From assembly GCF_007641235.1 (NCBI RefSeq), contig NZ_CP038157.1:1302001-1366000 (forward strand): a stretch of 64,000 nucleotides of DNA, in the 5' to 3' direction. This document shows positions 1 to 64,000 of the stretch, piece by piece. The stretch's first letter is position 1; each line of letters starts with the position of its first letter. Made by a program: the position numbers and the translations under genes. Origin of the DNA: Corynebacterium sanguinis (GTDB lineage Bacteria; Actinomycetota; Actinomycetes; Mycobacteriales; Mycobacteriaceae). The notes under the pieces are model-generated. The model did no database searches. It saw only the letters and a program-made list of their open reading frames with translations, and was not told the DNA's origin.

Positions 1-1170
1 GTGGGTGCCATCCGCATCAACCGCGATCATGCGGTCGACGTGCTCTGTCATCTCGCCGGCCTTCGCGTGGCGGAACCAGACCGGATCGCCGATGCGCAGC
101 TCGCGCGCCGCGCTGCCGTGCAGCGGGGTCTGCACCTCGCCCGCGCCCTCGGTAGCGGAGTAGCCCAGCCCCGGCGGGTAGACGGGCACGGGCACCCGGT
201 CGGCGCCGGGCGGGCCGGAGGCGATCCAGCCGCCGGAATTGACGGTGGCCCAGCCCGGCGCGGGCAGGCGAGAGACCTGGCAGACGAAAAACGCCGCCGG
301 GACGTGGTCGATGTCGGAGAAGTTGTCGAAAATAACCGGGGTGTAAAACCCGGAGCCGGCAGCGAGCTCCGTCAGCGAGTCGTCGACGGCACTGACATCG
401 AGCGAGCCGGTGCCCCCGCCGTTGACGAACTCTAAGTCGGCGAGCTCGCGCACGGCGGCGACGCAGTCCGCGCGCCGCGGCACGAGCTGCGCCATCGAGG
501 TGGTGCGGAGCAGGCGCTTGACCGCGCCGGCCGCACCCGATTCGGCGTCGGCGACGGAGGCGACCTGGCCTTCGTACCCCATCACGCCTACGAGTCTGAG
601 GGCGGGCCGGTGCAGCACCTCGGCGGCGAGGTCGCGGGCCTGCTCGGGGGTGCGGATCGGGGAGCGGCGCGGGCCAAGCGCGAAGCCGGGGATGCCGGGG
701 ACGCGCAGGGTGCAGTCGATGTCCATGCACACGCGCACGGGCCCGGCGCCGGCGGCGGCAGCCACCGCGAGGTCGAGGTGGTCGACGGAGTCGACCATGA
801 TGGTGATCTCGCGGCGCAGCGCCTCATCGGCGGCGAGCTGCGCCAGCGCCGCGGTGTGCACGCTGGGGTAGGCGACGACAATGTCTGTGAAACCTTCGCG
901 CACGAGGTTGATTGCCTCGGGCAGGGTGTAGGCGAGGATGCCGCGGTAGCCTTCGTGGTTCAGGGCTCGTCGTAACGCGGCGACGCTGCGCAGCGACTTC
1001 GAGGCGACGCGAATCGGCAGGCCGGCGGCGCGCTCGCGCATCCGCGCGGCGTTGTGGTCGAACGCGCGGGTGTCGACCACCGCGCAGGGGGCGGCTATCT
1101 CGCCGGAGCTGATCAGGCGCGGTAGAAGCTCGATGAGGTGAGAAGCGGGGCTCGTCGATGCGGTTGGCAT
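1..1170 (-). CDS. Fold-type III PLP enzyme (alanine racemase / D-threonine aldolase-like), 3' end outside window
   Basis: An open frame of 390 codons reads leftward from ATG at 1170 to base 1 without a stop, so only the last residues can be missing. The N-terminal half has the alanine-racemase-like TIM-barrel pattern with the likely PLP lysine at K58 in RVASKSLRS, and a later VNGGGTGS phosphate-binding loop. The C-terminal part (GDPVWFRHAKAGE) resembles the beta domain of D-serine dehydratase and D-threonine aldolase-like proteins. It is likely a cytoplasmic amino-acid racemase, aldolase or dehydratase; the substrate cannot be told. It lies downstream of glbO on the same strand but has its own leaderless-type promoter. 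Confidence 0.75.
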   Translation of the reverse strand, partial: MPTASTSPASHLIELLPRLISSGEIAAPCAVVDTRAFDHNAARMRERAAGLPIRVASKSLRSVAALRRALNHEGYRGILAYTLPEAINLVREGFTDIVVAYPSVHTAALAQLAADEALRREITIMVDSVDHLDLAVAAAAGAGPVRVCMDIDCTLRVPGIPGFALGPRRSPIRTPEQARDLAAEVLHRPALRLVGVMGYEGQVASVADAESGAAGAVKRLLRTTSMAQLVPRRADCVAAVRELADLEFVNGGGTGSLDVSAVDDSLTELAAGSGFYTPVIFDNFSDIDHVPAAFFVCQVSRLPAPGWATVNSGGWIASGPPGADRVPVPVYPPGLGYSATEGAGEVQTPLHGSAARELRIGDPVWFRHAKAGEMTEHVDRMIAVDADGTH

Positions 1171-1176
1171 ACGCAC

Positions 1177-1182
1177 ATCGTA
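1177..1182 (-). promoter_or_regulatory. -10 box of the PLP-enzyme gene, leaderless type
   Basis: Read on the minus strand the hexamer is TACGAT, with 6 nt between it and ATG at 1170. This puts transcription start at or next to the A of the start codon. No purine-rich ribosome binding site lies before the ATG. Confidence 0.5.
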
Positions 1183-1227
1183 GAAAGCGCGGCGCCCGCC
1201 CACTAGAGGTTTGGCAAAAAAGTACGA

Positions 1228-1632
1228 CTAGCGGTTAATCATCATGTACGCGACGCGCTGCATGTGGTTCCACAGCATCTCGCGGTGCTCGTCACTCAGC
1301 TCATCTGGGCCGAACTCGTTGAGGCTGCCTTCCATTAGCTCGAGCCAGCGCTCGGCCTCCGCCTGGCCGATGGGGAAGGGGAAGTGGCGCTTGCGCAGCA
1401 TGGGGCGCCCGCGCCGCTCGTTGAATGTGTGCGGCCCGCCCCAGTACTGCACGAGGAACCAGCGCAGGCGGTCCTCGGCGCCGTCCCAGTCGTCGTCGGG
1501 GTACATCGGGCCGATGAGGTCGTCGCTTTTGACGCGGGTGTAGAAGCCATGGACGAGTCTGCGGAAGAAGTCCTCGCCCAAAAGCTCGTAGAGCGTTTTA
1601 TCGCTGTGTAGACCCGGACGGGAAATGTCCAT
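1228..1632 (-). CDS. glbO: Group II truncated hemoglobin (trHbO)
   Basis: 134 aa, the usual length for a 2-on-2 globin. It aligns by eye with mycobacterial GlbO. Proximal heme His is H83 (RKRHFPF), Tyr B10 is Y31 (GFYTRV), Tyr CD1 is Y44 (MYPDDD), Trp G8 is W96, and the family signature QYWGGP is present. It binds heme and O2 in the cytoplasm, with roles proposed in O2 delivery and in NO or peroxide chemistry. Its start lies 35 nt inside the 3' end of the mechanosensitive channel gene, so the two are probably transcribed and translated together. Confidence 0.93.
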   Translation of the reverse strand: MDISRPGLHSDKTLYELLGEDFFRRLVHGFYTRVKSDDLIGPMYPDDDWDGAEDRLRWFLVQYWGGPHTFNERRGRPMLRKRHFPFPIGQAEAERWLELMEGSLNEFGPDELSDEHREMLWNHMQRVAYMMINR

Positions 1633-2665
1633 GGTTGGCTAACTCCTTGTCACCGTTGTCGGTTCTGCGGTTGTCCGGATGGTACTTGATCACGACGGGC
1701 TGCGTGCCTGGCAGCATGATGCCGGCATCCTGGAGCGCCTGGAGGATGTCTTCGTACATGGACCGCGCGACGCTCCACTGGTCGCCTGGCATGGTGTTGA
1801 CGGTGACGCGGTAGGTCATGTGGTCGGTGGCGAAGTTGCTCACACCAAGCAGCTCGGGTTCGGAGATCACGCTCGCGCGAATCGCGGAGGCGTTGGCGGC
1901 CTCGCGCGACGACTCTTCGATTACCTCTGCTGCGCGTTTCGGCTCGGCGGTGAGTGAGACGGGGATCTCGAGGCGGGCCACCGAGTAGGTGTCGGACTGG
2001 TTGCCGATCTGGTTGATGTCGCCGTTGCGGATGTACCACAACACGCCATCAATGTCGCGCAGCGTGGTTACGCGCAAGGTCATCTCTTCAACCGTGCCCT
2101 CAACACCGTTGACGCTTATCGTGTCGCCGACGCCGTACTGGTTTTCCAGCAGCATGAAGATGCCGGAGAGGAAGTCCTTGACCAGCGACTGGGCACCGAA
2201 ACCGATCGCAACACCGAGGACACCGGCGGAGGCGATCAGCGGGGCGACATTCACGCCGATCTCGCTGAGAACCGCCAGCGCCGCCCACACCCAGATCACG
2301 ATTGCCGCCGCTGAGCGGCCGACGTTGGACAGTGTGCGGATGCGTGCTTGTCGACGCTCTTCCTGCGCCCTGGCCTGCGGTGTGTCCTGTTCGGTAACGC
2401 TGCGGCGCAGGCCGAGCGTGCCGCCGGGGCGGTGGATACCGCGGTCAGCGGCGCGGGTGATCAGCCTGGCGACCACGAAGTGGACGACGAACGCGATGGC
2501 CAGAATGAGTGCGATTTTGAGCGGGCGCTCGATGAGGTTTTCGCGCGTGGTGGGGTCTTGCCACCAGTTGCTTACGGAGTCAACGGCCTCGGACACGGCG
2601 GGGTTTTCGGCGCCGCTGGCGAGGATGAAGGATGCGGAATTAGAAAATTTTTCGTAAACAGTCAT
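1598..2665 (-). CDS. MscS-type mechanosensitive ion channel
   Basis: 355 aa. Three membrane segments are visible at about residues 48-68, 112-132 and 140-165. The third is the pore helix (GVLGVAIGFGAQSLVKDF), followed by the MscS beta domain with GVGDTISVNGVEGTVEEM. Such channels open under membrane tension and release solutes on osmotic downshock. The protein is shorter than the corynebacterial glutamate exporter MscCG and lacks its C-terminal extension, so it is a separate small MscS homolog. Its last 35 nt overlap glbO in another frame. The ATG follows a TACAAT box by 10 nt, so its leader is only a few bases. Confidence 0.9.
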   Translation of the reverse strand: MTVYEKFSNSASFILASGAENPAVSEAVDSVSNWWQDPTTRENLIERPLKIALILAIAFVVHFVVARLITRAADRGIHRPGGTLGLRRSVTEQDTPQARAQEERRQARIRTLSNVGRSAAAIVIWVWAALAVLSEIGVNVAPLIASAGVLGVAIGFGAQSLVKDFLSGIFMLLENQYGVGDTISVNGVEGTVEEMTLRVTTLRDIDGVLWYIRNGDINQIGNQSDTYSVARLEIPVSLTAEPKRAAEVIEESSREAANASAIRASVISEPELLGVSNFATDHMTYRVTVNTMPGDQWSVARSMYEDILQALQDAGIMLPGTQPVVIKYHPDNRRTDNGDKELANHGHFPSGSTQR

Positions 2666-2675
2666 GCGTTTTGCG

Positions 2676-2734
2676 ATTGTACCTGCATATTAATCGCCGG
2701 AAATGGACAGCTTGGTCTAGAGGTGGGCTAGACT
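2676..2734. promoter_or_regulatory. Divergent mscS/metB promoters with an inverted repeat
   Basis: TACAAT (2681-2676, minus strand) serves the channel gene and TAGACT (2729-2734) serves metB. GTCTA (2715-2719) and TAGAC (2729-2733) form an inverted repeat with a 9-nt spacer, and the second arm overlaps the metB -10. The half-sites are those of the corynebacterial methionine repressor McbR (TAGAC-N6-GTCTA) but in the opposite order, so operator function is only a guess. Confidence 0.45.
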
Positions 2735-2773
2735 CGGTCAGGACTTTGCTTCGCCGAGGAAAGGACAATCCCA

Positions 2774-3910
2774 GTGCCCTCCGGTTTTTCTACCGATGCT
2801 ATCCATGCGGGTTACGACCCCGACTCCCTGTACGGGCCGATCAACACCCCGATCTACGCCTCGACCACGTTCGCCCAGGACGACCTGGCGGTGACGCGCA
2901 ATGGGTACGAGTACACGCGAGTGGGAAACCCGACGATCAGCGCGCTGGAGGACACGGTCGCGGCGCTCGAGGGCTCCGAGTTCGCCGTCGCTTTTGCTTC
3001 CGGCATGGCCGCGATTGACAGCGTGCTGCGCGTATTGCTCAAACCCGGCGACCACATCATCATCGGCAGCGACGCCTACGGCGGCACCTACCGCCTGATC
3101 CAGCAGGTGTTCACGCTGTGGGGCGTGTCCAACTCCGTGGTGAACATGACTGACGCCCAGGCGGTGGCGGCGGCGGTCCAGGACAACACGAAGGCGATCT
3201 GGGTGGAAAGCCCCACCAACCCGCTGCTCGATATCGCCGATATCCGCGCGATTGCGCAGATCAAGGGTGACGCTGCTCTCGTGGTGGACAACACCTTCGC
3301 GTCGCCCTACCTGCAGAAGCCCTTCGAGCTCGGCGCGGACATCGTGGTCCACTCCACCACCAAGTACATCGGCGGGCACTCCGACGTGATCGGCGGCGTG
3401 GTTTGCGCCAACGGCGCCGAGATGGAGGAGCAGCTGCGCTTCTTCTTCGGCTGGGTCGGCGCTATCCCGTCTCCCTTTGACACCTACCTCACCGCCCGCG
3501 GCTTGAAGACTCTCGCGGTGCGCATGGACCGGCACTGCGACAACGCTGAGGCGGTGGCGGGCTTCCTCGAGGGCCACGACACGGTCGCGCGCGTGTGTTA
3601 CCCGGGGCTTGAATCGCACCCCAACCACGACACCGCGGTGCGCCAGATGAAGCGCTTCGGCGGCATGGTATCGGTGATTTTCCATACCGAGCAGCAGGCC
3701 CATACGTTCTGCCGCTCCACCAAGCTGTTCTGCCTCGCGGAATCCCTCGGCGGGGTGGAGAGCCTGGTTGAGCACCCGGCGACGATGACGCACCTGGCTG
3801 TCGAAGGCTCGGCGCTAGCCGTCCCGCGCGAGCTCGTGCGCATCTCCGTCGGCATTGAAGACGAGGCGGATCTTCTCGCCGACATCGAGCAGGCGCTTGC
3901 GAACCTTTAA
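2774..3910 (+). CDS. metB: Cystathionine gamma-synthase
   Basis: 378 aa, GTG start, with a purine-rich GAGGAAAGGA about 10 nt upstream. This Cys/Met-metabolism PLP enzyme joins an O-acylhomoserine and cysteine to cystathionine, the transsulfuration route to methionine. The PLP lysine is K197 in HSTTKYIGGHSD. Other family blocks are YEYTRVGNPT, VVDNTFASPYLQ, SLGGVESL and HPATMTH near the end. The sequence follows C. glutamicum MetB almost throughout, which favours metB over metC or cystathionine gamma-lyase. It appears to be transcribed alone from the promoter at 2729-2734. Confidence 0.93.
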   Translation: MPSGFSTDAIHAGYDPDSLYGPINTPIYASTTFAQDDLAVTRNGYEYTRVGNPTISALEDTVAALEGSEFAVAFASGMAAIDSVLRVLLKPGDHIIIGSDAYGGTYRLIQQVFTLWGVSNSVVNMTDAQAVAAAVQDNTKAIWVESPTNPLLDIADIRAIAQIKGDAALVVDNTFASPYLQKPFELGADIVVHSTTKYIGGHSDVIGGVVCANGAEMEEQLRFFFGWVGAIPSPFDTYLTARGLKTLAVRMDRHCDNAEAVAGFLEGHDTVARVCYPGLESHPNHDTAVRQMKRFGGMVSVIFHTEQQAHTFCRSTKLFCLAESLGGVESLVEHPATMTHLAVEGSALAVPRELVRISVGIEDEADLLADIEQALANL

Positions 3911-3986
3911 GCCACAAAGGCTTCGTACACACGTTTTATGCATTAGAATTTATGCGTATCGCGTGCTCTGAGTTGAGGGAGGTCTG

Positions 3987-4682
3987 ATGGCGCGAAGGCC
4001 CATGTACATCATTATCGCGGAGGAACTCCGCCGCCGCATTGAAGCCCGGGAGCTTAACCCCGGCGACAAGCTGCCGTCGGAACGCGAGCTCGTCGAGGAG
4101 TTCGGCGTGGCGCGCATGACGGTGCGCCACTCGCTTGACTTGCTCCAAGCAGAGGGGATCATCGCGCGCCGCCGCGGTCGCACTGGAGGCACTTTCGCTC
4201 GGGCTTTACCGCCAATGATTGACCTGTGCGCAGACCGCGGCTTCATCGCCCAGCTCGAGCAAGCCGGGGTCGAGGTCCAGACCGAGACCCTGTTCGCCGG
4301 GGAAAAGGCCCCGCCGCGCGCCGCGGTGCGCGCCTTCGGCGAGGAAGATCTCGGCCCCATCCAGACCCGAGAATTTCTACACCTCACGAACGAAACCCCC
4401 GCCATCTTAGAGTCGGTGTGCGTTCGCCCAGGCTGCGAGGCGCACGTTAGCGACAGCAGCCTGCGCACCTCGGCGCCGCGCGGCGTCAGCTTCGAGGACG
4501 TGATCACCCCCTCCGTCGCATCCGAAAAGGAATGCGAGCAGCTCAAGCTCAGCCACAGCGCGCCGCTGCAGCGCATCGCCCGCCGCGTCCACGTCGACGG
4601 CGAGCTCGCGGCGTACGTCACCATCCTGCTGCGCCCCGACGCGGCGCTGCTGCGCGTCGCCTCGGCGCCAGCGTCGGCCTAG
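3987..4682 (+). CDS. GntR/HutC-family transcriptional regulator
   Basis: 231 aa. Residues about 5-70 form the GntR winged helix (LPSERELVEEFGVARMTVRH), followed by a C-terminal UTRA-type effector domain (about 85-225), which defines the HutC subfamily. Such proteins repress transport or catabolic genes until they bind a small ligand, often a sugar phosphate or amino-acid derivative. A GGGAGG ribosome binding site precedes the ATG. Its stop overlaps the convergent pepN stop by 4 nt. No target is obvious: metB upstream and pepN are not typical HutC partners. Confidence 0.88.
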   Translation: MARRPMYIIIAEELRRRIEARELNPGDKLPSERELVEEFGVARMTVRHSLDLLQAEGIIARRRGRTGGTFARALPPMIDLCADRGFIAQLEQAGVEVQTETLFAGEKAPPRAAVRAFGEEDLGPIQTREFLHLTNETPAILESVCVRPGCEAHVSDSSLRTSAPRGVSFEDVITPSVASEKECEQLKLSHSAPLQRIARRVHVDGELAAYVTILLRPDAALLRVASAPASA

Positions 4683-7075
4683 CTGCGGGTGGCCGCGGCG
4701 GCGTCCACGGCCTGCACGCGCAGAGCGCGCGCCGCGCGGTCGCGGCCCTCGGAGAGCACGCGGCGCAGCCCCGCGGTGAGGTCCTCGCGGGCCAGCAGTG
4801 CGTCGGCCTTGGCGACCGCGTCCTCGGAAATGTCCCACATCGGGTAGATGCCCTCCAACGTGCGCTGCGCCATCTCGTTCGAGAGGCGATCCCACAGCTC
4901 AGGCGCGATGCGGAAATACTTGTCGCTAAGTCCCTCCAGGCCCTCGTCGTTGAACGTCAAACCGTCGATGAGGTAGCGGATCTCCAGGTTGGAGCGATCG
5001 GAGCGGGTGATTTCCTCCCACGCCCAGCGCTTGTTAGCGACCGCCCGCGCGCGCAGCTTCGACACCGCGCCCTCGGACGAGGGATCGTTGACCGCCTCGG
5101 CGTCGTCGACGCTGCGGGTGCCGTGGGCGATGAGGGCTGTCAGCGCCAGCCAGCGCAGCTCCTTGTTGTCGGAGTTGTCGAGCAGTTGGGAGAGGTGCGT
5201 GGCGGAGGCGTCGTCAAGCGGGAGGCGAGCAAGGGCGCGGTCGAAGATCAGGGCCGGCTCGGTGCCGCGCAGGGCGTCGTTCAGCTGCGCGGTGGCCTCG
5301 TCGCGGTAGTCGGGCGCAACGTAGAGTGTGGCCGCGGTCACGGCCTGGCCCAGCAGGCGCTCCTGCACGGTCGGCTGGTCCTCCGTGGCAACGTGGGAGG
5401 CCACGAGCTTGATAAACTCACGCGCCGGCAGGCGCCCGTCGCGCGTCGCCTCCCACGCCGCCGACCAGCACAGCGTGCGCGCCATCGGATCCTCGATCGC
5501 GCCGAGGTGCTCGAGCACGAAGCTCATGTGCTCCTCGGTCAAGCCCATCAGGCAGTAGGTGAGGTCGCGGTCGTTGACCAGCGCCAGGTCGTGCTTCACG
5601 CCGGCAAACTCGGGGACCTCAGTGCGCTCGCCCTCGATGAAGATCTCGGTGTCGTGGGTGCGGGTGACGCGGCCGTCGATAAGCGAGTACAGGCCGACGC
5701 CAATGCGGTGGCTGCGCTGCACGTCGGATTCCTGCACCACCGTAAAGGAATCGTCGGTGATCTCCGGGTAGAGCCGCGACACGCCGGTGGTGCGCAGCCA
5801 CTGCTGCGACCACTGAGACAGGTCGCGCCCGCTGGCCGCCTCGAGGGCACCGAGCAGGTCAGCGAAAGTCGCGTTGTCGAACGCGTGGTTGCGGAAGTGT
5901 TCGCGCACCCCGGCGAAGAACTCGTCGCGGCCGACGTAGGCCTGCAGCTGCTTGAGCACGGAGGCGCCCTTGGCGTAGGTGATGCCGTCGAAGTTCTGCT
6001 CGGCGGTCTCAATGTCAGGCGCGTCCGCGGCGATCGGGTGCGTGGACGGCAGCTGGTCCTGGGAGTACGCCCAGGCCTTCTCGATGGCGGCGAAGGTGAC
6101 CCACGCGTTCGGGTACTCGCCGATCTCCGTCTGCGCAATCGCCGAGGCCCAGGTGGCGAACGACTCGTTGAGCCACAGGTCGTCCCACCACTGCATGGTC
6201 ACCAGGTCGCCGAACCACATGTGCGCCATCTCGTGCAAGATCGTGTCGTTGCGGCGCTCGACCTTGTGCGGGGTCGGCTCGGAAGTGAAGATGTACTCGT
6301 CGCGGAAGGTCACCGCACCGGCGTTTTCCATCGCGCCCATGTTGTACTCGGGGCAGAAGATCTGGTCGTACTTGCCAAAGGGGTAGGGCACCGCGAAGTT
6401 CTCGTGGAAGTAGCTAAACCCGTCTTTTGTCTGGCGGAACAGGCGCTCGGCGTCGAGGTGCTCAATCAGGCTGGCGCGCGCGTAAAGGCCCAGCTCGATG
6501 TTCTTGTGCTCGTCGGAGAAGGTGTCGTGGACGGACTCGTACTCGCCGGCGCACACGGCCACCAGGTAGGTCGACAGCGGGTAGGTGATCTCGCACGACC
6601 AGGTGTTGCCACTGCGGGTGGCCTTTTCGTTGAGCACCACGACGTAGCGCTCGGGCGCGGTCACCGAAATGGCGTATGTGGCCTTGATGTCGGGCTGGTC
6701 AAAGCACGCGAACACCTTCATCGCGTAGGCCGGCTCGAACTGGGTGTAGAGGTAGTCCTTGCCGTCGGCCGGGTCGGTGAACTTGTGCAGGCCCTCGCCC
6801 GTGCGGCTGTAGGCGGAGGTGGCGGTGACCACCAGCTCGTGGGAGCCGGCCTCAAGGACCATGTCTCGCCCGTTAAGCTCCGCGCCGTCGAGGCTGGCGG
6901 AAAACGAGTCGGCGACGAGATCAAAGAACGTCTCACCCTGCGTGGAGGTAAATCTCACCGTGGTGGTGGAGGTGAAGATGTCCTCGCCCGTGATGTCGAG
7001 GTGGATGTCGTAGTGCACGTCCGCGATGAGCGCGGCGCGGGCCTGGGCGTCGATACGCGAAAGATTGGTCTTCAT
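4679..7075 (-). CDS. pepN: Aminopeptidase N (M1 zinc metallopeptidase)
   Basis: 798 aa from ATG at 7075. Longer readings upstream run into the divergent gene and lack family sequence. The M1 signatures are the exopeptidase motif GAMEN (about residue 250), the zinc site HEMAH and the downstream NESFA carrying the third ligand Glu. The C-terminal ERAP1-like helical domain is present. It removes N-terminal amino acids from peptides in the cytoplasm, downstream of Clp and proteasome-type proteolysis. A TAGCGT box 8 nt before the ATG implies a nearly leaderless transcript. It is divergent from the nitroreductase gene, with only 46 nt between the starts. Confidence 0.95.
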   Translation of the reverse strand: MKTNLSRIDAQARAALIADVHYDIHLDITGEDIFTSTTTVRFTSTQGETFFDLVADSFSASLDGAELNGRDMVLEAGSHELVVTATSAYSRTGEGLHKFTDPADGKDYLYTQFEPAYAMKVFACFDQPDIKATYAISVTAPERYVVVLNEKATRSGNTWSCEITYPLSTYLVAVCAGEYESVHDTFSDEHKNIELGLYARASLIEHLDAERLFRQTKDGFSYFHENFAVPYPFGKYDQIFCPEYNMGAMENAGAVTFRDEYIFTSEPTPHKVERRNDTILHEMAHMWFGDLVTMQWWDDLWLNESFATWASAIAQTEIGEYPNAWVTFAAIEKAWAYSQDQLPSTHPIAADAPDIETAEQNFDGITYAKGASVLKQLQAYVGRDEFFAGVREHFRNHAFDNATFADLLGALEAASGRDLSQWSQQWLRTTGVSRLYPEITDDSFTVVQESDVQRSHRIGVGLYSLIDGRVTRTHDTEIFIEGERTEVPEFAGVKHDLALVNDRDLTYCLMGLTEEHMSFVLEHLGAIEDPMARTLCWSAAWEATRDGRLPAREFIKLVASHVATEDQPTVQERLLGQAVTAATLYVAPDYRDEATAQLNDALRGTEPALIFDRALARLPLDDASATHLSQLLDNSDNKELRWLALTALIAHGTRSVDDAEAVNDPSSEGAVSKLRARAVANKRWAWEEITRSDRSNLEIRYLIDGLTFNDEGLEGLSDKYFRIAPELWDRLSNEMAQRTLEGIYPMWDISEDAVAKADALLAREDLTAGLRRVLSEGRDRAARALRVQAVDAAAATRS

Positions 7076-7083
7076 AGAGATCC

Positions 7084-7114
7084 ACGCTACCCATATCTGT
7101 AGTTTCGCTACGCT
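7084..7114. promoter_or_regulatory. Back-to-back leaderless promoters of pepN and the nitroreductase
   Basis: TAGCGT on the minus strand (7089-7084) lies 8 nt before the pepN ATG. TACGCT on the plus strand (7109-7114) lies 7 nt before the ATG at 7122. The two -10 boxes are 19 nt apart, so polymerases at the two promoters probably compete. Confidence 0.5.
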
Positions 7115-7121
7115 GGGGGCC

Positions 7122-7736
7122 ATGACTGAGCACGTAACTTTCTGGTTCGACACAACCTGCCCGTTCTGCTGGCAAACCTCCCGCTGGATTAAGGAGGTGG
7201 AAAAGGTCCGCGACATCGAGGTCGAGTGGGTCCCCATGTCGCTCGCCGTGCTTAACGACGGCCGCGACCTCCCCGAGGACTACCTCGCCGCGATGGAGGC
7301 AGCCTGGGGTCCGGCGCGCGTCTTCGCCAAGGTGAAGCAGGAGCACCCGGAGAAGATCGACGAGCTCTACACCGCAATGGGCACGAAGATCCACACCGAA
7401 GGCCAGGGCGGCAAGCAGGGCGACGGCGCCTACAACGACATTATCGCCGCGGCTCTGGACGAGGTCGGCGTGCCCGGCACCTGCGCCGAGGTGGCTGATA
7501 CCACCGACGCCGACGACCTGCTGCGCGGCTACCACGCCTCGGCGATGGACGCCGTCGGCGACGACGTGGGCACCCCGGTGCTCAAGCTCGGCGACACTGC
7601 TTTCTTCGGCCCCGTGATCACCCGCGTGCCCACGGGCGAGGAGGCAGGCAAGCTTTTCGATGCCTCCGTCACGCTCTCGGCGTTCCCGTACTTCTTCGAG
7701 CTCAAGCGCTCCCGCACCGAAAGCCCGCAGGTCTAA
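7122..7736 (+). CDS. Mycothiol-dependent nitroreductase, DsbA-like fold (Rv2466c type)
   Basis: 204 aa. A thioredoxin/DsbA fold with the active-site CPFC at C13-C16, followed by the Rv2466c hallmarks SRWI, VRDIEVEW, MSLAVLN, AWGPARV, GMDAVGEDVGTP-like and FFGPVI. The mycobacterial homolog uses mycothiol for oxidative-stress defence and reduces nitroaromatic prodrugs. Linkage to pepN is also seen in C. glutamicum. The ATG at 7122 is chosen because a TACGCT -10 ends 7 nt before it and homology begins there. Confidence 0.85.
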   Translation: MTEHVTFWFDTTCPFCWQTSRWIKEVEKVRDIEVEWVPMSLAVLNDGRDLPEDYLAAMEAAWGPARVFAKVKQEHPEKIDELYTAMGTKIHTEGQGGKQGDGAYNDIIAAALDEVGVPGTCAEVADTTDADDLLRGYHASAMDAVGDDVGTPVLKLGDTAFFGPVITRVPTGEEAGKLFDASVTLSAFPYFFELKRSRTESPQV

Positions 7737-7759
7737 GCCCGTGCCGCAACGGGCATCCG

Positions 7760-8602
7760 ATGCGCTGGGACGCCCAGCGCATCGCCGGGGTTTCCGGGCA
7801 GCGCTTCGTGATCACCGGGGCCAACAGCGGTCTCGGTTTTGTCACGGCCCGCGAGCTCGCCCGCGCGGGTGCGGACGTCACCCTCGCGGTTCGTAACGAG
7901 GACAAGGGCCGCGAGGCCGCCGCCCGTATTAGTGGCTCCGTTGACGTCGAGCACCTCGACTTGGCGGATCTCTCCTCCGTGCGCCGCTTTGCTGAATCCA
8001 CGGCCGAGCGCGGGCCTATCTACGTCCTGATCAACAATGCCGGCATCATGTACGTGCCGTTCGCCACCACGGCCGACGGCTTTGAGCTTAAGATTGGCAC
8101 CAACCACCTCGGCCATTTCGCGCTGACCAACCTTCTGCTGCCCTCGATTACCGGCAAGGTGGTCACGCTCTCATCCATGGCTCACCGCCAGGCAGACTTG
8201 GACGTCGAGGCTGGCGAACCTACTGTTTACCTCGGAGCTCAACCGCAAGCTGGACGACGCCGGCTCCCGCGTGGTCGCCGTCGCCGCCCACCCCGGCTAC
8301 AGCGACACCAACCTGCAGGGCCACTCGGAGAAGCGGCTCATGGACGCCGTGATGCGGTTTGCCAACCGCACGGTCGCTCAGTCCGCCGAGATGGGCGCGC
8401 TGCAAACGCGCTGTATGCCGCGGTGGAGGACATTCCCGGCGACAGCTTCGTCGGCCCGGACGGGTTCTCGCAGATGAGGGGGTACCCGACGCTCGTGAGC
8501 AGGTCGCAGGCCGCCTAGGATGAAGCGACCGCCCGCCGCCTGTGGGGGGTCTCCGAAGAGCTCACCGGAGTGCGCTTCGCGCTGGGTGAGCCGGGGGCCT
8601 AA
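7760..8602 (+). pseudogene. Decayed short-chain dehydrogenase/reductase gene
   Basis: The first 150 codons encode a normal SDR: cofactor loop TGANSGLGFVTA, NNAG, and the catalytic Ser region SSMAHR. Near 8211 about 20 codons that should hold the YxxxK catalytic pair are missing and the frame shifts. SDR sequence resumes as LLFTSELNRKLDDAGSR in another frame. A second shift near 8402 restores the first frame (NALYAAVEDIPG). A TAG at 8516-8518 then interrupts it, yet the usual SDR C-terminus RRLWGVSEELTGV reads on in frame to TAA at 8600. Two frame changes, lost catalytic residues and an internal stop mean no working enzyme. Confidence 0.88.
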
Positions 8603-8612
8603 GGTAGGTGCC

Positions 8613-9086
8613 ATGCGTATTTATCTTGGAGCAGACCACGCCGGTTTCGAGCGCAAGAACCAGATCAAGGAGCACCTCGAGGCCGCGGGCCACGAGGTAA
8701 TCGACTGCGGCGCGCACGTCTACGACGCCGCCGACGACTATCCCGCGTTCTGCATCGCCGCCGCCGAGCGCACGGTCGCGGACCCGGGTTCGCTGGGCAT
8801 CGTGCTCGGCGGCTCCGGCAACGGCGAGCAGATCGCCGCGAACAAGGTCAAGGGCGCGCGCTGCGCCCTGGCGTGGTCCACGGAGACCGCGCGCCTGGCT
8901 CGCGAGCACAACAACGCCCAGCTCATCGGCATCGGCGGGCGCATGCACACCGAGGAGGAGGCGCTCGCGATTGTCGACGCCTTCATCGGCCAGGAGTGGT
9001 CGAACGAACAGCGACACCAGCGCCGCATTGACATCCTCGCCGAGTACGAGGACACCGGCGTCGCCCCGGCCCTGCCGCAGGAGTAG
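8613..9086 (+). CDS. rpiB: Ribose-5-phosphate isomerase B
   Basis: 157 aa. It interconverts ribose 5-phosphate and ribulose 5-phosphate in the pentose phosphate pathway. It carries GADHAGFERK at the N-terminus, GGSGNGEQIAANK and HNNAQLIGIGGRMHT. This is the actinobacterial form, where Glu in GNGEQ replaces the catalytic Cys of enteric RpiB. The start at 8613 is where RpiB homology begins; the longer frame from 8520 is the SDR remnant read in another frame. TAAGGT at 8600-8605 lies 7 nt upstream, and AGGTAGG could also serve as a ribosome binding site. Confidence 0.93.
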   Translation: MRIYLGADHAGFERKNQIKEHLEAAGHEVIDCGAHVYDAADDYPAFCIAAAERTVADPGSLGIVLGGSGNGEQIAANKVKGARCALAWSTETARLAREHNNAQLIGIGGRMHTEEEALAIVDAFIGQEWSNEQRHQRRIDILAEYEDTGVAPALPQE

Positions 9087-9089
9087 GCC

Positions 9090-10223
9090 CTACCAGCCCG
9101 CGAAGATCCGCTCGAGGCGCTGCGGGCCCTCAACCGGGCTCAGCCCCAGCCACGCCCCGGAGGTTCGAGTGCGCGGAGAGGTGAGGCTCAGCGCCCGGGC
9201 GGAGGCGACCTCGGTGCCGTCGGGCAGGACGAAGAACCTGTCCGTCGCGCGGCGGTAAAACGCCTCCGCGTCCGCCAGCGCCCACGGGGAGGCGAGCGTG
9301 ACGCGCAGCCGCTCGCCCGCGGGGCGGCCCGTGTGCACCCGGGGATCCGCGCGGAACAGCGCGGGGCGCGCCGGGGCGTAGACGCGGGCGTCGACACGCA
9401 GCCAGGAGGAAATCACCACCTCAAGCGCGCCGGGGTCGGCAAAATCGGGGACCACCACCGCCACGTCCGCGGTGCCGAAGACGACACCCGCCGGCCGGGC
9501 GATGGGGTGGGTGATGCGCCCGGCGAGGGCGAGTGTCTCCGCGTTTTTCACCCGCACCTCCTCATCTTCGTCGCAGTGCCGGGCGCCGAAATCGGCCTCG
9601 GGGTGGTGCGCGAGCGCGCCTGGCTCGTGCACGAACTCGGCGCCAGCGTTCCAGGCGCGCCAGCCGAACTCCCAGTCCTCGCCGCCGTAGCCGACAAATC
9701 CCGCGTCAAACCCGCCGATGTGGTGGAAGAAGTTCGCCGAGCAGGTCAGCACGGCCGAGATGATGTAGCGCCAGCTCGTGGAGTCGGCCCGCGCCAGGTC
9801 GTCGGTATCAGCCCAGGCCTGGGTCAGCCAGCCCGGTTCGGCGAGATCTGGGCCGGTCAGCCGCGTGCCCACGACCACTGCCCGGCGGTTGCGCTGCACG
9901 TGGGCCACCGCTGCGGTGAGGTAACCGGGCTGGGGAATGGTGTCGCCGTCGAGAAACGCGTAGACCTCGCCGGTTGCCACGGACGCGCCCAGGTTGCGCG
10001 CGGCGGCGGCGCGGAAGCCCAGGTCGTCCTGGCGCAAGGTGATGACGTCGGTCAGGGCGTCGACAAGCGAGGGCTCCTGCTCGGGCGGGGTTGGCGAGCC
10101 GTCGTCGGCGACGATGATCTCCACCCGCGCCGGGTAGTCCTGCGCGCGAAGAGCTGCGAGCACGGCGCGCAGGCCAGCTGGGTTGTCGTAGTAGGGGATG
10201 ATGACGCTTACGTCAGGCCACAT
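9090..10223 (-). CDS. Family 2 (GT-A) glycosyltransferase
   Basis: 377 aa from the ATG at 10223 (MWPDVSVIIPYYDN); an ATG 21 nt upstream would add seven residues. The nucleotide-sugar fold is clear: VIIPYYDN, DDGS, AAARNLG, FLDGDT as the DxD metal motif, then GGFDAGFVGYGGEDWEF, the acceptor/galactosyltransferase-type C-terminal motif. A further 130 residues have no motif I recognise. No signal peptide or membrane helix is seen, so it acts on the cytoplasmic face. It overlaps the preceding glycosyltransferase gene by 16 nt and is the last gene of a three-gene operon. Sugar and acceptor are unknown. Confidence 0.85.
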   Translation of the reverse strand: MWPDVSVIIPYYDNPAGLRAVLAALRAQDYPARVEIIVADDGSPTPPEQEPSLVDALTDVITLRQDDLGFRAAAARNLGASVATGEVYAFLDGDTIPQPGYLTAAVAHVQRNRRAVVVGTRLTGPDLAEPGWLTQAWADTDDLARADSTSWRYIISAVLTCSANFFHHIGGFDAGFVGYGGEDWEFGWRAWNAGAEFVHEPGALAHHPEADFGARHCDEDEEVRVKNAETLALAGRITHPIARPAGVVFGTADVAVVVPDFADPGALEVVISSWLRVDARVYAPARPALFRADPRVHTGRPAGERLRVTLASPWALADAEAFYRRATDRFFVLPDGTEVASARALSLTSPRTRTSGAWLGLSPVEGPQRLERIFAGW

Positions 10224-11119
10224 GCCGCCCACTGCCTTTCCCATACCAAGGCGACGTCGCCCCAGTCGTAGCTCGGTGGATCCATCACGCGCGGGGTGAA
10301 CCGCTCCACCGCCTCGCGCCACGCGCCGTCGCGCACCAAAGTGATGCGCCCGGGCAGCCAGGCGTCGATCTCGCGCGTGTAGGGTGAGTCGCTGGCCAGC
10401 ACGTTGCGGCCCGCGCCCAGCCAGGTCATGAGAGACCCGGAGGCGGAGAAGTGCCGGTGCGCGCACACGGGCACCGCAACCCGGCCCATCTCGGCGGCGA
10501 GCTCGTCCGCGCTGAGCCAGCCCGTGATCTCCACGTGGGGATAGGCCGTGCGCAAGCCACGCGCCCACTGCTCGTGGCCCTGCGACACCGCCCCGAGGAA
10601 GCGCAGGTGGTAATCGGTGCCCGCGAGGGCGGCGATGAGGTCCTCGTGGCCCTTGCCGGGGTAGAGGAAACCGAGGATGCCCACGGTGTTCGGGACGGGG
10701 TCGAAGTGGGAGGCAACCTGCGGGATGGGCAGGCGGATCACCGCGGGGGCATGCTCGAAAAACTGCGCCTCGTGCTGGGAGTTGACCACGCTGACCGTGG
10801 CGGCGTCGCGCAGGCGCCGGTACGCCTCGGCGCGGCGGGAGAAACGCTCCGCGCCCTCCTCGGGCTGCGGGATGTCGTGGAAGGACACCGACAGGGCGCG
10901 CTCGCCCACGCGGCCCAGCAGCGCCTCGACCGCCGCGAGCGGCTGGGTGCCGAAGAGGTGGTCGGTGAAGGTGACGTGGATGGGGGCGTCGGGAAGAGGG
11001 GCGCAGTCAAACGTGTTCTCGCGGATGATGTCTCGCTCGTCGACGCCGAGCGCGGCGGCGAGCTGCAGCGCGTAGGCGGTAACGCCGTGACCATCCGGTC
11101 CGACGATGAGGTGCTTCAT
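10208..11119 (-). CDS. Glycosyltransferase-like protein (GT-B, family 4 type), middle gene of glycan operon
   Basis: 303 aa. The N-terminus (MKHLIVGPDGHGVTAYA) matches the start of GT-B enzymes. The C-terminal half has GFLYPGKGHEDLIAAL, the donor-domain entry, then ITGWLSADELAAEM and SGSLMTWLGAGRNVLASD, which is a poorly conserved form of the usual family 4 EGFG block. The EX7E catalytic motif is therefore not clear and the call rests on fold-like features. Its ATG overlaps the stop of the WcbI-type gene (ATGA), and its end overlaps the next glycosyltransferase, pointing to translational coupling. Confidence 0.7.
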   Translation of the reverse strand: MKHLIVGPDGHGVTAYALQLAAALGVDERDIIRENTFDCAPLPDAPIHVTFTDHLFGTQPLAAVEALLGRVGERALSVSFHDIPQPEEGAERFSRRAEAYRRLRDAATVSVVNSQHEAQFFEHAPAVIRLPIPQVASHFDPVPNTVGILGFLYPGKGHEDLIAALAGTDYHLRFLGAVSQGHEQWARGLRTAYPHVEITGWLSADELAAEMGRVAVPVCAHRHFSASGSLMTWLGAGRNVLASDSPYTREIDAWLPGRITLVRDGAWREAVERFTPRVMDPPSYDWGDVALVWERQWAACGLT

Positions 11120-11961
11120 GCTAGCCCCAGGTTGCTGATCCGCTGCGCGTGGCGCGTCATCCCGTGGGCGACGAGCGCCGGGCGGGCGCGGTAGAACTCC
11201 AGCTGCTGCGCTGCGATCTCTGAATCGTCGATGACCTCGCCGCCGCGCCGGGTCCACTGCGCGCGGCCGGTGACGCTCACGCCCAGGGCTGTGGCCGCCT
11301 CGGGTGCGACGGGCGCGTCGAGCTCGCCGAGCATTTCGTAGTCGGGGGCGTTAATACCGCCGCTGATGCCGAGTGCGGCGAGGATGCGCTCGGCGAGGGA
11401 GACGAGCGTGGCGTTGCTCGGGTGGTTGACGGTGTGCCACACCGGGGTCGTCTCCAAATAGTCCGAGATCACCACCGAGCCGTGGCGCTGCTCGCGCGAG
11501 CGGATCTCCGCAATCGACATCGCGGCCGCGCGGCGCAGCGCCGGCGGCGGGGGAGAGGCGTCCACGGGGCTGTCCAGCCCGCGCGCGGCGGCGGCGAGGA
11601 TGCGCAGGTCGTGATAAGGCACCACCGGCGGGTTCAGCGAGGGGTGGTCGGGGTCGCGGATAATCGCCTGGTAGGGCATGAGGGCGTCGAAACGCAGCAC
11701 GGGCACCACCACGTGGCGAGCGCGCGCGGGAAGCTGGCGGACAAGCTCGGACGTGCCGACGGGGAGGCCGCGGTAGTTGTCCCGGATCGGCTGGGTGACA
11801 AGGACGTCGGTACGCGCGATGAGATCGCCGAACCACCCCATGTCGTTGGCTTCGAGCTCGTGCACGGGTGCGATGCGCTCGGAGTCGAACTTTCCGCAGC
11901 TCATGAGCAGCTTGCGGGTCGATTCCGCTTGGCAGTTTCCGACGACGGTGAGGGTGGGCAT
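11116..11961 (-). CDS. WcbI-type polysaccharide biosynthesis protein (putative acyl/acetyltransferase)
   Basis: 281 aa from ATG at 11961. It opens with LTVVGNCQAES, the GNCQ signature of the WcbI family of capsule-associated proteins, and has NHPSNATLVSLAERIL in the C-terminal half. The Burkholderia WcbI protein binds coenzyme A and is thought to acetylate capsular polysaccharide; the same is inferred here. It is the first gene of a minus-strand operon with two glycosyltransferases. TATCTT on the minus strand ends 7 nt before the ATG, so the transcript is probably leaderless. Confidence 0.75.
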   Translation of the reverse strand: MPTLTVVGNCQAESTRKLLMSCGKFDSERIAPVHELEANDMGWFGDLIARTDVLVTQPIRDNYRGLPVGTSELVRQLPARARHVVVPVLRFDALMPYQAIIRDPDHPSLNPPVVPYHDLRILAAAARGLDSPVDASPPPPALRRAAAMSIAEIRSREQRHGSVVISDYLETTPVWHTVNHPSNATLVSLAERILAALGISGGINAPDYEMLGELDAPVAPEAATALGVSVTGRAQWTRRGGEVIDDSEIAAQQLEFYRARPALVAHGMTRHAQRISNLGLA

Positions 11962-11968
11962 GGCCCCT

Positions 11969-12043
11969 AAGATACCAACCGCGGGGCGGGTGAAATTTTT
12001 AGCTGGACGCATCCGAGCGTTTAGATGCACGGTTGTTTATATT
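11969..12043. promoter_or_regulatory. Divergent promoters of the two glycan operons
   Basis: TATCTT (11974-11969, minus strand) lies 7 nt before the WcbI-type ATG. TATATT (12038-12043, plus strand) lies 6 nt before the GTG of the first plus-strand glycosyltransferase. Both would give leaderless mRNAs from the 88-nt shared region, which is distinctly AT-richer than its neighbours. Confidence 0.5.
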
Positions 12044-12049
12044 GATGGA

Positions 12050-13057
12050 GTGAGCAAGCACGTACGCACCGTGCGGGTTTTGTCCATTCCCGCCCAACAT
12101 CCCTACACGCAGGCAATTCGCCCTGCCGGTGTTGAGTACTTGCCTGATCCGGACATCGACGGCAACTGGTGGCCGCACCCGGCGCTCGAGGCCGAGTTTT
12201 GGCGCACCCCGCCCGCCGCGGACCTGGTGCACATCCACTTCGGCTTTGAGCACCGCTCGCCCGAGCAGATTGAGCAGTTGGTTGAGACGCTGCCCATCCC
12301 GCTCGTCGTCACGGCCCACGACATCGACAACCCGCACCTTGCGGACCAAACCGAGCACCACCAGCGGCTGCGCACCCTCGTCGGTGCGGCGAGCGCGGTG
12401 ATCACGCTCACCGAGTGCGCGGCGCGCACGCTTGACGACGCCTTCCGCGCGCGCAACGTCACCGTCGCGCCCCACCCCGCCATTGTGGCCGAGCCACCCA
12501 CAGTGCGCCGTGAACCTGTTGTTGGCGTGTTTCTCAAGTCCCTGCGCTCCAACGTCGTGCGCGACCCGCAGTTTTACCTGGATCTGAGCCGCGACGTTGC
12601 GCTGCGCGTGTTTGTCCACGACGAGCCCGCCACCGCGCAGCTGCGCGCGGAGCTGGCGGGCAAGGTCGATCTGGTGGTGCACGGGCCTTTCGATGACGCG
12701 GCGCTGCACCGCGAGGTAGCGGCGTTGACCGCCTGCGTGCTGCCGTACACCCGCGGCACGCATTCCGGCTGGTTGGAGATGTGCCGCGATGTCGGCACGG
12801 GCGTGGTCGTGCCCGATACGGGCTGCTACGCCGACCAGGTGGACCGGACCGAGGCGGTGGAGGTCTACCGCAGCGCGGACGGGGCCAGCGCGGCTCAGGC
12901 AGCCACCCGCCTCCTCGCCCGTGGCACTGTGCCGTATTTGGGCGATAGGGTGGATCAATTGCGCCGGGTGCGCGCCACGCACGCCGAGATATACCGAAGC
13001 GTTCTGGATAGTGTTAACACCACGAAAAGTGCAGGAGAGGAGGTGCAGCGCCGATGA
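12050..13057 (+). CDS. Putative glycosyltransferase (GT-B-like)
   Basis: 335 aa from GTG at 12050. The N-terminal half has a Rossmann-type layout with DLVHIHFGFEHR and PLVVTAHDID, seen in family 4 enzymes before the hinge. The C-terminal half (PVVGVFLKSLRSN; VVHGPFDDAALHREVAAL; CVLPYTRGTHSGWLEMCRDVG) keeps only a degenerate donor site. It is the first of three plus-strand genes joined by 4-nt overlaps. The start is picked from the TATATT box 6 nt upstream and the lack of family sequence before it; earlier in-frame starts would overlap the divergent WcbI-type gene. Confidence 0.68.
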   Translation: MSKHVRTVRVLSIPAQHPYTQAIRPAGVEYLPDPDIDGNWWPHPALEAEFWRTPPAADLVHIHFGFEHRSPEQIEQLVETLPIPLVVTAHDIDNPHLADQTEHHQRLRTLVGAASAVITLTECAARTLDDAFRARNVTVAPHPAIVAEPPTVRREPVVGVFLKSLRSNVVRDPQFYLDLSRDVALRVFVHDEPATAQLRAELAGKVDLVVHGPFDDAALHREVAALTACVLPYTRGTHSGWLEMCRDVGTGVVVPDTGCYADQVDRTEAVEVYRSADGASAAQAATRLLARGTVPYLGDRVDQLRRVRATHAEIYRSVLDSVNTTKSAGEEVQRR

Positions 13058-14157
13058 CGATCGTGATGCCGAGTGAAGCGACGGTGAGCCGCGCGCCGGG
13101 GTTGAAGATCGCGTTCGTCGCGCCCGCGCGATACCCCATCCGCGAGCCCTACGCGGGTGGGCTCGAGGCATTTTGCCACACGATGGTCAAGGCGCTGCGC
13201 ATGGAGGGCCACGAGGTCCACTTCTTCGCCGCGCGCGGCTCCGACGGCAACTGCCCCGAGTTCGAGCTGCCCGGCGTGGACTGGGGCGCGAGCCCGGAGC
13301 TGGCGACGGATACGGGCTACCCCGCGGGTGAGCGTGAGCGGGAGGACCGCGCGTTCATCGGGCTGCGCAAGCTGCTGGTGCGGTGCGGTTACGACGTGGT
13401 GCACAACAACTCGCTGAGCCCGTGGATGTTCCCCTCGCCCGCTTCGCCCGAGGCCCTGCCCATGGTGACCACGCTGCACACCCCGGTGCTCGACGAGCTG
13501 CAGGATGTGATCGACCGCGCGGGCGCCGACGCGGGTGAGTTCGCGGCCGTCAGCCACGCGACCGCGAGCAACTGGCGCACGCCCTCGCCGATTACCGTGA
13601 TCCCGAACGGGGTCAACGTCTCCGAGTGGACGCCGGGACCCGGCGGGGCAGCGGCGGTCTGGTTCGGCCGCCTGGTGCCGGAAAAGGGCCCGCATTTAGC
13701 TATCGACGCCTGCCGGTTGCTGGGTCTGCCCCTGCTGCTCGCGGGGCGCAAGGGCGACCACCGCTACTTCCAGGAGGAGATCGCGCCGCGGCTCAACGGC
13801 GATTCCATCCGTTGGCTCGGAGAGCTGTCCCACGCCGGGTTGCGCTCGTTGGTGGGAAGCTGCGCGGTCACCGTGGTCACCCCACGCTGGGAGGAGCCGT
13901 TCGGCCTGGTCGCTTTCGAGTCGATGGCGTGCGGCACGCCCGTCGCCGCGTTCGCCCGCGGTGGGCTCGGTGAGCTGCTTGCCAAGGCGCCCGCGGCACT
14001 GGCGCAGCCGGACGACGTGGTGTCACTGGCCAAGGCGATCCACTCGGCGCTGCACATCAAGCGGCCCACGGTGCGCGAATGGGTGGTGGACAACCACTCC
14101 CTGATCCAAACGGCGCGCCGCTACACGGATCTCTACCGGGAGGTGATGGTGAAGTGA
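13054..14157 (+). CDS. Family 4 (GT-B) glycosyltransferase
   Basis: 367 aa. A clear GT4 enzyme: AYAGGLEAFCHTMVKAL at the start, VVHNNSLSPW, TLHTPVLDEL, VIPNGVNVSEW, AVWFGRLVPEKGPHLAI, then EEPFGLVAFESMACGTPV carrying the EX7E donor-binding pair. It is a retaining transferase that uses nucleotide sugars at the membrane or in the cytoplasm. It starts inside the stop of the previous gene (ATGA), and its own TGA overlaps the GTG of the next. The spacing indicates a strictly coupled three-gene unit for a glycan or glycolipid. Confidence 0.9.
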   Translation: MTIVMPSEATVSRAPGLKIAFVAPARYPIREPYAGGLEAFCHTMVKALRMEGHEVHFFAARGSDGNCPEFELPGVDWGASPELATDTGYPAGEREREDRAFIGLRKLLVRCGYDVVHNNSLSPWMFPSPASPEALPMVTTLHTPVLDELQDVIDRAGADAGEFAAVSHATASNWRTPSPITVIPNGVNVSEWTPGPGGAAAVWFGRLVPEKGPHLAIDACRLLGLPLLLAGRKGDHRYFQEEIAPRLNGDSIRWLGELSHAGLRSLVGSCAVTVVTPRWEEPFGLVAFESMACGTPVAAFARGGLGELLAKAPAALAQPDDVVSLAKAIHSALHIKRPTVREWVVDNHSLIQTARRYTDLYREVMVK

Positions 14158-15911
14158 TCGGGATCTACGCCCACCACCACGGCTCCGGTCACCTGCAGCG
14201 CTGCAGGGAGATCCAGAAACAGTTGGCGCTGCTCGGCGAACGCGCGGTGATCCTGTCCACCGCCGACAGCGCCGACGTCGTGCTTGCCGACGACGCAATG
14301 GACAACCGCAAGCGCCCCCACGGCCGTGCGATGACGGCCGGAGGGACGCTGCACTACGCGCCGTACGGCAACCGCGACCTGCAAAGCCGCATGGCGCAGA
14401 TCGCGCAGTGGATCGCGGACAACAACCCCAAGGCCTTCTACGTGGACGTCTCCGTCGAGGTCGGGGCGCTCGTGCGGCTTCTGGGCGTTCCCGTGATCAC
14501 CCTGGCCATGCCCGGGCTTCGCGACGACGCCCCGCACCAGATCGCCTATACCCAAGCCGACGCGATCATCGCGGCGTGGCCGTCGTGGGTGGAGCTGCCG
14601 GATCATTTACACGCCCACGCAAGTCGCGTGCACGCCGTCGGCGGGATCTCGCGGCTGCACATGCGCGAGCAAGTGCACCGCGACTCCACCCACGTGGTGG
14701 TCATGGCGGGCAAGGGCGGCGCGACGTGGGAGCCTAGTGATTGGGCGGGCGTGGAGGCGGCGTGCGAGGGATACCGCTTCACCTATCTGGAGGGCGACAA
14801 CCGCGTCGACGACCCCACGGAGATCCTCAGCGCCGCCGGCGTCGTGGTCAGCGCCGGGGGCCAGAACTCGATTGCGGACCTCGCGGTGACGCACACTCCG
14901 GCGATTTTGCTGCCCCAACCGCGACCGTTTATCGAGCAGAAGCTCAACGCCCGCCAGGTCCAGCGCGCCGGGCTAGCCCTCGTCGCCGAAACCTTCCCCG
15001 CCCCCGATACGTGGCCGGAGCTGCTGCGCCGCGCCGCCGCGCTTAAGCCCGACTGGTCGCGCTGGGAGACCGAGGGCGCGGCGCGCCGGGCGGCAGAGGT
15101 GATCGCGCGGGTGGCCGGGCAAGCGTCGCAACGCATCGCGATTGTCTCGCTTGCCGACGCCAACCGCGCCGCGCACCTGACCCACCAGGTCAACCTCACC
15201 CCCGAGGGCACCGAGCACATTACCGTCGCGCTCGCCGACGCGCACGCGTTGCGCAAGGCGGTGCCGAAGTCAACGGTGGTTGCCGGGCAGCGCAACCTCG
15301 CCGCCGCGCGCAACTTGGCCGCCCGCACCGCGATCGAGCGCGGCGCGGAGATCCTGATCTTCCTTGACGCGGACTGCGTCGCCTCCGGGGATCTGGTGGG
15401 CGGCTACGTCGAGGCGCTTGCCACCCACCCGGGCGCGGTGGTGGCTGGCCCGGTGACGTATATGGCGCCCGGCGAGCTGCGCACCATCAACCCCGACCCG
15501 CACCCGGCGAGGCCGAACCCCGCGCCGGGGGAGGTGGTCAAGGCCAGCGACTACAACCTGTTTTGGTCGCTGTCGTTCGCTCTGCGCGCCGAGACGTGGC
15601 AGCGCATCGAGGAAACGTTCGGCGGGTTCGACCCGGGCTTCTCCGGCTACGGCGGGGAGGACACGGATTTCGCCCGCAACTTAGAGCGCAGCGGCATCGA
15701 GCTGTACTGGGGCGGCGGCGCCCACGCCTACCACCAGCACCACCCGGTGTCCTCGCCGCCGTGGGAGCACCTCGACGACATCCTGGCCAACGCCGCTTAC
15801 TTCCACTCCAAGTGGGGCGAGTTCCCGATGCAGGGCTGGCTGGATCAGTTCGCGGCCGAAGGTGCCATCGAGCTTGTCGACGGCACCTGGCAGCGCACCG
15901 CCACCCCCTAG
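14154..15911 (+). CDS. Two-domain glycosyltransferase: GT28-like GT-B fused to family 2 GT-A
   Basis: 585 aa from GTG at 14154, overlapping the previous stop as GTGA. Residues 1-325 resemble MurG/GT28 enzymes: YAHHHGSGHLQRC at the start and a donor site SAGGQNSIADLAVTHTPAI with LPQPRPFIEQKLNARQ. Residues about 330-585 are a family 2 transferase: RNLAAARNLAARTA, FLDADC as the metal motif, then FGGFDPGFSGYGGEDTDF and HAYHQHHPV. The GYGGED block is shared with the gene at 9090-10223. One polypeptide could add two sugars in sequence. The C-terminus overlaps the convergent cytochrome gene by 4 nt. Confidence 0.85.
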   Translation: MIGIYAHHHGSGHLQRCREIQKQLALLGERAVILSTADSADVVLADDAMDNRKRPHGRAMTAGGTLHYAPYGNRDLQSRMAQIAQWIADNNPKAFYVDVSVEVGALVRLLGVPVITLAMPGLRDDAPHQIAYTQADAIIAAWPSWVELPDHLHAHASRVHAVGGISRLHMREQVHRDSTHVVVMAGKGGATWEPSDWAGVEAACEGYRFTYLEGDNRVDDPTEILSAAGVVVSAGGQNSIADLAVTHTPAILLPQPRPFIEQKLNARQVQRAGLALVAETFPAPDTWPELLRRAAALKPDWSRWETEGAARRAAEVIARVAGQASQRIAIVSLADANRAAHLTHQVNLTPEGTEHITVALADAHALRKAVPKSTVVAGQRNLAAARNLAARTAIERGAEILIFLDADCVASGDLVGGYVEALATHPGAVVAGPVTYMAPGELRTINPDPHPARPNPAPGEVVKASDYNLFWSLSFALRAETWQRIEETFGGFDPGFSGYGGEDTDFARNLERSGIELYWGGGAHAYHQHHPVSSPPWEHLDDILANAAYFHSKWGEFPMQGWLDQFAAEGAIELVDGTWQRTATP

Positions 15912-17167
15912 CGCTGCGAGACGGTTCCCGTCAGCCGGGCAGCCGGCGCGACCACCAGCGGGCGCGCGGCGAACCACGCCGCCGCGATAACAACCAACGC
16001 CCCGAGGAAGACCAGGGTGCCGGTCCAGTCGGTGGCGTAGGTGGCCGGGTCGACGTCGCCACGCGCGGCGAACATCGCGTTCAGGTTGCGGCGCATGCCG
16101 GTCAGGAACACAAGCCCCACGTGGGTGATGATGAACACCACGAAGAAAATCATGGTGGGGAAGTGGATCGAGCGCGCTGCCTTCATCGACACCAGCGACC
16201 AACCCTTCGGCCACCACGGGCTCATCCGCGCGCCCGAGACAATCGCCAGGGGCGCGGCGATGAACACGACCGCGAAGTAGGTCAGCTCCTGGAGGGCGTT
16301 GTAATGCACCCAGCCGTTTTCCTCGGGCCAGTTCAGGGTGAGGTACTGCAGGCCCGCCGAGAGCGCATTGGGGAAGGTGTCCCAGCTCGTGGGCACGATC
16401 CGCGCCCACTGGCCGGTGGAGAAGAGCAGTACGTAAAACACTGCGCCGAGGGCCACCCAGGCGATGTCGAGCGCCAGGTGGAGCCACAGCGTCAGCGAAA
16501 TCTTGGCCCGCGGGTTGTTCTTCGGAGCCCAGTAGGCTTCGGGTTTGCGCTCGCTGCGCACGGACAGTCCCGTCTTGATGATGAGCACCATGAGGAGCAT
16601 GTTGAAAAAGTGGGCCCAGTTCAGCCAGGCGGGGATGCCCACCGGGGTGCCTGCGGGCAGCGGCTGGCGGCCGTCGAAGCGTTGGATGAACTGCCCACCT
16701 GCGTCGGTGCCCGCAATGTAGCGCGCTAGCAGCACGGCAAGCGCGAGGGCGAAACCGAACGCAATCGCGGGGGAAAGCCACCGGGCCCAGTTGCGCGAGG
16801 GTGTGTCCGCGCTCGCGGTGGCCGGTTTCGGCGCCACGGGCTTCACGGGAGCGGGCTGCTGCGTCGCTTCCGCTGCCGGCGCCGGTTCGGAGGCGGGCTC
16901 TGGAGCTGGTTCCGGCTCGCGCAAAGCCGCCGCAGGCAGCGCGATGTAGGTTTCGCTGACCGGCGGGTACGCCTCGCCACCAGTGGTGCGGGGTAAACCG
17001 CGGCGCACCGCGACAGCGCTGAGGCCGTCTGCGGGCTCGGGCTGGGCGGGTGCGGGGGTTTCGGGTGCGGGGGTTTCGGGTACGTCGAGGTCAACGACCG
17101 CACCGGCGGGCGGCCAGGGCTCGCCACCTGCCACCCGGGGGAGGCCACGGCGCAGTGGTGTCTGCAT
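15908..17167 (-). CDS. Membrane cytochrome b561-like protein with duplicated N-terminal motif
   Basis: 419 aa. About 120 N-terminal residues are soluble and rich in Pro, Ala and Glu. They carry the motif RRGLPRxxGGExxPP twice (near residues 6-20 and 55-69). Four to six membrane helices follow, with histidines placed as in b-type cytochromes (NWAHFFNML, LWLHLALD, HFPTMIFF, IITHVGLVF), so it probably binds heme and passes electrons across the membrane. It starts 6 nt after etfA and looks like the last gene of an etfB-etfA-cytochrome operon, so a role in re-oxidising ETF is attractive but unproven. Confidence 0.72.
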   Translation of the reverse strand: MQTPLRRGLPRVAGGEPWPPAGAVVDLDVPETPAPETPAPAQPEPADGLSAVAVRRGLPRTTGGEAYPPVSETYIALPAAALREPEPAPEPASEPAPAAEATQQPAPVKPVAPKPATASADTPSRNWARWLSPAIAFGFALALAVLLARYIAGTDAGGQFIQRFDGRQPLPAGTPVGIPAWLNWAHFFNMLLMVLIIKTGLSVRSERKPEAYWAPKNNPRAKISLTLWLHLALDIAWVALGAVFYVLLFSTGQWARIVPTSWDTFPNALSAGLQYLTLNWPEENGWVHYNALQELTYFAVVFIAAPLAIVSGARMSPWWPKGWSLVSMKAARSIHFPTMIFFVVFIITHVGLVFLTGMRRNLNAMFAARGDVDPATYATDWTGTLVFLGALVVIAAAWFAARPLVVAPAARLTGTVSQR

Positions 17168-17173
17168 CGGTTT

Positions 17174-18106
17174 CTACTTCCTGGAGTCGAGCTCGGAGAT
17201 GATCTTGGGGACGATGTCGAAGATGTCGCCGACGATGCCGAAATCCGCGACCTCGAAAATCGGCGCGTCTGGATCGTTGTTGATGGCGACGATCGTGTCG
17301 GAGGTCTGCATGCCCACGAGATGCTGGATCGCCCCCGAGATGCCGACGCCGATGTACAGTTTCGGGGACACGAGCACGCCCGTCTGGCCGATCTGCGCTT
17401 CGTACGGCACCTGGCCCTCGTCGACGGCGGAGCGGGTCGCGCCGACGGCGGCGCCGAGGGCGTCGGCAAGCCCGCCGACGAGCTGCTCGAAGGACTCCTC
17501 CGAGCCGAGCGAGACGCCACCGGCGACGACTTTGTCGGCGGTGACCAGGTCGGGCCGCGGGCTTGAGCGCACGACGGGGGTGACCTTGACCACCGTGGCG
17601 CTGCGCGCATCACTGGCGGCGACTTCGAGGGTTTCCACCGCGGGCGTCGAAGGCTGCGCCCGCTTGTCGACGGACCCAGGTCGCAGCGTCACCACCGGCG
17701 CCGAATGCGTCGCCGCACCCACGGCGGTGTAGGCCCCACCGAAGTTGGAGTGATCTGCCACAACGCCCTCGGGGTCGCGGCGCAGACCGACGACATCGGT
17801 GAGCAGGGCCTTGCGGGTGCGCGCGGCGAAACGGGCGGCGGTTTCGCGCCCGCGCACGGAATGGCCAAACACGACTGCAGCCGGGTAGAGCAGGTCGAAC
17901 GCGGCGACGGTGGCGTCGACAAGCGAGGCTCCCGGCGCGACAAGCACGCGGCTGGCTCCCAGCGACGCCAGCTCGTCGGCGTGATCGGCGGTGACCGTCA
18001 GCGCCACCGGCGTGCCGATCTCGCTGGTTGCGCCGATCAGCTCCGCCGCCGCGAGGTCGAGCGAGTCGTCGTGCGTGGGGTTGATGACGACGAGGATGTC
18101 CGTCAT
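17174..18106 (-). CDS. etfA: Electron transfer flavoprotein, alpha subunit
   Basis: 310 aa. FAD-binding C-terminal domain with VAGGVSLGSEESFEQL, GQTGVLVSPKLYIGVGISGAIQHLVGMQ and INNDPDAPIFEVADFGIVGD, the ETF-alpha signature. It pairs with EtfB to carry electrons from acyl-CoA dehydrogenases to the respiratory chain, and three such dehydrogenases are encoded at 38471-44035. Its ATG overlaps the etfB stop by 4 nt. Confidence 0.95.
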   Translation of the reverse strand: MTDILVVINPTHDDSLDLAAAELIGATSEIGTPVALTVTADHADELASLGASRVLVAPGASLVDATVAAFDLLYPAAVVFGHSVRGRETAARFAARTRKALLTDVVGLRRDPEGVVADHSNFGGAYTAVGAATHSAPVVTLRPGSVDKRAQPSTPAVETLEVAASDARSATVVKVTPVVRSSPRPDLVTADKVVAGGVSLGSEESFEQLVGGLADALGAAVGATRSAVDEGQVPYEAQIGQTGVLVSPKLYIGVGISGAIQHLVGMQTSDTIVAINNDPDAPIFEVADFGIVGDIFDIVPKIISELDSRK

Positions 18107-18894
18107 GCGCGTGCCTCCCGGGTGGTGAGGTTTTTGGATTCGAGGAAGTCGACCAGCTTGGCTGCGGCCTCGGAGTTGCCGTTGATGATCTCTCCGCGTT
18201 CGCGGGCGGGGCGCTGCGCGATGTCGACCACAATGGCGCGCGGGTGAGTCCAATCCTCCGGATCGACTCCGAGCTCGTCGAGGGTGACCGCGTTGATCTC
18301 CTTCTTCTTCGCCGCCATCAGGCCCTTGAAGTTGGGGAAGCGTGCGTCCGGGAACTCGTCCGACACCGCAGCAACGGCGGGCAGCTCGCAGGTCAGCTGG
18401 ACCACCGCGCCATCGCTGGCTTGGCTGGCGGTGACCGTGGTGCCCTCGACGCTGAGATCGATGAGGTTGGTCAGGGCGGGGATGGAAAGCAGCTCGCCAA
18501 CCATCGCGGCGATGACACCGCTGGCGCCGTCGGACGAAGCCGCACCGGTGACAACGAGGTCGTAGCCGTTCTTCTTCACCAGCGCCGCAAGCACCTCAGC
18601 CGTCAGCGTCAGATCGGCTCCGATCAGTTTCTCGTCCGAGACGAGGTAGGCCTCCGCCGCACCCATCGCGATCCCTTTGCGGATCGAGCCGACCGCACTT
18701 TCCGGGCCGACGCTTAAAATGTCGACCGAACTGTCGCCGGCGGCCTCCGCGATCCGCAGGGCGGCCTCGACGGCGCGCTCGCCTACCTCGTCGGCGACGA
18801 CGTCACCCGTGCGGTCCGTCAGGCCCGTCTCGAGGTTCATGGTGCGGTCGCTGTACGTATCCGGAACTTCTTTCAGCAATACGGCAATGCGCAT
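18103..18894 (-). CDS. etfB: Electron transfer flavoprotein, beta subunit
   Basis: 263 aa. It starts MRIAVLLKEVPDTYSDR and has the AMP/FAD-binding block DLVVTGAASSDGASGVIAAM and the family signature near FPNFKGLMAAKKK. It is the partner of EtfA and the first gene of the minus-strand operon etfB-etfA-cytochrome. I could not pick a convincing promoter in the 127-nt gap to the next gene upstream. Confidence 0.95.
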   Translation of the reverse strand: MRIAVLLKEVPDTYSDRTMNLETGLTDRTGDVVADEVGERAVEAALRIAEAAGDSSVDILSVGPESAVGSIRKGIAMGAAEAYLVSDEKLIGADLTLTAEVLAALVKKNGYDLVVTGAASSDGASGVIAAMVGELLSIPALTNLIDLSVEGTTVTASQASDGAVVQLTCELPAVAAVSDEFPDARFPNFKGLMAAKKKEINAVTLDELGVDPEDWTHPRAIVVDIAQRPARERGEIINGNSEAAAKLVDFLESKNLTTREARA

Positions 18895-19021
18895 CGCGGC
18901 TCCTTACCAGCTAGATGGTCAAAGCAATGCTTCCGGAGAGTCTAGCGCGCCGCCGCGGCCGCGCCCCCATTGGGCAGTGCTGCCTTCACAGTAGCGGTGG
19001 GGCAGCGGTGCCGTTGCGGGC

Positions 19022-19831
19022 TTAGAAGTCGAAACCGCCGAAATCGAAGCCGCCGTCGCCGCCGAAATCGCCACCGAAGAAGCCGCCGTCGCCGCCGGCG
19101 TCCCCGCCGAAATCGCCTCCGGCATCACCCGCGTCTGCGCCCGCATCACCGGCGTCGCCCATATCGGCGCCCGCATCGGCACCAGCGTCACCGGCTTCGA
19201 ACTCGGTCGCGGACGGAGTGCCGGCCATACCGGCGAACATGGCCGAGTAGAACATCATCGAGCTCGCGGCCCACATGCCCGTCATCATTGCGGGAGCCCA
19301 CCACGCGGACGAGTACCACCCGGCGGGCACAGGGCGACCCGCCACAGAACCACCGGGGTAATAGTGCGGGGTCTGCTCGGAGGCGGTGGGAGATGCAGTA
19401 ATCTCCGTGCCGTCTTCCTGGGTCACTGTGCGCTGCTCCGTGACGCGGCCCGCGCGGCGCTGACCTTCGAGCTCCGGCAGCGGCGGGCCAGGGGGCATGC
19501 CCATGATCTCACGGGCGGCGTTGACGTAGTGCAGACCCTCGAGGGCGGATTCGCGTGCCAGGTGTGCCTGCTTGACAGTGCGGGCGTCGGCAAGCGCGGC
19601 GGAAGCTGCGGTGAAACGCTCGGAGGCGTCCGCCATGGCCTGGGTGGATGCGGTGTCAGTGCCGGCTAGGTTAAGCACTTGGGAGCCGAGCCGGTCGGTC
19701 CAGCGCTTGGCGTCAGCGAGGGCGTCGTCAAGCTGCTCTTGCTCAAGCTGCTTGCGCGATCCACCACGCGCGCGAGTGCTGATCAGGTAGACGGCGCCGC
19801 CGACGACGGCGAGCAGGAGTAGCAGTTCCAC
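19022..19831 (-). CDS. Membrane-anchored protein with Asp/Gly-rich C-terminal tail
   Basis: 269 aa, GTG start at 19831 with AGAGAGG-like purines upstream. Residues 2-19 are one hydrophobic helix. A charged, partly helical stretch (about 25-125) follows, then a hydrophobic WWAPAMMTGMWAASSMMFYSAMFAGM segment read in parts as WWAPAMMTGM and MFYSAMFAGM. The last 55 residues are almost only Gly, Asp, Ala and Phe in short repeats (GDAG, GADAG, GGDFGGD). Similar tails occur in YgcG/TPM-type membrane proteins. Function is unknown. The tail is low-complexity and may vary in length between strains. Confidence 0.8.
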   Translation of the reverse strand: MELLLLLAVVGGAVYLISTRARGGSRKQLEQEQLDDALADAKRWTDRLGSQVLNLAGTDTASTQAMADASERFTAASAALADARTVKQAHLARESALEGLHYVNAAREIMGMPPGPPLPELEGQRRAGRVTEQRTVTQEDGTEITASPTASEQTPHYYPGGSVAGRPVPAGWYSSAWWAPAMMTGMWAASSMMFYSAMFAGMAGTPSATEFEAGDAGADAGADMGDAGDAGADAGDAGGDFGGDAGGDGGFFGGDFGGDGGFDFGGFDF

Positions 19832-19925
19832 GGGTTAGCCTCTCTTTAGAAGGTAGCTTTCACCCAAGTCAAACGGGCGCAGCGTGAAATTAGTTCCCCT
19901 TTTGGTCACCGGCCGTGCAGTGCGT

Positions 19926-19931
19926 TACACT
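19926..19931 (+). promoter_or_regulatory. -10 box of tRNA-Gly
   Basis: TACACT, about 20 nt before the mature tRNA 5' end, gives a start near 19938 and a short 5' leader to be trimmed by RNase P. Confidence 0.45.
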
Positions 19932-19950
19932 ATGACCCGCGTTACCGCAT

Positions 19951-20025
19951 GGGAATGTCGTATAGTGGCTAATACCTCAGCCTTCCAAGCTGAAGACGCG
20001 GGTTCGATTCCCGTCATTCCCTCCA
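19951..20025 (+). tRNA. tRNA-Gly (anticodon TCC)
   Basis: Acceptor arms GGGAATG (19951-19957) and CATTCCC (20015-20021) pair fully. The anticodon stem TCAGC/GCTGA holds the loop CTTCCAA, giving anticodon TCC. GCGGG-TTCGATT-CCCGT forms the T arm. The 3' CCA is encoded (20023-20025). Confidence 0.95.
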
Positions 20026-20065
20026 CTTTCACAACAGCACCACGGGCCGGGCCCGCGTGATACTG

Positions 20066-22132
20066 CTACTGCACCGTCACCTGCGCTGTTCCCTCAAAGG
20101 GAGTCAAGTTTCCAGTCAGGCTGCGCGACGACCCGAAGTACCTGATCACGTACTCGCCCGGACCCGCCGCGGCAGTGTGCCACGTAATCGTCGTGTTCAC
20201 CTGGCCGAAGTTGCTGGCCCATTCAATAACGGTGTCTTCGTGCGAATCGTCAGCAACCCGTCGACCGTCTGCCGTTTCGACGAAGAAGAAGCCACGCTCA
20301 TGGCGCAGGTCGGAGTTTGGATTGGCGCCGACGAACGTGACGGAGACCGTTGACCCAGCCGCAACCGGGCCCGTGGGGCCGGAGATGACGTCACCGAACG
20401 TCGTGCCGAGTGGCGCGAGATCAACCAAGGGGTTACCCGTCGGGGAGTGAGGAATCAGTCCCATGAGGTCCTTCTCTGGGGCTCCGGGATCGACGGGGAT
20501 GCCGTGGGCCATCGCGGACGACAAATGGTCGAATGTCTGGACGACCGCGGGCAGCCCGTGCCGCCCGAAGAGCGTCGCGCCACCCTCGTAGTTCTGGGTT
20601 TCGTACTCCTCGGGAGTAGTCAAGTAGTGGGAGTAGCCGTTGACGTAGCCTTGCGCGATCACCGCGTCGAAGGGCACGTCGAGGGCTTCCGCCACAGCCC
20701 GGCGGATGCGCAGACCGGCGGTCACCGTCGGTTCGAAGGGCAACGACGCGATGACGACGCCGCCGATGCGGTGGACAAGGAAAAGGTCGGTCTGCTGCAC
20801 GAGCCCGTCGATGTAGCCCACGGGCAGGAGCATCTCTTTCGGCGCATGAACTTCAGCTACCGAGGGTGGCACGACAACCTTGTTCACTTGTTGCACCCAC
20901 GGGGTGCCGCCGCGCTCACCCTCGTTGAACCCGAGCAGGGGTTCGCCACCGCCGTCTTCCTGCGAGGATGCGGCAAACGCCGCCCCCAAGATGGCGGGCC
21001 CGGTTTTTCCTGGGCGGCCGTCGGTGGTCCACCTTCCGTCGACCGAAACGTTGCGCATGTTCACCCAGCGGTGCCGCGAATCAATCCCACCCCCTGCAAG
21101 CTCGATCGGACGACCACTAACCCCATCGAGCTGGCGCAGCCCCAGAATCCTCGCCGACGCGTACTCGTCCTCGCCCCCCGGCCCGCTGTGCGGGTGCAGC
21201 CCGTGGTTGGGCGTGACGTCGCCTGGGGTGGAGGTTGCGAAGGCGGCGACGAACGGCGCGCTGGCCGGGTCGCAGTGATCGACGCCCGCGCGGTGCTCTG
21301 CGAGCCAGGCGGCGTAGCCCTTGTTATCGCCCGAAATGAGGGTGTGCTCCGGGCCGAACGTGGTGGGGTGAATTCCGTACCAGTTGATGAAACCAACCGA
21401 CCGGCCGTCGCGAAGCACGTGCAACGTCGCCGACTCCCGGTCGACGCCGTCCGGGTTCACGGCCTTGTCTTCCTCGGGGTTGCGGTCGAATGCGGCCTTG
21501 GACCTGTTCACTCCCGCATCGTGAACCTGGCCTCGCGTTAGCGAGACGGTGCTTGGCTGGACGTCCGCGTCGGCGCGCTCGACGGCCGAAACGATGCCGG
21601 CGACGTAGGCCTCGAACGTGACCGGCCGGAACCCGAACGTGGTGATGTCCACCAAAAGGTGCCCCGAGCTGCCTCCGGGCGCGACGTGAGTGTGTGTCGC
21701 CGCGATGAGCACGTTGCCGTCGTGGTAGCGGTTCCCGAATCGCGCCTGCAAGCGGCGGATTACTTCCAGATGAATTGCCTGGAACATCAGCCCCATATCG
21801 ACGGTCACGTGGGCCACGCGGCCCCCGTTTCCGTCGTCGAAGACGAACGCGCGGGCGAACTGGCGCTGGTGGAGACCAGACGAGATCTGCTTCGGCACCG
21901 CGTAGCCGTTCATCCCGGCGCCGAGGGGTTCGCCGGTGATGTCCGCCATGCCCCGGCCCACGTTCATGGCGACCCCGGCGGCGCCCGTCCCATCTGCCGC
22001 GTTGGGCGCGGAAGCGTTGGCGGCGGGGTGGGCAGGGCCCGACGTCGCAGCGGCGAACGCGACGGTTGCTGCCGCTGAACCAAGGAAGGTGCGGCGACTC
22101 ACCGTTCGCGCTACGGGTTTCTCGGTGCTCAT
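20066..22132 (-). CDS. Tat-exported neutral/alkaline ceramidase
   Basis: 688 aa from ATG at 22132. The N-terminus has the twin-arginine signal SRRTFLGSAAATVAFAAA, so the protein is exported folded. The neutral ceramidase fold is clear: zinc motif HTHVAPGG (H147, H149), NWYGIHPTTFG with H255, QGYVNGYSHYLTTPEEY, and an Ig-like C-terminal domain after about residue 560. It would cleave ceramide to sphingosine and fatty acid outside the cell. The nucleophile motif NxGDVSPN reads TPGDVTPN (304-309), with Thr307 in place of Ser. It stands alone between two tRNA genes. Catalysis should be tested before it is assumed. Confidence 0.87.
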   Translation of the reverse strand: MSTEKPVARTVSRRTFLGSAAATVAFAAATSGPAHPAANASAPNAADGTGAAGVAMNVGRGMADITGEPLGAGMNGYAVPKQISSGLHQRQFARAFVFDDGNGGRVAHVTVDMGLMFQAIHLEVIRRLQARFGNRYHDGNVLIAATHTHVAPGGSSGHLLVDITTFGFRPVTFEAYVAGIVSAVERADADVQPSTVSLTRGQVHDAGVNRSKAAFDRNPEEDKAVNPDGVDRESATLHVLRDGRSVGFINWYGIHPTTFGPEHTLISGDNKGYAAWLAEHRAGVDHCDPASAPFVAAFATSTPGDVTPNHGLHPHSGPGGEDEYASARILGLRQLDGVSGRPIELAGGGIDSRHRWVNMRNVSVDGRWTTDGRPGKTGPAILGAAFAASSQEDGGGEPLLGFNEGERGGTPWVQQVNKVVVPPSVAEVHAPKEMLLPVGYIDGLVQQTDLFLVHRIGGVVIASLPFEPTVTAGLRIRRAVAEALDVPFDAVIAQGYVNGYSHYLTTPEEYETQNYEGGATLFGRHGLPAVVQTFDHLSSAMAHGIPVDPGAPEKDLMGLIPHSPTGNPLVDLAPLGTTFGDVISGPTGPVAAGSTVSVTFVGANPNSDLRHERGFFFVETADGRRVADDSHEDTVIEWASNFGQVNTTITWHTAAAGPGEYVIRYFGSSRSLTGNLTPFEGTAQVTVQ

Positions 22133-22573
22133 GGTGACAATCCTTTCCTGCCGGTTACCTTGAGTTATGCGGTTGACTCCGACGAACCGATCAACATAGA
22201 TCCAGTGGCGAACGCCTACGCGGTTGGGTAGTGCCCACACCCTGAGAGGAGGATGTGCACCGTTTTCCCAAGCTGACGAAGGTCTACAAAGATCTTTGCA
22301 AACTCTCGGTTCGGCCACGTAGGTTTGCAAAACATTTTTAGGGCCAAACGGAAGAATCCCGATTTCGGGCAAGGCGCTTCGGACGAAGCTTCTCGGCGGC
22401 TCGGTTCGGCCCTTGCGACGAGTGCACAGGCGCGGACCATCGCGACTCCAGCGGCTCCGTGATCCCAACCTGAGCCGGCGGCAGAGCCCAAAACCGGCCC
22501 AATGGCGAGCGCGGGAAATCGCTCACGCTACAATCGTGAAACCGTGGGCCAGACGGCTTGCAGTAGTCGGATA
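22133..22573. other. Gene-free stretch between ceramidase gene and tRNA-Pro
   Basis: About 440 nt. The left end holds the ceramidase ribosome binding site (AAAGGA on the minus strand) and presumably its promoter. The right end holds the tRNA-Pro promoter. Short minus-strand readings inside it have no recognisable protein features, and no duplicated tRNA 3' end (attachment site) was seen. Confidence 0.5.
22529..22534 (+). promoter_or_regulatory. -10 box of tRNA-Pro
   Basis: A consensus-like TACAAT about 40 nt before the tRNA, with start expected near 22541. Confidence 0.5.
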
Positions 22574-22647
22574 CGGGGCGTGGCGCAGCTTGGTAGCGCA
22601 CCTGCTTTGGGAGCAGGGGGTCGCAGGTTCAAATCCTGTCGCCCCGA
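22574..22647 (+). tRNA. tRNA-Pro (anticodon TGG)
   Basis: Acceptor arms CGGGGCG (22574-22580) and CGCCCCG (22640-22646) pair fully. The anticodon stem CCTGC/GCAGG holds TTTGGGA, giving anticodon TGG. The T arm has GGTTCAAATCC. CCA is not encoded. It lies about 90 nt before trigger factor. Confidence 0.95.
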
Positions 22648-22736
22648 CAATGGCCAATCAGCCGCCGGGCAGATGACTGGCCGTGGCAGGTATTTTCAAA
22701 AGACTACGTAACTTAGAACCACTACAGGAGACATCC

Positions 22737-24125
22737 GTGAAAACAACCGTCGATAAGCTCAGCGACACCCGCGTCAAGCTGACCGTGAACGTGCCGTTCG
22801 ACGAGCTCGGTGCCGAGATTGACCAGGCCTACCAAGCGATCGCCCAGCAGGTCACCATCCCCGGTTTCCGCCGTGGCAAGGCACCGCGCCAGCTTATCGA
22901 CGCTCGCTTCGGCCGCGGCCCGGTGCTCGAGCAGGTTGTCAACGACATGCTGCCGACCCGCTACGAGCGCGCGATCACGGAAAACGAGCTCAACCCGCTC
23001 GGCCAGCCGCAGATCGACATCACCAAGATCGAGGACAACGAGGAGGTGCAGTTCACCGCCGAGGTCGACATCCGCCCCGAGATCACGGTGCCCGACTTCT
23101 CCGCCATCTCCGTCAACGTCGAGGCGCTCAGCGTTGACGACGACGCCGTGGACGCGGAGCTCGACAACCTGCGCGCCCGCTTCGGTGAGCTGAAGGACAC
23201 CACCCGCAAGCTGAAGAAGGGTGACTTCGCCGTCATCGACCTGACCGCCGAGATCGACGGCGAGACCATCGACGAGGCCTCCACCGAGGGCCTGTCCTAC
23301 GAGGTTGGCTCCGACGACCTCATCGAGGGCCTCGACAAGGCAGTCAAGGGCCTGAAGGCCGGCGAGGATGCCGAGTTCACCGCAACCATCGAGTACGGCG
23401 AGCACAAGGGCGAGGAAGCAGCCGTCAAGGTCCACGTGCAGCAGACCAAGGAGCGCATCCTGCCGGAGCTTGACGACGAGTTCGCGCAGATGGCTTCCGA
23501 GTTTGACACCGTCGAGGAGTTGCGCGAGTCCACCAAGACCCAGCTCGAGGAGACGAAGAAGGCCGAGCAGGCCGCGGAGATCCGCGACGAGGTGCTCAAG
23601 GCGGCCCTGGCGCAGTCCGAGTTCGCCCTGCCGGAGTCCATTGTGGAGGAGCAGGCGCACAACCAGCTGCACCAGCTCCTGGGCCAGATGGCGCACGACG
23701 AGAACGCGCTCGCCCAGCTTCTTGAGGCCCAGGGCACGACCCGCGAGGAGTTCGACGCCAAGACCCGCGAGCAGGCCGAAGAGTCCGTCCGCACCCAGCT
23801 CTTCCTCGATGCCCTTGCAGAGCAGGAGCAACCGGAGGTCTCCCAGCAGGAGCTGACCGACCACATCCTGTTCACCGCGCAGTCCTACGGCATGGACCCG
23901 AACCAGTTCGTCGCCCAGCTGCAGCAGTCCGGCCAGATTGCCAACCTCTTCTCCGACGTGCGTCGCGGCAAGGCGCTTGCCGCCGCGATCTCGCGTACGA
24001 CCGTGACCGACTCCGAGGGCAACTCTGTCGACCCGAACGAGTACTTCGGCGAGATCGAGGACGAGTCCGCTGAGGAAAGCACCGCGTCCGAGGCCAACGA
24101 GTCCACTGAGTCCTCCGAGTCCTAA
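22737..24125 (+). CDS. tig: Trigger factor, ribosome-bound chaperone and prolyl isomerase
   Basis: 462 aa, GTG start preceded by CAGGAGAC. The ribosome-docking signature [13 protein letters not shown] sits near residue 45, in the N-terminal tail domain. The FKBP-type PPIase domain follows (about 150-245: [29 protein letters not shown]), then the helical chaperone domain and an acidic Ser/Glu-rich tail. It binds nascent chains at the exit tunnel. It precedes clpP1-clpP2 as in other corynebacteria, and a terminator separates it from them. The in-frame ATG 54 nt upstream adds sequence unlike the family. Confidence 0.97.
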
Positions 24126-24148
24126 GCCGCCGCACGCAACCGTGTGAG

Positions 24149-24179
24149 ACCCTCCGCTTCCTGGCGGGGGGTTTCCTTG
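24149..24179 (+). terminator. Intrinsic terminator after tig
   Basis: Stem ACCCTCCGC (24149-24157) against GCGGGGGGT (24164-24172) with one mismatch and a 6-nt loop, followed by TTCCTTGT. Confidence 0.7.
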
Positions 24180-24205
24180 TCAGCGAAAGCGCTCAACAAG
24201 CACTG

Positions 24206-24223
24206 CGTACGCCCGTAGCGAAC
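24206..24223 (+). promoter_or_regulatory. Candidate ClgR activator site upstream of clpP1
   Basis: CGCCCGTAGCG with flanking AAC fits the published corynebacterial ClgR pattern (CGCYNANRGCGWWS core) with two mismatches over the full 18-nt pattern. ClgR activates clpP1P2 under proteolytic stress in corynebacteria, and the site lies about 80 nt before clpP1. The match was made by eye against a remembered consensus. Confidence 0.4.
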
Positions 24224-24300
24224 ACCGCTTCACAAGCCGAAACCGGCTAGTAGTGTGGTGGCATTGACCGCTGAACACTTTTTACGCCTAAGGAGCCAAA

Positions 24301-24894
24301 ATGACTTCTCCGCAACCCGGAATGAACCTCGGCGACTCCGTCTACGAGCGCCTGCTGCGCGAGCGCATTATTTTTCTCGGCCAGCAGGTCGACGACGAGA
24401 TCGCCAACAAGCTTTGCGCCCAGATCCTGCTTCTGTCCGCCGAGGATCCGACCCGCGACATCTCCCTCTACATCAATTCCCCGGGCGGATCCGTCACCGC
24501 AGGCATGGCCATTTACGACACCATGAAGTACTCGCCCTGCGACATTGCGACCTACGGGATGGGCCTGGCGGCTTCCATGGGCCAGTTCCTGCTTTCGGGA
24601 GGCACCAAGGGCAAGCGCTACGCCCTGCCGCACGCGCGCATCATGATGCACCAGCCCTCGGCGGGCGTCGGCGGCACGGCCGCGGACATCGCGATCCAGG
24701 CCGAGCAGTTCGCAGCGACGAAGCGCGAGATGGCCGAGCTCATCGCCGAGCACACCGGCCAGACGTTTGAGCAGATCACCAAGGACTCCGACCGAGACCG
24801 CTGGTTCACCGCTCAGGAAGCCAAGGAATACGGCATCGTCGACCACGTTATTTCGGACGCACGCCAGGCCACCGACGGAACCGTCGGCAACTAA
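24301..24894 (+). CDS. clpP1: ATP-dependent Clp protease proteolytic subunit 1
   Basis: 197 aa. The Ser protease triad is visible: S92 (GLAASMGQ), H117 (RIMMHQPS) and D166 (DSDRDRWF). The oxyanion and substrate-binding strands SPGGSVTAG are present. With ClpP2 it forms the mixed two-ring peptidase used by ClpX and ClpC in actinobacteria. AAGGAG lies 8 nt before the ATG. It is followed after 22 nt by clpP2, so the two are made together. Confidence 0.97.
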
Positions 24895-24916
24895 GCAGAA
24901 CAAGGAGACTTTTACC

Positions 24917-25537
24917 ATGAATTTCCAGATGCCCACCTCCCGCTACGTTCTGCCGCAGTTTTTGGAGGAAACCTCCTTCGGCACGAAGCAGATCGACCCT
25001 TACGGCAAGCTCTTCGAAGAGCGCATCGTGTTTCTCGGCACCCAGGTAGACGACACCTCCGCCAACGATGTGATGGCGCAGCTGCTCGTGCTCGAATCGC
25101 AGGACCCGGATCGCGACATCACCATGTACATCAACTCTCCGGGTGGATCCTTCACCGCGCTGATGGCTATCTACGACACCATGCAGTACGTGCGCCCCGA
25201 CGTGCAGACTGTCTGCCTGGGTCAGGCGGCATCGGCCGCCGCCGTGATCCTCGCCGCCGGCGCCCCCGGCAAGCGCGCAGCCCTTCCCAACTCGCGCGTG
25301 CTCATCCACCAGCCCGCGACCCAGGGCACGCAAGGCCAGGTTTCGGATCTGGAAATCCAGGCCGCGGAGATCGAGCGCATGCGTCGATTGATGGAGTCGA
25401 CCTTGGCTGAGCACACCGGGCGCAGTGCCGAGCAGATCCGCAAAGACACCGACCGCGACAAGATCCTCACCGCCGACGAAGCCGCGGAGTACGGCATCAT
25501 CGACCAGGTCTTCGACTACCGCAAGCTCAACCGTTAG
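24917..25537 (+). CDS. clpP2: ATP-dependent Clp protease proteolytic subunit 2
   Basis: 206 aa. Triad S106 (GQAASAAAV), H131 (VLIHQPAT) and Asp in DTDRDKILT. The longer N-terminus (about 25 residues before the conserved [12 protein letters not shown]) is typical of ClpP2 and includes the processed propeptide. AAGGAG precedes the ATG. It is the second gene of the clpP1-clpP2 operon, with the RNase H-type gene 20 nt downstream. Confidence 0.97.
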
Positions 25538-25557
25538 GAGTACGAGGGCCCGCTGAC

Positions 25558-26679
25558 GTGGGGAACATGGAGAAAATATCGCTAGGAACCCTGGGCGGGT
25601 CATCCTCGCGCACCTACGCCACCCGTGAAGTAACCGCAGAACAGGTGTCGCGCCGCGTGCACGTGGCCATCGCCATGTGGGAGGAGCCGTGGAAGTCCGG
25701 CAACGACGCGGAGCGCAAGGGTTGGATCATCGCGATCGACGGTGGCAAGAACCGGCGCAGCGTCTGCGAGGACGGGGTTGCCGAGCGCGACCCCGACCCG
25801 TTGGCGGTCGAGGCGCTCGAGGCCGAGCTGGCAAAACTGAACGTCTCAGCGCGCGACGTGTGGGTGGTCACGGGCAAGCGTCAGATCGCGCTGCGCTCGC
25901 TGCTGCAAAAGGCCGGGTTCGATGTGTCGGGGTCGTTCTCCCCGCAGAACCGGGCGGTCCGGCGCGCGACGAGTTTGATGCAGCGCCGGCGCAAGGCGAC
26001 GTCGATACGCGTGCCTGAGGGCGAGCGGCGCAGGCGTCGTAAAGCGGCCCGCGAAGCAGCGCCGGAGACCCAGTGGTTGCCAAGCTACTCGCGCACCGAG
26101 GCGCGCGACGTCGATGCGGTCACTATCTCGTGCGACGCGTCGTCGGACACGCACTCCACGGGTAGCGTCTGCTTCGTCGCGTCGACGGGCGATTACGAGG
26201 TGGAGACGAAATCCACCACCGCGAGCATCGACGACCTCGAGCTGGTGGCGCTGACCAAGGCGCTGCGCTACGCCGTGCGCGTCGGTGCGCGAAGCGCGAC
26301 GATCGAGAGCGACTCCGCCGGAGCGCTAGCCGCGGCCCACGAGATGCACAAGCGGGGAACCGACGGGCGCCGCCGTGGTGGCATTCGCGGCAACGTGCGC
26401 CGCGACTACTACGAAGCGTGGCGCGAGGCGTCTGAGTCGCTGGACCTCACCCTCAAGCGGGTCCTCGGTCACTCTGGCGACCCGCTGAACAAGGCCGCGG
26501 ACCAGATCGCGTACCTGGCGATGCGCGCCTCAGTGCACCCCCAGGAGGCCTCCGAAGCCGCGTTGAAGAAGGGGATCGCGTCCTCGCTGGCGGAGGCAAC
26601 GGAGGGCGGGGCGCCGCGGCGACGCAAGAGACGCCGCCGGGGGCGCAGAGGGCGCGGCCAAGCGCCGAAAACCACGTAA
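25558..26679 (+). CDS. RNase H-family protein with N-terminal extension and Arg-rich tail
   Basis: 373 aa from GTG 25558 (or 370 from ATG 25567); the GTG has the better-spaced purine run. Residues about 180-325 form an RNase HI-like domain with all four acidic positions: Asp in ISCDASS, Glu in DDLELVAL, Asp in IESDSAG and Asp in GHSGDPLNKAADQIA. The first 140 residues have no clear motif but a strand-rich layout that could be a degenerate second copy. The last 20 residues are almost all Arg, Lys and Gly. It would cut RNA in RNA/DNA hybrids. It sits between clpP2 and clpX on the same strand. Confidence 0.78.
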   Translation: MGNMEKISLGTLGGSSSRTYATREVTAEQVSRRVHVAIAMWEEPWKSGNDAERKGWIIAIDGGKNRRSVCEDGVAERDPDPLAVEALEAELAKLNVSARDVWVVTGKRQIALRSLLQKAGFDVSGSFSPQNRAVRRATSLMQRRRKATSIRVPEGERRRRRKAAREAAPETQWLPSYSRTEARDVDAVTISCDASSDTHSTGSVCFVASTGDYEVETKSTTASIDDLELVALTKALRYAVRVGARSATIESDSAGALAAAHEMHKRGTDGRRRGGIRGNVRRDYYEAWREASESLDLTLKRVLGHSGDPLNKAADQIAYLAMRASVHPQEASEAALKKGIASSLAEATEGGAPRRRKRRRRGRRGRGQAPKTT

Positions 26680-26728
26680 TTACCACGGCCTTAAGCGCGG
26701 CTGGGCACGGCCAACTTGACCCCTTTAC

Positions 26729-26734
26729 TAGAGT
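26729..26734 (+). promoter_or_regulatory. Likely clpX -10 box
   Basis: TAGAGT, with start expected near 26741 and a leader of about 35 nt containing the purines GAGACGAAGCGAGAG. No matching -35 hexamer at the right distance. Confidence 0.4.
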
Positions 26735-26775
26735 GAAGGGACACATACCCGAGACGAAGCGAGAGCAAAACCCGA

Positions 26776-28062
<1,287 letters not shown>

Positions 28063-28065
28063 CGG

Positions 28066-28857
28066 CTAGTACAGCTCGGGTTCCTCGATGCCGTAGGAAT
28101 CCGAGGGCGCCGTGCTCGGCTGCGCCGGGGTGGCGGCGGCCTCCAGATAGCTGGCGTAGCCCGAGTCGGGGATGTTCGAGGTCAAAAACCCGAGCACCAT
28201 GTCGATGGTCATGCGGCGCAGCCCTTCGGTGTTGCGTTGGTTGGTCAGCTTTATGTGGCCGAGTGCGAGCGACGCCTTGTGGCTGCTGATCCGAAACACA
28301 CAGACCGAGGAGACGAGCAGCAGCACGTCCTCGGCGGAGATGCCGGGGCGAAACGCGCCCGAATCCTGCCCGAGTAAAAGCAGGCGCTCCATGTGCAGGA
28401 CAACGTCGGAGTGGCCGTTGAGCGCGGCCGTTTCGCTCTGGTCAAGCACCGGGTCGAGGTTTTCGCGCAGCATCAGTGCCACGGCATCGGTGTTGTCCTG
28501 GAAGCGGTAGAAAATCGCGTCGATGAACCTGCGCATCCCCTCCACGGGTACGGCGTGGGAGCGGTTGAGCACGTCGGCGGGCGGGGTGATGCGCTGCATC
28601 GCGTGAGTCAGAGCGCGCCGGTAGAGGGCCTTCTTATCCACGAAGTGGTAGTGGATCATGCGCTTGGACATCCCGGATTGGCGGGAGATGTCGTCAAGCT
28701 TCGTGTTCGCGAACCCCTCCTTCGCGAACATCGTCAGCGCAACGTCAACAACGCGGTCGAGGCTCTCTCGGGTTTCGCCGCCGGGCGCGCGGGAGGCGAA
28801 TCCGCCGAGCTCCGCGGCAGGGTCCGAGGAGAGATCCGCGCGTGGCGTGTGGGCCAA
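28066..28857 (-). CDS. TetR/AcrR-family transcriptional regulator
   Basis: 263 aa from TTG at 28857, chosen because AAAGGAG lies 6 nt upstream on the minus strand. The helix-turn-helix is at about residues 35-80 (FAKEGFANTKLDDISRQSG, MSKRMIHYHFVDKKALY). A long helical ligand domain follows, then a C-terminal tail rich in Ala, Pro and Ser. It is divergent from mdh across 206 nt that contain a 10-bp inverted repeat beginning 20 nt before its start. Self-control and control of mdh are both possible. The ligand is unknown. Confidence 0.87.
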   Translation of the reverse strand: MAHTPRADLSSDPAAELGGFASRAPGGETRESLDRVVDVALTMFAKEGFANTKLDDISRQSGMSKRMIHYHFVDKKALYRRALTHAMQRITPPADVLNRSHAVPVEGMRRFIDAIFYRFQDNTDAVALMLRENLDPVLDQSETAALNGHSDVVLHMERLLLLGQDSGAFRPGISAEDVLLLVSSVCVFRISSHKASLALGHIKLTNQRNTEGLRRMTIDMVLGFLTSNIPDSGYASYLEAAATPAQPSTAPSDSYGIEEPELY

Positions 28858-28871
28858 GGGTGCTCCTTTGA

Positions 28872-30074
<1,203 letters not shown>

Positions 30075-30084
30075 ACTAAGGCCC

Positions 30085-32808
30085 GTGACTGAACGAGATG
30101 ACTTGGTAGGCAAAAACCGCGCCGACGCGCTGCCCAAAGCGTGGGAGCCGCGCGAGCACGAGCAGGCTCTTTACGACGGCTGGGTAGACAAGGGCTACTT
30201 CACCGCCGACCCGGCTTCCGGCAAGCCGACCTACTCCATCGTTCTGCCGCCGCCGAACGTCACCGGCCAGCTCCACATGGGCCACGCCTTGGACCACACG
30301 CTGATGGACGCGCTCGTGCGCCGCAAGCGCATGCAGGGCTTCGAGGTCCTGTGGCTGCCGGGCATGGACCACGCCGGGATTGCCACCCAGACCAAGGTCG
30401 AGGCCCAGCTCAAGGAGGACGAGGGCAAGGACCGCTACTCCCTAGGCCGCGAGGCGTTCGTCGACCGCGTCTGGGAGTGGAAGGAAAACTACGGCGGAAC
30501 CATTGCGTCGCAGATGCGCGCGATCGGCGACAGCGTCGACTGGTCGCGCGAGCGCTTCACCCTCGACGAGGGGCTGTCGCGCGCGGTGCAGACAATTTTC
30601 AAACAGCTATTCGACGCCGGCCTGATCTACCGCGACTACCGCCTGGTCAACTGGTCCCCGGTGCTGGAGACCGCGGTGTCCGACATCGAGGTCATCTACA
30701 AGGACGTCGAGGGCGAGTTCGTCTCCATCCGCTACGGCTCGCTTAACGACGACGAGCCGCACCTCGTCGTGGCCACCACCCGCGTCGAAACGATGCTTGG
30801 CGACGTCGCCATCGCCGTCCACCCCGTCGACGAGCGCTACGCGCACCTCGTGGGCCAGACGTTTGAGCACCCGCTTCGCGACGACCTCACCCTGACCGTG
30901 ATCGCGGACGACTACGTCGATATGGAGCTCGGCACCGGCGCGGTGAAAATCACCCCGGCGCACGACCCGAACGACTACGAAATGGGCCTGCGCCACGACC
31001 TGGACATGCCGATCATCATGGACACCGCCGGGCGCATCGCCGATACCGGCACCGAGTTCGACGGCATGAGCCGTGAGGAGGCTCGCGTTGCGGTGCGCGA
31101 GGCGCTGGCCGCCCAGGGCCGCATTGTCAAGGAGGTCCGCCCCTACGTCCACTCGGTGGGCCACTCCGAGCGATCCGGCGAGGCGATCGAGCCGCGCCTG
31201 TCGCTGCAGTGGTTTGTCAAGGTGGACAAGCTTGCCGCCATGGCCGGCGAGGCGGTGCGCTCCGGCGACACCGTGATCCACCCGGAGTCGATGCAGAAGC
31301 GCTACTTCGACTGGGTCGACAACATGCACGACTGGACCATCTCGCGCCAGCTGTGGTGGGGCCACCGCATCCCGATTTTCTACGGACCGAACGACGAGAT
31401 CGTGTGCGTCGGCCCGGACGAGGAGCCGCCGGCGGGCTACACCCAGGACCCGGACGTGCTGGACACCTGGTTCTCCTCGGCGCTGTGGCCGTTTTCCACC
31501 ATGGGCTGGCCGGAAAAGACGCCCGAGCTCGAGGCGTTCTACCCGACATCCGTGCTGGTCACTGCCTACGACATCCTGTTCTTCTGGGTCGCGCGCATGA
31601 TGATGTTCGGCACGTTCGCCGCCACCCAAACCCCGGAGCTGTTCCCGGCGGGCAACGACGGGCGCCCCCAGGTTCCGTTCACCGACCTCTACCTCCACGG
31701 GCTGGTGCGCGACGAAAAGGGTCGCAAGATGTCGAAGTCGCTGGGCAACGGCATCGACCCGATGGACTGGGTGGAGCGCTTCGGCGCCGACGCCCTGCGC
31801 TTCGCCCTGGCGCGCGGCGCGAACCCCGGCATCGACCTGCCGATCGGCGAGGACAACGCACAGTCGGCCCGCAACTTCGCCACCAAGCTCTACAACGCCA
31901 CCAAGTTCGCGCTACTCAACGGCGCCGCGGTGGGCCCGCTGCCGGCGCGCGCGGAGCTTACCGACGCCGACCGGTGGATCCTCGACCGCGCCGAGGAGGT
32001 GCGCGCCTCCGTCGACGCCTACCTGGATGACTACCAGTTCGCCAAGGCCAACGAGGAGCTGTATCACTTCGCGTGGGACGAGCTGTGCGACTGGTACCTG
32101 GAGATTGCCAAGACCCAGATCCCGCGCGACGCAGAGTCAGCGAGCGATGCCGAGCGAGCCCGCGGTCGCAGCACACAGATCGTGCTTGGCCGCGTGATCG
32201 ACGTCGTGCTGCGCCTGCTGCATCCGACGATGCCGTTTGTCACCGAGGTGCTGTGGACCGCGCTGACCGAGCAGGAGTCGCTCTCCCTCGCGCCGTGGCC
32301 CACCGCCGAGGACACCAACGGAGGCGCGGAGAGGGACACGCAGTCTCGCCGCCGCATCCAGGACGCGGTCAAGCTGATCACCGAGCTGCGCCGCTTCCGC
32401 TCCGACCAGGGGGTCAAGCCCTCGCAGAAGGTGCCGGCCCGCCTCGACTTTGCCCGCGCCGACCTCGCCGGCCAGGAGGATTTGGTGCGCTCGATCGCGA
32501 AGGTGGAGACTCCTGAGCGTGAGTTTGAGGCGTCGGCAAGCGTTGAAGTGCGCCTAAGCCAGGCGACGCTTGACGTGGCGCTGGATACCTCGGGCACCGT
32601 CGACATCGCCGCCGAGCGCAAGCGGCTGAGCAAAGAGCTCGCTGAGGCCGAAAAGGAGCTCGAGACCACCGGCAAGAAGCTGGGCATCGAGTCTTTCTTG
32701 GCCAAGGCACCGGCCGAGGTCGTGGAGAAGATCAAGGCCCGCCGCCAGATCGCGCAGGAAGAGTTCGAACGCATCAGCGCTCGCCTCGAGTCCCTGCCGG
32801 AGGCCTAA
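30085..32808 (+). CDS. valS: Valyl-tRNA synthetase
   Basis: 907 aa. Class I signatures are HMGHA near residue 64 ([15 protein letters not shown]) and KMSKS near 548 ([10 protein letters not shown]). The CP1 editing domain follows the first, and an anticodon-binding domain and C-terminal coiled coil ([19 protein letters not shown]) complete the standard ValRS order. It charges tRNA-Val. GTG at 30085 fits both the leaderless promoter and the homology. folC follows directly with no spacer. Confidence 0.97.
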
Positions 32809-34311
32809 ATGGTCAACGACGCTACCGGCGACTTCGCCGATCTGGGTGACCTGCCGCAGGACTACGACATTTCGCTGGAGGACACGGGCCTGAAGCTCAA
32901 CCTCGGTGGCCTAGGCGACGAACCCACCGACGAGGAGGCGAAACCCCGCCCGGTGACCGAGCACGACATCGCCGAGCTGCGACGCGTGGAGGCCGAGCTG
33001 CTCAAAAGGTGGGGTGAAACGGAGATTGACCCGACGCTCGATCGCGTCCGCCTCGTGATGGACTACCTGGGCGAGCCGCAGACGTCTTTCCGCTCCATCC
33101 ACGTCGCGGGCACGAACGGCAAAACGTCGACGACGCGGATGATCGAGTCTCTGCTGCGCGCCTTCGGCCACCGGGTCGGCCGCACGACGAGCCCCCACCT
33201 GCAGCTGATCACCGAGCGCATCGGCATCGACGGCGCCCCCATCCACCCGGCGCAGTTCGTTGCCATCTACGACCAGGTCGCGCCGTACATGGAGCTGGCG
33301 GATCAGCACAGCGGCCAGCGCCTGAGCTACTTCGAGGCGCTGATCTGCCTGGCCTACGCCGCGTTCGCCGACGCCCCCGTGGAGGTCGCCGTGGTTGAAG
33401 TCGGCATGGGCGGGCGCTGGGACGCCACCAACGTCATCGAGGCCGACGTCAACGTGATCATGCCGATCGGCCTCGACCACACCGACTACCTCGGCGAGAC
33501 GCTGACCGAGATCGCGGGGGAGAAGGCCGGGATTATCACCAACCCGGACTCAGTCACGATTATCGCCGACCAGGAACCGGAGGCGATGCGCGTGGTGCTC
33601 GAGGCCGCCGTGGAGACCGGCTCGGCCGTCGCGCGCCTGGGCAGCGAGTTCACGGTGGCCGAGGCGACGGTCGCCGTGGGTGGTCAGAACCTCACGTTGA
33701 AGGGGCTCGGCGGGGAGTACACCAACATCTTCCTGCCGCTGTCCGGTCCGCACCAGGCCCGCAACGCGGCCGTCGCGCTCGCCGCGGTGGAGGCGTTCCA
33801 CGGCGCGAGCTCCGAGCGTCCCCTCGACGCTGACACCGTGCGTCGCGGCTTCGCCAGCGTGGAGTCACCGGGCCGTCTGGAGCGCGTGCGCGCCACGCCG
33901 ACGACGTTCATCGACGCCACCCACAACCCGCATGGGGCCCGCGCGCTTGCCGACGCCCTTGCCAACGACTTCGATTTCACACGCCTCATCGGTGTCCTCG
34001 GCGTGCTCGGCGACAAGGACGCCACAGGCATCCTCGCCGCCCTTGAGCCCGTGTTCACCGAGGTGGTAATCACGCAAAATACCTCGCCGCGCGCGATAGA
34101 CGCCTACGAGCTGGCGGAGCTGGCGCGCGAGATTTACGGCGACGAGCGGGTGCACGTGGTTACCCGCCTTGCCGATGCCTACGAGCTCGCCGTGGAGCTT
34201 GCCGAGGACGCGCTCGCCGAGGTGGGCGTGCAATCAGGATCCGGTGTTGTGATTACCGGGTCCGTCGTCACGGCGGGCGAGGCCCGCACCATGTTTGGAA
34301 AGGAACCCTAA
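32809..34311 (+). CDS. folC: Folylpolyglutamate synthase / dihydrofolate synthase
   Basis: 500 aa. P-loop HVAGTNGKTSTTRMIESLL near residue 100, then TSPHLQLITERIGIDG, EVGMGGRWDATNV and IDATHNPHGARAL, all FolC/Mur-ligase marks. It adds glutamate to dihydropteroate or folates. The first 40 residues are acidic and not conserved; the in-phase start at 32809 follows the valS TAA directly, so valS, folC and the next gene form one operon. Confidence 0.94.
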   Translation: MVNDATGDFADLGDLPQDYDISLEDTGLKLNLGGLGDEPTDEEAKPRPVTEHDIAELRRVEAELLKRWGETEIDPTLDRVRLVMDYLGEPQTSFRSIHVAGTNGKTSTTRMIESLLRAFGHRVGRTTSPHLQLITERIGIDGAPIHPAQFVAIYDQVAPYMELADQHSGQRLSYFEALICLAYAAFADAPVEVAVVEVGMGGRWDATNVIEADVNVIMPIGLDHTDYLGETLTEIAGEKAGIITNPDSVTIIADQEPEAMRVVLEAAVETGSAVARLGSEFTVAEATVAVGGQNLTLKGLGGEYTNIFLPLSGPHQARNAAVALAAVEAFHGASSERPLDADTVRRGFASVESPGRLERVRATPTTFIDATHNPHGARALADALANDFDFTRLIGVLGVLGDKDATGILAALEPVFTEVVITQNTSPRAIDAYELAELAREIYGDERVHVVTRLADAYELAVELAEDALAEVGVQSGSGVVITGSVVTAGEARTMFGKEP

Positions 34312-34758
34312 ATGAGCTCCAAAAGGACGTCCCGGCCGCAGACGAGCCCGCTGGGCCCCGGTCACGCGCCGGTCAAAGACCCCTTAAAGGGGCTTAACGG
34401 CGTGCTCTCGGGCACGCTGATCATGGAGGCGCTCACTGTCTTTCTGATCCTGCTCGTTGTGCTCAAGGTTGACGGTGGCGCGCACTGGACCACGTTCAAC
34501 TGGGTCTACATCACCGTTATCGGGCTCGCGCACGTGGTCATGGCGTTCTTGCAGCGGCTGCCCGGTGCGCTGTGGATTAACCTGGCGCTGCAGATTCCGC
34601 TGGTCTTCGGGTTTTTCGTGCATTGGTCCGTCACGGCCGTCGGCGTGATGTTCGCCGTGGTGTGGTTCTTCATCATCCGTCTGCGCGCGGACATTATCGC
34701 CCGCATGGAGCGCGGCTTTCTGGTCACCCAGCACCTGGGAACGGCAGACGATTCCTAG
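34312..34758 (+). CDS. DUF4233 membrane protein
   Basis: 148 aa. Three to four hydrophobic segments (LIMEALTVFLILLVVLKV, YITVIGLAHVVMAFL, LALQIPLVFGFFVHW, GVMFAVVWFFII) after a basic N-terminus of about 30 residues. It matches the actinobacterial DUF4233 family, which regularly follows folC. Function unknown. It begins immediately after the folC stop, with GGAAAGGAA as its ribosome binding site inside folC. Confidence 0.85.
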   Translation: MSSKRTSRPQTSPLGPGHAPVKDPLKGLNGVLSGTLIMEALTVFLILLVVLKVDGGAHWTTFNWVYITVIGLAHVVMAFLQRLPGALWINLALQIPLVFGFFVHWSVTAVGVMFAVVWFFIIRLRADIIARMERGFLVTQHLGTADDS

Positions 34759-34774
34759 CCGGGTGTATTAGGTG

Positions 34775-34795
34775 CACCGCCGCTACCCGGCGGTG
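34775..34795 (+). terminator. Hairpin after the valS operon
   Basis: CACCGCCG (34775-34782) pairs with CGGCGGTG (34788-34795) over a 5-nt loop. There is no following T run, so termination may be weak. It marks the border between the valS operon and the beta-oxidation block. Confidence 0.45.
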
Positions 34796-34805
34796 TGACT
34801 TCCGT

Positions 34806-34811
34806 TAGACT
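34806..34811 (+). promoter_or_regulatory. fadA -10 box
   Basis: TAGACT, start near 34818. The 39-nt leader contains GAAGGAG 6 nt before the thiolase ATG. Confidence 0.45.
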
Positions 34812-34856
34812 GGGAAGGACATGTAACGCAGTAGCCTAAAACTCCGAAGGAGCGGC

Positions 34857-36008
34857 ATGTCCGAATCTATTTACATCACTAACGCCAAGCGCACCCCTAT
34901 CGGTACGTTCGGCGGATCCCTGTCGAAGTTCCACACCACCGAGCTCGGTGCGTTTGCCGCCAAGGCCGTCATCGACGACTCCGGCGTGCCGGCGGATCAG
35001 TTCGATTCCGCCGTGTGGGCCAATGTGGTCACCTCCGCGCCGCGCGACCTGTTCACCTCGCGCTCCGTCGCACTTGAGGCTGGGCTTCCGCAGGGCTCGC
35101 ATGCCTACGGCGTCAACCGCCTCTGCGGCTCCGGCGTGCAGGCCGCGATCAGCGCGGCTCAGCAGATCCACAGCGACGATTCCCGTCTCACCCTCGTTGG
35201 TGGCGTCGAGGTCATGAGCCAGGCGCCCTACTCCGTCGAGGGCATGCGCCAGGGCCGCAAGATGGGCGACGGCAAGCTGGTTGACTGGCTGACCGGCGCC
35301 CTGACCGACCCGATGGGCAACGGCATCATGGGCATCACCGCGGAGAACGTCGCAGCGAAGTACGGCATCTCCCGCGAGCGCCAAGACGAGTTCGCTCTGC
35401 AGTCGCAGACCCGCGCCGCCGATGCCATCGCTAACGGGCGCTTCGAGGAGCAGATCATCCCCGTCGGCGATTTCACCACCGACGAGCACCCGCGCCAGAC
35501 GTCCGCAGAGAAGCTCGCTGGCCTGCGCCCGTCCTTTGCCAAGGAGGGCACGGTTACCCCGGGTAACTCCTCCGGCATCAACGACGCCGCCGCAGCGCTC
35601 GTGCTCACCGGCGAGTCCGGCCTGAAGGACTTCGGCCTGAACCCGCTGGCCAAGATCGTTTCCTGGGGCGTTGCTGGCTGCGACCCGAAGTACATGGGCC
35701 TGGGCCCGACCGTCGCCGTGCCGCGTGCGCTGGACAAGGCTGGCCTGAAGTTGTCCGACATCAAGCTCATCGAGTCGAACGAGGCGTTCGCCGCCCAGGC
35801 GATCGCGGTGTCCGACGAGCTCGGCTTCGACAACGACAAGACCAACATCAACGGCGGCGCCATCGCACTGGGCCACCCGATTGGTGCAACCGGCGTCATC
35901 CTGATCACCAAGCTCATCCACTCCCTGAAGGACGCCGGCGGCGGACTCGGCCTTGTCACCGCCTGCATCGGTGGCGGCCAGGGAATCGCTCTCATTCTGG
36001 AGGTTTAA
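34857..36008 (+). CDS. fadA: Acetyl-CoA C-acyltransferase (3-ketoacyl-CoA thiolase)
   Basis: 383 aa. Thiolase nucleophile C90 in NRLCGSGVQAA, then NEAFAAQA, GHPIGATG with the active-site His, and the second Cys in VTACIGGGQG. It cleaves 3-ketoacyl-CoA in the last beta-oxidation step. A biosynthetic acetoacetyl-CoA thiolase cannot be excluded from sequence alone, but the bifunctional beta-oxidation gene 6 nt downstream favours degradation. Confidence 0.92.
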   Translation: MSESIYITNAKRTPIGTFGGSLSKFHTTELGAFAAKAVIDDSGVPADQFDSAVWANVVTSAPRDLFTSRSVALEAGLPQGSHAYGVNRLCGSGVQAAISAAQQIHSDDSRLTLVGGVEVMSQAPYSVEGMRQGRKMGDGKLVDWLTGALTDPMGNGIMGITAENVAAKYGISRERQDEFALQSQTRAADAIANGRFEEQIIPVGDFTTDEHPRQTSAEKLAGLRPSFAKEGTVTPGNSSGINDAAAALVLTGESGLKDFGLNPLAKIVSWGVAGCDPKYMGLGPTVAVPRALDKAGLKLSDIKLIESNEAFAAQAIAVSDELGFDNDKTNINGGAIALGHPIGATGVILITKLIHSLKDAGGGLGLVTACIGGGQGIALILEV

Positions 36009-36014
36009 TCACAC

Positions 36015-38204
36015 ATGACACGCGAGTTGCAAAAGATTAAAACCGCAGCAGTCCTCGGCGCTGGCTCCATGGGTGCCGGCATCGCCGCGCTTCTTGCCAG
36101 CGGCGGCATTAAGGTCCACCTGCTGGACCTGCCCGCCGACGGTGAGGACCGCGACGAGCGCGCCCGCAAAGGAATTGAAACCCAGGTCAAGCGCCACGGT
36201 TTCACCCGCCCCGAGTACGCCGAGCGCGTCGTCCCGGGCAACACGGAGGATCACCTCGACCGCCTTGCTGAGGCCGAGTGGATCGTCGAGGCTGTCTTCG
36301 AGGACATCGACGTCAAGCGCGACACCTTTGCCAAGGTGGACAAGCACCGCACCCCGGGCACCCCGGTGACGTCGAACACCTCGACCATCCCGCTTGAGAC
36401 CCTGCTGGCGGAGTCCAGCGATGAGTTCAAGGGCGACTTCGCCATCACCCACTTCTTCAACCCGCCGCGCGTGATGCGCCTGGTTGAGCTGGTCCAGGGC
36501 CCCGACACCCGCCCGGAGATCGCCGACGCCCTGCGCCAGGTCCTCGAGCGTGACTTGGGCAAGGTCGTCGTCGACTGCCGCGACACCCCAGGCTTCATCG
36601 CCAACCGCATTGGTACTTTCTGGATGGGTGCCGGCGCGCAGGTCGCATTCGAGCAGGGCATCGCCCCGGAGCAGGCTGACACCGCCTTCGGCAAGCCCTT
36701 CGGTATCCCGCGCACCGGCGTGTTCGGCCTGTTCGACTACGTCGGCCTGCAGGTCGCTCCCCACATTTGGGGCACGCTGCTCAAGGCCCTGCCTGCCGAC
36801 GACGCGATGCAGGACTTCGGCGTAACCGACTCCCCGCAGTTCAAGGAGCTGCTGGAGAAGGGCTACACCGGCCGCACCGCTGAGTCCGGTTTCTACCGCG
36901 GCCGCGACGAGGTCTACGACTTCGAGGCGCACGACTACCGCCCGAAGAAGTCCTACGAGGTGCCCAAGAGCGCTCGCGAGCTCATGGAATCGGATACGCC
37001 CGAGGGCCACTACGCCCGCGAACTGTTCCGCCTGACCTTGAAGTACTGCTGCGACACAGCCGAGGAGATCGCCTCCACGGTTGAGCAGATCGACGTGACC
37101 ATGGAGCTCGGCTACGGCTGGAAGAAGGGCCCGTTCGCGCTTGCCGACTCCATCGGCCTCGACTACGTCGCGTCGCTGTACGACACGCCGCCGGCGCTGC
37201 TCGCCGCGGCACAGGCTGCCGGCGGGTTCTACGTCGACGGCCAGGTGCTGAGCACCAGCGGCGAGCTGACCCAGCGCGCCGACCGCGAGGGCGTCGTGCG
37301 CATCTCCGAACTCGTTGAGGGTGCGCAAGTCGTTGCCGAGAACGCGGGCGCGACGGTGTACAAGCTTGACGACGGCATCGGCGTGTTCGTGTACAAGACG
37401 CCGCTGAACTCCTCCACGGACGACGTCACCGAGCTGTTCACCAAGGCGGGCGAGTGGGACCTCAAGGCCCTCGTGATCGCCAACGACGAGGAGCGCGCGT
37501 TCTCCGCGGGCGCTAACCTGCCGCGCCTGGCCGAGATCTCCGGCCCCAACGGCGACCCGGAGGCTCGCAAGGCCACCATCCGCCAGGGCATCGACGGGTT
37601 GCACGCTTTGCGACGCGCCCCGTACCCCGTCGTCGGCGCTGTCCGCGGCGTCGCTCTCGGCGGCGGCATGGAGCTGCTGCTGCACACCGACGCCTCCGTC
37701 ATCCACGGCGAGACCCGCGTTGGCTTCCCGGAGCGCAACGTCGGCCTGTTCCCGGCATGGTCCGGCCCGGTCCGACTGCTTGAGCGCCTTCTGGAGCTCG
37801 GCGTTCCGAACGCGCACAAGGTCGCCTACGACGCGCTGCTCAACGTGCGCCCAGTGCCCGCGTTCAACGTCGACTTCTGGCGCAAGAACGACCGCGTAAT
37901 CATGAGCCCCGACCACGTTGTCGAGCAGGCGCTTGATCTCGCTCGCTCGCTTGTCGACGGCTACACCGCCCCCGCCGACGCGGAACTGCCCCTGACCTCG
38001 GAGACGCTCGAGTACACGGACGGCTCCGAGACCGACCGTGCGATCGGCGAGGCTCTGGCCTCGGTCTTCGCTGGTGAGGGCAAGGCCACCGAGGCGGAGC
38101 TGGCTGACCGCCAGGTTACGGCAGCATCGGACGTTCTCGCGCGACAGGAAAACGCTGATCGCGCTGAGCACATGGCGAAGACCCGCAAGCCGCTGAACAA
38201 CTAG
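36015..38204 (+). CDS. fadB: 3-hydroxyacyl-CoA dehydrogenase / enoyl-CoA hydratase (FadN-type order)
   Basis: 729 aa. The NAD-binding dehydrogenase comes first (AVLGAGSMGAGIAALLAS near residue 14; SNTSTIPLE; ITHFFNPPRVM with the catalytic His). Two dehydrogenase C-terminal segments follow, and the hydratase is last (about 430-620: ALGGGMELLLHTDA, FPERNVGLFPAWSG). This is the reverse of the E. coli FadB order and matches Bacillus FadN. It hydrates enoyl-CoA and oxidises the hydroxy product. It pairs with the thiolase upstream and ends at a strong terminator. Confidence 0.92.
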   Translation: MTRELQKIKTAAVLGAGSMGAGIAALLASGGIKVHLLDLPADGEDRDERARKGIETQVKRHGFTRPEYAERVVPGNTEDHLDRLAEAEWIVEAVFEDIDVKRDTFAKVDKHRTPGTPVTSNTSTIPLETLLAESSDEFKGDFAITHFFNPPRVMRLVELVQGPDTRPEIADALRQVLERDLGKVVVDCRDTPGFIANRIGTFWMGAGAQVAFEQGIAPEQADTAFGKPFGIPRTGVFGLFDYVGLQVAPHIWGTLLKALPADDAMQDFGVTDSPQFKELLEKGYTGRTAESGFYRGRDEVYDFEAHDYRPKKSYEVPKSARELMESDTPEGHYARELFRLTLKYCCDTAEEIASTVEQIDVTMELGYGWKKGPFALADSIGLDYVASLYDTPPALLAAAQAAGGFYVDGQVLSTSGELTQRADREGVVRISELVEGAQVVAENAGATVYKLDDGIGVFVYKTPLNSSTDDVTELFTKAGEWDLKALVIANDEERAFSAGANLPRLAEISGPNGDPEARKATIRQGIDGLHALRRAPYPVVGAVRGVALGGGMELLLHTDASVIHGETRVGFPERNVGLFPAWSGPVRLLERLLELGVPNAHKVAYDALLNVRPVPAFNVDFWRKNDRVIMSPDHVVEQALDLARSLVDGYTAPADAELPLTSETLEYTDGSETDRAIGEALASVFAGEGKATEAELADRQVTAASDVLARQENADRAEHMAKTRKPLNN

Positions 38205-38222
38205 CGCACGTGAGGTGCACTT

Positions 38223-38270
38223 AGCGCCCGCCCCCGGATCTGTTGTGCCGGGGGCGGGCGCTGTTATTTT
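38223..38270 (+). terminator. Strong intrinsic terminator after fadB
   Basis: A perfect 15-bp stem, AGCGCCCGCCCCCGG (38223-38237) with CCGGGGGCGGGCGCT (38248-38262), a 10-nt loop and a TGTTATTTT tail. Confidence 0.88.
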
Positions 38271-38280
38271 GTCTTGGGGT

Positions 38281-38460
38281 GAAGATGTCAGCGTGTTTTA
38301 GTGCGTGTGGTGCTCCAGTTTTGCGCTGAGATCTTCGGGGGGAAGAGCTCAGCGCACTGTTGATGCCTGCAGCGCCCCAAATTTAGGCTGAGATCTTCCC
38401 GGTGAAGATGTCAACGTATTTTTGATGCCTGCAACGCCCCAAACCCATGCTGACATCTTC
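38281..38460. repeat. Array A: three tandem palindromic intergenic units
   Basis: Units at 38281-38336, 38342-38397 and 38404-38460, period about 61 nt. Each opens with a form of GAAGATGTCAGCG and closes with a form of CGCTGAGATCTTC, which are near reverse complements. The centres of units 2 and 3 share GATGCCTGCARCGCCCCAAA. Unit 3 has GATGTC left and GACATC right, a paired change relative to its neighbours. The array lies between the convergent fadB and acyl-CoA dehydrogenase genes. Confidence 0.9.
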
Positions 38461-38836
38461 CAGCAAAAACCTACCGGTAAGCACTAACCCCGGTGATCGT
38501 CTTGCCAACGATCAGAGACTGGATCGTGTCGGTGCCTTCGTAGGTGTGCAGTGCTTCGATATCGGCGAAGTGCCTGATCACGTCGTTTTCGAGCAGGATG
38601 CCGACGCCGCCGAACATGTCGCGCGCGTTGGCGGCTACGCGTCGCGCACCACGCGTGTTGTGCACCTTCGCGAGCGCAGCTTGCTTTTCGTTAAGCGTGC
38701 CGGCTTCTTCGAGATCGAGCAGGCGCTTGCAGTACAGGGCCATGCCGGTGACATCCATGAGCATGTCTGCCAGGCGCTGCTGGATGATCTGGTTTTTGAT
38801 CAGCGGCCGGCCGAACTGGTGACGCTCGGAGGCGTA
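38360..38836. repeat. 477-bp direct repeat, copy 1
   Basis: Nearly identical to 41452-41928 (offset 3092); I see only two differences, both in the intergenic part near 38417. It spans half of palindromic array A and the last 366 nt of the dehydrogenase gene 38471-39655. Sequence identity drops sharply at both ends, as expected after gene conversion. Confidence 0.92.
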
Positions 38837-39655
38837 GTCGAGCGCTTTCTCATAGCAGTCAATCGCAAGCCCGAGCGCACTCCACGCCACGCCGAGGCGC
38901 GTGCCGGTGAGGATGCCCGCGGTGTCCCTAAACGAGTTCGCACCCGGCAGGCGCCGATCCTCGGAGACCCGAACGTCGTTGAGCTTGATGTGCGCCTGCG
39001 GCAGCCCACGGAAGGACGCCTTGCCCGTGATGGTTTCAGCGCTGTACCCGGGGGCGTCCTGGTCGACTATGAAGCCGCCGACCTCGCCGTCGTCCTTACG
39101 CGCCCAGACGATCGCGATGTGTCCGACGGAGCCGTGGCCGATCCACTTCTTTTCGCCGTTGATGACCCAGTCGTCGCCGTCGCGCGTGGCGGTGGTTTCC
39201 AGCGCCACAGAGTCGGAGCCGTGGTTGGGCTCCGTCAGCGCAAACGCGCCACGGATCTCCATACGAGACATGGGGCCGAGGTACTTCTTTTTCTGCTCCT
39301 CAGAGCCGAGGCTGTTGATCGACTGCATCGCCAGGCCCGCTTGGACGAGGGGAGCGGTGGCGGTGGAGGCGTCGCAACGCGAAAGCTCCATGGTGATCAA
39401 CCGGTTGGCGCGGATCGACATGGGGCGCTCGCCCTCGATGTCGATGCCGTCGCGCACGAGCCCGCGCCGTGCTGCCTCATCGATGGCGGGGATGTTGTAC
39501 TCGGCTTTCTCCCAAGCCTCGTTGACCTGCGGGTAAACCCACTGAGCGTAGTCGCGGGCTGCGCGCCACCACTCGAGGTCGTCGCCGTCGATGTCCGCGA
39601 AGACCTGGTAGTAGTCGGCGCGGGGGAGGATGAGTTCTTGGGGTGAGAGTGCCAC
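38471..39655 (-). CDS. Acyl-CoA dehydrogenase, paralog 1
   Basis: 394 aa from GTG at 39655, with AGAAGGA 6 nt upstream. FAD/acyl-CoA fold: ALTEPNHGSDSVALETTA, GEKKWIGHGSVG, QFGRPLIKNQIIQQRLADM, and the C-terminal LHTYEGTDTIQSLI with the likely catalytic Glu. It makes the first beta-oxidation step and passes electrons to EtfAB. Its closest relatives in view are the paralogs at 41563 and 42830, with which it shares most residues. It follows the acyl-CoA synthetase by 13 nt. Chain-length preference unknown; a glutaryl-CoA-type substrate is possible. Confidence 0.9.
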   Translation of the reverse strand: MALSPQELILPRADYYQVFADIDGDDLEWWRAARDYAQWVYPQVNEAWEKAEYNIPAIDEAARRGLVRDGIDIEGERPMSIRANRLITMELSRCDASTATAPLVQAGLAMQSINSLGSEEQKKKYLGPMSRMEIRGAFALTEPNHGSDSVALETTATRDGDDWVINGEKKWIGHGSVGHIAIVWARKDDGEVGGFIVDQDAPGYSAETITGKASFRGLPQAHIKLNDVRVSEDRRLPGANSFRDTAGILTGTRLGVAWSALGLAIDCYEKALDYASERHQFGRPLIKNQIIQQRLADMLMDVTGMALYCKRLLDLEEAGTLNEKQAALAKVHNTRGARRVAANARDMFGGVGILLENDVIRHFADIEALHTYEGTDTIQSLIVGKTITGVSAYR

Positions 39656-39668
39656 GTGGTTCCTTCTT

Positions 39669-41198
39669 CTAGTCGATTTCGCGCAGCGCACGGCGCAGGA
39701 TTTTGCCGGAGGGGTTCTTCGGGATCTCGTCGATGAAGTCGACGGCGCGCACCTTCTTGTAAGGGGTGACGCGCTCGGCGACCCAGTCCATGATTTCCTC
39801 GGCGGTCAGTTCCGCGTCCGCTTGCTTGACGACGAACGCGCGCGGGATTTCCAGCCCATCACGCTCAACGCCGACGACGCCGACGTCCTTGATGCCGGGG
39901 TGGGTCAGCAGCACGGCTTCGAGCTCGGCCGGGGCAACCTGGTAGCCCTTGTACTTGATCACTTCCTTGGCGCGGTCGACGATGATCAGGTCCATCTGCT
40001 CGTTGAAGTAGGCGATGTCTCCGGTGCGCAACCAGCCGCCGTCGATAAGCGTTTCGGCGTTTGCCTTGGGGTTGTTGATGTAGCCCTTCATCACCTGGGG
40101 GCCGCGGACGAGGACTTCGCCGCGCTCGGTGGGGGCGACGTCGGCAAGCGTGTCGGCGTCGACAAGGCGAAGCTCGGTGTTCGGAATCGGCATGCCGACG
40201 CTCGCACCCGCGCTGACCCCGTGCTTGCACGATGTCACGAGCGGCGAGGCCTCGGTCATGCCCCAGCCCTGAATGACGCGCGTGTCTAGGCGCTTTTCCA
40301 CCTCGCTGAGGGTCGCCTCGCTCAGCGGCGCGGCGCCGCACATGACGAGTTCGAGGGAGCTGAAGCCTTCAACGCGTATCGACGGCTCCTTGGCCAGCAT
40401 CACCGCCATCGGCGGGGCGATGAACGTCAGCTGGATACCGTGCTCCTCGTGCGCGCTGAGGAACTGCTGCTGGTCGAACTTCGGCATGGTGAACAGGTGC
40501 ATCCGGTCAAGCAGCGGGCCAAGCAGAATGATCGTGAACCCGTAGATGTGGGAGAACGGCAGCACAGCCAGGATCTTCACGCCGTGGGTGATGCCGTTTT
40601 CGGCGAGCATGAAGTTCGATTGCACGATGTTCGCGGCCAAGTTGCGGTGCGTGAGCATCACGCCCTTGGGAAAGCCCGTTGTGCCGGACGAGAAGGGCAG
40701 CGCGGCGAGGGACTCCGGATCGACGTCGACCTCGGGTGCTTCCTGCCCGCGTGCGACGACGTCTGCGAGCTCCATCGAGAAGATCTGCGGGATGGACTCC
40801 ATGTTCGTCGGGCCAATGAACAGGGAAGAGTTCGACGCCTCAATGATGTGCGCGACATCCGACTGGTTCATCAGCATCCCGACCGGGCTGACGCAGGCGC
40901 CTACCTTCGCCGCACCGAGCAGTGCGATTGCGAAGTTGATCGAGTTCGGGACCTGCAGTGTCACGGTGTCACCGACGCCGATGCCGCGGGCGTGCAGGTC
41001 GCCGGCGATGGCGTCGGAACGCTGCTTCAGCTCGCCGTAGGTGACGCTGGCGCCGGTGGTGACCTCGGTCATCGCAGGAAGGGCTGCGTCTTCCTCGCTC
41101 AGATCATCGAAGATGAGCGAGTAGATGTCCTTGTTGGGAATCTCGAGGTCGGGGAACGGGCTGCTGATAATGCCATCAGCGTATGTGGCTTGGGCCAT
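39669..41198 (-). CDS. Acyl-CoA synthetase (AMP-forming; 4-coumarate/long-chain fatty acid CoA ligase type)
   Basis: 509 aa. The ANL superfamily P-loop is SSGTTGFPKGVMLTHRN. QGWGMTEASPL (A5), GWLRTGDIAYF (A7), IVDRAKEVIKYKGYQV (A8) and the catalytic Lys in NPSGKILRRALRE (A10) follow. It activates a carboxylic acid, probably a fatty acid, as CoA thioester for the dehydrogenases. AGAGGAG lies 8 nt before the ATG. It is transcribed leftward together with dehydrogenase paralog 1 and lies downstream of palindromic array B. Confidence 0.92.
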   Translation of the reverse strand: MAQATYADGIISSPFPDLEIPNKDIYSLIFDDLSEEDAALPAMTEVTTGASVTYGELKQRSDAIAGDLHARGIGVGDTVTLQVPNSINFAIALLGAAKVGACVSPVGMLMNQSDVAHIIEASNSSLFIGPTNMESIPQIFSMELADVVARGQEAPEVDVDPESLAALPFSSGTTGFPKGVMLTHRNLAANIVQSNFMLAENGITHGVKILAVLPFSHIYGFTIILLGPLLDRMHLFTMPKFDQQQFLSAHEEHGIQLTFIAPPMAVMLAKEPSIRVEGFSSLELVMCGAAPLSEATLSEVEKRLDTRVIQGWGMTEASPLVTSCKHGVSAGASVGMPIPNTELRLVDADTLADVAPTERGEVLVRGPQVMKGYINNPKANAETLIDGGWLRTGDIAYFNEQMDLIIVDRAKEVIKYKGYQVAPAELEAVLLTHPGIKDVGVVGVERDGLEIPRAFVVKQADAELTAEEIMDWVAERVTPYKKVRAVDFIDEIPKNPSGKILRRALREID

Positions 41199-41371
41199 AA
41201 TGGGCTCCTCTGTGTGACGGGTAACGCACCAGTTGTTAGTTCTATCAGAGAAACTGCTCGTGCGTAGCCTGTTGGCCTGAAAAAATCAGGTGAAGGAGCT
41301 TGGGTGTGGGGGAGATGCCTGGGCGTTTTTCTGTTTGTGATGCGCCGGGTTTGTGTTGGGGTCTTTTTAAG

Positions 41372-41552
41372 GAAGAGCTCAGGGCGTTTTTGATGCCGGA
41401 AACGTCCCGAATTCACGCTGAGATCTTCGAGTCGAAGATATCAGCGCATTTTTGATGCCTGCAGCGCCCCAAATTTAGGCTGAGATCTTCCCGGTGAAGA
41501 TGTCAACGCTTTTTTGATGCCTGCAACGCCCCAAACCCATGCTGACATCTTC
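41372..41552. repeat. Array B: three tandem palindromic intergenic units
   Basis: Units at 41372-41428, 41434-41490 and 41496-41552, each 57 nt with 5-nt spacers. The arms are variants of GAAGATNTCAGCG and its complement; all three centres share TTTTTGATGCC. Units 2 and 3 match units 2 and 3 of array A nearly base for base except for the left end of unit 2; unit 1 has diverged. It fills the region between dehydrogenase paralog 2 and the acyl-CoA synthetase promoter. The rest of 41199-41371 holds that promoter region and nothing else I recognise. Confidence 0.9.
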
Positions 41553-41928
41553 CAGCAAAAACCTACCGGTAAGCACTAACCCCGGTGATCGTCTTGCCAA
41601 CGATCAGAGACTGGATCGTGTCGGTGCCTTCGTAGGTGTGCAGTGCTTCGATATCGGCGAAGTGCCTGATCACGTCGTTTTCGAGCAGGATGCCGACGCC
41701 GCCGAACATGTCGCGCGCGTTGGCGGCTACGCGTCGCGCACCACGCGTGTTGTGCACCTTCGCGAGCGCAGCTTGCTTTTCGTTAAGCGTGCCGGCTTCT
41801 TCGAGATCGAGCAGGCGCTTGCAGTACAGGGCCATGCCGGTGACATCCATGAGCATGTCTGCCAGGCGCTGCTGGATGATCTGGTTTTTGATCAGCGGCC
41901 GGCCGAACTGGTGACGCTCGGAGGCGTA
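41452..41928. repeat. 477-bp direct repeat, copy 2
   Basis: Partner of 38360-38836. It covers the 3' 366 nt of dehydrogenase paralog 2, its stop codon and two palindromic units. Identical stops, spacers and silent sites show the copy is recent. Confidence 0.92.
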
Positions 41929-42753
41929 CTTTAACGCCTTCTCGTAGCAGTCGATCGCCATGCCAAGGGCGCTCCAGGCCACGCCCAAACGCGTTCCACC
42001 CAGCACCGCGGCGGTGTCGCGGAACGTGCGGGCGCCGGGGAGGCGGCGGTCGTCGGGCACGCGGACGTCGTTAAGCGTGATGTGTGCCTGGGGGATTCCG
42101 CGCAGCGACGCCTTGCCCTCGATCGTTTTTGCGTGGTAGCCGGGGGCGTCCTGGTCGACTATGAAGCCGCCGACCTCGCCGTCGTCCTTACGCGCCCAGA
42201 CGATCGCGATGTGTCCGACGGAGCCGTGGCCGATCCACTTCTTTTCGCCGTTGATGACCCAGTCGTCGCCGTCGCGCTTCGCAGTCGTCTCCAGAGCCAC
42301 AGAGTCGGAGCCGTGATCCGGCTCAGTCAACGCGAACGCGCCGCGGATCTCCATGCGCGCCATCGGGCCGAGGTACTTCTTCTTCTGCTCCTCAGAGCCG
42401 AGGCTGTTGATCGACTGCATCGCCAGGCCAGCCTGGACGATCACTGCCGTCGCCGTCGACGCGTCACACCGGGCCAGCTCCAACGCCACGAGGCGGTTCG
42501 CGCGGATCGACATGGGGCGCTCGCCCTCGATGTCAATGCCGTCGCGGATCAGACCGCGTCGCGCCGCCTCCTCGATGGCGGGGATGTTGTACTCGGCTTT
42601 CTCCCAAGCCTCGTTGACCTGCGGGTAAACCCACTGCGCGTAGTCGCGGGCTGCGCGCCACCACTCGAGGTCGTCGCCGTCGACGTCGGCGAATACCTGG
42701 TAGTAGTCGGCGCGGGCGTCGAGAAGATGGTGCTTAGCTGCGGATTCAGTCAT
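41563..42753 (-). CDS. Acyl-CoA dehydrogenase, paralog 2
   Basis: 396 aa. Same motif set as paralog 1: ALTEPDHGSDSVALETTA, GEKKWIGHGSVG, QFGRPLIKNQIIQQRL, and LHTYEGTDTIQSLI with the likely catalytic Glu. The last 122 residues are identical to paralog 1, while the middle (residues about 190-270) differs in many codons. AAAGG lies before the ATG. It follows paralog 3 on the minus strand after 76 nt. Electrons are expected to go to EtfAB. Confidence 0.9.
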   Translation of the reverse strand: MTESAAKHHLLDARADYYQVFADVDGDDLEWWRAARDYAQWVYPQVNEAWEKAEYNIPAIEEAARRGLIRDGIDIEGERPMSIRANRLVALELARCDASTATAVIVQAGLAMQSINSLGSEEQKKKYLGPMARMEIRGAFALTEPDHGSDSVALETTAKRDGDDWVINGEKKWIGHGSVGHIAIVWARKDDGEVGGFIVDQDAPGYHAKTIEGKASLRGIPQAHITLNDVRVPDDRRLPGARTFRDTAAVLGGTRLGVAWSALGMAIDCYEKALKYASERHQFGRPLIKNQIIQQRLADMLMDVTGMALYCKRLLDLEEAGTLNEKQAALAKVHNTRGARRVAANARDMFGGVGILLENDVIRHFADIEALHTYEGTDTIQSLIVGKTITGVSAYR

Positions 42754-42829
42754 GTCTTTTTACCTTTCGTGTGGAAAAGCCCCAACGGATCGATGTCCAT
42801 TGGGGCTGTCGTTGAAGCGTCAGGCGGGG

Positions 42830-44035
42830 TTAGCTGGTGAACGCGCCGACGCCGGTGATGGACTTGCCCACGATAAGCGACTGCATGGTGTCCGTGCCCT
42901 CGTAGGTGTGCAGGGTCTCAATGTCGGTGAAGTGGCGGATCACGTCGTTTTCGAGCAGGATGCCCACGCCGCCGAACATGTCGCGCGCGTTGGCGGCAAC
43001 GCGGCGAGCGGCGCGCGTGTTGTGCACCTTGGCCAGGGCGGCCTGCTGCTCGGTGACCTCGCCGGACTCCTCCAGCTCAAGCAGGCGCTTGCAGTACAGA
43101 GCCATGCCGGTGACATCCATCAGCATGTCAGCGAGGCGCTGCTGGATGATCTGGTTCTTGATCAGCGGGCGGCCGAACTGGTGGCGCTCGGAGGCGTACT
43201 TCAGGGCCTTCTCGTAGCAGTCGATGGCCAGGCCGAGGGCGCTCCAGGCCACGCCGATGCGGGTGCTCATGAGCACCTGTGCGGTGTCGCGGAAGGACTT
43301 GCAGCCCGGCAGGCGGCGGTCGTCGGAAACGCGCACGTTGTTGAGCTTGATCTCAGCCTGGGGGATACCGCGCAGGGAACCCTTGCCGGTGATCGTGGTG
43401 GCCTCGTAGCCCTCCTGGTCCTGGTCGACGATGAAGGCGCCGACCTTGCCGTCTTCCATGCGGGCGTAGACCACGGTGATGTGGCCGACGGAGCCGTGGC
43501 CGATCCACTTCTTCTCGCCGTTGATGACCCAGTCGTCACCGTCGCGGACGGCGGTGGTCTCCAGGGCGATGGAGTCGGAGCCGTGATCCGGCTCGGTCAG
43601 GGCGAACGCGCCGCGGATCTCCATGCGCGACATCGGGCCGAGGTACTTGGCCTTCTGCTCGTCGGTGCCGAACGAGTTGATTGACTGCATGGCCAGACCA
43701 GCCTGGACACCGAATGCGGTGGCGGTGGAGGCGTCGAGACGCGAGGCCTCCATGCCGATTATGCGCTTTGCGCGGATGCTCATCGCGGGCTGGCCCTCGA
43801 TGTCGATGCCGTCGCGGATCAGGCCGCGACGTGCTGCTTCCTCAGCGCCGGGGATGTTGTACTCGGCCTTCTCCCACGCGTCGTTGACGAAGGGGCGGGC
43901 GAACTCGCAGAAGTCGCGAGCCTTCTTCCACCATTCGAGGTCCTCGCCCTCGATGTCCTCGAAGACGCGGTAGTAGTCGGTGCGGGGGTCGAGCGGGATG
44001 CCTTGGAACGGCTTGAACTCGGTGGTGTCTGACAC
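42830..44035 (-). CDS. Acyl-CoA dehydrogenase, paralog 3
   Basis: 401 aa from GTG at 44035, preferred because GGAGG lies 8 nt upstream and paralog homology begins soon after; an ATG at 44080 would add 15 unconserved residues. It carries ALTEPDHGSDSIALETTA, GEKKWIGHGSVGH and YEGTDTMQSLIVGK. It is the most divergent of the three and has no palindromic array or conversion tract at its 3' end. It is the first gene of the leftward dehydrogenase series, with a perfect 10-bp palindrome in its promoter region. Confidence 0.9.
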   Translation of the reverse strand: MSDTTEFKPFQGIPLDPRTDYYRVFEDIEGEDLEWWKKARDFCEFARPFVNDAWEKAEYNIPGAEEAARRGLIRDGIDIEGQPAMSIRAKRIIGMEASRLDASTATAFGVQAGLAMQSINSFGTDEQKAKYLGPMSRMEIRGAFALTEPDHGSDSIALETTAVRDGDDWVINGEKKWIGHGSVGHITVVYARMEDGKVGAFIVDQDQEGYEATTITGKGSLRGIPQAEIKLNNVRVSDDRRLPGCKSFRDTAQVLMSTRIGVAWSALGLAIDCYEKALKYASERHQFGRPLIKNQIIQQRLADMLMDVTGMALYCKRLLELEESGEVTEQQAALAKVHNTRAARRVAANARDMFGGVGILLENDVIRHFTDIETLHTYEGTDTMQSLIVGKSITGVGAFTS

Positions 44036-44078
44036 TGGAACAACCTCCATTGTGTTGTCTAAATCGGAACTACTGCTC

Positions 44079-44108
44079 ATTGTGACTCATGTCGCAATGT
44101 TGCGCAAC
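44079..44108 (-). promoter_or_regulatory. Promoter and palindromic operator of the dehydrogenase series
   Basis: On the minus strand a CACAAT -10 (44084-44079) is preceded by the perfect palindrome GTTGCGCAAC (44099-44108), centred about 30 nt upstream of the predicted start, where it would cover the -35 region. This is a usual place for a repressor site. Which regulator binds is unknown. Confidence 0.42.
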
Positions 44109-44180
44109 TAATTTGTACCGTTTTTCGCTGTCTACTTCGTCACTATCTTAATGCGCTGCTCACACCGGGTAGCGCGCAGT

Positions 44181-44186
44181 TACACT
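44181..44186 (+). promoter_or_regulatory. -10 box of the small membrane protein gene, leaderless type
   Basis: TACACT, 7 nt before the ATG at 44194; no ribosome binding site. Confidence 0.5.
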
Positions 44187-44193
44187 TTGCCCC

Positions 44194-44499
44194 ATGCGCA
44201 CCCTCTGGTTTGTATTCGCCGCCGTCTTCTCCCTCGTCGCTCTGGCGGGCAGCTGGTTCGCCCTCCCCGGGTGGGTTTCGGTGGTCGCCATCATCCTCGC
44301 GGCCGTGTTTCTCCTGCTCGGGTTCTACGACACATTCCAGAACCGGGTGGAAGAGCCCATCGCGTTCGACGAGGTGCAGGAGGAGACGATCCGCCAGATG
44401 AAGGCCGAGGGCAATACGTCGCTGGCGATCCGGCAGGTACAGATGTGGTTTCGCTACGCCTCGGCCGAGGATGCTGCACGCGCGGTGCGCGAGCTGTAG
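44194..44499 (+). CDS. Small two-helix membrane protein, actinobacterial conserved
   Basis: 101 aa. Two adjacent hydrophobic helices (LWFVFAAVFSLVALAGSWF; VVAIILAAVFLLLGFYD) and a soluble acidic C-terminal half (EEPIAFDEVQEETIRQMK). It sits directly upstream of ndk, a place where corynebacteria and mycobacteria carry a small membrane protein of the same build. Function unknown. Confidence 0.8.
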   Translation: MRTLWFVFAAVFSLVALAGSWFALPGWVSVVAIILAAVFLLLGFYDTFQNRVEEPIAFDEVQEETIRQMKAEGNTSLAIRQVQMWFRYASAEDAARAVREL

Positions 44500-44509
44500 C
44501 CACGTTTAG

Positions 44510-44515
44510 TAGGGT
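44510..44515 (+). promoter_or_regulatory. ndk -10 box, near-leaderless
   Basis: TAGGGT with 8 nt to the ndk ATG at 44524, so the leader would be about one base. Confidence 0.4.
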
Positions 44516-44523
44516 AAGCAATC

Positions 44524-44934
44524 ATGACTGAACGCACTCTCATCCTTATCAAGCCGGACGGCGTTACCAATGGGCACGTCGGCGAAATCATCACCCGCAT
44601 CGAGCGCAAGGGCCTGAAGCTCGTCGAGCTCGACCTGCGCACCGCGGACCGCGAGACCGCGGAGAAGCACTACGCCGAGCACTCCGATAAGCCGTTCTTC
44701 GGCGAGCTCGTGGACTTCATCACGTCCGCTCCGCTTGTGGCCGGCATCGTCGAGGGTGAGTCCGCCATCGCCGCGTGGCGCCAGCTCGCCGGTGGTACCC
44801 ACCCGGTGGAGAAGGCCACCCCGGGCACGATCCGCGGCGACTTCGCTCTCAGCGTCGCCGAGAACGTCGTCCACGGCTCCGACTCGGTGGAGTCCGCCGA
44901 GCGCGAGATCGCCATCTGGTTCCCGAACAAGTAG
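44524..44934 (+). CDS. ndk: Nucleoside diphosphate kinase
   Basis: 136 aa, the standard length. The phosphohistidine is H117 in [12 protein letters not shown]. The opening [12 protein letters not shown] and the Kpn-loop region [18 protein letters not shown] are intact. It equalises NTP pools by phosphate transfer from ATP. It normally follows folC-DUF4233 closely in corynebacteria; here the 9-kb beta-oxidation block separates them. Confidence 0.97.
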
Positions 44935-44955
44935 CACTTCGCTTTTCGACGCCCC

Positions 44956-44992
44956 CACGCCGCCGCCACCCGCGCGCGGCGTGTTTTGTTTT
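44956..44992 (+). terminator. Intrinsic terminator after ndk
   Basis: CACGCCGC (44956-44963) pairs with GCGGCGTG (44976-44983), followed by TTTTGTTTT. Confidence 0.82.
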
Positions 44993-45105
44993 GCCGCCCT
45001 TACATATCGCAGGGGGTGTGAACGCGCGGTAAACCCGCGGCGAAGTCTTGGCCAACACTGCGCACCCGTGTTGCGGTCGCGCGGGGGCCATTGAACGATG
45101 AGCCT

Positions 45106-46809
45106 ATGTCTTCGCAGTCTTTCCCCCGCCGTTCCTTCATCGTCGGCTCCGGCGTTGCCGCCGCAAGCGTCGCCGCCGCCCCGTACGCCTCCGCGCAGCT
45201 CTCCTCGGATCTGTCCTCGGCAGCCCAGGGCTCGTCGATCGCCAGCGGCCGCGTCCTGCCTGGCGCGCCCGAGTCCGAATACTCGCACTTCATGCACGGT
45301 GTCGCCTCGGGCGACCCGACGCCGGTGTCGGTGATCCTGTGGACGCGCGTGACCGTCAGCCCGGAAGCCACCCCGGGCTCCGGCGTTGGCGAGGCCGCGA
45401 CCGTCGGCTGGGAGGTCGCGACTGCACCGGATTTCGACACCGTGGTGCGCTCTGGCAGCGTGACCACGAGGGCGGACGTCGACCACACCGTCCACGTCGA
45501 CCCCAACGGTTTGCAGCCGGGCACCGTGTACTTCTACCGGTTTAGCTACAACGGTGTGTACTCGGCGGTCGGCCGCACCAAGACCGCCCCAGCGTATGAG
45601 GCCACGGTGGATCAGGTGAACTTCGCGCTGGCCTCGTGCGCAAACTGGGAGGCGGGCTACTTCGCCGCCTACCGCGACATGGCCGAGCGCGCCGAGCGCG
45701 ACGAGTTCGACGCAGTCGTGTTCCTGGGCGATTACATCTACGAGTACGAGACCGGCGGCTACGTCGGCAAAAGCGGCACCTCGCGCGTGCACACCCCGCA
45801 CAATGAGACCATCACGCTGACGGACTACCGAGCCCGTCACGGCCGCTACAAGCAGGATCTCGCGCTGCAGCGCGCGCACGCGGCGGCGCCGTGGATTGTC
45901 ATCTGGGATGACCACGAGACGGCCAACAACTCGTGGCGCGACGGCGCGGAAAACCACACGGCGGGCACGGAGGGGCCGTGGTTGGAGCGTCGAAACGCGG
46001 GCCAGCAGGCTTACTTCGAGTGGCTGCCGGTGCGCGCCACGCGCCCGTCCGAAGGCGGCCACATCTACCGCAACCTGCAGTTCGGCAGCCTGGTCAACCT
46101 GACAATCATGGATCTGCGCACTTACCGCGACGAGGAGCCCTCCCGCTTTGCCGCCACTGCCGAGGGCCGCGAGATGCTCGGCTCGGAGCAGTTCGACTGG
46201 CTCTCTTCCGTGGTGCGCAACTCCAACACCACCTGGAACGTGATGGGCAACTCGGTGATGATTGCCCCGCTGACCCTCGGCGCGATGGCGGAGACCAGCT
46301 CCGAGGCGTCCATGGTCAACCGCCTCATCGAGGACTTCTCCACCCTGGTTGCGGGCATTCCGATGAACCCGGACCAGTGGGACGGCTACGCTTGGGCCCG
46401 CAACCGACTTTTTGACGAGCTCGCCGCCGACGACGCCAACGTGCTCTTCCTCACCGGCGACATTCACACCGAGTGGGCGAACTCGATCGTGCACAACGGA
46501 CAGGAGATTGGTTGTGAGCTGGTGACGTCGTCGATTAGCGCGGCGAACGTCGGCGACACGGTGACCACCTACACCAAGGTTTACCACCCGGAAAACAACC
46601 CGGTCTCCCTGCTCGCGGAGGATTTCCTGCGCAAGCTCAACCCGGCTGTGAAGCACGTGGACCTTGACGCCCACGGCTACGCCGTCGCGCGCATCCGCCC
46701 GACGGAGGTCGGCATGGAGTTCTACCGCGTGGCGGACTACGAAAACCCGGAGTCCCCGGTCGGGGTGGCAGCGACGTACACCTGGCGCGCCGGCGTCGGC
46801 TACGTCTAA
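45106..46809 (+). CDS. phoD: PhoD-family alkaline phosphatase, Tat-exported
   Basis: 567 aa from ATG at 45106. Twin-arginine signal FPRRSFIVGSGVAAASVAAA. PhoD domain order: an N-terminal Ig-like domain (HFMHGVASGDPTPVSVILWTR), then metal-binding FLGDYIYEYE, IWDDHETANN and TGDIHTEW. It is a phosphodiesterase or phosphomonoesterase that needs Ca2+ and Fe3+, acting outside the membrane to free phosphate. The TTG at 45091 is in frame but less likely. It stands alone between the ndk terminator and the rne leader. Confidence 0.93.
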   Translation: MSSQSFPRRSFIVGSGVAAASVAAAPYASAQLSSDLSSAAQGSSIASGRVLPGAPESEYSHFMHGVASGDPTPVSVILWTRVTVSPEATPGSGVGEAATVGWEVATAPDFDTVVRSGSVTTRADVDHTVHVDPNGLQPGTVYFYRFSYNGVYSAVGRTKTAPAYEATVDQVNFALASCANWEAGYFAAYRDMAERAERDEFDAVVFLGDYIYEYETGGYVGKSGTSRVHTPHNETITLTDYRARHGRYKQDLALQRAHAAAPWIVIWDDHETANNSWRDGAENHTAGTEGPWLERRNAGQQAYFEWLPVRATRPSEGGHIYRNLQFGSLVNLTIMDLRTYRDEEPSRFAATAEGREMLGSEQFDWLSSVVRNSNTTWNVMGNSVMIAPLTLGAMAETSSEASMVNRLIEDFSTLVAGIPMNPDQWDGYAWARNRLFDELAADDANVLFLTGDIHTEWANSIVHNGQEIGCELVTSSISAANVGDTVTTYTKVYHPENNPVSLLAEDFLRKLNPAVKHVDLDAHGYAVARIRPTEVGMEFYRVADYENPESPVGVAATYTWRAGVGYV

Positions 46810-46833
46810 GGGGCGCTGGCCGGTTCGCTGTGC

Positions 46834-46994
46834 CACAATAGGCGGTGAAGCGTCGCGCGCATCTGCGCGGTGACGCTTGAAAAGCTTACAACCGCATCCC
46901 GGGACGGGGCGGCACTGTGCGGCGGCGGCGACGAAGTAGATCGCCAGCGCCCGGTGCCCGCCCGCGCAGCCCGGACAATGAATGGAGATTCTCC
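46834..46994 (+). promoter_or_regulatory. rne promoter and long structured 5' leader
   Basis: CACAAT (46834-46839) gives a predicted start near 46846. AAGCGTC (46848-46854) then pairs with GACGCTT (46872-46878), with further GCGC pairing inside, so the mRNA would begin with a hairpin. About 150 nt lie between start and GTG. In E. coli the rne leader mediates self-control by RNase E; a similar role here is inference. Confidence 0.45.
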
Positions 46995-49745
46995 GTGGCC
47001 ACAGATGACAATTCCACACTCTCAGACACGCAACGCAAGGCGGCCGAGTTCGACCGCAGCCAGCTCAGCGACAAGACCCGGGTGTTCCAGCTCGCCAAGT
47101 TGCTGGGCGTGCCGTCGAAGGAGGTCATTGTCGCGCTGACCGAGATGGGATTGGTCAAGGTCGCGCAATCATCGCTGTCTCGCGCGGAGAGCGAGAAGCT
47201 TCTCGACGCCCTCAGCGAGCCCGCCCCGGCCCACCTGGACGCCGCCTCCGACGACGCCGCGGCCGAGGCCGATGAAAAGATCCGCAAGCGCGTGCGCAAG
47301 GATGTGGAAAATGAGATCCGCCAGATCGAGGAGAAGGTGGACAAGGAGCTCGTGGCGACGGAGAGCGAAGAGCCCACAGACAGCGACGCTCTGCTGGACC
47401 CCGAGGACATCGAGGGCAGCGACGAGTTGTTGACCGATGTTGAACCCGAGGTCACGCCCGCGCCCGAGTCGACGGAGGCTCCGGCGTACGTGCCCATCTT
47501 CAAGGCGCCCTCGCGTGCGGAGAGGCGCCGGGCGAAGAGGGCGTCGACAAGCGATGAGGGCGAGACCGTCAGCGCCGCGGCCGAGGATCGCGACGAGGAC
47601 TCCCAGGTCGAAGTCATCGACGAGCCGAAGGCAATCCGCGGCTCCTCACGCCTGGAGGCGCAGCGCCGCCGCCGCACCGAGAAACGCGAAGAGGAGCGCA
47701 AGCGCTCGAAGATCGTCTCGCAGGCCGAGTTCCTCGCGCGGCGCGAGTCGGTCGAGCGCACCATGGTGGTGCGCGAGCGCGCGCGACGCAGCGGACACGG
47801 AACCATCACCCAGGTCGGCGTGCTCGAAGACGGCGTGCTGGCGGAGCACTTTGTCACCTCCGATCAGAATGCCTCGATGATTGGCAACATCTACCTCGGC
47901 CGCGTGCAAAACGTGCTCCCGAGCATGGAGGCGGCCTTCATCGACATCGGCCAGGGCCGCAACGGCGTGCTCTACGCCGGCGAGGTCGACTGGAAGGCAG
48001 CAGGGCTGGGCGGGCGCTCGCGCCGCATCGAGCAGGCACTGAAGTCCGGCGACCAGGTCGTCGTGCAGGTGAGCAAGGACCCGGTCGGGCACAAGGGTGC
48101 GCGCCTGACCACGCAGATTTCCCTGGCCGGGCGCTACCTCGTCTACGTGCCCGGCGGGCGCAGCGCCGGGATCTCGCGCAAGCTGCCCGCGCCCGAGCGC
48201 AAGCGGCTGAAGGAGATCCTGGCCAAGGTCGTGCCCGGGAAGGGTGGGGCGATCATCCGCACCGCCGCCGAGGGCGTGCCCGAGGAGGCCATCGCCGCCG
48301 ATGTGACGCGGCTGCACAACCAGTGGGAGACGATCCAGGAGCAGGCGCAGCGCGAAAAGTCCTCCAAGGGCGCTAAGCCCGTTACCCTCTACGAGGAGCC
48401 GAACCTGCTGGTCAAGGTCGTGCGCGACCTGTTTAACGAGGACTTCTCCGAGCTAGTTGTCGACGGCCACAGGCCCTGGAACACCGTCCACGCCTACGTC
48501 AACTCCGTCGCTCCCGACCTCGCCGACCGCCTCGTGCGCTACGAGCGCCGCGAGCACGATTGCCAGGACGCGTTCGAGCACTACCGCATCGACGAGCAGA
48601 TCCAGAAGGCCTTGTCGCGCACGGTGTGGCTGCCCTCGGGCGGCACCTTGATCATCGAGCGCACCGAGGCGATGACCGTCATCGACGTCAACACCGGCAA
48701 GTTCACCGGCTCCGGCGGGTCGCTCGAAGAAACCGTCACGCGCAACAACCTCGAAGCCGCCGAGGAGATCGTGCGTCAGATGCGGCTGCGCGACATCGGC
48801 GGCATGATCATCGTCGACTTCATTGACATGATCCTGCCCGAAAACCAGGAGCTGGTCCTGCGTCGCCTCAAGGAGGCGCTGGGCCGCGATCGCACCCGCC
48901 ACCAGGTCTCCGAGGTCACCTCGCTGGGGCTCGTGCAGATGACCCGCAAGCGACTCGGCACCGGCTTGCTGGAAACCTTCTCCACGCCGTGTGAGTGCTG
49001 CGAGGGCCGCGGCCTCATCCTCACCGAGGACCCCGTCGATGAATCCGCAGAGCGCGTGACGACGCCCCGCGGACGCGCCAACGACACGGACAACGACAAG
49101 CCCGCCCGCGAGGGCTCGGGTGCGATCGCACTCGACGAAGACGCGCTCGACCGGTTGGCCGCATCGGTGATCTCCGGGGCGGATGAGGAAGATACTGGTA
49201 CTGATTCCGACGACGCTCACGCAACCTCCTCGCCGAGCTCGAAAGGCAAGCGCCGCGGCCGACGCGGCGGAGGCCGCGGGCGCGGCCGGGCCGACGCTTC
49301 CCCCGAGCGCAGTGATTCCTCGGTTCAGGACACAGCAGACAAGGAGCCCGAAAAGTCCTTCGAGCAAGCTGTCGAGGAGTTCGAGAGCTCCCCGCGCCGC
49401 AAGCGCCGCACGCGCGGCAACTCGCGCTCGGACTACCGGCCGAACCCGGACGACTTCTGGGGAGCTTCGCAGACCCAGGAGAAGGAGCCGGAGCAGCCGG
49501 AGCCTGTGAAGGAACCCGCCAAGGCAGAGCCCACCAAGCCCGAGCAGCCGGTGCGCAAGGCTGGTACCACGCGTGGGCGCCGCCGCGCGGTGCGCCGCAG
49601 CACATCCAGCGCCGCGGGCTCTGCCACCGAGAGCGCGAAGCCGGCAGCGGAGGCGCGTGGTGAGGGCGTCGATAAGCCAAAGCCCGTTAAGAAGGCAACG
49701 GGCGGGCGTGGCCGACGCCGAGCCGTGCGACGCAGCTCGCAGTAA
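46995..49745 (+). CDS. rne: Ribonuclease E/G with N-terminal IF2_N-like domain
   Basis: 916 aa from GTG at 46995, preceded by AATGGAGATT. Residues about 30-75 (TRVFQLAKLLGVPSKEVI) resemble the N-terminal module of translation factor IF2. An acidic linker and a basic stretch (residues 210-270) follow. The catalytic core starts near 280 with the S1 domain, then the DNase I-like site VIDVNTGKFTG and IIVDFIDMI, and the Zn-link Cys pair in TPCECCEGRG. The C-terminus is disordered, rich in Arg, Gly, Pro and Glu. It starts mRNA decay and processes rRNA and tRNA precursors. Confidence 0.95.
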   Translation: MATDDNSTLSDTQRKAAEFDRSQLSDKTRVFQLAKLLGVPSKEVIVALTEMGLVKVAQSSLSRAESEKLLDALSEPAPAHLDAASDDAAAEADEKIRKRVRKDVENEIRQIEEKVDKELVATESEEPTDSDALLDPEDIEGSDELLTDVEPEVTPAPESTEAPAYVPIFKAPSRAERRRAKRASTSDEGETVSAAAEDRDEDSQVEVIDEPKAIRGSSRLEAQRRRRTEKREEERKRSKIVSQAEFLARRESVERTMVVRERARRSGHGTITQVGVLEDGVLAEHFVTSDQNASMIGNIYLGRVQNVLPSMEAAFIDIGQGRNGVLYAGEVDWKAAGLGGRSRRIEQALKSGDQVVVQVSKDPVGHKGARLTTQISLAGRYLVYVPGGRSAGISRKLPAPERKRLKEILAKVVPGKGGAIIRTAAEGVPEEAIAADVTRLHNQWETIQEQAQREKSSKGAKPVTLYEEPNLLVKVVRDLFNEDFSELVVDGHRPWNTVHAYVNSVAPDLADRLVRYERREHDCQDAFEHYRIDEQIQKALSRTVWLPSGGTLIIERTEAMTVIDVNTGKFTGSGGSLEETVTRNNLEAAEEIVRQMRLRDIGGMIIVDFIDMILPENQELVLRRLKEALGRDRTRHQVSEVTSLGLVQMTRKRLGTGLLETFSTPCECCEGRGLILTEDPVDESAERVTTPRGRANDTDNDKPAREGSGAIALDEDALDRLAASVISGADEEDTGTDSDDAHATSSPSSKGKRRGRRGGGRGRGRADASPERSDSSVQDTADKEPEKSFEQAVEEFESSPRRKRRTRGNSRSDYRPNPDDFWGASQTQEKEPEQPEPVKEPAKAEPTKPEQPVRKAGTTRGRRRAVRRSTSSAAGSATESAKPAAEARGEGVDKPKPVKKATGGRGRRRAVRRSSQ

Positions 49746-49789
49746 CGCTCGGCCGCACCAGCGGTTTGGAGAAGCGGGCGAGGGCGTAG

Positions 49790-49958
49790 TAGGCTTTGGC
49801 AGTCCGTGTTTTGGGTTCAGAGGCGCTTATGTGCCTGGCCGTCTACGCATGCAGGCACGGCACACCTGGTTAACAGGCCCAAAGCACTTAAATCACTGTT
49901 CCAAGCGGTTCCGATGCATGCCGGAGCCGTGCGAGTTATAGATAAGGGGTTACCCTCT
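49790..49958 (+). promoter_or_regulatory. rplU promoter and untranslated leader
   Basis: TAGGCT (49790-49795) predicts a start near 49802 and a leader of about 155 nt, long for this genome. It includes AT-richer DNA and short self-complementary pieces (GCATGCAGGCACGG). A ribosomal-protein leader responding to L21 is a possibility only. AGATAAGGGG supplies the ribosome binding site. Confidence 0.4.
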
Positions 49959-50264
49959 ATGTACGCGATCGTCAAGACCGGCGGCAAGCAGTACAAGGTT
50001 GCCGAGGGCGACCTGGTCCGGGTCGAGAAGCTCGAGGGTGAAGCAGGCGACAAGGTTGCACTCACCCCGGTTCTTCTCGTCGATGGAGCAGACGTCACCT
50101 CCGGCCCGGATGCACTTGCCAAGGTAAACGTTGAGGCCGAGATCGTCGAGCACGGTAAGGGCAAGAAGATCGACATCCTCAAGTACAAGAATAAGACCGG
50201 CTACAAGGTTCGTCAGGGCCACCGTCAGCCGCAGACCACCGTCAAGATCACCGGCATCAAGTAG
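49959..50264 (+). CDS. rplU: 50S ribosomal protein L21
   Basis: 101 aa, the family length. It starts [18 protein letters not shown] and has the signature [16 protein letters not shown] near the C-terminus, which binds 23S rRNA. rpmA follows 25 nt downstream, the conserved rplU-rpmA order. Confidence 0.98.
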
Positions 50265-50289
50265 AACTTCTTAAAAAGGAGATACAACA

Positions 50290-50634
50290 ATGGCACACAA
50301 GAAGGGTGCATCCAGCTCCTCGAACGGTCGTGACTCTGAGTCGAAGCGCCTCGGCGTGAAGCGCTTCGGCGGTCAGCAGGTCAAGGCCGGCGAGATCCTC
50401 GTCCGCCAGCGCGGCACCAAGTTCCACCCGGGCGACAACGTCGGCCGCGGCGGCGACGACACGCTGTTCGCTCTCACCGCTGGCGCAGTCCAGTTCGGCA
50501 TCAAGCGCAACCGTCGCATCGTCAACATCGTCCCGGCCGACGGCCAGGGCGTTGCCTCCGAGGTCCTCGAGGCCGCTGAGGCAGCAGGCGTTGTCGAGGA
50601 AGGCACCGTCGACGAGGTCACCGCGACCGCCTAA
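50290..50634 (+). CDS. rpmA: 50S ribosomal protein L27 with acidic C-terminal extension
   Basis: 114 aa, about 25 longer than usual. The mature L27 start [19 protein letters not shown] and the block [17 protein letters not shown] are intact, so its N-terminus can reach the peptidyl-transferase centre without prior cleavage. The extra C-terminus ([20 protein letters not shown]) is acidic and not part of the core family. AAAAGGAG precedes the ATG, and a terminator follows the stop. Confidence 0.97.
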
Positions 50635-50645
50635 GACGCGCTGCG

Positions 50646-50682
50646 AAGCACCCCCGGCTGAGACCAGCCAGGGGTGCTTTTC
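50646..50682 (+). terminator. Intrinsic terminator after rpmA
   Basis: AAGCACCCC pairs with GGGGTGCTT across an inner arm (GGCTG/CAGCC), then TT. It ends the rplU-rpmA transcript. Confidence 0.82.
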
Positions 50683-50720
50683 CAATCTCGGTATCACCTT
50701 TTCAGGCGCATGCTGTACGC

Positions 50721-51508
50721 GTGACTACTAACTCCGAGAACCTCTCGTACCCGCACGACCACCAGCCTGCCCCGTGGGGCGTTACCGACCCCATCAGCTA
50801 AGGGTTCAAGCGCATCTTCTCGCGCACCTGGCACATGTGGATTGGCCTGTCGCTGATCTTCATCGTCGCGCTGATCGCGCTGATCGTGGCCATGATCACC
50901 ACGTTGTCGGTCCCGCTCGACGTGGATAACCCGTCCGCCCTGACCGGCGGGCAGATCGCCGCGCTCGTCGTTTTCTACGGGATTGTCTTCGTCGTAAGAA
51001 TCTACCTGGCGGCGCTGTACTACAAGGTCGCGCTGCGCGAAACGCACGGCGAGGAGCAGACGTGGGGCAACGTCTTCAAAGTCGTACCCATTGGCCGCGC
51101 CCTGCTTGCCTTCATCGTGGTGCTGGGGCTCATGCTCGTGGTGTACGCGATCTTTGCGCTGGTGATCTTCCTGGACTCTTTGGTTTCTCCCTGGCTCATC
51201 GCGCTGGTGGGAATCCTCGCGCTCATCGCGTTCATCCCCGTGGCCATTATTTTGTCGTTCGTGCAGGTCTACATCATCGACGGTTACGGCGTGGGCGATG
51301 CGCTATCGGCGACGCGACGCGGCGCGACGTGATGCGCGAATTCTGGAAAATTCTTGCCTCGCTGCTGCTGCTCACGCTCATTGGCTACGCCATCACCATT
51401 GTCACCCTCGGCCTTGGCCTCGCGGCCTACATCCCGCTCGCGTCGCTGGTAACGGTGTACATCTACCGGAAGATCTCCGGCGGCAACGTGGTTCCGCTGA
51501 GCAGCTAA
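50721..51508 (+). pseudogene. Broken polytopic membrane-protein gene
   Basis: Reading from GTG 50721 gives a short soluble start, then TAA at 50799-50801 in mid-frame. The same frame continues as FKRIFSRTWHMWIGLSL and several membrane helices to ATRRGAT and a stop at 51332. The missing end, MREFWKILASLLLLTLIGYA, is found one frame over and runs to TAA at 51508. One nonsense change plus one indel near 51325 explain the pattern. An internal ATG at 50835 could still express a fragment. The family is not recognised beyond a five-to-six-helix membrane protein. Confidence 0.8.
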
Positions 51509-51607
51509 CCGCACAGGGTCCACGAGCCCTCGCCGCCTTTGGATTGTGCCTGCTGGAGAACGTAAGGTGGGAGGCCACGAAAGTTTCACCACGGAAAGGC
51601 TGGCACC

Positions 51608-53110
51608 ATGGCTCAGTTCGTTGACCGCGCCCACCTGCACCTGCAGGCAGGCGACGGCGGGCACGGTTGCGTGTCAGTGCACCGAGAGAAGTTCAAGCCC
51701 CTCGGCGGTCCCGACGGGGGCAACGGCGGGCACGGCGGCGACATCATCTTCGAGGTCTCCTCGCAGGTGCACACCCTGCTGGACTTCCAGTTCCGGCCCC
51801 ACCTGAAGGCAAAGCGCGGCGCCAACGGTGCCGGAGATCACCGCAACGGCGCGCGCGGGGAAGACCTTGTCCTGGAGGTGCCCGTCGGCACTGTCGTGCG
51901 CAGCGTCGACGGCGAAATCCTCGCCGACCTGACTGTGCCGGGCACCCGTTTCGTCGCGGCCGAGGGAGGCTTCGGTGGCCTGGGCAACGCGGCGCTGGCC
52001 AGCACGAAGCGCAAGGCCCCCGGGTTTGCGCTCAAGGGCGAACCGGGCGAAGCCCACGAACTCGTCCTCGAGCTGAAATCCATGGCCGACGTCGGACTCG
52101 TAGGTTTCCCCTCCGCGGGCAAGTCTTCTCTGATTTCGGTGCTCTCGGCAGCGAAGCCGAAGATCGCCGACTACCCGTTTACCACCCTGCAGCCGAACCT
52201 GGGCGTCGTCGACGTGGGCACCGACACGTTCACCATCGCGGATGTCCCGGGCCTGATCCCGGGCGCGAGCCAGGGCAAGGGCTTGGGCCTGGACTTTCTG
52301 CGCCACATCGAGCGCACCGCCGTTCTCGCCCACATCGTCGACACCGCCACGATGGAGCCGGGCCGCGACCCGCTGTCCGATATCGACGCGCTCGAGGCCG
52401 AGCTGGCCTCTTACGCTGAAGAGCTGGATACCGATTCCGGCCTTGGTGATCTGCGTGATCGGCCCCGCCTGATCGTGCTGAACAAGATGGACATTCCCGA
52501 CGCCCGCGAGCTCGCGGACTTCCTCGAAGAGGACTTGAAGGAGCGGTTCGGCTGGCCGATTTTCACGATCTCCACGGCCACGCGCGAGGGCTTGGACGAG
52601 CTCAAGTGGGCGCTGTGGGACATCGTGCGCGCCGCGCGAAAGTCGCGCCCGAAGGTCAAGGCCGAGCCGGGGTCCCTGCAGGTGCTTAAACCCCGCGCGG
52701 TCGACGCCGCCGACGGCATCGTGGTCGAGCCCGATCCCGAGTTCGAGGGCGCGTGGGTTGTCACGGGCGAAAAAGCGATGCGCTGGATCCGCCAAACCGA
52801 CTTCGAAAACGACGAGGCGGTCGGCTACCTGTCGGACCGCCTGAACAAGGCCGGGGTGGAGGACCAGCTGCGCAAGCTCGGGGCCAACGAGGGCGACACC
52901 GTGACCATCGGCGAGATTTCCTTCGACTGGGAGCCCTCCATCGGCGGCGACCCGACGCTTGCCGGCCGCGGCCAGGACGCCCGCCTCGCGGGCACCGAGC
53001 GCGCCTCGGCGGCCGAGCGCAAGCGCGCCTCCCAGGCCCGCCGCGGCCTGATCGACGAGTACGACTACGGCGACGGCCAGGAGGCCGATCGCGAGCGTTG
53101 GCAGGGCTAG
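51608..53110 (+). CDS. obg: Obg-family GTPase, ribosome assembly
   Basis: 500 aa. The glycine-rich Obg domain (about 1-158: [17 protein letters not shown]) comes first. The G domain has [10 protein letters not shown] (G1), the switch [19 protein letters not shown] (G3) and LNKMD (G4). The OCT domain follows (about 355-430). It assists 50S maturation. The C-terminal 60 residues beyond OCT are Arg-rich. It sits between rpmA and proB as in most actinobacteria, with the membrane pseudogene inserted before it. Confidence 0.97.
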
Positions 53111-53119
53111 GCCAGGCGC

Positions 53120-53125
53120 TAGGCT
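53120..53125 (+). promoter_or_regulatory. proB -10 box, near-leaderless
   Basis: TAGGCT, 8 nt before the proB ATG at 53134, directly after the obg stop. Confidence 0.4.
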
Positions 53126-53133
53126 AGGTATCC

Positions 53134-54309
53134 ATGACGAACGACACCGAACACGCGTCAGCCCCGGTCCACCCAGCAGAAACGCTGAAAACGGAGGAGG
53201 AGCTGCGCCACCACATCGCCACTGCGAAGCGGGTTGTGGTCAAGATCGGGACCAGTTCGCTTGTGAACGATGATTTCTCCATCAGCCAGGAGCAGATCGA
53301 CCGCATCGTCGACGCGCTGCAGGCCCGCATGGCGGCCGGCAGCGACGTCATCGTCGTCTCCTCGGGCGCGATCGCGGCAGGCATGGCGCCGCTGGGCTTG
53401 AGCACCCGGCCACGCGACCTGGCCACCAAGCAGGCCTCGGCGGCGGTGGGTCAGGTCCACCTCGCGCAAAGCTGGGGTCGCTCTTTCGCCCGCTACGGCC
53501 GCACCATCGGTCAGGTCCTGTTGACCCAGTCCGACGCCGGCAGGCGCGACCGCGCACGCAACGCGCAGCGCACCATCGACAAGCTCCGCCAGCTCGGCAC
53601 CGTGCCCATCGTCAACGAAAACGACACGGTGGCCACCTCCGAGATGCGCTTCGGCGACAACGACAGGCTCTCCGCCATCGTGTCCACGCTGGTCTCGGCG
53701 GACGCTTTGTACCTGCTTTCCGACGTCGACGGCCTCTACGACCGCAACCCTGCCGACCCCGAGGCGCGCCTGATCACGCAGGTCCGCTCCGGCAAGGACC
53801 TCGACAACGTCGCGGCTGGCGATGGCGGCGCGCTGGGCACCGGCGGCATGGCGGCGAAGGTGTCCGCGGCGCGCTTGGCGGCGCGCGGTGGGGTGCCGGT
53901 GCTGCTGACGTCGGCAAGCGGCATCGAGTGCGCGCTCACCAGCGCCGACTGCGGCACGGTGTTTCACACGCGGCCGCAGTCGAGCCTGAGCGCTTGGAAG
54001 TTCTGGGTGCTCTACGCCGCCGACGCGGAGGGCGTGCTGCGTCTCGACGCTGGTGCTGTGCGCGCGGTGACCCGGGGCGGCACGAGCCTGCTCGCCGTCG
54101 GCATCACCGAGGTCGAGGGTGATTTCCACTCCGGCGACATCGTGGAGATCCTCGGCCCAGAAGGCGAGGCGGTGGGCCGAGGTGTCGTGGCCTACGACGC
54201 CGCCCAGCTCGTGGACATGGTGGGCAAAAACACGCGTGGCCTCGAGCCGCACCTGCGCCGCCCGGTGGTTCACGCGGACTACCTGTCCAACTACGCCACC
54301 CGGCTCTAG
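53134..54309 (+). CDS. proB: Glutamate 5-kinase
   Basis: 391 aa. The amino-acid kinase domain starts at about residue 33 ([12 protein letters not shown]), with [30 protein letters not shown] and the ATP-site [17 protein letters not shown]-terminal PUA domain follows (about 295-375). It makes gamma-glutamyl phosphate, the first step of proline synthesis, and is usually inhibited by proline. The first 32 residues are unconserved. proA follows after 21 nt. Confidence 0.96.
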
Positions 54310-54317
54310 CTTGCCAC

Positions 54318-54323
54318 TACGAT
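54318..54323 (+). promoter_or_regulatory. proA -10 box, leaderless type
   Basis: TACGAT with 7 nt to the ATG at 54331. It overlaps an alternative ATG at 54322, which argues for the downstream start. Confidence 0.45.
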
Positions 54324-54330
54324 GGTCACT

Positions 54331-55626
54331 ATGGCTGAGATCAACGACGCAACCGCAGCACGCGCCGCCGAGCGCGAAGAAGTCCTGACCAAGGCGCGCG
54401 CCGCGAAGGCCGCCGCGCCGGTTCTGGCGACGCTGCCGACCCCGGACAAGGACGCGCTGCTGCGCGATGCCGCCGAGCAGCTGGTCAGCCGCGCCGACGA
54501 GGTGCTCGCCGCCAACGCCGAGGATATCGAGGCGGGCCGCGGCGCCGGCATGAGCGAGTCGCTGATTGACAGGCTCTCGCTGGATAAGAAGCGTATCGAC
54601 GCCATCGCCGACGGCCTGCACCAAGTCGCGGGCTTGAGCGACCCGATCGGCGAGGTGATCCAAGGCCGCACGATGTCCAACGGGATCCGCATGCGCCAGG
54701 TCCGCGTGCCGCTGGGCGTGATGGGCATGGTCTACGAGGCCCGCCCGAACGTCACCGTGGATGCCTTCGGGCTGGCGCTGAAATCGGGCAACGTGGCGCT
54801 CTTGCGCGGCTCGAAGTCCGCGCGCGCGACGAACGAGAAGCTCGTCGAGATCCTGCAGGACGTCGTCGTCAGCCGCGGCCTGCCGCGCGAGATCGTGCAG
54901 CTTCTGCCGTGCGAGACCCACGAGTCGGTCCAGGACCTCATCACCGCCCGCGGGCTTGTCGACGTCGTCATCCCGCGTGGCTCCGCGCGCTTAATCAACG
55001 CGGTGGTGGAAAACGCCACGGTGCCCGCCATCGAGACGGGAACCGGTAACTGCCACTTCTACGTCGACGCCGAGGCGGACCTCGACTCCGCGATCGCGAT
55101 GCTGCTCAACGGCAAGACCCGGCGAACCTCCGTGTGCAACGCGACGGAGACGGCGCTGATCGATTCCCTCCTGCCCGCCGCCGATCAGCTGCGCGTGATC
55201 ACCGCCCTGCAGGAGGCGGAGGTGCGCGTTCATGGGGACGCCGATAAGCTTTCGGCCCTTGGGGCGCGCGACGTGGTGTCCGCGACCGAGGAGGATTGGG
55301 CTGACGAGTACCTCTCCATGGACATCGCTGTGGAGATCGTCGACGGCGTTGAGGGAGCGATCGCGCACATCGCGAAGTGGTCGACGGGGCACACTGAGGC
55401 GATAGCGTCGCGCGACGCGCACACGCTGCAGCGCTTCGCCGACGAGGTGGACGCCGCGGCCGTGATGCTCAACGCGAGTACCGCGTTTACTGACGGCGAA
55501 CAGTACGGAATGGGAGCGGAAATCGGCATTTCTACCCAGAAGCTGCACGCCCGCGGACCGATGGCGCTACCCGAGCTGACCACCACAAAGTGGATCCTCG
55601 AGGGTGCTGGCCACGTGCGCGACTAA
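54331..55626 (+). CDS. proA: Gamma-glutamyl phosphate reductase
   Basis: 431 aa. An aldehyde-dehydrogenase-like enzyme with the catalytic Cys in [13 protein letters not shown], the nucleotide region [16 protein letters not shown] and the end block [16 protein letters not shown]. It reduces the ProB product to glutamate semialdehyde. The start at 54331 rather than 54322 is chosen from the leaderless -10 box; the difference is three residues. Confidence 0.96.
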
Positions 55627-55741
55627 GTGCAATGTGTGACACAGCCGTGAGAAAGCTGTGATCTCGACGCGACATTGATTGGGGGCGGGTATAGGATGTG
55701 AGCCGTTCAAATATTAACTCCATAGAAACGGCTGATCAGAC

Positions 55742-56698
55742 GTGTCTCGCACCCCAGCTCCCACCCTCCGCGCCACCGCGGTTTCCTTAAGCGTCGCCCT
55801 CGTTGCGGCGCTCGCCGCCATCCTCGCCCCCGCCGCGGGCCTGCCTGGTGTGCACGCACCTCAGGCCAGCGCCCAGCAGCGCTGCCCGGCCGTCGCGGTC
55901 ATCGCGGCACGCGGCTCCGGCCAAAACACTCAGGTTGTCCCCACCACCTACTCGGGCGGGGCGTCGTGGACATCCAACGGCTGGGAGGGCGAGACCATCC
56001 GCGCCTACCTGCGCCACGCCGAGGGCCGCTACCGCGCCACCCACGGCGGCGCCTCGCTGATGAACGACGTCGAGGTCATCGGCCTCGAGCCGCGCTACTA
56101 CCCGGCTGTCTACCCGGCGTACGACACCCCGGCCATCGCGGTCCCCGCCACCATTGCCCAGGCCGTCGGCCTCGCCGTGCAGTACGCCGTGCCCACCCTG
56201 CAGATGGCGCGCGCGGCGGGAACCCAGTTCCTCGACTCCGTCAACGCGGGCCGCGCGGGCGTTATGCAGGCCATCAATGACTACGAAGCCTCCAGCGGCT
56301 GCCGCCCGGGCTACATCCTGATCGGCTTCTCGCAGGGCGCGATGGTGCTGCTCGAGCACGAAAAAGAGCTCGCGGCGCGCGGCCAGCTCGCTGGTGTGGT
56401 CTACCTGGGCAACCCCAACACCGCACCGGGCGACTGGTCCACCGTTGGCGTCGGCGGCGGTGGCGCCGGCGGCGTGCTCGGCGCCCTGCCGTTTAACTCC
56501 AAGACGGCCGCCGGGACCGGCAACCGTGTCAACTACTGCCTGCCCCTCGACGGGATCTGCGACCTGTCCATCGCCACGCTGCGCGGCGCGGAAGGCAACG
56601 GTGGCAACCACGGCCGCTACTTCCTGCAGCCCTCCCCGTGGGACGACCAGGTCTCCGATAGCCTCGGTCGCTTCGTCGACCAAGTCCGCTACGGTTAA
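55742..56698 (+). CDS. Secreted cutinase-family esterase
   Basis: 318 aa, GTG start. A Sec signal peptide (hydrophobic core at about 14-34, cleavage likely near ASAQQ, residue 44). Alpha/beta-hydrolase of the cutinase/Culp type: nucleophile S197 in GFSQGA, Asp (D270 or D274 in LPLDGICD) and H290 in GGNHGRYF, with Cys pairs for disulfides. Such enzymes in mycolata hydrolyse lipid esters at the cell surface. A TATAGG -10 lies near 55690. No other gene appears to share its transcript. Confidence 0.92.
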   Translation: MSRTPAPTLRATAVSLSVALVAALAAILAPAAGLPGVHAPQASAQQRCPAVAVIAARGSGQNTQVVPTTYSGGASWTSNGWEGETIRAYLRHAEGRYRATHGGASLMNDVEVIGLEPRYYPAVYPAYDTPAIAVPATIAQAVGLAVQYAVPTLQMARAAGTQFLDSVNAGRAGVMQAINDYEASSGCRPGYILIGFSQGAMVLLEHEKELAARGQLAGVVYLGNPNTAPGDWSTVGVGGGGAGGVLGALPFNSKTAAGTGNRVNYCLPLDGICDLSIATLRGAEGNGGNHGRYFLQPSPWDDQVSDSLGRFVDQVRYG

Positions 56699-56723
56699 CG
56701 CCCCCTTCGTCCTCGGCTGGCCC

Positions 56724-56729
56724 TAGACT
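56724..56729 (+). promoter_or_regulatory. nadD -10 box, near-leaderless
   Basis: TAGACT, 8 nt before the nadD ATG at 56738. Confidence 0.45.
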
Positions 56730-56737
56730 CGCACGGT

Positions 56738-57346
56738 ATGAAACCACGCAAAATCGGTGTCATGGGCGGGACCTTCGACCCGATCCACAACGGTCACCTC
56801 GTGGCGGGCAGCGAGGTCGCCGACCGCTTTGATCTCGACGAGGTCGTTTTCGTGCCCACGGGCGACCCGTGGCAGAAGGCGGATCGCGAGGTCACCGACT
56901 CGGAGCACCGCTATCTGATGACGGTGATCGCCACCGCGTCGAACCCGCAGTTCACCGTCTCCCGGGTCGATATCGACAGGGGCGGGCCGACGTACACCAT
57001 CGACACCCTGCGTGACCTGCGCGAGGTGTACCCGACCGAGGAGCTGTACTTCATCACCGGCGCGGACGCGCTGAGCTCGATCATGTCCTGGCACGATTGG
57101 GACCGGATGTTCGACCTCGCGGAGTTCGTCGGCGTGACCCGGCCCGGCTACGAGCTGCGCGAGGACATGCTGCCCGCGAAGCACCAGGAGCGGGTGCACC
57201 TCGTGGAGATCCCCGCGATGGCCATCTCCTCGACGGACTGCCGCCTGCGCGCCAGCCAGGGCAGGCCCGTGTGGTACCTCGTGCCCGATGGGGTGGTGCG
57301 CTACATTGCCAAGAACAATCTGTACCGCACGGGCGAGGGCGCTTAA
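56738..57346 (+). CDS. nadD: Nicotinate-nucleotide adenylyltransferase
   Basis: 202 aa. The nucleotidyltransferase motif [12 protein letters not shown] and the late ISSTDCRLR block are intact. It makes deamido-NAD from nicotinate mononucleotide and ATP. It opens the conserved run nadD-rsfS-gpgP-degV, which matches Rv2421c-Rv2420c-Rv2419c-Rv2417c in M. tuberculosis. Confidence 0.96.
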
Positions 57347-57424
57347 CTAGCACATCTGCCGCAAAACGTGTGACAATGGGCGCTATAGTTGACGCTTTTT
57401 CATACCGAGAAGGATTTTAAACAT

Positions 57425-57916
57425 TTGACAGCCCTGAAGACCTCTATCGAGCAGGCCACCATTGCCGCGAAAGCGGCGGACGAGAAGCTTGGACGCAACA
57501 TTGCCGTGATTGACGTGTCCGACGTCGTGGGCATTACGGACATCTTCGTCATCGTCTCCGCCGACAATGAGCGCCAGGCCGCGGCGATTGTCGAGGAGAT
57601 CGAGGGCGATCTCACCGACGCCGGTTTCGAGCCGAAGCGCCGCGAAGGCAACCGGGAGAACCGCTGGGTGCTGCTCGACTACGGCGACATTGTCATCCAC
57701 GTGCAGCGCGACGCCGAGCGGGACTTCTACGGCCTGGATCGCCTGTACGCCGATTGCCCAGTGTACGAGGTGGAGGGCATGCCGCCCTACGAGCGCGACG
57801 TTGCCTTCGGCGATCTCGCTCAGCAAGGTGATTCGGCAAGCGTGCGCGGCGCCGAGAGGATCGAGGACCTGCCCCTGGCGGGTGAGGGCCCAGCTTCCGG
57901 CGACGACGAGTTCTAG
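57425..57916 (+). CDS. rsfS: Ribosomal silencing factor RsfS
   Basis: 163 aa from a TTG at 57425, where homology begins (LTALKTSIEQA). GAGAAGGA lies about 10 nt upstream and TATAGT (57384-57389) is a likely -10. The RsfS/Iojap core is VIDVSDVVGITDIFVI, RWVLLDYGDIVIHV and DFYGLDRLYAD. It binds L14 and blocks subunit joining in starvation. The last 40 residues are acidic and unconserved. Confidence 0.94.
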   Translation: MTALKTSIEQATIAAKAADEKLGRNIAVIDVSDVVGITDIFVIVSADNERQAAAIVEEIEGDLTDAGFEPKRREGNRENRWVLLDYGDIVIHVQRDAERDFYGLDRLYADCPVYEVEGMPPYERDVAFGDLAQQGDSASVRGAERIEDLPLAGEGPASGDDEF

Positions 57917-57928
57917 GCACTAGACGCG

Positions 57929-58597
57929 ATGAGACGACGACTAATTCTGCTGCGGCACGGCCAGACACACTACAACGCTGGCCGCCGCATGCAGGGCCAG
58001 CTGGACACCGAGCTGTCGGAGGTAGGCGTGGAGCAGGCTCGCGCCGCCGCCCAGCTGATGAAGAACCTCGGGGTGTCCAAGATCGTCTCCTCCGATTTGA
58101 CCCGTGCCCGCCATACCGCGGAGATCATCGCGGCGTCGCTGGGGCTCGAGCCGACGCACGACGCGCGCCTGCGCGAGACGCACCTTGGGCAGTGGCAGGG
58201 CAAAACCCACGCCGAGGTGGACTCTGAGCGCGGCAGGATCAGGGCGCACTGGCGAAACAACGCCGCGTGGGCGCCGCCTGCAGGGGAGAGCCGCTTGGAC
58301 GTGGCCAAGCGCGCCCGCCCCGTGGTCGACGAGCTGATGAGCACGTATTCCGAGTGGGACGCTTCGGCGGTGCTGCTCGTCGCGCACGGCGGGACCATCT
58401 CCGCGCTGACCTCGAACCTGCTGGGCTTGCGCGAGAGCCAGTACCCGCTGTTCAACAGCCTGAAAAACACCAACACCTCGCGGTTGAGCGCCGAACCCGC
58501 CTACCGCGAGGGCGAGGCTATGCCCGCGGAGTTCCCGACGGAGCCGAGTGCGGTGAAGTGGTACCTCGATGCCTGGAACCAGGGGTTTAGCGACTAA
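57929..58597 (+). CDS. gpgP: Glucosyl-3-phosphoglycerate phosphatase (histidine phosphatase family)
   Basis: 222 aa. RHG motif at R9-H10 (LLRHGQTHYN), then MQGQLDTELSE, VSSDLTRARHTAE, LRETHLGQWQG and VAHGGTI, closely following Rv2419c. The mycobacterial enzyme dephosphorylates glucosyl-3-phosphoglycerate in the methylglucose lipopolysaccharide path. A general phosphoglycerate mutase-like phosphatase is the alternative. It starts 12 nt after rsfS, and degV overlaps its stop by one base. Confidence 0.82.
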   Translation: MRRRLILLRHGQTHYNAGRRMQGQLDTELSEVGVEQARAAAQLMKNLGVSKIVSSDLTRARHTAEIIAASLGLEPTHDARLRETHLGQWQGKTHAEVDSERGRIRAHWRNNAAWAPPAGESRLDVAKRARPVVDELMSTYSEWDASAVLLVAHGGTISALTSNLLGLRESQYPLFNSLKNTNTSRLSAEPAYREGEAMPAEFPTEPSAVKWYLDAWNQGFSD

Positions 58598-59406
58598 TGA
58601 GCGTACGCATCGTTGTTGATTCTTCCGCCGGGCTGCCGAGCGACATCGCCGAGCAGCTTGGCATCACCGTCGCCGAGCTCCACGTCATGGACGTCGAGGG
58701 CGGCGGGTCTACCAGTGGCTTGTCCTCGGTCGAGCTCGCCGCCATTTACGCTCGCCAGCTCGAGCGCGGCGGCGACGACGGTGTCGTGGCTCTGCATTTG
58801 TCCAAGAGCTTTTCTTCCACCTGGTCCGCGGCCGTGTCGGCGTCGGCGGTGTTCGACGATGCGGTGCGCGTGGTGGACACCAACACCGTGGGCATGGCAG
58901 TTGGGGCGGCCGCGATGGCGGCTGCGTCGCTGGCGCGAGAGGGCGCGGACTTAGACGCCTGCGAGAAAATCGCAGAGGACACCCTCGCCAGCTCCGGGAC
59001 GTGGGTCTACCTCAGCCAGCTTGACGACTTGCGCAAGAGCGGCCGCTTGTCGACGGGCACAGCGGTGCTCTCGGCCGCTCTCCTGGCCACGAAGCCGATC
59101 CTGCACCTCAATGCCGGCAAACTGGAGCTGGCAGGCAAAACGAGGACGCAGACGAAGGCGTTTATCAAGCTCACGGAGCTGGTACAGGAGCAGGCCGAGG
59201 GCAAGCCCGTGTTCATCGCCATCCAGCACGCCGATGTCGAAGAGGCCGCGGAGACGCTGGCGGACATGCTCAGCGAGGTGCTGCCCGAGGACTCCCGCGT
59301 GCTTGTCGTGCCGCTTGTCGACGCCCTCGCCGTGCACACCGGTGCCGGGGCCATCGGGCTCTCGGCGGTCTTTTCTTCGGGCTTTGGGGATAACTCACCC
59401 GAGTAG
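58597..59406 (+). CDS. DegV-family fatty-acid-binding protein
   Basis: 269 aa. It opens VRIVVDSSAGLPSDIAEQL and has SKSFSSTWSAAVSA, VVDTNTVGMAVGA and LKSGRLSTGTA-like blocks, the DegV fold that holds one fatty-acid chain. Homologs act as FakB, presenting host fatty acids to a kinase FakA; no fakA is seen here. Its ATG shares a base with the gpgP stop. A link with the beta-oxidation genes is conceivable. Confidence 0.9.
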   Translation: MSVRIVVDSSAGLPSDIAEQLGITVAELHVMDVEGGGSTSGLSSVELAAIYARQLERGGDDGVVALHLSKSFSSTWSAAVSASAVFDDAVRVVDTNTVGMAVGAAAMAAASLAREGADLDACEKIAEDTLASSGTWVYLSQLDDLRKSGRLSTGTAVLSAALLATKPILHLNAGKLELAGKTRTQTKAFIKLTELVQEQAEGKPVFIAIQHADVEEAAETLADMLSEVLPEDSRVLVVPLVDALAVHTGAGAIGLSAVFSSGFGDNSPE

Positions 59407-59472
59407 GTGACGCTTCAACACGGTTATCCACAGCTTAAGGCGCTGAGCCTTTTCCTGCCGCGCGGCGTCGCT

Positions 59473-59478
59473 TAGCGT
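59473..59478 (+). promoter_or_regulatory. comEA -10 box, leaderless type
   Basis: TAGCGT, 7 nt before the comEA ATG at 59486. Confidence 0.42.
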
Positions 59479-59485
59479 CTGCGGC

Positions 59486-60130
59486 ATGAGCCGCCCACAC
59501 CGCCCGACTGGCACCGACCGCATCACGGAACTGCTGCGCCCGACCGGGGAGGAAGACCGCCTCGCGGTCGAGTTCCCGCCCCCACGCGTGCGCGTGGAGC
59601 CGTTGCACGCCGCGGTTGCCGTTGCCGTCGTGCTTGCCCTGGTAGCCGGCTGGGCGTTCCTTCGCCCCGCCGCGCCCGAGCCGCAGTGGGACACCGCCGC
59701 TGTGGAGGCCCCACCCGCGCAGGTGGTGGTGTCGGTGGTGGGGGAGGTGGCCAACCCCGGCCTGGTCACCTTGGAGCAGGGCGCGCGCGTGGCGGACGCG
59801 CTCGAACAGGCCGCGCCGCTGCCGCACGCCGACCTCATCTCGCTCAACCAGGCGCAGTTGCTTGTCGACGGCCAACAGATCCACGTCCAGGCGGTCGGGG
59901 CTGCTCCGGCTGGCCCCGCGGCGCAGCCGCCAGCGCCGGGGCTGGTGTCGCTGAACTCGGCTACCGCGGCGGAGCTGACCACGCTGCCGGGCGTCGGTGA
60001 CGCGACTGCCGCCGCGATCATCGCGCACCGCGAGGCCAACGGCCCGTTCGCTTCTGTAGACAAGTTGATGGACGTCAAGGGCATCGGCCCCGCCAAGTTC
60101 GAGGCGCTCAAAGACTTAGTGGGCGTCTAA
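59486..60130 (+). CDS. comEA: ComEA-type DNA-binding protein
   Basis: 214 aa. One membrane anchor (about residues 39-58), an SLBB domain (VVVSVVGEVANPGLVTLE), a Pro/Ala linker, and a C-terminal helix-hairpin-helix pair (SLNSATAAELTTLPGVGD; KLMDVKGIGPAKFEAL). ComEA captures DNA outside the membrane and delivers it to ComEC. comEC begins at the very next base after the stop. Confidence 0.93.
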   Translation: MSRPHRPTGTDRITELLRPTGEEDRLAVEFPPPRVRVEPLHAAVAVAVVLALVAGWAFLRPAAPEPQWDTAAVEAPPAQVVVSVVGEVANPGLVTLEQGARVADALEQAAPLPHADLISLNQAQLLVDGQQIHVQAVGAAPAGPAAQPPAPGLVSLNSATAAELTTLPGVGDATAAAIIAHREANGPFASVDKLMDVKGIGPAKFEALKDLVGV

Positions 60131-61765
60131 ATGTCGGAGCTGCGCCTGGTTCCTGCCGCCGTTGCCGTGTGGGCGGCCACGCTGGCGGCGATCTACTGGG
60201 GCCCGGCGGCGTCTGTAGCCGCGGTGGTGTTGGTGTGCACCGCGGTGGCCTGCGCCAGGCAGTGGGGCCAGGTCGTGCTCGTCGCGGGCCTGGGTTCCGC
60301 GGCCGCGCTGGTTGCGGTGATGCGAGTTGCCACGGCCCGCGCGTGGCAGTTCGGCACCGAAGTCCTCGGCCGGGTCTCCGGCGCCGCACACCCCATCGAG
60401 GGCCACGGCTACCTGCTGCGTGTCAGGGTTACCGGCCACCCTGGCCCGATCGCCGTCTTCGTCGACGACCTGCCTCCGGGCGTGGACAACGGAGCGGCCG
60501 TGCGAGTGACCGGGCGCGCGTCCGAGGCGGAGCAAGCCGGCACGGCGCAGGTCGTGTTCAACGGCGAGGTAGAGGTTCTGAGCGCCCCGACCGGCATGGC
60601 GGCCTGGTCGAACCACGTGAAAGAGATGTTTGCCGCCTCGGTGGCCCACACGGTTGGCCCGAGGGCGCAGGGGCTCATCCCCGGCATGGTGTTGGGCGAT
60701 ACCTCGCTGCAGTCGGAGGCGCAGCAGCAGGCCTATCTGGATACCGGGCTGTCGCACTTGAGCGCGGTGTCCGGAAGCAACGTCGCCATTGTCACCGCCG
60801 CGGCCGTGGTGCTGGCTAGCGCGCTTGGGCTCGGGCTTCGCGGTCGCATCGTGTTCGCCGCGGCGGCGCTGGCGCTGTTCGCGGGGCTGGTAGGGCCCGA
60901 GCCGAGTGTGCTGCGCGCGTCTGTCACGGGCCTTGTGGGGCTGGCGGCGGTGCTGGCGTCGTCGACCGCCGAGCCGGTGCACACGCTGTGCTTGGCCGTG
61001 ATCGGGCTCGTGCTGATCGATTCAAACCTAGCCGTCAGCTTCGGCTTCGCGCTGTCGGTTGCCGCCACCGCGTCGATCGTAGCGCTGAGCCCGCTGCTGT
61101 ATCGCTACCTTGTGTTTACCCGCTGGCCGGAGATCGTGGTGCGTGCCCTCGCCGTCGCCGTGGCCGCCGATATTGTGACGATGCCGTTGGTGGCTCTGAT
61201 GTCGGGCGAGGTGTCCATCGTTGCGGTACTGGCGAACATCCTAGTCGTGCCCGTGACTGCTCCGGTGACGGTTCTCGGCCTGGTTGCCGTGGTGCTCTCG
61301 CTCGCACCCGGCGGGTTGGAGGTGCCGATTCTATGGGTTATCGAGCCCCTGGCCGCGTGGGTTGACCTCGTCGCCACCACGGGTGCCGCGTTTCCCGGTG
61401 CCACGGTTGAGGCGGGCCCGCTCGGCGTCATCGTTTGCTACGGGTGGGTGCTCGCCGGGTTCATGGCACAGCGACCGCGCCTCACTCTGACGGCCGTTGC
61501 CGCGGCGCTCGCGGTTGCTGGCCCGGGGGCGCAGTGGCATAAACCGGTGGAGCTCAACCGCCTCACCGCGCACGTCGTCGAGCGGGAAAGCGGCATTGAG
61601 CCGGTGCCGGCGCACACGCAGGTTGTGGTCGTCCTTGAGGGCGGCCAACCCCACGACCGGCCCGTGTCCACGACCGGCGGCCTGCCGGTGCTTTACCCCA
61701 ACCGCGACGGGCCGGTGTGGCTTTACCCCGACGGCACGCAGCGCGCACAAAGCGGAAGGTTTTAA
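60131..61765 (+). CDS. comEC: ComEC/Rec2-type DNA uptake channel, no nuclease domain
   Basis: 544 aa. An N-terminal OB-like segment (about 90-165) precedes the competence domain, with HLSAVSGSNVAIV near residue 218 and about ten membrane helices. The metallo-beta-lactamase nuclease domain that follows in Bacillus ComEC is absent: after the last helix only about 85 unconserved residues remain. Single-strand import may therefore need another nuclease, or the system may not take up DNA. Natural competence is not shown for most corynebacteria. Confidence 0.9.
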   Translation: MSELRLVPAAVAVWAATLAAIYWGPAASVAAVVLVCTAVACARQWGQVVLVAGLGSAAALVAVMRVATARAWQFGTEVLGRVSGAAHPIEGHGYLLRVRVTGHPGPIAVFVDDLPPGVDNGAAVRVTGRASEAEQAGTAQVVFNGEVEVLSAPTGMAAWSNHVKEMFAASVAHTVGPRAQGLIPGMVLGDTSLQSEAQQQAYLDTGLSHLSAVSGSNVAIVTAAAVVLASALGLGLRGRIVFAAAALALFAGLVGPEPSVLRASVTGLVGLAAVLASSTAEPVHTLCLAVIGLVLIDSNLAVSFGFALSVAATASIVALSPLLYRYLVFTRWPEIVVRALAVAVAADIVTMPLVALMSGEVSIVAVLANILVVPVTAPVTVLGLVAVVLSLAPGGLEVPILWVIEPLAAWVDLVATTGAAFPGATVEAGPLGVIVCYGWVLAGFMAQRPRLTLTAVAAALAVAGPGAQWHKPVELNRLTAHVVERESGIEPVPAHTQVVVVLEGGQPHDRPVSTTGGLPVLYPNRDGPVWLYPDGTQRAQSGRF

Positions 61766-61766
61766 G

Positions 61767-62711
61767 ATGGGGCGCATGCTCAATCCCGTCCACCTCGTCT
61801 TGGGCGAAGACGAATTCCTCGCCGAGCGCGCGACGAAGACCATCATCGACGCTGCAGCCGACGGCGCGGCGCCCGAGGTCAGCCGCTTGCGCGCCGGCGA
61901 CGTCACCGAGGCAGAGCTGCTCATGGCCACGAGCCCCTCGCTGTTTGCCGAGCAGCGGGTCGTGGTGTTCACCGGCGCGGAGCAGGCGGGCAAGGAGCCC
62001 ACGGAGCTGTTGTTGCAGGCGGCACGTGACCCAGCGCCGGGGATGACGCTGATCATCGAGCACACCGGAGGCGGACGCAACAAGTCTTACGTGGCCAAGT
62101 TCAAAAAGGTCGCTGAGGTGCACACGGTCGACCCGCTGCGCGACAGGGACCGCCACGCCTGGCTGAACAACGAGTTCCGCCGCCTCGGGGCCCACCCCAC
62201 TCCCGATGTTGTTGCCGCGCTGCTAGAATCCGTCGGCTCCGATCTGCGCGAGCTGGCCACCGCGGCAAGCCAACTCGTGGCAGACACCGAGGGGGAGCTG
62301 ACGGTGAGGTCCGTTCATGCCTACTACTCCGGGGTAGCTGAGATTTCCGGGTTCGACATCGCAGACCTTGCCGTAGCCGGGCGCGCAGAGCGGGCACTGG
62401 CCTCGACGCGGCGCGCGCTGCAGCTGGGCATTAGCCCCGTCGCCCTTGCCGCGGCGCTGGCCAGGAAAGTAAGCGACATCGCCAAGCTCTACAGCACCCG
62501 TGGTAACCCCGACCAGATCGCCCGCGAGCTGGGAATGCATCCGTTTGTCGCGAAAAAAACAATGCAGGCCGCACGGACCTGGTCCGGCGAGGCCGTCTCA
62601 GAGGCCGTGATCGTCATCGCGAACCTCGACGCCGAGGTCAAGGGCCAAGGCGGTGACCCGGACTACGCGATCGAACACGCGGTGCGCAGAATCGCCGAGC
62701 TTGCGCGCTAA
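61767..62711 (+). CDS. holA: DNA polymerase III subunit delta
   Basis: 314 aa. ATG 61767 has GGAAGG 7 nt upstream; ATG 61776 is an alternative. HolA layout: PVHLVLGEDEFLAERA at the start, an AAA-like domain, then the helical collar domain (ALQLGISPVALAAALARKV). It opens the sliding clamp as part of the clamp loader. It follows comEC by one base, the usual comEA-comEC-holA order. Confidence 0.93.
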   Translation: MGRMLNPVHLVLGEDEFLAERATKTIIDAAADGAAPEVSRLRAGDVTEAELLMATSPSLFAEQRVVVFTGAEQAGKEPTELLLQAARDPAPGMTLIIEHTGGGRNKSYVAKFKKVAEVHTVDPLRDRDRHAWLNNEFRRLGAHPTPDVVAALLESVGSDLRELATAASQLVADTEGELTVRSVHAYYSGVAEISGFDIADLAVAGRAERALASTRRALQLGISPVALAAALARKVSDIAKLYSTRGNPDQIARELGMHPFVAKKTMQAARTWSGEAVSEAVIVIANLDAEVKGQGGDPDYAIEHAVRRIAELAR

Positions 62712-62714
62712 ACT
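62709..62714 (+). promoter_or_regulatory. -10 box of the ankyrin gene, leaderless type
   Basis: TAAACT overlaps the holA stop and lies 7 nt before the ATG at 62722. Confidence 0.45.
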
Positions 62715-62721
62715 GGCACGC

Positions 62722-63117
62722 ATGAACGAGCAGGAAAACCAGCACGTGCCGGAAGATGTCCAGGAGTTCGCGGGCAAGCTCTTCGAGTTGGCGCGCACGG
62801 GGGACGTGGTGCTGCTCGACTACGTCGATAACGGCGTCGACGTCAACCTTGCCAACCAGGATGGCAACACGTTTCTCATGCTCGCGACGTATGCGGGGCA
62901 TCTCGAGCTCGCGCGGGGCTTGGTTGAGCGTGGGGCGAACGTCGATAAGCTCAATGCCCGCGGTCAATCGCCGCTGGCCGGCGTCATTTTCAAGAAGGAA
63001 GACGATATCGTCGAGCTGCTTCTCCATGCCGGCGCCGACCCGCGGGCGGGTCACCCCGACGCGATCGCGACCGCACGGATGTTCGGGCGCGAGGACCTCG
63101 CCGACAAGATGCAATAA
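62722..63117 (+). CDS. Small ankyrin-repeat protein
   Basis: 131 aa. Three ankyrin repeats (VDVNLANQDGNTFLMLATYAG, read as VDVNLANQDGNTFLM and LATYAGHLEL; ANVDKLNARGQSPLAGVIF; DDIVELLLHAGADPRAG). No signal or membrane helix, so a cytoplasmic protein-binding module. Partner unknown. Small proteins of this build occur in many actinobacteria. Confidence 0.88.
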   Translation: MNEQENQHVPEDVQEFAGKLFELARTGDVVLLDYVDNGVDVNLANQDGNTFLMLATYAGHLELARGLVERGANVDKLNARGQSPLAGVIFKKEDDIVELLLHAGADPRAGHPDAIATARMFGREDLADKMQ

Positions 63118-63278
63118 GCGACGGCATTGTTAGCGTGAAAACAATTCTCGCGAAACCTATTATGAAAACCTAATCACTGTTATGCTTTCGCTAGCCGAGC
63201 ATCTGCGGCAACGTGTCACACGCCCCTAGTTACCCATGTAGTTGACAATTTTCGTGCCGAGTGAACTCCTGGAGACCG

Positions 63279-64000
63279 ATGAAAATCCTCGCTATAAATG
63301 CGGGTTCCGCAGTGTCGGGAGCCGAAAAGGTCCTTCTTCAGTTAATTGACCACGCACTGTCCGAGGGCGACACTGTCACCCTCGCGTCTCCGGCTGGCGC
63401 GATCACGGAGGGGCTCGACCCGCGGATCGACCACATCGCCATCGAGCACCAGGTGCCCAACGCAAACCCTGGAAGCACCCGTGCCCGCAAGCCCGGGTCC
63501 AACGCAGCAGTACCGCTAACGTGGCTGCGCACCGCGCGCGTTCTCGCGCCCGCGATGCGCGCCGCGGACGTGGTTTTGCTCAACTCCACATTCGGGCTCC
63601 CCGCGGTCGCACTGGCGAAGCAGCGCGCCAAGGTGCCGGTCGTGTGGCTGGTTCACGACACCATCGCCAAGCGCAAGCAAGAGATCGCCGCGTGCCTCGG
63701 GGCCCGCGCCGTCGACGTCGCTATCGCGGTGTCCGAGCCGACCGCCGAGCGGATCCGGCCTTACTACCGCAACGTGGTGGTTCGGCCCAACGGTGTCGTC
63801 CTCCCCGATGCGGAGTTTTTCGCGCGCCGCGGAGCCGCGCAGGGCCATGACCAGGGCCGCCCCGTGGTGGGCATGCTCGCCGCCATCACGGATTGGAAGG
63901 CCCAGGACGTGCTCATCGATGCCGTCAGCCTCATCGATCCGGCGGTGCTCGACATCGAGGTCGAGCTCGCGGGCGCCGTCTTCCCCGGCTCGCAGGTCTA
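63279..64000 (+). CDS. Family 4-type glycosyltransferase, 3' part outside window
   Basis: 240 codons from ATG 63279 to the window end without a stop. CTGGAG lies 6 nt upstream and TTGACA (63242-63247) is a possible -35. GT-B features: AINAGSAVSGAEKVLLQLI at the start, VVLLNSTFGLPAVAL, WLVHDTIAKRKQEI, VRPNGVVLPD at the hinge and VVGMLAAITDWKAQDVLIDAV, the start of the donor domain. It looks like a retaining transferase for cell-surface glycan or glycolipid. It is not part of the 9-16 kb cluster. The 161-nt gap upstream is AT-richer than average. Confidence 0.82.
   Translation, partial: MKILAINAGSAVSGAEKVLLQLIDHALSEGDTVTLASPAGAITEGLDPRIDHIAIEHQVPNANPGSTRARKPGSNAAVPLTWLRTARVLAPAMRAADVVLLNSTFGLPAVALAKQRAKVPVVWLVHDTIAKRKQEIAACLGARAVDVAIAVSEPTAERIRPYYRNVVVRPNGVVLPDAEFFARRGAAQGHDQGRPVVGMLAAITDWKAQDVLIDAVSLIDPAVLDIEVELAGAVFPGSQV

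Follow-up and report, generated by a model that had tools for sequence, protein, structure and literature searches.

An interspersed 57-base repeat with two conserved arms and a predicted bend, found mostly at gene ends in six Corynebacterium species

Two repeat arrays beside paralogous acyl-CoA dehydrogenase genes

Within the window, the 64,000-nucleotide stretch of the Corynebacterium sanguinis chromosome that was analysed, a fadB-like gene with 3-hydroxyacyl-CoA dehydrogenase and enoyl-CoA hydratase domains (36015..38204, forward strand) is convergent with an acyl-CoA dehydrogenase gene (38471..39691, reverse strand) that ends at a first repeat array. An AMP-binding (acyl-CoA ligase-like) gene (39669..41198, reverse strand) lies downstream of a second array, at which a paralogous acyl-CoA dehydrogenase gene (41563..42753, reverse strand) ends. 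Family searches covered five genes of the window and three neighbours of arrays. The six units of 56 to 57 nt in two arrays of three that the first-pass annotation had described were confirmed, with a period of 61 to 62 nt. On the forward strand, the first array contains W1 (38281..38336, 56 nt, with arms at 38281-38293 and 38324-38336), W2 (38342..38398, 57 nt) and W3 (38404..38460, 57 nt), and the second contains W4 (41372..41428), W5 (41434..41490) and W6 (41496..41552), each of 57 nt; 10 nt separate W3, and likewise W6, from the stop codon of the adjacent acyl-CoA dehydrogenase gene. The pattern GAAGANNTCA-N34..39-TGANNTCTTC was matched six times in the window and never in 100 dinucleotide shuffles. 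An ordinary terminator-like hairpin of the fadB-like gene (38224..38270, forward strand) is separate and outside the array, with a stem at 38245-38261, a tail of TGTTATTTTG and a longer stem, 38224-38261, visible by eye.

A near-identical tract, 38340..38820, matching about 41432-41912, comprises units together with 3' portions of the two paralogous acyl-CoA dehydrogenase genes. In 60-nt steps, identity was 0.90, 0.97 and then 1.00 up to 38820, and beyond this point it was 0.65 to 0.88 with further blocks of 0.95 to 1.00. W5 is a near-copy of W2 and W6 of W3 (90 to 97% identity over the units), and the adjoining ∼360 bp, made up of the 10-bp gap and the 3'-terminal stretches of both acyl-CoA dehydrogenase genes, are 100% identical. 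Judged from these alignments, the two window arrays are not independent, and what looks like a gene-conversion-like copy runs into the paralogous genes. Since W5 and W6 repeat W2 and W3, the centre they have in common and the "paired arm change" were passed on by copying. The counts given earlier for GATGCC (five of the six units) and TGCARCGCCCCAAA (four of the six) were correct, but those four are W2/W5 and W3/W6, two units duplicated once. Similarly, the GATGTC/GACATC arm change is present in W3 and its duplicate W6 but represents one event. The arm consensus was also looser than first stated, with GAAGAGCTC occurring in W2 and W4, the latter continuing as AGGG.

Distribution and genomic placement of the unit

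A search for the unit across Corynebacterium detected a real family, present in 6 of 242 genomes and not only in the window. As judged by sequence matching, six Corynebacterium species of those examined carry the 57-base repeat, C. lipophiloflavum and C. senegalense among them; a search of 397 genomes from the order found it in no other genus, and viral contigs had no matches to one exact pattern. An Rfam scan of 36000-43000 gave one match (E of 3), below its cut-off, and no matching repeat was found in the literature searched, in agreement with the first-pass statement that no named family has this unit. Model searches over more than 40 genomes used strict filters, and one shared G058 unit (1427 kb) was absent from their lists; weak single matches at 877910 and 1199230 were left uncounted. 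Between 1 and 23 units were counted per carrier. Those of the relatives were mostly single and 57 bp long, whereas the window's genome has multiplied sites in arrays of 2 to 7 with a 62-bp period, the two largest occupying the gaps that precede rpsL and rpsB. Exact arms numbered 14 in this genome and 4 to 27 in the five other carriers, too few for DNA-uptake-type repeats. A CRISPR array was likewise rejected, as the arms vary and the centres of the rpoC array include two look-alike pairs (by eye).

Genomic context was examined for 39 sites, which included G095 594684 (about 67 nt) and a G020 junction, both left out of the unit counts. None of the 39 was inside an ORF; 23 were located between convergent genes, 13 between co-directional genes and 3 between divergent genes, as assigned with a crude ORF caller that skips RNA genes and genes under 60 amino acids. 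When orthologous sites were collapsed by hand, the 30 distinct places comprised 15 convergent, 12 co-directional and 3 divergent gaps. Among the convergent sites, 11 of 23 (7 of the 15 distinct places) had both stop codons 33 nt or less from the unit. By position, the units are intergenic and most of them stand beside the end of a gene. Two "convergent" neighbours (G041 1570548 and 1758317) resembled tRNA genes by eye, and the "divergent" site G095 1842736 actually follows rpmJ, so that truly divergent gaps accounted for 2 of the 39 sites (G000 1672146 and G058 1359469). A common regulon was rejected because the unit neighbours looked unrelated by eye.

This distribution raised the question of a dispersed REP/REPIN- or MITE-like element, in which the arms would be ends recognised by a transposase-like enzyme and the copies, having spread and been purged from genes and promoters, would remain at gene ends with no need of a cellular function. 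The units are interspersed and low in copy number, and species differ in presence or absence at the same place: G041 carries a unit at 1570548 where G058 has an almost abutting gene pair. Some orthologous places had no unit or anything similar, and one orthologous locus differed in its number of tandem copies (2.5 units in G041 versus 1.5 in G058). REP families, as far as the cited text describes them, likewise favour co-directional and convergent gaps (PMC3733652), a preference seen at 36 of the 39 sites with the crude ORF caller. However, all 17 genomes scanned, the six carriers among them, lacked the RAYT family (PF01797), and a RAYT-driven REP was therefore rejected; as a control, PF01797 was matched in 5 of 14 known genomes. 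A comparison of flanking 3- to 10-mers for identity detected no target duplication at any of 22 single units, although old ones could have decayed. Nor was an insertion sequence with these ends noticed among the exact arms of the six genomes, whose matches outside units were solitary or had a diverged partner at unit distance, though in G041 whole units occurred 3.6 to 4.4 kb apart, with flanks that matched the G058 chromosome on both sides. The terminal tag, GTAG or CGTC, that adjoins a short stem-loop and by which REP/REPIN are defined in the part of that source used here (PMC3733652), was not present at the ends of the unit: the consensus of 32 aligned units starts GAAGACCTCAGCG. Overall, a mobile element seems a somewhat improbable source of the family.

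Conservation of the arms, layout of the centre and tests of pairing

The inverted 13-bp arms (GAAGANNTCAGCG) had a mean pairwise identity of 0.90 in 30 units of relatives, compared to 0.40 for the centre. At four orthologous sites in different species, the arms agreed at 24 to 25 of 26 positions and the centres at 14 to 15 of 31, which indicated that the arms had been held at each place after divergence. Recent copying is disfavoured by these values, as it would have kept the centre too. The first-pass annotation had proposed that the fold is selected. This was not supported: among 36 arm departures in 34 units (a count in which tandem neighbours are not independent and column 7 alone contributes 11), 1 was compensated, 5 gave G-U pairs and 30 were mismatches. 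No covariation was seen either in the 12 units first aligned, where it did not exceed the shuffled level and columns 7 and 51 were unpaired in 8 of 12, or in the set of 34. On this evidence, the arms are conserved by sequence and not by pairing. One unit cut out of register (G041 1971333) was omitted from the pairing, arm-departure and bend counts but kept in the column (30) and fold (34) counts and among the 57-nt units; a unit-like hairpin at rpoC (58 nt) was in no unit count, and the G058 1427 unit (58 nt) was used only in the arm-departure and length/bend counts.

The centre that is conserved in the window, taken earlier to mean more than a simple terminator, proved to be local and inherited by duplication. 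Family-wide, it is the layout of A/T and G/C and the length that are kept, not base identity. The 31-bp centre follows the pattern W4-S7-W5-S7-W4, with either A or T in the W blocks: the A/T fraction was 0.73 to 0.93 at columns 16-19, 0.60 to 0.93 at columns 27-31 and 0.90 to 1.00 at columns 39-42, in comparison to 0.03 to 0.33 at columns 14-15, 20-26, 32-38 and 43-44, and the A/T autocorrelation peaked at 11 to 12. For 58 units examined, 49 were 57 nt long (one out of register), five were 58, three were 56 and one was 59 nt (G000 2256246 was cut to 59 nt). Three models, with parameters entered by hand, gave computed centre bends of 47, 44 and 38 degrees for 34 units versus 25, 16 and 16 degrees for composition shuffles; for 420 random 31-mers, mostly coding, one model gave 22.3 versus 21.7 degrees. 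The signal was weaker in the units of the window's genome (28.2 versus 24.6 degrees by one model, with a P value of 0.09; significant by two others), and their middle W block was just 0.42 to 0.63 A/T.

Preservation of arms, length and A/T layout in the relatives' single units, at unlinked and orthologous places and despite lost centre identity, also bears on whether the family is a neutral minisatellite, in which slippage or unequal exchange multiplies units and the remainder is ancestry. The 62-bp-period arrays, the interspecies difference in copy number and the gene-conversion-like copying between the window arrays are consistent with such an origin. The single units of the relatives argue against it, and this explanation is already disfavoured and seems very unlikely. 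By description, the MIRU minisatellites of mycobacteria, also an actinobacterial group, resemble the arrays in being tandem 50- to 100-bp units in intergenic gaps.

Inner pairing equalled that of shuffles (32 units). In a block-pairing test on the 29 of 34 units that were exactly 57 nt, complementarity of the outer W blocks was below chance (0.345 versus 0.446; P value of 0.04), with a positive correlation in strand sense, the opposite of the expectation for a hairpin, and the inner G+C blocks paired marginally above chance (0.414 versus 0.364; P value of 0.06). Inner folds of 34 units of relatives were more stable than dinucleotide shuffles (mean z of about -1; combined P value of 6e-6), and some structure may therefore exist, although these shuffles break the block layout, which alone sets G+C opposite G+C. 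An extended RNA or cruciform hairpin was rejected on these pairing values, even though single folds were convincing, with twenty isolated units of relatives folding at -21.5 to -43.6 kcal/mol.

Such folding energies would suit a bidirectional terminator or a 3'-end mRNA-protecting hairpin, whose arms would pair in RNA from either strand, thereby halting or protecting the transcripts of both neighbours. The closeness of both stop codons at convergent sites leaves little room for another terminator. Also in its favour, after rpoC there is an ordinary terminator in G041, a hairpin without a U-tract in G020 and the unit only in G058, and the G058 orthologue of G041 1967764 has a hairpin followed by TTTTT instead (by eye). 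A strict terminator script found a U-tract terminator at 1 of 18 stretches; it missed this plain case, and its negatives were not used as evidence. Against a terminator, at least four T residues in the first eight bases outside the arms occurred at just 3 of 44 flanks, U-tracts being missing from the other 41, and the arm's own 3' end is UCUUC. The stem is not kept by base pairing, as seen in the arm changes and the outer W blocks, units also lie beside ordinary terminators (fadB in the window and, by eye, rpmJ in G095), and two sites are in divergent gaps. In Corynebacterium glutamicum, according to the portion of the report cited, 1.9% of 320 clear transcript ends were in a T-tail and 72% in the first half of the stem, and even a DNA cruciform is considered there, so that the lack of a U-tract may be less telling in Corynebacterium (PMC3890552). 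Taken together, we consider a role as RNA hairpin unlikely.

Relation to known repeats and a candidate architectural role

The repeats closest in kind are the REP and BIME elements of enterobacteria and the GTAG/CGTC REP families, which, in the passages cited, are short intergenic palindromes in convergent or co-directional gaps, often near stop codons and single or clustered (PMC3733652), features that the unit shares. It differs in that its arms are unrelated to GTAG/CGTC-tagged stems and not maintained by pairing, its length is nearly fixed at 57 bp, it has a 31-bp linker with a predicted bend in place of a short loop, there is no RAYT gene, and 1 to 23 units per carrier would rank among or below the smallest REP families. 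BIMEs are bound by gyrase, and gyrase sites are over-represented in BIME-2; the E. coli gyrase motif, as presented in the cited sections, has a periodic A/T versus G/C layout, with DNA wrapped on the protein and A/T minor grooves facing it (PMC6379681). The unit has a similar periodic layout, but the gyrase motif is degenerate, about 130 bp long and of period 10.75, with two flanks around a cleavage block, whereas in the unit, known from six species, two strict 13-bp sites enclose three tracts spaced at about 11.5 bp. Spaced palindromic pairs without assigned function, GAATCCAT(N)23ATGGATTC of Bradyrhizobium japonicum and CCTAC(N)19TAGGT of Desulfatibacillum, are also inverted blocks at a constant distance, intergenic and near 3' ends or convergent genes; they differ in sequence, spacer length and phylum, and the sections of the source cited do not mention spacer A/T layout or bend (PMC5217627). 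A 13-5-13 site at array junctions came into question since G020 shows the junction arrangement alone at its fadB locus, and was dropped, together with attC, loxP/FRT-like and resolvase sites, because most units are single 13-31-13 arrangements without a junction.

The first-pass interpretation as a REP- or MITE-like element or multiple sites for one protein was partly supported: it was right in kind, the unit being interspersed and intergenic with arms kept as sequence. We suggest, as a proposition with a little less than an even chance, that the unit is a DNA-architectural site for a putative protein, REP/BIME-like but not a member of that class. Two inverted 13-bp half-sites, 44 bp centre to centre, would be joined by the 31-bp linker, whose three A/T tracts are predicted to pre-bend the helix. 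One putative protein, a dimer or higher oligomer, would grip the two arms while the linker is wrapped or looped. We infer that this complex would work at gene ends, where it may form a compact barrier or topological landing place that stops or insulates transcription or absorbs supercoils, often between convergent genes. Decidedly more speculative is a clade-specific boundary element in which the putative protein would clamp the pre-bent two-armed site between convergent genes and stop or insulate transcription arriving from either side, with neither RNA hairpin nor U-tract, as a bacterial counterpart of a roadblock terminator, the two largest arrays having multiplied before rpsL and rpsB.

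Intergenic palindromic repeats are usually taken as RNA hairpins or as transposition debris. Comparison across species separates these readings here, with the arms kept as sequence, the linker as a bend-predicting layout and the length retained. The architectural site may therefore offer a simple prediction, a bend together with an arm-binding protein, for 3'-end palindromes, which the cited part of one survey presents as a class without assigned function in several phyla (PMC5217627).

Repeat units and copying between the arrays

The six units of 56 to 57 nt claimed by the first-pass annotation were confirmed, three in array 1 (38281-38460) and three in array 2 (41372-41552). The pattern GAAGANNTCA-N34..39-TGANNTCTTC gave six matches in the 64-kb window versus none in 100 dinucleotide shuffles. 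Array 1 was flanked by a fadB-like gene on the plus strand, which had its own terminator-like hairpin, and by an acyl-CoA dehydrogenase gene on the minus strand, whose stop codon lay 10 nt from the array. For array 2, the neighbouring stop codon, also at 10 nt, belonged to a paralogous acyl-CoA dehydrogenase gene (gene identities from a domain search). Ahead of W4, the first unit of array 2, positions 41305-41371 fell within a 187-nt segment with 74% similarity to array 1 and may represent a decayed fourth unit. Elsewhere in the window, several overlapping short tandem repeats (units of 12 to 33 bp) within a G+C-rich segment at 19035-19177 perhaps encode a repetitive protein.

From ∼38340 to 38820, the array 1 place was 90 to 100% identical to the array 2 place. 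Past 38820, identity dropped to 65 to 88%, with more blocks of 95 to 100% within the dehydrogenase genes. Judged from this alignment, the tract is a gene-conversion-like mosaic, so that two of the three array 2 units are copies of two array 1 units, or the reverse. The common centre motif and the "paired" arm change were both copied between the arrays and are therefore nonindependent observations. Three acyl-CoA dehydrogenase paralogues were present (38471-39691, 41563-42753 and 42830-44080), two adjacent and one past an AMP-binding gene; the first two formed a mosaic of identical and 65 to 88% blocks, as would be left by repeated gene conversion.

Distribution and genomic placement

Further copies were detected in the 2.36-Mb Corynebacterium chromosome whose positions 1302001-1366000 make up the window, with a first covariance model of 12 units, 6 of them found by pattern in the rpoC-rpsL gap. 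These were a 7-unit array in the gap that separates rpsB from an M23 peptidase gene, 287 bp from the rpsB start, and a 2-unit array at 1109770; two single units (2289329 and 2256246) matched weakly. Adjacent units in arrays were 61 to 62 bp apart, start to start. A 58-nt terminator-like hairpin of rpoC, AAAGACCCCAGCG...CGCTGGGGTCTTT, with arms near those of the unit (minus strand, ∼503585-503650 of G000:C1, the window's genome; ∼5085-5150 of local stretch L009), may be a unit turned terminator.

A second model, built from 32 units, matched 6 of 242 Corynebacterium genomes at an E value of 0.001 and, over 397 genomes from the order, two genomes, both among these six carriers, with zero matches in any other genus; both searches applied strict filters, and one shared unit of carrier G058 escaped their lists. 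An exact-pattern scan of an 84,980-species collection, which may lack the window's genome and others very close to it, detected solely C. lipophiloflavum DSM 44291 (G020) and C. senegalense (G095), two of the six carriers. Among 12 genomes compared over the C-terminal part of FadB (the window's included), the five other carriers were the closest five, at 88 to 93% to the window, versus 76% for the best noncarrier, which fits a single clade of six carriers. In the relatives, the majority of sites held a single unit, in which the arm GAAGACCTCAGCG began 44 nt before its complement.

About 1.2 kb beside a single unit was 96% identical between the window's genome and carrier G041 (L031 1630-2829, L094), exceeding the other flank matches of these species, and perhaps reflects recent transfer taking the unit along. 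In C. senegalense, ∼20-bp tandem copies based on the right arm end (cgtgaggtcttcccgcgggggcgtgaggtcttc) adjoined one unit (L012 1558-1640); after another unit, the adjoining ∼120 to 150 bp were duplicated together with a second, truncated unit (L099 2970-3160). A distinct repeat containing blocks similar to GACCGTGACATT and CAAAACCCCAG, unlike the unit by eye, was present in G058 and C. lipophiloflavum (L096 ∼2820-2970, L105 ∼2890-3000).

Placement was counted with a crude ORF caller for 39 single units or arrays, and none of the 39 was inside an ORF. Convergent gaps accounted for 23 sites, codirectional gaps for 13 and divergent gaps for 3. Nine groups represented the same place in two species, leaving 30 distinct places (15 convergent, 12 codirectional and 3 divergent). 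Of the 23 convergent sites, 11 had both stop codons within 33 nt of the unit; by distinct place, this was 7 of 15.

One rival reading is that the unit is a transcription terminator, a reading kept alive by C. glutamicum, where few transcript ends fall within T-tails according to a passage of PMC3890552. Ordinary terminators adjoined some units (fadB in the window; rpmJ in C. senegalense). Orthologous gaps lacking a unit were present for many sites. The unit-less rpoC gap had another hairpin instead, with a U-tract in G041 and without one in C. lipophiloflavum. By eye, another hairpin also replaced the unit in the G058 partner of G041 1967764, and nothing recognisable stood in the unit's place in the G058 partners of G041 1570548 and 1619341.

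The other rival reading is that the unit is derived from transposition. Flanking duplications of at least 3 bp were found at none of 22 single units. One shared place differed in copy number between species (2.5 versus 1.5 units). At the fadB place, C. lipophiloflavum had the junction form alone (right arm, 5 nt, left arm), and the stretches compared from the four other carriers had no unit. REP families, as described in part of PMC3733652, resemble the unit in placement, but the unit fails on tag and transposase.

Conservation of arms and centre

Across 34 units from relatives, 36 departures from the arm consensus were counted, with 30 mismatches, 5 G-U pairs and 1 paired double change; column 7 of the unit contributed 11 departures, ten of them mismatches and several in tandem neighbours. 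Pair counts showed no excess over shuffles, either in the 12 first units or in 32 aligned units. At four orthologous places, agreement across species was 24 to 25 of 26 positions in the arms and 14 to 15 of 31 in the centre; for a fifth pair, from two close genomes (C. lipophiloflavum and the window's genome), the figures were 24 in the arms and 26 in the centre. These comparisons indicated that the arms are kept as sequence, like a protein contact, rather than as a stem.

Mean identity of the centre was 0.40, equal to the value against its reverse complement. A firm A/T layout was detected across 30 units (G+C at columns 14-15, 20-26, 32-38 and 43-44; A/T at 16-19, 27-31 and 39-42). Unit length was nearly fixed despite this loss of base identity (57 nt in 49 of 58 units, 58 nt in five, 56 nt in three and 59 nt in one). 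In 29 units, mutual pairing of the outer A/T blocks was rarer than after reshuffling of the blocks between units (0.345 versus 0.446; p 0.04), and the G+C blocks had a slight excess of pairing (0.414 versus 0.364 by chance; p 0.06). Strand sense was correlated between left and middle (0.60; p 0.0004), left and right (0.42; p 0.01) and middle and right (0.27; p 0.08) A/T blocks.

Three models predicted centre bends of 47, 44 and 38 degrees, versus 25, 16 and 16 in same-letter shuffles; 420 random 31-mers from two carrier genomes equalled their own shuffles in one model. The predicted bend was weaker for units of the window's genome (28 versus 25 [p 0.09], 32 versus 17 and 28 versus 16 degrees). 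A bend would account for the interchangeability of A and T in the centre, since A-tracts bend DNA in the same direction whichever strand they occupy. Counting against the bend reading, relatives' centres were predicted to fold a little more stably than their dinucleotide shuffles (combined p 6e-6, with a mean z of about -1); no such difference was seen for centres from the window's genome (p 0.37).

Known repeats and a possible role

No published account of the 57-nt unit was met in searches of open-licence full texts, and the main text of a 2025 REP survey (PMC12306157) contained no word starting "Corynebacter". The C. diphtheriae families Cod-1, -2, -3 and -5, are named in a passage of PMC2267715; among the 242 Corynebacterium genomes, the second model matched none but the six carriers at an E value of 0.001. 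The kind nearest to the unit is the palindromic pairs at constant distance described, in other phyla, in a portion of PMC5217627, where they lie at 3' ends or between convergent genes and have no function assigned.

Two strict inverted sites, a predicted pre-bent linker of near-exact length and a 62-bp lattice when repeated fit a protein that would hold both arms, bending or wrapping the linker, which is the likeliest of the readings considered. In E. coli, a periodic layout of gyrase sites was likewise read as protein-wrapped DNA, and BIME-2 repeats are enriched in gyrase sites, according to sections of PMC6379681. Gyrase is not claimed as the binder of the unit; its motif is degenerate, whereas the element is strict and found in six species only. 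From the gene-end, often convergent placement we infer a further step, in which the unit may act as a barrier or insulator or in DNA topology.
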